This document shows positions 1 to 7,382 of a stretch of 7,382 nucleotides of DNA, in pieces. The position numbers and the translations under genes were made by a program. The notes below the pieces were generated by a model, which ran no database searches, had not been told where the DNA came from, and saw nothing but the letters and a program-made list of their open reading frames with translations. Within the stretch, counting starts at the first letter, position 1, and the number at the start of each line of letters is the position of its first letter. This DNA is from Candidatus Desantisiibacteriota bacterium (GTDB lineage Bacteria > JACRDZ01), in contig JACQWU010000087.1 of assembly GCA_016209155.1 (NCBI GenBank), positions 1-7,382 on the forward strand, read 5' to 3'.

Positions 1-318
1 AGACTTATCAGTCCCTTTTGCTTCGATTGTGCCGGCCACAATCAGCTCTGAGAGGGGGGAATATGGCCCTAATTTAGTTAATTCATCTTCCGAGAGGATT
101 TTTTGTTGATTTAGTATTTCAAAAAAAATTTTTGTTCCGGGTTGAATAATAAGTTTTGCACCGGATTCAACTGTTACATCACCTTTAATATATATATTGC
201 CTTTCCAGATGTTCGTTCCTTTAAGTATTATACCATCCTTAATAATCAGCACCTCATCGCATCCGGAAAAAAATAAAATAAATGTAATTATAATTAAATT
301 TATTTTATTTTTTTTCAT
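1..318 (-). CDS. Lipoprotein with beta-helix-like repeats, N-terminal fragment (3' end outside window)
   Basis: An open frame of 106 codons from ATG at 318-316 to the window edge with no stop. Residues 1-19 form a lipoprotein signal peptide: KKNK, then an Ile/Leu/Phe core, ending FSGC with the lipidated cysteine at residue 20. The lipobox has Phe rather than the usual Leu at -3. The mature part begins CDEVLIIKDG and continues with short strand-turn repeats, GNIYIKGDVTVESGAK then LIIQPGTKIFF, and later SELIVAGTIEAKGTDK. The spaced V/I-x-V/I strands with G-x-K turns and the PGTxIFF phrase are typical of right-handed beta-helix surface proteins. The function is unknown; it is probably anchored in the outer or inner membrane by Lgt and LspA, both encoded in this window. 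It lies 12 nt after the Na/Pi gene. What the rest of the protein adds cannot be seen. Confidence 0.82.
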   Translation of the reverse strand, partial: MKKNKINLIIITFILFFSGCDEVLIIKDGIILKGTNIWKGNIYIKGDVTVESGAKLIIQPGTKIFFEILNQQKILSEDELTKLGPYSPLSELIVAGTIEAKGTDKS

Positions 319-324
319 ATAAAA

Positions 325-333
325 CCATCCTTA
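325..333 (-). promoter_or_regulatory. Shine-Dalgarno of the lipoprotein gene, overlapping the Na/Pi gene stop
   Basis: The minus strand reads TAAGGATGG. TAA (333-331) ends the Na/Pi gene, and AAGGA (332-328) sits 9 nt before the ATG at 318. This fixes the start of the truncated gene at the window edge and suggests coupled translation. Confidence 0.8.
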
Positions 334-2046
334 TTTTTTATTAATTAAAATATATGACATGTTAACTATTATATTGTTAATACGAGCAATGTTACCTAAG
401 TAATCAAGATGTACAGAACTGGTTTCGATGGATTCATGCAGTCCTTCCTGCAGGCGTTTAAAATGCGAAATCCGGAAATTATTATCCATCTGTATTATTT
501 CACTTTTACGTTTAATGATTTCACCGGCGAGTTTTTGGTTGCCGGTGGCTATTGCATCCAGAATCATATCCATAGAATTTAAAACATATTTATACATAGC
601 TTTTAGTTCAGATACACCTTCTTTTGAAAATTGCATACCGCTTTTTATTTTTTTTCTTGCGATATGCATAAGATTATTTACTATGATATCTCCAATATTT
701 TCCAGTTCATTTACAACTGAAACAAGAACAATTTCCTGATGTGCCTGTTCGTGTGTTAATGTTTCAGAGGAAATGCGGGTAAGATAGCTGATAATTTTTC
801 CCTGAAGATTATCAAGAATATCATCCTTTTTAATAATTTGATCAATAAGGTTTTCATCATCAGTTTCAAGTACTGTATAGGTATCCTGAAGCATCTCCTG
901 AACAAATCCTGACATTCTCATGGTTTCCCTGAAAGCTTGTCCTAAAGCAATATCAGGAGTCTCAAGCACACTATCATTTAGAAAACGGGGATGTTCATCT
1001 GAATATATTTCGGTTTCGCCGGGAATTATGTGATTTAAAAATTTTTCCATGACGCTGATAAATGGCAGTATAATAATAGCCATTGAAATATTAAATAACG
1101 TATGGAAATTAGCAATACTATGTGCTGCATCAGATGCTGTATACAGAATTATAATCTCCCAGTAATCCATAAGCGGAATAAAAAGTAAAGCCCCAATTAA
1201 TTTGATCAGGAGATTTGCTACTGCGACCCTTCTGCTTTCAGCTTTATATTGCTGAATTCCATACATAAATACCACAAGCGTTGAGCCTATATTCGCGCCG
1301 ATTACAGCGGGTATGGCCGCACGAAAAAGATACGGGGATGGATTATGAAAGGATATTGCAAGAAAAATTCCTATAATTGCGGTACTACTGTGCAAAAGAG
1401 TTGTCATGACTGCGGAAATGATTAAACCATATAAAGGTTTATTAATAAAAAGATGAAGTATTTCTTCGTATTGACTAAAATAGGCAACAGAAGCAGTGTT
1501 TTGAGAAATAACTTTCATACCGAAAAATGCAAGCCCGATTCCGAAAATTATGCGGCCTAAATAAATAAATTTTTTCTGTTTGGATAAAAATAATATAAAA
1601 AAACCAATTGTCAGAATAAAAGCGGAATATTTTAAAATATTAAAGGCGAAAATTTGGACAAAAAGAGTATTTCCGATTCCTGCTCCAAGTATAAGACCAA
1701 TAGCCTGATTCAGATTGATTAAAGCTGCATTGGTAAATCCCGTAATCATATATACTGCAGCTGATCCGCTTTGAAGCATAAATGTAATTGCTATCCCGAC
1801 AAAAATTGATAGCCATTTATTTTTAGTAACAATGGAAATTATTACGCGAATTTTACTGCCTGCCAGATTTTTTAACCCATCATCGATAGTGTTTATTCCA
1901 TATAAAAATATTGCAAGTCCGCCGATTATCTCAACAAAGAATAATATACTTTTTTCTATGGTTTCCTCAAGTCCTGCTGCTTTTATAGCCATAGGAAACG
2001 CTAATAATATTAGTACAAAAATAACTATTTTTGATATTCTTTTCAT
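331..2046 (-). CDS. Na+/phosphate cotransporter-family protein (PF02690 type) with C-terminal PhoU-like domain
   Basis: Inner-membrane protein of 571 residues, the NptA/YjbB type, thought to move inorganic phosphate with Na+; several bacterial members act in export. It starts with a signal-peptide-like segment (1-23, ending AIKAA) before the family's usual first block GGLAIFLYGINTIDDGL (42-58). The duplicated transport core shows QSGSAA (92-97) paired with HSSTA (219-223), and GAGIGNT (121-127) paired with GANIGST (250-256), then ANFHTLFN (312-319). The family's repeats normally carry QSSS, so both copies depart by one residue. From about 365 to 560 the protein is soluble and helical, with a PhoU-like signature ELENIGDIIVNNL (447-459) and a second, weaker match near HLDYLGNIARIN (546-557). 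Full length, no frameshift seen. The site AGGG (2054-2057), 7 nt before the ATG, is moderate. It is separated from the upstream gene by the repeat element and followed 12 nt later by a lipoprotein gene. Confidence 0.9.
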   Translation of the reverse strand: MKRISKIVIFVLILLAFPMAIKAAGLEETIEKSILFFVEIIGGLAIFLYGINTIDDGLKNLAGSKIRVIISIVTKNKWLSIFVGIAITFMLQSGSAAVYMITGFTNAALINLNQAIGLILGAGIGNTLFVQIFAFNILKYSAFILTIGFFILFLSKQKKFIYLGRIIFGIGLAFFGMKVISQNTASVAYFSQYEEILHLFINKPLYGLIISAVMTTLLHSSTAIIGIFLAISFHNPSPYLFRAAIPAVIGANIGSTLVVFMYGIQQYKAESRRVAVANLLIKLIGALLFIPLMDYWEIIILYTASDAAHSIANFHTLFNISMAIIILPFISVMEKFLNHIIPGETEIYSDEHPRFLNDSVLETPDIALGQAFRETMRMSGFVQEMLQDTYTVLETDDENLIDQIIKKDDILDNLQGKIISYLTRISSETLTHEQAHQEIVLVSVVNELENIGDIIVNNLMHIARKKIKSGMQFSKEGVSELKAMYKYVLNSMDMILDAIATGNQKLAGEIIKRKSEIIQMDNNFRISHFKRLQEGLHESIETSSVHLDYLGNIARINNIIVNMSYILINKK

Positions 2047-2087
2047 GTATTTACCCTGTTGTTAATTTTAGCAATGTAAAAATTTAA

Positions 2088-2163
2088 CCACAGAGACCAC
2101 AGAGAAACTATTAAATATTAGTGAACACAGGGAAATTATTAGTTTTTTTCTGTTTTCTCTGTG
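2088..2163. repeat. CACAGAGA repeat element with a long inverted pair, in the only large intergenic gap
   Basis: The 119-nt gap 2047-2165 holds two tandem 9-bp copies of CCACAGAGA (2088-2096 and 2097-2105), a degenerate copy CACAGGGA (2126-2133) and an inverted copy. CACAGAGAAA at 2098-2107 is exactly complementary to TTTCTCTGTG at 2154-2163, giving a perfect 10-bp stem around a 46-nt loop. Inside it, 2105-2114 and 2136-2145 are complementary at nine of ten positions, so the pairing can extend with a bulge. On the transcribed (minus) strand the structure is followed by TTAAATTTTT, so partial transcript termination or RNA stabilisation is possible but unproven. I recall similar CACAGAGA-rich repeats between genes of unrelated bacteria; that recollection is not checked. 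No ORF or transposase is present in the element. Confidence 0.75.
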
Positions 2164-2165
2164 AT

Positions 2166-2726
2166 TCATTTTTTTGTAGATGTAGAGAGTGTCAGAAATT
2201 CGCCGAAAATCCAGCCGTATGTATTATCGGATAAAAGAATTTTATACCAAAAGTCTTGTTTGTCATCTACAAGGAGTTGTTTGTTAGTTTTTGAAACTAC
2301 TGGAAAATGGTCGTCCTTAAACACTTTACCGGTAATTTGAGTGCCAAGATCGAATTCATTTCTTATATGCACATTATTTGTATTCACTGTGCCTGTCAGA
2401 TTTTCAACAGGTTCTTCAACGATTAAAAAATGGCCATAAACCCATGCTTTTTGTCCCTGATATTCAATCCTATACCAATAATCCTCCATATCCTGAATTT
2501 TTTCTTTAGTCTGTGTGCGTTCAAAAATAGAAATTTTTTCTCCTTTATAAAGATTCCCTAATGTTCGTGATGAAACATTTTTATCTTCTCTTACTCTAAT
2601 TCCATTTTCCATTACTTTTCCTAAAAAGGTCAGTATCTTCTTTTCAGGTTTAGTTCCTGATGTTTCTTCAGCATGCAGAAATAGTACATTGGTTAGTAAC
2701 AATAATAATACCAGTATTTTTTTCAT
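2166..2726 (-). CDS. Secreted tandem SH3b-domain protein
   Basis: A 186-residue exported protein. Residues 1-19 form a Sec signal peptide (MKK, a Leu-rich core, probable cleavage after LHA); there is no Cys, so it is not a lipoprotein. Two bacterial SH3 domains follow. The first (about 34-103) has GIRVRED (42-48), DYWYRIEY (82-89) and AWVYGHFL (94-101). The second (about 111-180) has NNVHIRNE (117-124), DFWYKILL (158-165) and YGWIFGEFL (170-178). SH3b domains of this kind bind peptidoglycan or envelope ligands in other proteins, but no catalytic domain is attached here, so the protein is probably a binding or scaffolding factor in the periplasm or at the surface; this is inference. A strong AAGGAG site with good spacing fixes the start. 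The stop TGA (2168-2166) lies only 2 nt from the inverted-repeat arm, so the short STSTKK tail could have been shaped by arrival of that element. Confidence 0.85.
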   Translation of the reverse strand: MKKILVLLLLLTNVLFLHAEETSGTKPEKKILTFLGKVMENGIRVREDKNVSSRTLGNLYKGEKISIFERTQTKEKIQDMEDYWYRIEYQGQKAWVYGHFLIVEEPVENLTGTVNTNNVHIRNEFDLGTQITGKVFKDDHFPVVSKTNKQLLVDDKQDFWYKILLSDNTYGWIFGEFLTLSTSTKK

Positions 2727-2733
2727 TTAAAAA

Positions 2734-2741
2734 TCTCCTTA
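2734..2741 (-). promoter_or_regulatory. Strong Shine-Dalgarno of the SH3b gene, overlapping the upstream stop codon
   Basis: The minus strand reads TAAGGAGA, in which the TAA is the stop codon of the PP-loop ATPase gene and AAGGAG lies 8 nt before the ATG at 2726. It is the best ribosome-binding site in the window. The overlap means a ribosome terminating on the upstream gene is already placed on the next initiation region, so coupled translation is likely. Confidence 0.85.
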
Positions 2742-3545
2742 AATTGTTATCATTCTTTCTTCTATCCGACTTTCCGGCATGCTTGAACTTTTTATAATCT
2801 CATCTTTTCCCTGATATGTGTATTTTACTTCTGCTGGTTCTCTTTTTTTTGTATAATAAATACATAGTTCGGAAGCTTCTTTAATTGTAATCATGTCACA
2901 GGAATCTGGGTCTTTAAGTTTTACAACAAAATTTTTATCTGTTAAGAGACATCCCCCGCCCGCGCAAAGATAATCATTTATTTTATGTTTTTCTGCCAGA
3001 GCTATTTGATCTTTTCGTCCGCGGCCTTCTATTGCTAAAAGTTGTTTACGGTCAACTATCCCTTCTTGTTCGGGTATAGTAGGGGCTAGAAGTTTTGCAG
3101 AAAGCGGACGCAGAATAAGTCCTTTTAATCCTGTTTCACGGTCAATTATAGCTAAAGCGTCTTTACGCTGGGATTTAGGTCTCTGTCCTAAAACCTCTCC
3201 TGTTATTAAAAAATTTGCTCCTGATTCATCCATATACTTTTTTGCTTTATTTAACATGAAAATTCTACAGTCAATGCATGGATTCAAATTTTTGCCGTAT
3301 CCAAAGCGCGGATATTTAATTACTTCAATATATTCCAATCCTGTCGAAAACATTTTAAGAGGTATATTGAGTACTTGACTCATATGTTTTGCCTCATGCC
3401 TGCATCCATCTTTTCGATCACATGTGCAAAAAGGCGACATGAAATTTACCGCTTCTATTTCTATTCCTTGATCAAGTAAAATTTTTATTGCAATAGTACT
3501 GTCAAGTCCGCCTGATAAAAGTGCAATAGCTTTCTTTTTATTCAT
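2739..3545 (-). CDS. PP-loop ATPase, THUMP-less ThiI/MnmA-like family; probable RNA sulfur-transfer enzyme
   Basis: A 268-residue cytoplasmic protein of the N-type ATP pyrophosphatase superfamily. The PP-loop SGGLDST is at 11-17, close to the N-terminus, so no THUMP RNA-binding domain precedes it as in classical ThiI. Other blocks are SPFCTC with a further Cys (C40, C42, C48), NPCIDC (88-93), TGEVLGQRPKSQ (115-126), RPLSAKLLAPT (146-156), GRGRKDQ (174-180) and CAGGGCLLTD (194-203). I recall this set as characteristic of the group usually annotated as ThiI- or MnmA-like, where the block around GGCLLTD starts an NFACT-R2-type RNA-binding region. The expected chemistry is ATP-dependent adenylation of a nucleobase followed by sulfur transfer, perhaps using an Fe-S cluster held by the CxxC and a third Cys; this is inference. 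The C-terminal part (about 210-268) is short and diverges from what I remember for NFACT-R2. The site AAGGGA at 3555-3560, 9 nt before the ATG, supports the start. The exact target nucleoside cannot be told. Confidence 0.82.
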   Translation of the reverse strand: MNKKKAIALLSGGLDSTIAIKILLDQGIEIEAVNFMSPFCTCDRKDGCRHEAKHMSQVLNIPLKMFSTGLEYIEVIKYPRFGYGKNLNPCIDCRIFMLNKAKKYMDESGANFLITGEVLGQRPKSQRKDALAIIDRETGLKGLILRPLSAKLLAPTIPEQEGIVDRKQLLAIEGRGRKDQIALAEKHKINDYLCAGGGCLLTDKNFVVKLKDPDSCDMITIKEASELCIYYTKKREPAEVKYTYQGKDEIIKSSSMPESRIEERMITI

Positions 3546-3566
3546 TTAATAATATCCCTTAAACCT

Positions 3567-5609
3567 TCATTTTTTATTTTTAAGCCGTTCTATAATACCT
3601 TTTGTAATTTGAGCATCTTTGCTCCTGTTGTCATAGAGCATGGATTTCTCAAGTAAGCCGACAGCTACATCCCTTAAACCCAGAAATTCATAAGCCTGTG
3701 CCAAATTTCTATAAACATTATATGTTGAAGCCTCAAATTCATGTCCATATACATATACCGAACTTATTTCCCTTACTCTATTATCTTTTGAAACTTCTCC
3801 CTCCCTGAATTGCTGGCGATATACATAGTAATTGAATACATCCCGGCCTACAATCCTTGGAGGATTAGGTTCAGATGAAATTTTGGCAATAATACCTGTC
3901 TCTTTCTGGGGATATTTCTGTGTTTCCTCTCTTGTACGGAAATTACTGAAATACATCGGTCTATTTGGATTTTTTAAAATAATAGACTGTGTTGCCAGAT
4001 CGGCAATAAGATACAGATTGTAAGCGTCATATCCGGCTAATCTTGGATATTCCGCATTAAAGCCGGGATTATTAATCCTTTCCTGTTTACTGTGCCATGG
4101 AAGCGATAGTAATCGCTGATGAACTACTACTGCATCTTTTCGTCTTCCTTCAACTTTTGTAAGATACCATAGAGGGAAAGTATCCTGCGCCAGAAATGTA
4201 AAGATTACACCATTTCTCTCCACAGAGCGCAGCATATTGCTGCCATAATCATATGCAAAATAATGTTTAGCCTGATTATGGGTAGCCAATCCAAAATTAT
4301 AAGGCACTATAGGTAAAAGTAAGATAGAAGTGATAAGCATAAATGCAGTAATTCTTTTAGCTGTTGTCATTTCTTTTAAAATATTTTTTACCATATCCGC
4401 AATATAAGTAAATCCTATCCCCATCCAGATTATAATTATCATATGCACAGGAATATAAAAGGTCTGCAGTAAAAGAGGCAGTTCATATGGGACAGGCGGA
4501 TCGGTAATAAAAAGAAAACCAAGAGCGTATGAAACAAAAGTACACGAAAGAAATACAAAATGTTTAATATTAAGTTTGAATTGTCTCCATATTCCTAATA
4601 ACACCGGTGTTATTGGAAATATTATAAGGAAAGCGAATGACATAAATTGTCTTTTCATATCTCCTGACGACGGATTTATCATTGTAAATTGGTCCACTAT
4701 ATCAAAAAAAGCTATTTTTTTTAGAAATTGCGGTAAGTTTGAAATAAGACCTGGGACCCCGCCATATTGCTTTCTTAAAAATACATCTTTAAATCCCTGC
4801 CATGTTTCAGGATCTCCCCAGTCTACCAGCGGATTTCTTAATGATCTGACCGGCAGATAGAAATAAACCATAAATCCAAGACACCACATAAATAGCAGGA
4901 TTGCGCTGTTTTTAATTGTAACCGCAGCATTTTCCCCGCTTGTAGGATCCAGCAGCAGTTTATGATCATTAATCAGAATAAAATAAAAATATGCAACTAC
5001 AAACAGGACTGCAGTATGATGCACCCCTATACATAGACCATATAGCATTGAAAAAGCATAAAGGTATCCCATGCGCTTGAGGCTGTACTTTTCATAAATA
5101 TCGCTGTAGGGTTCCCTAAGACTTTTTTCCCATTTTAATAACATGAAAATTTGAAAAACAGTAAAAAAAGTGCCCATGGAATAAACTTCATCTACGATAG
5201 ACAAATCCCAGAGTACATTCGAAAATGCAAAAAATAAAGCAGCACATGCGGCCGCAAAAACAGAGGTCCGGGCATTGGAATTCTCCAGCAGAAGCAAAAT
5301 AATAAAATATACAAAAACAACTACTCCGGCTCCGCAAAAAGCAGAAAGTAAAATAACCCTGAATGCTATACTGGAAATAGGAAAAAGTGAAGCAATTTTA
5401 CCTATTAAAGTATATAAAGGATATCCCGGCGGATGAGCATCTCCCAGAACATAGCTTATTGTAACAAATTCACCGCTGTCTTCAAAACTTATTGTCGGAG
5501 ATAGTGTTTTTAAATAACCCGCCATAGCAATTAAAAAAATCAATATAGCGATCATATATTTTTTTTCTTGATAACTAAATTTTTCTCCGTTGAAAAAATC
5601 TTTAATCAT
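3567..5609 (-). CDS. DUF2723 / TMEM260-family polytopic membrane protein, probable GT-C glycosyltransferase
   Basis: A 680-residue integral membrane protein that matches the DUF2723 family along its length. The N-terminal half carries FEDSGEF (42-48) in the first extracytoplasmic loop, followed by AHPPGYPLY (58-66), VDEVYS (139-144), GVHHTA (195-200), YFYLPVRS (249-256), NPLVDWGDP (259-267) and FLRKQYGG (277-284). About ten to twelve hydrophobic helices run to about residue 437. The soluble C-terminal part has DTFPLWYLTKVEGRR (476-490), also typical of the family, and ends with at least one TPR-like helix pair (about 627-660). The family has a GT-C fold, with an acidic pair in the first loop, here D44 and E47. 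Human TMEM260 is reported to be a protein O-mannosyltransferase. The bacterial substrate is not known to me, so the role here is inferred: transfer of a lipid-linked sugar to exported protein or envelope polymer. The ribosome-binding site is good, with AAGGA at 5617-5621, 7 nt before the ATG. The gene lies directly behind lgt. Confidence 0.85.
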   Translation of the reverse strand: MIKDFFNGEKFSYQEKKYMIAILIFLIAMAGYLKTLSPTISFEDSGEFVTISYVLGDAHPPGYPLYTLIGKIASLFPISSIAFRVILLSAFCGAGVVVFVYFIILLLLENSNARTSVFAAACAALFFAFSNVLWDLSIVDEVYSMGTFFTVFQIFMLLKWEKSLREPYSDIYEKYSLKRMGYLYAFSMLYGLCIGVHHTAVLFVVAYFYFILINDHKLLLDPTSGENAAVTIKNSAILLFMWCLGFMVYFYLPVRSLRNPLVDWGDPETWQGFKDVFLRKQYGGVPGLISNLPQFLKKIAFFDIVDQFTMINPSSGDMKRQFMSFAFLIIFPITPVLLGIWRQFKLNIKHFVFLSCTFVSYALGFLFITDPPVPYELPLLLQTFYIPVHMIIIIWMGIGFTYIADMVKNILKEMTTAKRITAFMLITSILLLPIVPYNFGLATHNQAKHYFAYDYGSNMLRSVERNGVIFTFLAQDTFPLWYLTKVEGRRKDAVVVHQRLLSLPWHSKQERINNPGFNAEYPRLAGYDAYNLYLIADLATQSIILKNPNRPMYFSNFRTREETQKYPQKETGIIAKISSEPNPPRIVGRDVFNYYVYRQQFREGEVSKDNRVREISSVYVYGHEFEASTYNVYRNLAQAYEFLGLRDVAVGLLEKSMLYDNRSKDAQITKGIIERLKNKK

Positions 5610-5631
5610 AATAATATCCTTTCCTCTATTT

Positions 5632-6438
5632 TCACTGGCATTTTTTTTCTTTTTTAAATAAATATATATACATCCCTGAAGCTATGATAATAAGAATAAA
5701 TGACATAATTTGTGAGGTAGATAGATATCCCCATAAACCTCTCTCAATATCACCTCGTGTGCTTTCAGTAAAAATTCTACCTATTCCATATAAAATTAAG
5801 TAAAGTAAAAATATCTGTCCGGTGAATTTTTTCTTTTTTGTGTAAAACCATAAAAAAATAAAAATACAGATATCTATCATGGCTTCATATATCTGAGATG
5901 GATGAATTTTATGATTATTTCCATAAAGATATGCCGCAAGGCTATCATCAGGAAAAGTTATTCCCCACGGAAGTTGTGTCTGTTTTCCGTAACAACACCC
6001 GCGGAAAAAACAGCCTATACGCCCAAATCCTTGCCCCAGAGCTATTCCCGGAGCAAGTATATCTGCTATTTTAAAGAGGGGAAGTTTATTCTTATTTGTA
6101 TACCATACACTTATAAGAATTCCGGCTATAAGTCCTCCGTAAAATACCAGCCCGCCTTTATAAATTTGCAGCATTTCAAAAGGATTTTCAATATAGTATG
6201 AAAAATTTAAAATTATATAAAAAATTCTTGCGCCTATAATAGAAAAAATAATTATCCATAAACAAATATCAAGAATTATATCCTCGGAGATATTTTCCTT
6301 TTTTGCGATCTTAGCAGAAGAAATAAGCGCTCCCAAAAAACCAAGCGCTACAAAAAGACCGTATGTATATATAAAAAAAGGGCCTATCTCAATTCCAAAA
6401 ATATTTAGAGGTCCAAATTTTAAAATTATCGGGTACAT
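5632..6438 (-). CDS. lgt: Phosphatidylglycerol--prolipoprotein diacylglyceryl transferase
   Basis: Inner-membrane enzyme that transfers diacylglycerol from phosphatidylglycerol to the lipobox cysteine, the first step of lipoprotein maturation. The 268-residue length is normal. Motifs: an N-terminal MYPIILKFGPL start and IYTYGL (23-28), both typical of Lgt; GGLVFYGGLIAG (95-106); GQGFGRIGCFFRGCCYG (135-151), the Lgt signature region with the conserved Arg at 140, in the Cys-rich GCCYG version common outside enterobacteria; HPSQIYEA (179-186); and GRIFTESTR (220-228). About seven membrane segments are visible. The start codon is clear from homology, but the nearest AAGGA (6456-6460) is 17 nt from the ATG, which is too far. 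Only a weak GG lies closer, so expression is probably coupled to lspA, whose TAA stop lies between that AAGGA and the ATG. The gene ends with TGA, and the DUF2723 gene begins 22 nt later. Confidence 0.97.
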   Translation of the reverse strand: MYPIILKFGPLNIFGIEIGPFFIYTYGLFVALGFLGALISSAKIAKKENISEDIILDICLWIIIFSIIGARIFYIILNFSYYIENPFEMLQIYKGGLVFYGGLIAGILISVWYTNKNKLPLFKIADILAPGIALGQGFGRIGCFFRGCCYGKQTQLPWGITFPDDSLAAYLYGNNHKIHPSQIYEAMIDICIFIFLWFYTKKKKFTGQIFLLYLILYGIGRIFTESTRGDIERGLWGYLSTSQIMSFILIIIASGMYIYLFKKEKKCQ

Positions 6439-6452
6439 AGTTTATAATACCA

Positions 6453-6923
6453 TTATCCTTCCACCGATTCCTTCACTTCATTACTGTTGATTTTATTTCC
6501 ATTGTTAAACATGTCCAGTAATAATAATCCCATACCTATACATATCGCAATATCTGCCACATTAAATATAGGCCATATCCGGAGGTCAAAAAAATCAACT
6601 ACTTTTTGGTACATTATCCGATCTATAAGATTTCCTATTGCTCCGCCCAAAATAATTGCAAGTGCGGTTCTAACAAGTAAATTATTAGAACCTAAAAAAT
6701 AAAAAAAAATTAGTAATATTATAGCTGTTATTGATACAATAATGAAAAAAGCGGTTTTATCCTGGAACATACCAAAGGCGCCTCCGCTATTTTGGATATA
6801 AGTAATATGAAATATCCCGGGGATAATAGGAATTGATTCACCGGAGAACATATTATTTTTAATATAATACTTTGTAATCTGGTCTATTAAAACTATTATA
6901 CCTGCTATTAAGGAAAGTAACAT
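6453..6923 (-). CDS. lspA: Lipoprotein signal peptidase (signal peptidase II)
   Basis: Inner-membrane aspartyl protease that removes the signal peptide of prolipoproteins after lipidation of the lipobox cysteine by Lgt. At 156 residues it has the usual family length. The conserved blocks are in order: DQITK (14-18), NSGGAF (45-50, the N-x-G-x-A/F block), GGAIGNLIDR (93-102) and FNVAD (120-124). By family knowledge the catalytic aspartates are D101 and D124. Four hydrophobic helices are apparent, around 1-19, 57-77, 83-103 and 122-138. The start at 6923 puts DQxTK at the normal distance from the N-terminus, and no better upstream start exists. The sequence before the ATG is A-rich (AGAAAGAAAAAAA) with no strong Shine-Dalgarno, so translation probably depends on coupling to ileS, which stops 10 nt earlier. 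Its functional partner lgt follows 14 nt downstream. Confidence 0.97.
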   Translation of the reverse strand: MLLSLIAGIIVLIDQITKYYIKNNMFSGESIPIIPGIFHITYIQNSGGAFGMFQDKTAFFIIVSITAIILLIFFYFLGSNNLLVRTALAIILGGAIGNLIDRIMYQKVVDFFDLRIWPIFNVADIAICIGMGLLLLDMFNNGNKINSNEVKESVEG

Positions 6924-6933
6924 TTTTTTCTTT

Positions 6934-7382
6934 CTATATTTGATTTATTATTTCACTGCATCTCGGACAAAGTGCTTTATCTTCTTCTGATGTCTCGGTT
7001 TTTTCATAATATTTCCAGCATCGGCCGCATTTATTCCCGGATGCTTTTTCTGCTATTACCGTGTACCCATATGTTTTATCTTCTTCTGCCACATTTTTCA
7101 GAGAATCTTTTTCAAGCGTAACACTGGTGACAATAAGAAAGTCCATTAGATCGTCTTTTAAATCAATTAGCAGTTGATAAAGATTTTCATCGAAAATTTT
7201 TATTATAACATGGCTTTCAAGTGAATGTCCGATAATTTTATTCTTTCGCGCCTGTTCAAGAGCAATATTTACTCTGATTTTTAAAGCAAATATTTTTTCC
7301 CATCTTTTCTCCGCTTCATCGTTTAGAATATATTTTTCTTCAGGATGAGGGAAAAAAGTAAGATGTACACTTTCTTCTATAT
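6934..7382 (-). CDS. ileS: Isoleucyl-tRNA synthetase, C-terminal fragment (5' end outside window)
   Basis: Cytoplasmic enzyme that charges tRNA-Ile with isoleucine. Only the last 148 codons are present; the frame is open to the window edge at 7382 and ends with TAG at 6936-6934. An internal Met at 7146 is not the true start, because the same frame upstream reads as typical synthetase sequence. Visible signs are the ESVHLT motif near the fragment's start, a helical stretch with DEAEKRWEKIF and ALKIRVNIALEQARKNKIIGHSLES-like content (usual for the anticodon-binding region), and a C-terminal zinc finger with CGRCW followed by CPRC. That Cys4 finger is typical of bacterial-type IleRS (the zf-FPG_IleRS family) and is absent from the eukaryote-like form. 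lspA follows after 10 nt, the ileS-lspA order known from many bacteria. No truncation is visible in this part. The catalytic HIGH and KMSKS regions lie outside the window. Confidence 0.96.
   Translation of the reverse strand, partial: IEESVHLTFFPHPEEKYILNDEAEKRWEKIFALKIRVNIALEQARKNKIIGHSLESHVIIKIFDENLYQLLIDLKDDLMDFLIVTSVTLEKDSLKNVAEEDKTYGYTVIAEKASGNKCGRCWKYYEKTETSEEDKALCPRCSEIINQI

Follow-up and report, generated by a model that had tools for sequence, protein, structure and literature searches.

A decayed miniature repeat placed before a Na/Pi cotransporter gene is probably derived from a mobile element encoding a GxxExxY nuclease

The repeat that occupies the gap between the SH3b and Na/Pi genes of the window (the whole 7,382-nt stretch of DNA analysed here) is very probably, at roughly 80%, a non-autonomous and partly decayed copy of a GxxExxY mobile element, with end B placed about 23 nt upstream of a start codon. 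The window copy is a derivative of the GxxExxY element (TIGR04256) and not a member; the GxxExxY gene is absent from it, and the start codon region alone is kept. The status of a miniature inverted-repeat transposable element (MITE) is of a known kind, while the parent element, the placement rule and the spread are undescribed as far as the open literature shows.

Structure of the intergenic repeat

The gaps between the called open reading frames of the window measure 12, 119, 12, 21, 22, 14 and 10 nt. The odd one, at 2047-2165, had been singled out in the initial annotation for its 119 nt beside gaps of 10 to 22 nt elsewhere in the window, and for the direct and inverted copies of a word that fill it. 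All three sites of CACAGAGA in the window do lie inside this gap (2089-2096, 2098-2105 and, on the minus strand, 2156-2163), compared with 0.05 expected, and none of 200 shuffles reaches three. The perfect 10-bp stem reported earlier (2098-2107 with 2154-2163) is present as well, nested in a 30-nt pair that is 80% complementary (2078-2107/2145-2174), and the minus-strand RNA folds better than shuffled sequences (z -3.3 for 2047-2165 and z -3.5 for 2044-2180).

One arm had been described as ending 2 nt from the SH3b stop codon (2166-2168). This distance is correct, but the element does not end there; its remnant runs across the stop codon to about 2175 (Table 1). The remnant of end A holds both the SH3b stop (2168-2166) and a vestigial GxxExxY ATG (2169-2167), which overlap as ATGA. 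Since the GxxExxY gene begins at the ATG in end A, the 33-codon open frame of the window is best read as a GxxExxY relic; its intact counterpart in genome G058 begins MKPQRPQSN... The overlap of the SH3b TGA with the ATG of the element suggests that SH3b now takes its end from the element. Neither an outer end A nor a target duplication can be recognised in the window copy, whose sole remaining terminal inverted repeat is end B; exactly 23 nt separate end B from the Na/Pi ATG.

Table 1 Features of the SH3b-Na/Pi junction in the window
Feature	Position	Strand	Basis
MITE-like element, recognisable part; outer end A (GGTAnTGTCAAAAGT) lost or diverged	2070..2175	-	Alignment with complete copies from the window's genome and other phyla
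End B, CTCTGTGGTTAAATTTTTACATTGCT, facing the Na/Pi gene	2070..2095	-	nhmmer, end-B model, E 8e-8
23-nt leader from end B to the Na/Pi start codon (2046-2044); weak Shine-Dalgarno CAGGG	2047..2069	-	Sequence; spacing as in 55 copies
Two direct CACAGAGA copies, inner arm of end B	2089..2105	+	Sequence words
Inverted copy, arm of end A; pairs perfectly with 2098-2107	2154..2163	-	Stem search
End A remnant AAAAAAATGAATCACAGAGA	2156..2175	-	BLAST of end A (match 2124-2175, 87%); alignment
Putative relic open frame, 33 codons, MNHRENRKKL.. from the old GxxExxY ATG	2068..2169	-	Sequence, hand translation
Na/Pi cotransporter gene (PF02690, PhoU domain), downstream neighbour	331..2046	-	ORF call, domain match
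SH3-domain protein (SH3b) gene, upstream neighbour; stop codon within the element	2166..2726	-	ORF call, domain match

A family of mobile repeats in the source genome

The assembly of the window's genome comprises 3.08 Mb in 352 contigs, with an estimated completeness of 79%. The initial annotation had proposed to look for the word across it; CCACAGAGA has 36 sites compared with 6 for its reversed control, so the word is not confined to a single place. BLAST with the gap sequence gives 54 matches in this genome, and a 21-base pattern of end B, allowing up to three mismatches, gives 27 sites compared with 1 for the reversed pattern. More than 30 copies are present, mostly 60 to 220 bp long where both ends are visible. 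They form one family with two distinct ends, end A (GGTAnTGTCAAAA..SD-ATG-CCACAGAG, where SD is the Shine-Dalgarno sequence) and end B (CTCTGTGGTTAAnTTTTGACAnTACC); fuller readings are GGTACTGTCAAAAGTAATATGAAAAAAGGATAAAAAAATGAACCACAGAG for end A and CTCTGTGGTTAATTTTTGACATTACC for end B. In complete copies, the outermost 13 bases of the two ends are inverted repeats of each other (GGTAnTGTCAAAA / TTTTGACAnTACC).

Two-ended copies are flanked by target duplications of 8 bp. The flanks of 18 such copies match at an average of 6.3 of 8 bases, and the shuffle maximum is 4.4. Perfect duplications occur in three or more genomes, including AAATATGG (contig C290 of the window's genome), CACCATAT (Nitrospinae) and TGTTTTAA (Planctomycetes), and also GTCTAAAA and AAATGTTA in genome G058. 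The two distinct ends and the 8-bp target duplications identify a MITE-like mobile repeat, one of the natures that had been proposed for the gap on first inspection. The family is short and multicopy without a transposase of its own, has terminal inverted repeats and a duplication of constant length, and has a longer relative with the same ends, which are features expected of MITEs. Several copies are worn to 18-20 nt of end B (contigs C243 and C74).

A second palindrome, GTAGAGACGCAAAATTTTGCGTCTCTAC, is nested in several copies of the element (contigs C65, C81, C169, C142 and C180 of the window's genome) and is also found elsewhere (L248:275-315). A related subfamily, distinguished by its longer arms (CCACAGAGgcacacagaCACAGAG .. 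CTCTGTGcctcagtgtCTCTGTGG), is found at C44:6738 and C142:3660 of the same genome, with a start codon about 50 nt or less away.

Distribution across phyla

With up to three mismatches, end B is present in 3 of 386 genomes, of which one is that of the window and two belong to other phyla. Among 84,980 named species genomes, an exact IUPAC scan returned 15 loci in eight metagenome-assembled genomes (MAGs), labelled Aerophobetes, Nitrospinae, Omnitrophota (two), Thermodesulfobacteriota, Proteobacteria, Nitrospira and Planctomycetes. The same end B is found in ten genomes in total (the window's genome, G058 and the eight MAGs) from at least eight phyla, which bears out the earlier remark that similar words occur in distant bacteria. 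Since these genomes are nearly all metagenome-assembled, single taxon assignments may be wrong; the pattern is independent of any one of them. Copies precede a thioredoxin-like gene in two phyla (contig C348 of the window's genome and Nitrospinae MHDQ01000274.1). The lineage of the window is isolated, with 40 relatives examined and three other genomes of its phylum in the collection, and a search of genome contigs with the Na/Pi protein returned no named relatives.

Small intergenic repeats of this kind occur in many bacterial genomes and are unexplained. One study mentions multicopy sequences in Geobacter that resemble ones in many other genomes (PMC2700814). Literature matches to the CACAGAG word were confined to unrelated papers.

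Placement before start codons

For the analysis of placement, 55 copies were picked by end-B sequence alone. Cut or short frames made manual assignment of the start codon necessary in six cases, and a copy that has no open frame was not counted. The copies face the downstream gene in strict orientation, and the distance from end B to the next start codon averages about 23 nt (21 copies at 23 nt, 13 at 24 nt and 8 at 22 nt). All but three lie at 20-27 nt and none beyond 28 nt, and most fall within 2 nt, for which the chance is 2-5%. Among the 52 copies that have a clear SD and are spaced at 15-30 nt, the mean is 23.1 nt and the standard deviation (sd) 1.4 nt. An automatic start finder placed 28 of 33 copies in the window's genome at 19-27 nt, whereas random positions gave 4.5% and the mirrored direction gave 3.8% (P about 5e-33). 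Uniform intergenic insertion, with genes called by a simple script, would give such spacing in 2.3%.

The spacing is unchanged where the upstream non-coding DNA amounts to 60-236 nt, so lack of room is not its cause, and these copies disfavour the idea that the element sits in the only place with room. The distances from end B to the SD and from the SD to the ATG are anticorrelated (-0.78). Further, the sd of the distance from end B to the ATG is 1.37 nt, compared with a mean of 2.83 nt in a model anchored on the SD, and none of 20,000 permutations is as low. The anticorrelation, together with a spread below every permutation, indicates that the anchor is the start codon, or its binder, and not the SD motif. 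We also considered the TTGACA of end B as a sigma-70 -35 box and rejected it; by eye, it would put the -10 box on the SD and the transcription start at the ATG. The open literature on insertion sites, MITEs and multicopy repeats yielded nothing that matches the placement rule.

A parent element encoding GxxExxY

On contig C144, genome G058 has a 585-bp full-length copy with the same ends and the duplication cttgctat/cttgcgat. Its sole gene encodes a GxxExxY protein (TIGR04256, 7e-42; PF13366 PDDEXK_3, 2e-40). The first codons of this gene are out of frame in the 585-bp copy; another copy in the same genome (L306, contig C259) reads through. A full-length copy with related ends is present in genome G096 (L296), where a start codon lies 25 nt past end B, counted by eye. 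The element's own gene starts about 24-25 nt inside end A, and in short copies from Omnitrophota, pieces of the GxxExxY C-terminus adjoin end B.

At L306, the host leader TTTTTTTATCAGGGTGAAAATATGAA (26 nt, with SD and ATG) stands on both sides of a GxxExxY element lacking end A, and GxxExxY is translated from the left leader copy. This locus may be a record of an element taking over a start region. Elsewhere in G058 (L242, C145:13410), end A occurs alone, and a long host-like gene now begins at its ATG.

Among 64 GxxExxY copies, 61-64 conserve the residues D, ExK and QxxxY, suggesting that the protein is probably an active nuclease of the PD-(D/E)XK type. Judged by the D/ExK/QxxxY motif alone, it would bear a likeness to RecB/Cas4 nucleases. 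A PDB sequence search returned no relative of GxxExxY.

GxxExxY loci in other genomes

GxxExxY genes were found in 31 of 145 genomes, with up to 11 matches each. At 54 of 65 loci (27 genomes), flanking inverted repeats are above all 20 shuffles, many of them made of short periodic words, and a same-strand start codon lies within 60 nt of the right arm at 20 of 48 well-armed loci, compared with 3 in the mirror. In Sphingomonas parapaucimobilis, GxxExxY is located between fabD and fabG, with the fabG ATG 22 nt after the arm; in S. paeninsulae, fabD and fabG are about 30 nt apart with no GxxExxY between them. In Bacteroides finegoldii, the left arm directly follows the stop codon of radA, and about 5 nt separate the right arm from the next ATG, indicating that a spacing of 23 nt is not universal among GxxExxY elements. 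Longer direct duplications at GxxExxY loci were clearly above shuffles at L306 alone; the match at L309 falls within the repeated words themselves. One region of genome G143 (C1:786000-828500) has eight GxxExxY matches in about 42 kb, some of them tandem or truncated.

A single GxxExxY gene was found in the window's genome. It is of a different subfamily and has CACAGAG-type hairpins on both sides; the ATG of a radC-like gene (named by eye) is 27 nt after the arm of this locus. Since the only GxxExxY gene found in this assembly, which is 79% complete, belongs to another subfamily, the mover of the copies in the window's genome is unseen. Among the open papers searched, the word GxxExxY occurs in two, and no description of its mobility was found; one of them names it in passing, next to a reverse transcriptase.

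Origin and placement of the window copy

The full element consists, in order, of repeat A (GGTAnTGTCAAAA), an SD and ATG, a CACAGAG arm, the GxxExxY gene, a CTCTGTG arm and repeat B (TTTTGACAnTACC), bordered by the 8-bp target duplication. Insertion would occur by an activity involving GxxExxY or an unseen transposase, followed by decay; that GxxExxY itself takes part in the mobility is a weaker inference. The window copy was presumably already a deletion derivative when it entered the junction between SH3b and Na/Pi, where it then lost its outer end A, and SH3b would now terminate in the old start codon of the element (ATGA). The upstream edge of the leader that the ribosome covers is most likely either the target of new insertions or the only place in which they are kept, and neither neighbouring gene would be harmed there. 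Since the spacing is constant with respect to the start codon but not the SD, it probably reflects the translation-initiation region. The transcribed hairpin may be cleaved much like rRNA intervening sequences.

Several other accounts of the mover and of the spacing have to be weighed. A conventional but unseen transposase could recognise the 13-bp ends and make the 8-bp duplications with GxxExxY as a passenger, and we consider this quite conceivable, if somewhat short of probable. Terminal inverted repeats with 8-bp duplications are typical of DDE transposition, which the ends and duplications here fit, and the many short copies without a gene indicate that the gene is not needed in cis. However, no longer element with the same ends and a transposase is present among the copies from three genomes, and highly different GxxExxY genes in many phyla have arms of their own, which ties the gene and not the ends to the behaviour. 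Selection might also suffice, although we are inclined to doubt it: insertion would be wide, with survival only of copies that keep about 23 nt of leader free beyond end B, since nearer copies would block the 30S subunit and farther ones would hit the upstream gene or its promoter. The start of the element's own gene, about 24-25 nt inside end A, looks as if initiation needs 23-25 nt beside the stem, and tight operons offer few harmless sites. However, selection explains the lower bound more easily than the upper one, as the spacing is equally tight with 60-236 nt upstream and never exceeds 28 nt; decayed copies keep it too, though fixed insertion also predicts this. Because orientation is strict and some copies have ample room, the data lean to targeting over selection without separating them. 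Targeting by the SD motif in the DNA would account for the SD hexamer that starts exactly 12 nt after end B in many copies. We regard it as very unlikely, as the start codon is still at 20-24 nt where the SD is at 7-9 nt, and the predicted spread is 2.8 nt compared with 1.4 nt.

A different proposal is that the repeat between SH3b and Na/Pi has been kept as a regulatory RNA, whether attenuator, processing site or stability hairpin. It is intergenic and forms a strong hairpin (z -3.5) just before the ribosome-binding region, and the transcript attenuator suggested in the initial annotation has a hairpin above chance in its favour. However, no intrinsic terminator (a GC-rich hairpin with a T run) was found in 1900-2400, and Rfam gave no match at gathering thresholds. 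Copies of the family precede genes unrelated to one another, and wear has left several with 18-20 nt of end B, unlike a conserved regulator. A regulatory effect of the repeat is possible, but its retention for such a role seems unlikely; the protein-binding site that had also been suggested found no support. A chance or low-complexity artefact, for which an AT-rich genome and short words might speak, can be practically dismissed. It is already refuted by 36 sites against 6, 27 against 1, 0.05 expected in the window, and duplications above all shuffles.

We suggest, tentatively and with some doubt, that GxxExxY genes might represent an unrecognised, pan-bacterial class of mobile element with a lone RecB/Cas4-like nuclease and insertion set by the initiating ribosome (in this family about 23 nt ahead of the start codon and facing the gene), whose arms would be the source of widespread intergenic words such as CCACAGAG, CCGCAGATTACGCAGATT, CCACAAAGGCACAAAG and CACGGATTAGCACGGAT. 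The link to a parent with a single nuclease and a constant distance to the start codon, kept across at least eight phyla, places GxxExxY in a concrete setting. It also raises the question of how the insertion of DNA can respect a boundary that only translation defines. Were insertion truly guided, its mode of targeting would be unlike any known to us and useful for placing DNA without breaking genes.

Comparison with known systems

ERIC and REP-type repeats resemble this element in being palindromic and located between operon genes. They are nevertheless different sequences, REP accompanies Y1 transposases (RAYT), and we know of no start-codon spacing rule for either. The GxxExxY family (TIGR04256 / PF13366 PDDEXK_3), encoded here by full-length copies, is otherwise known as the name of a protein family.

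Intervening sequences of 23S rRNA with the S23 protein, as in Coxiella, have one small ORF and a long end-stem and are harmless to the host RNA (PMC4990558). The element shares with them a selfish nature, one small ORF and complementary ends that form a long stem. However, intervening sequences are located in 23S rRNA, encode a four-helix-bundle protein and are cut by RNase III, whereas this element is found in mRNA leaders and has a nuclease; the window copy lies between protein genes, and its parent encodes a PD-(D/E)XK nuclease.

Bacterial MITEs, like this element, are short and multicopy, with terminal inverted repeats, target duplications and no transposase gene (PMC10969869). The text of that review makes no mention of a start codon or Shine-Dalgarno sequence. 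Unlike bacterial MITEs, this element has a parent that bears a GxxExxY nuclease and no recognised transposase, and it is found in strict orientation with a set spacing to the start codon.
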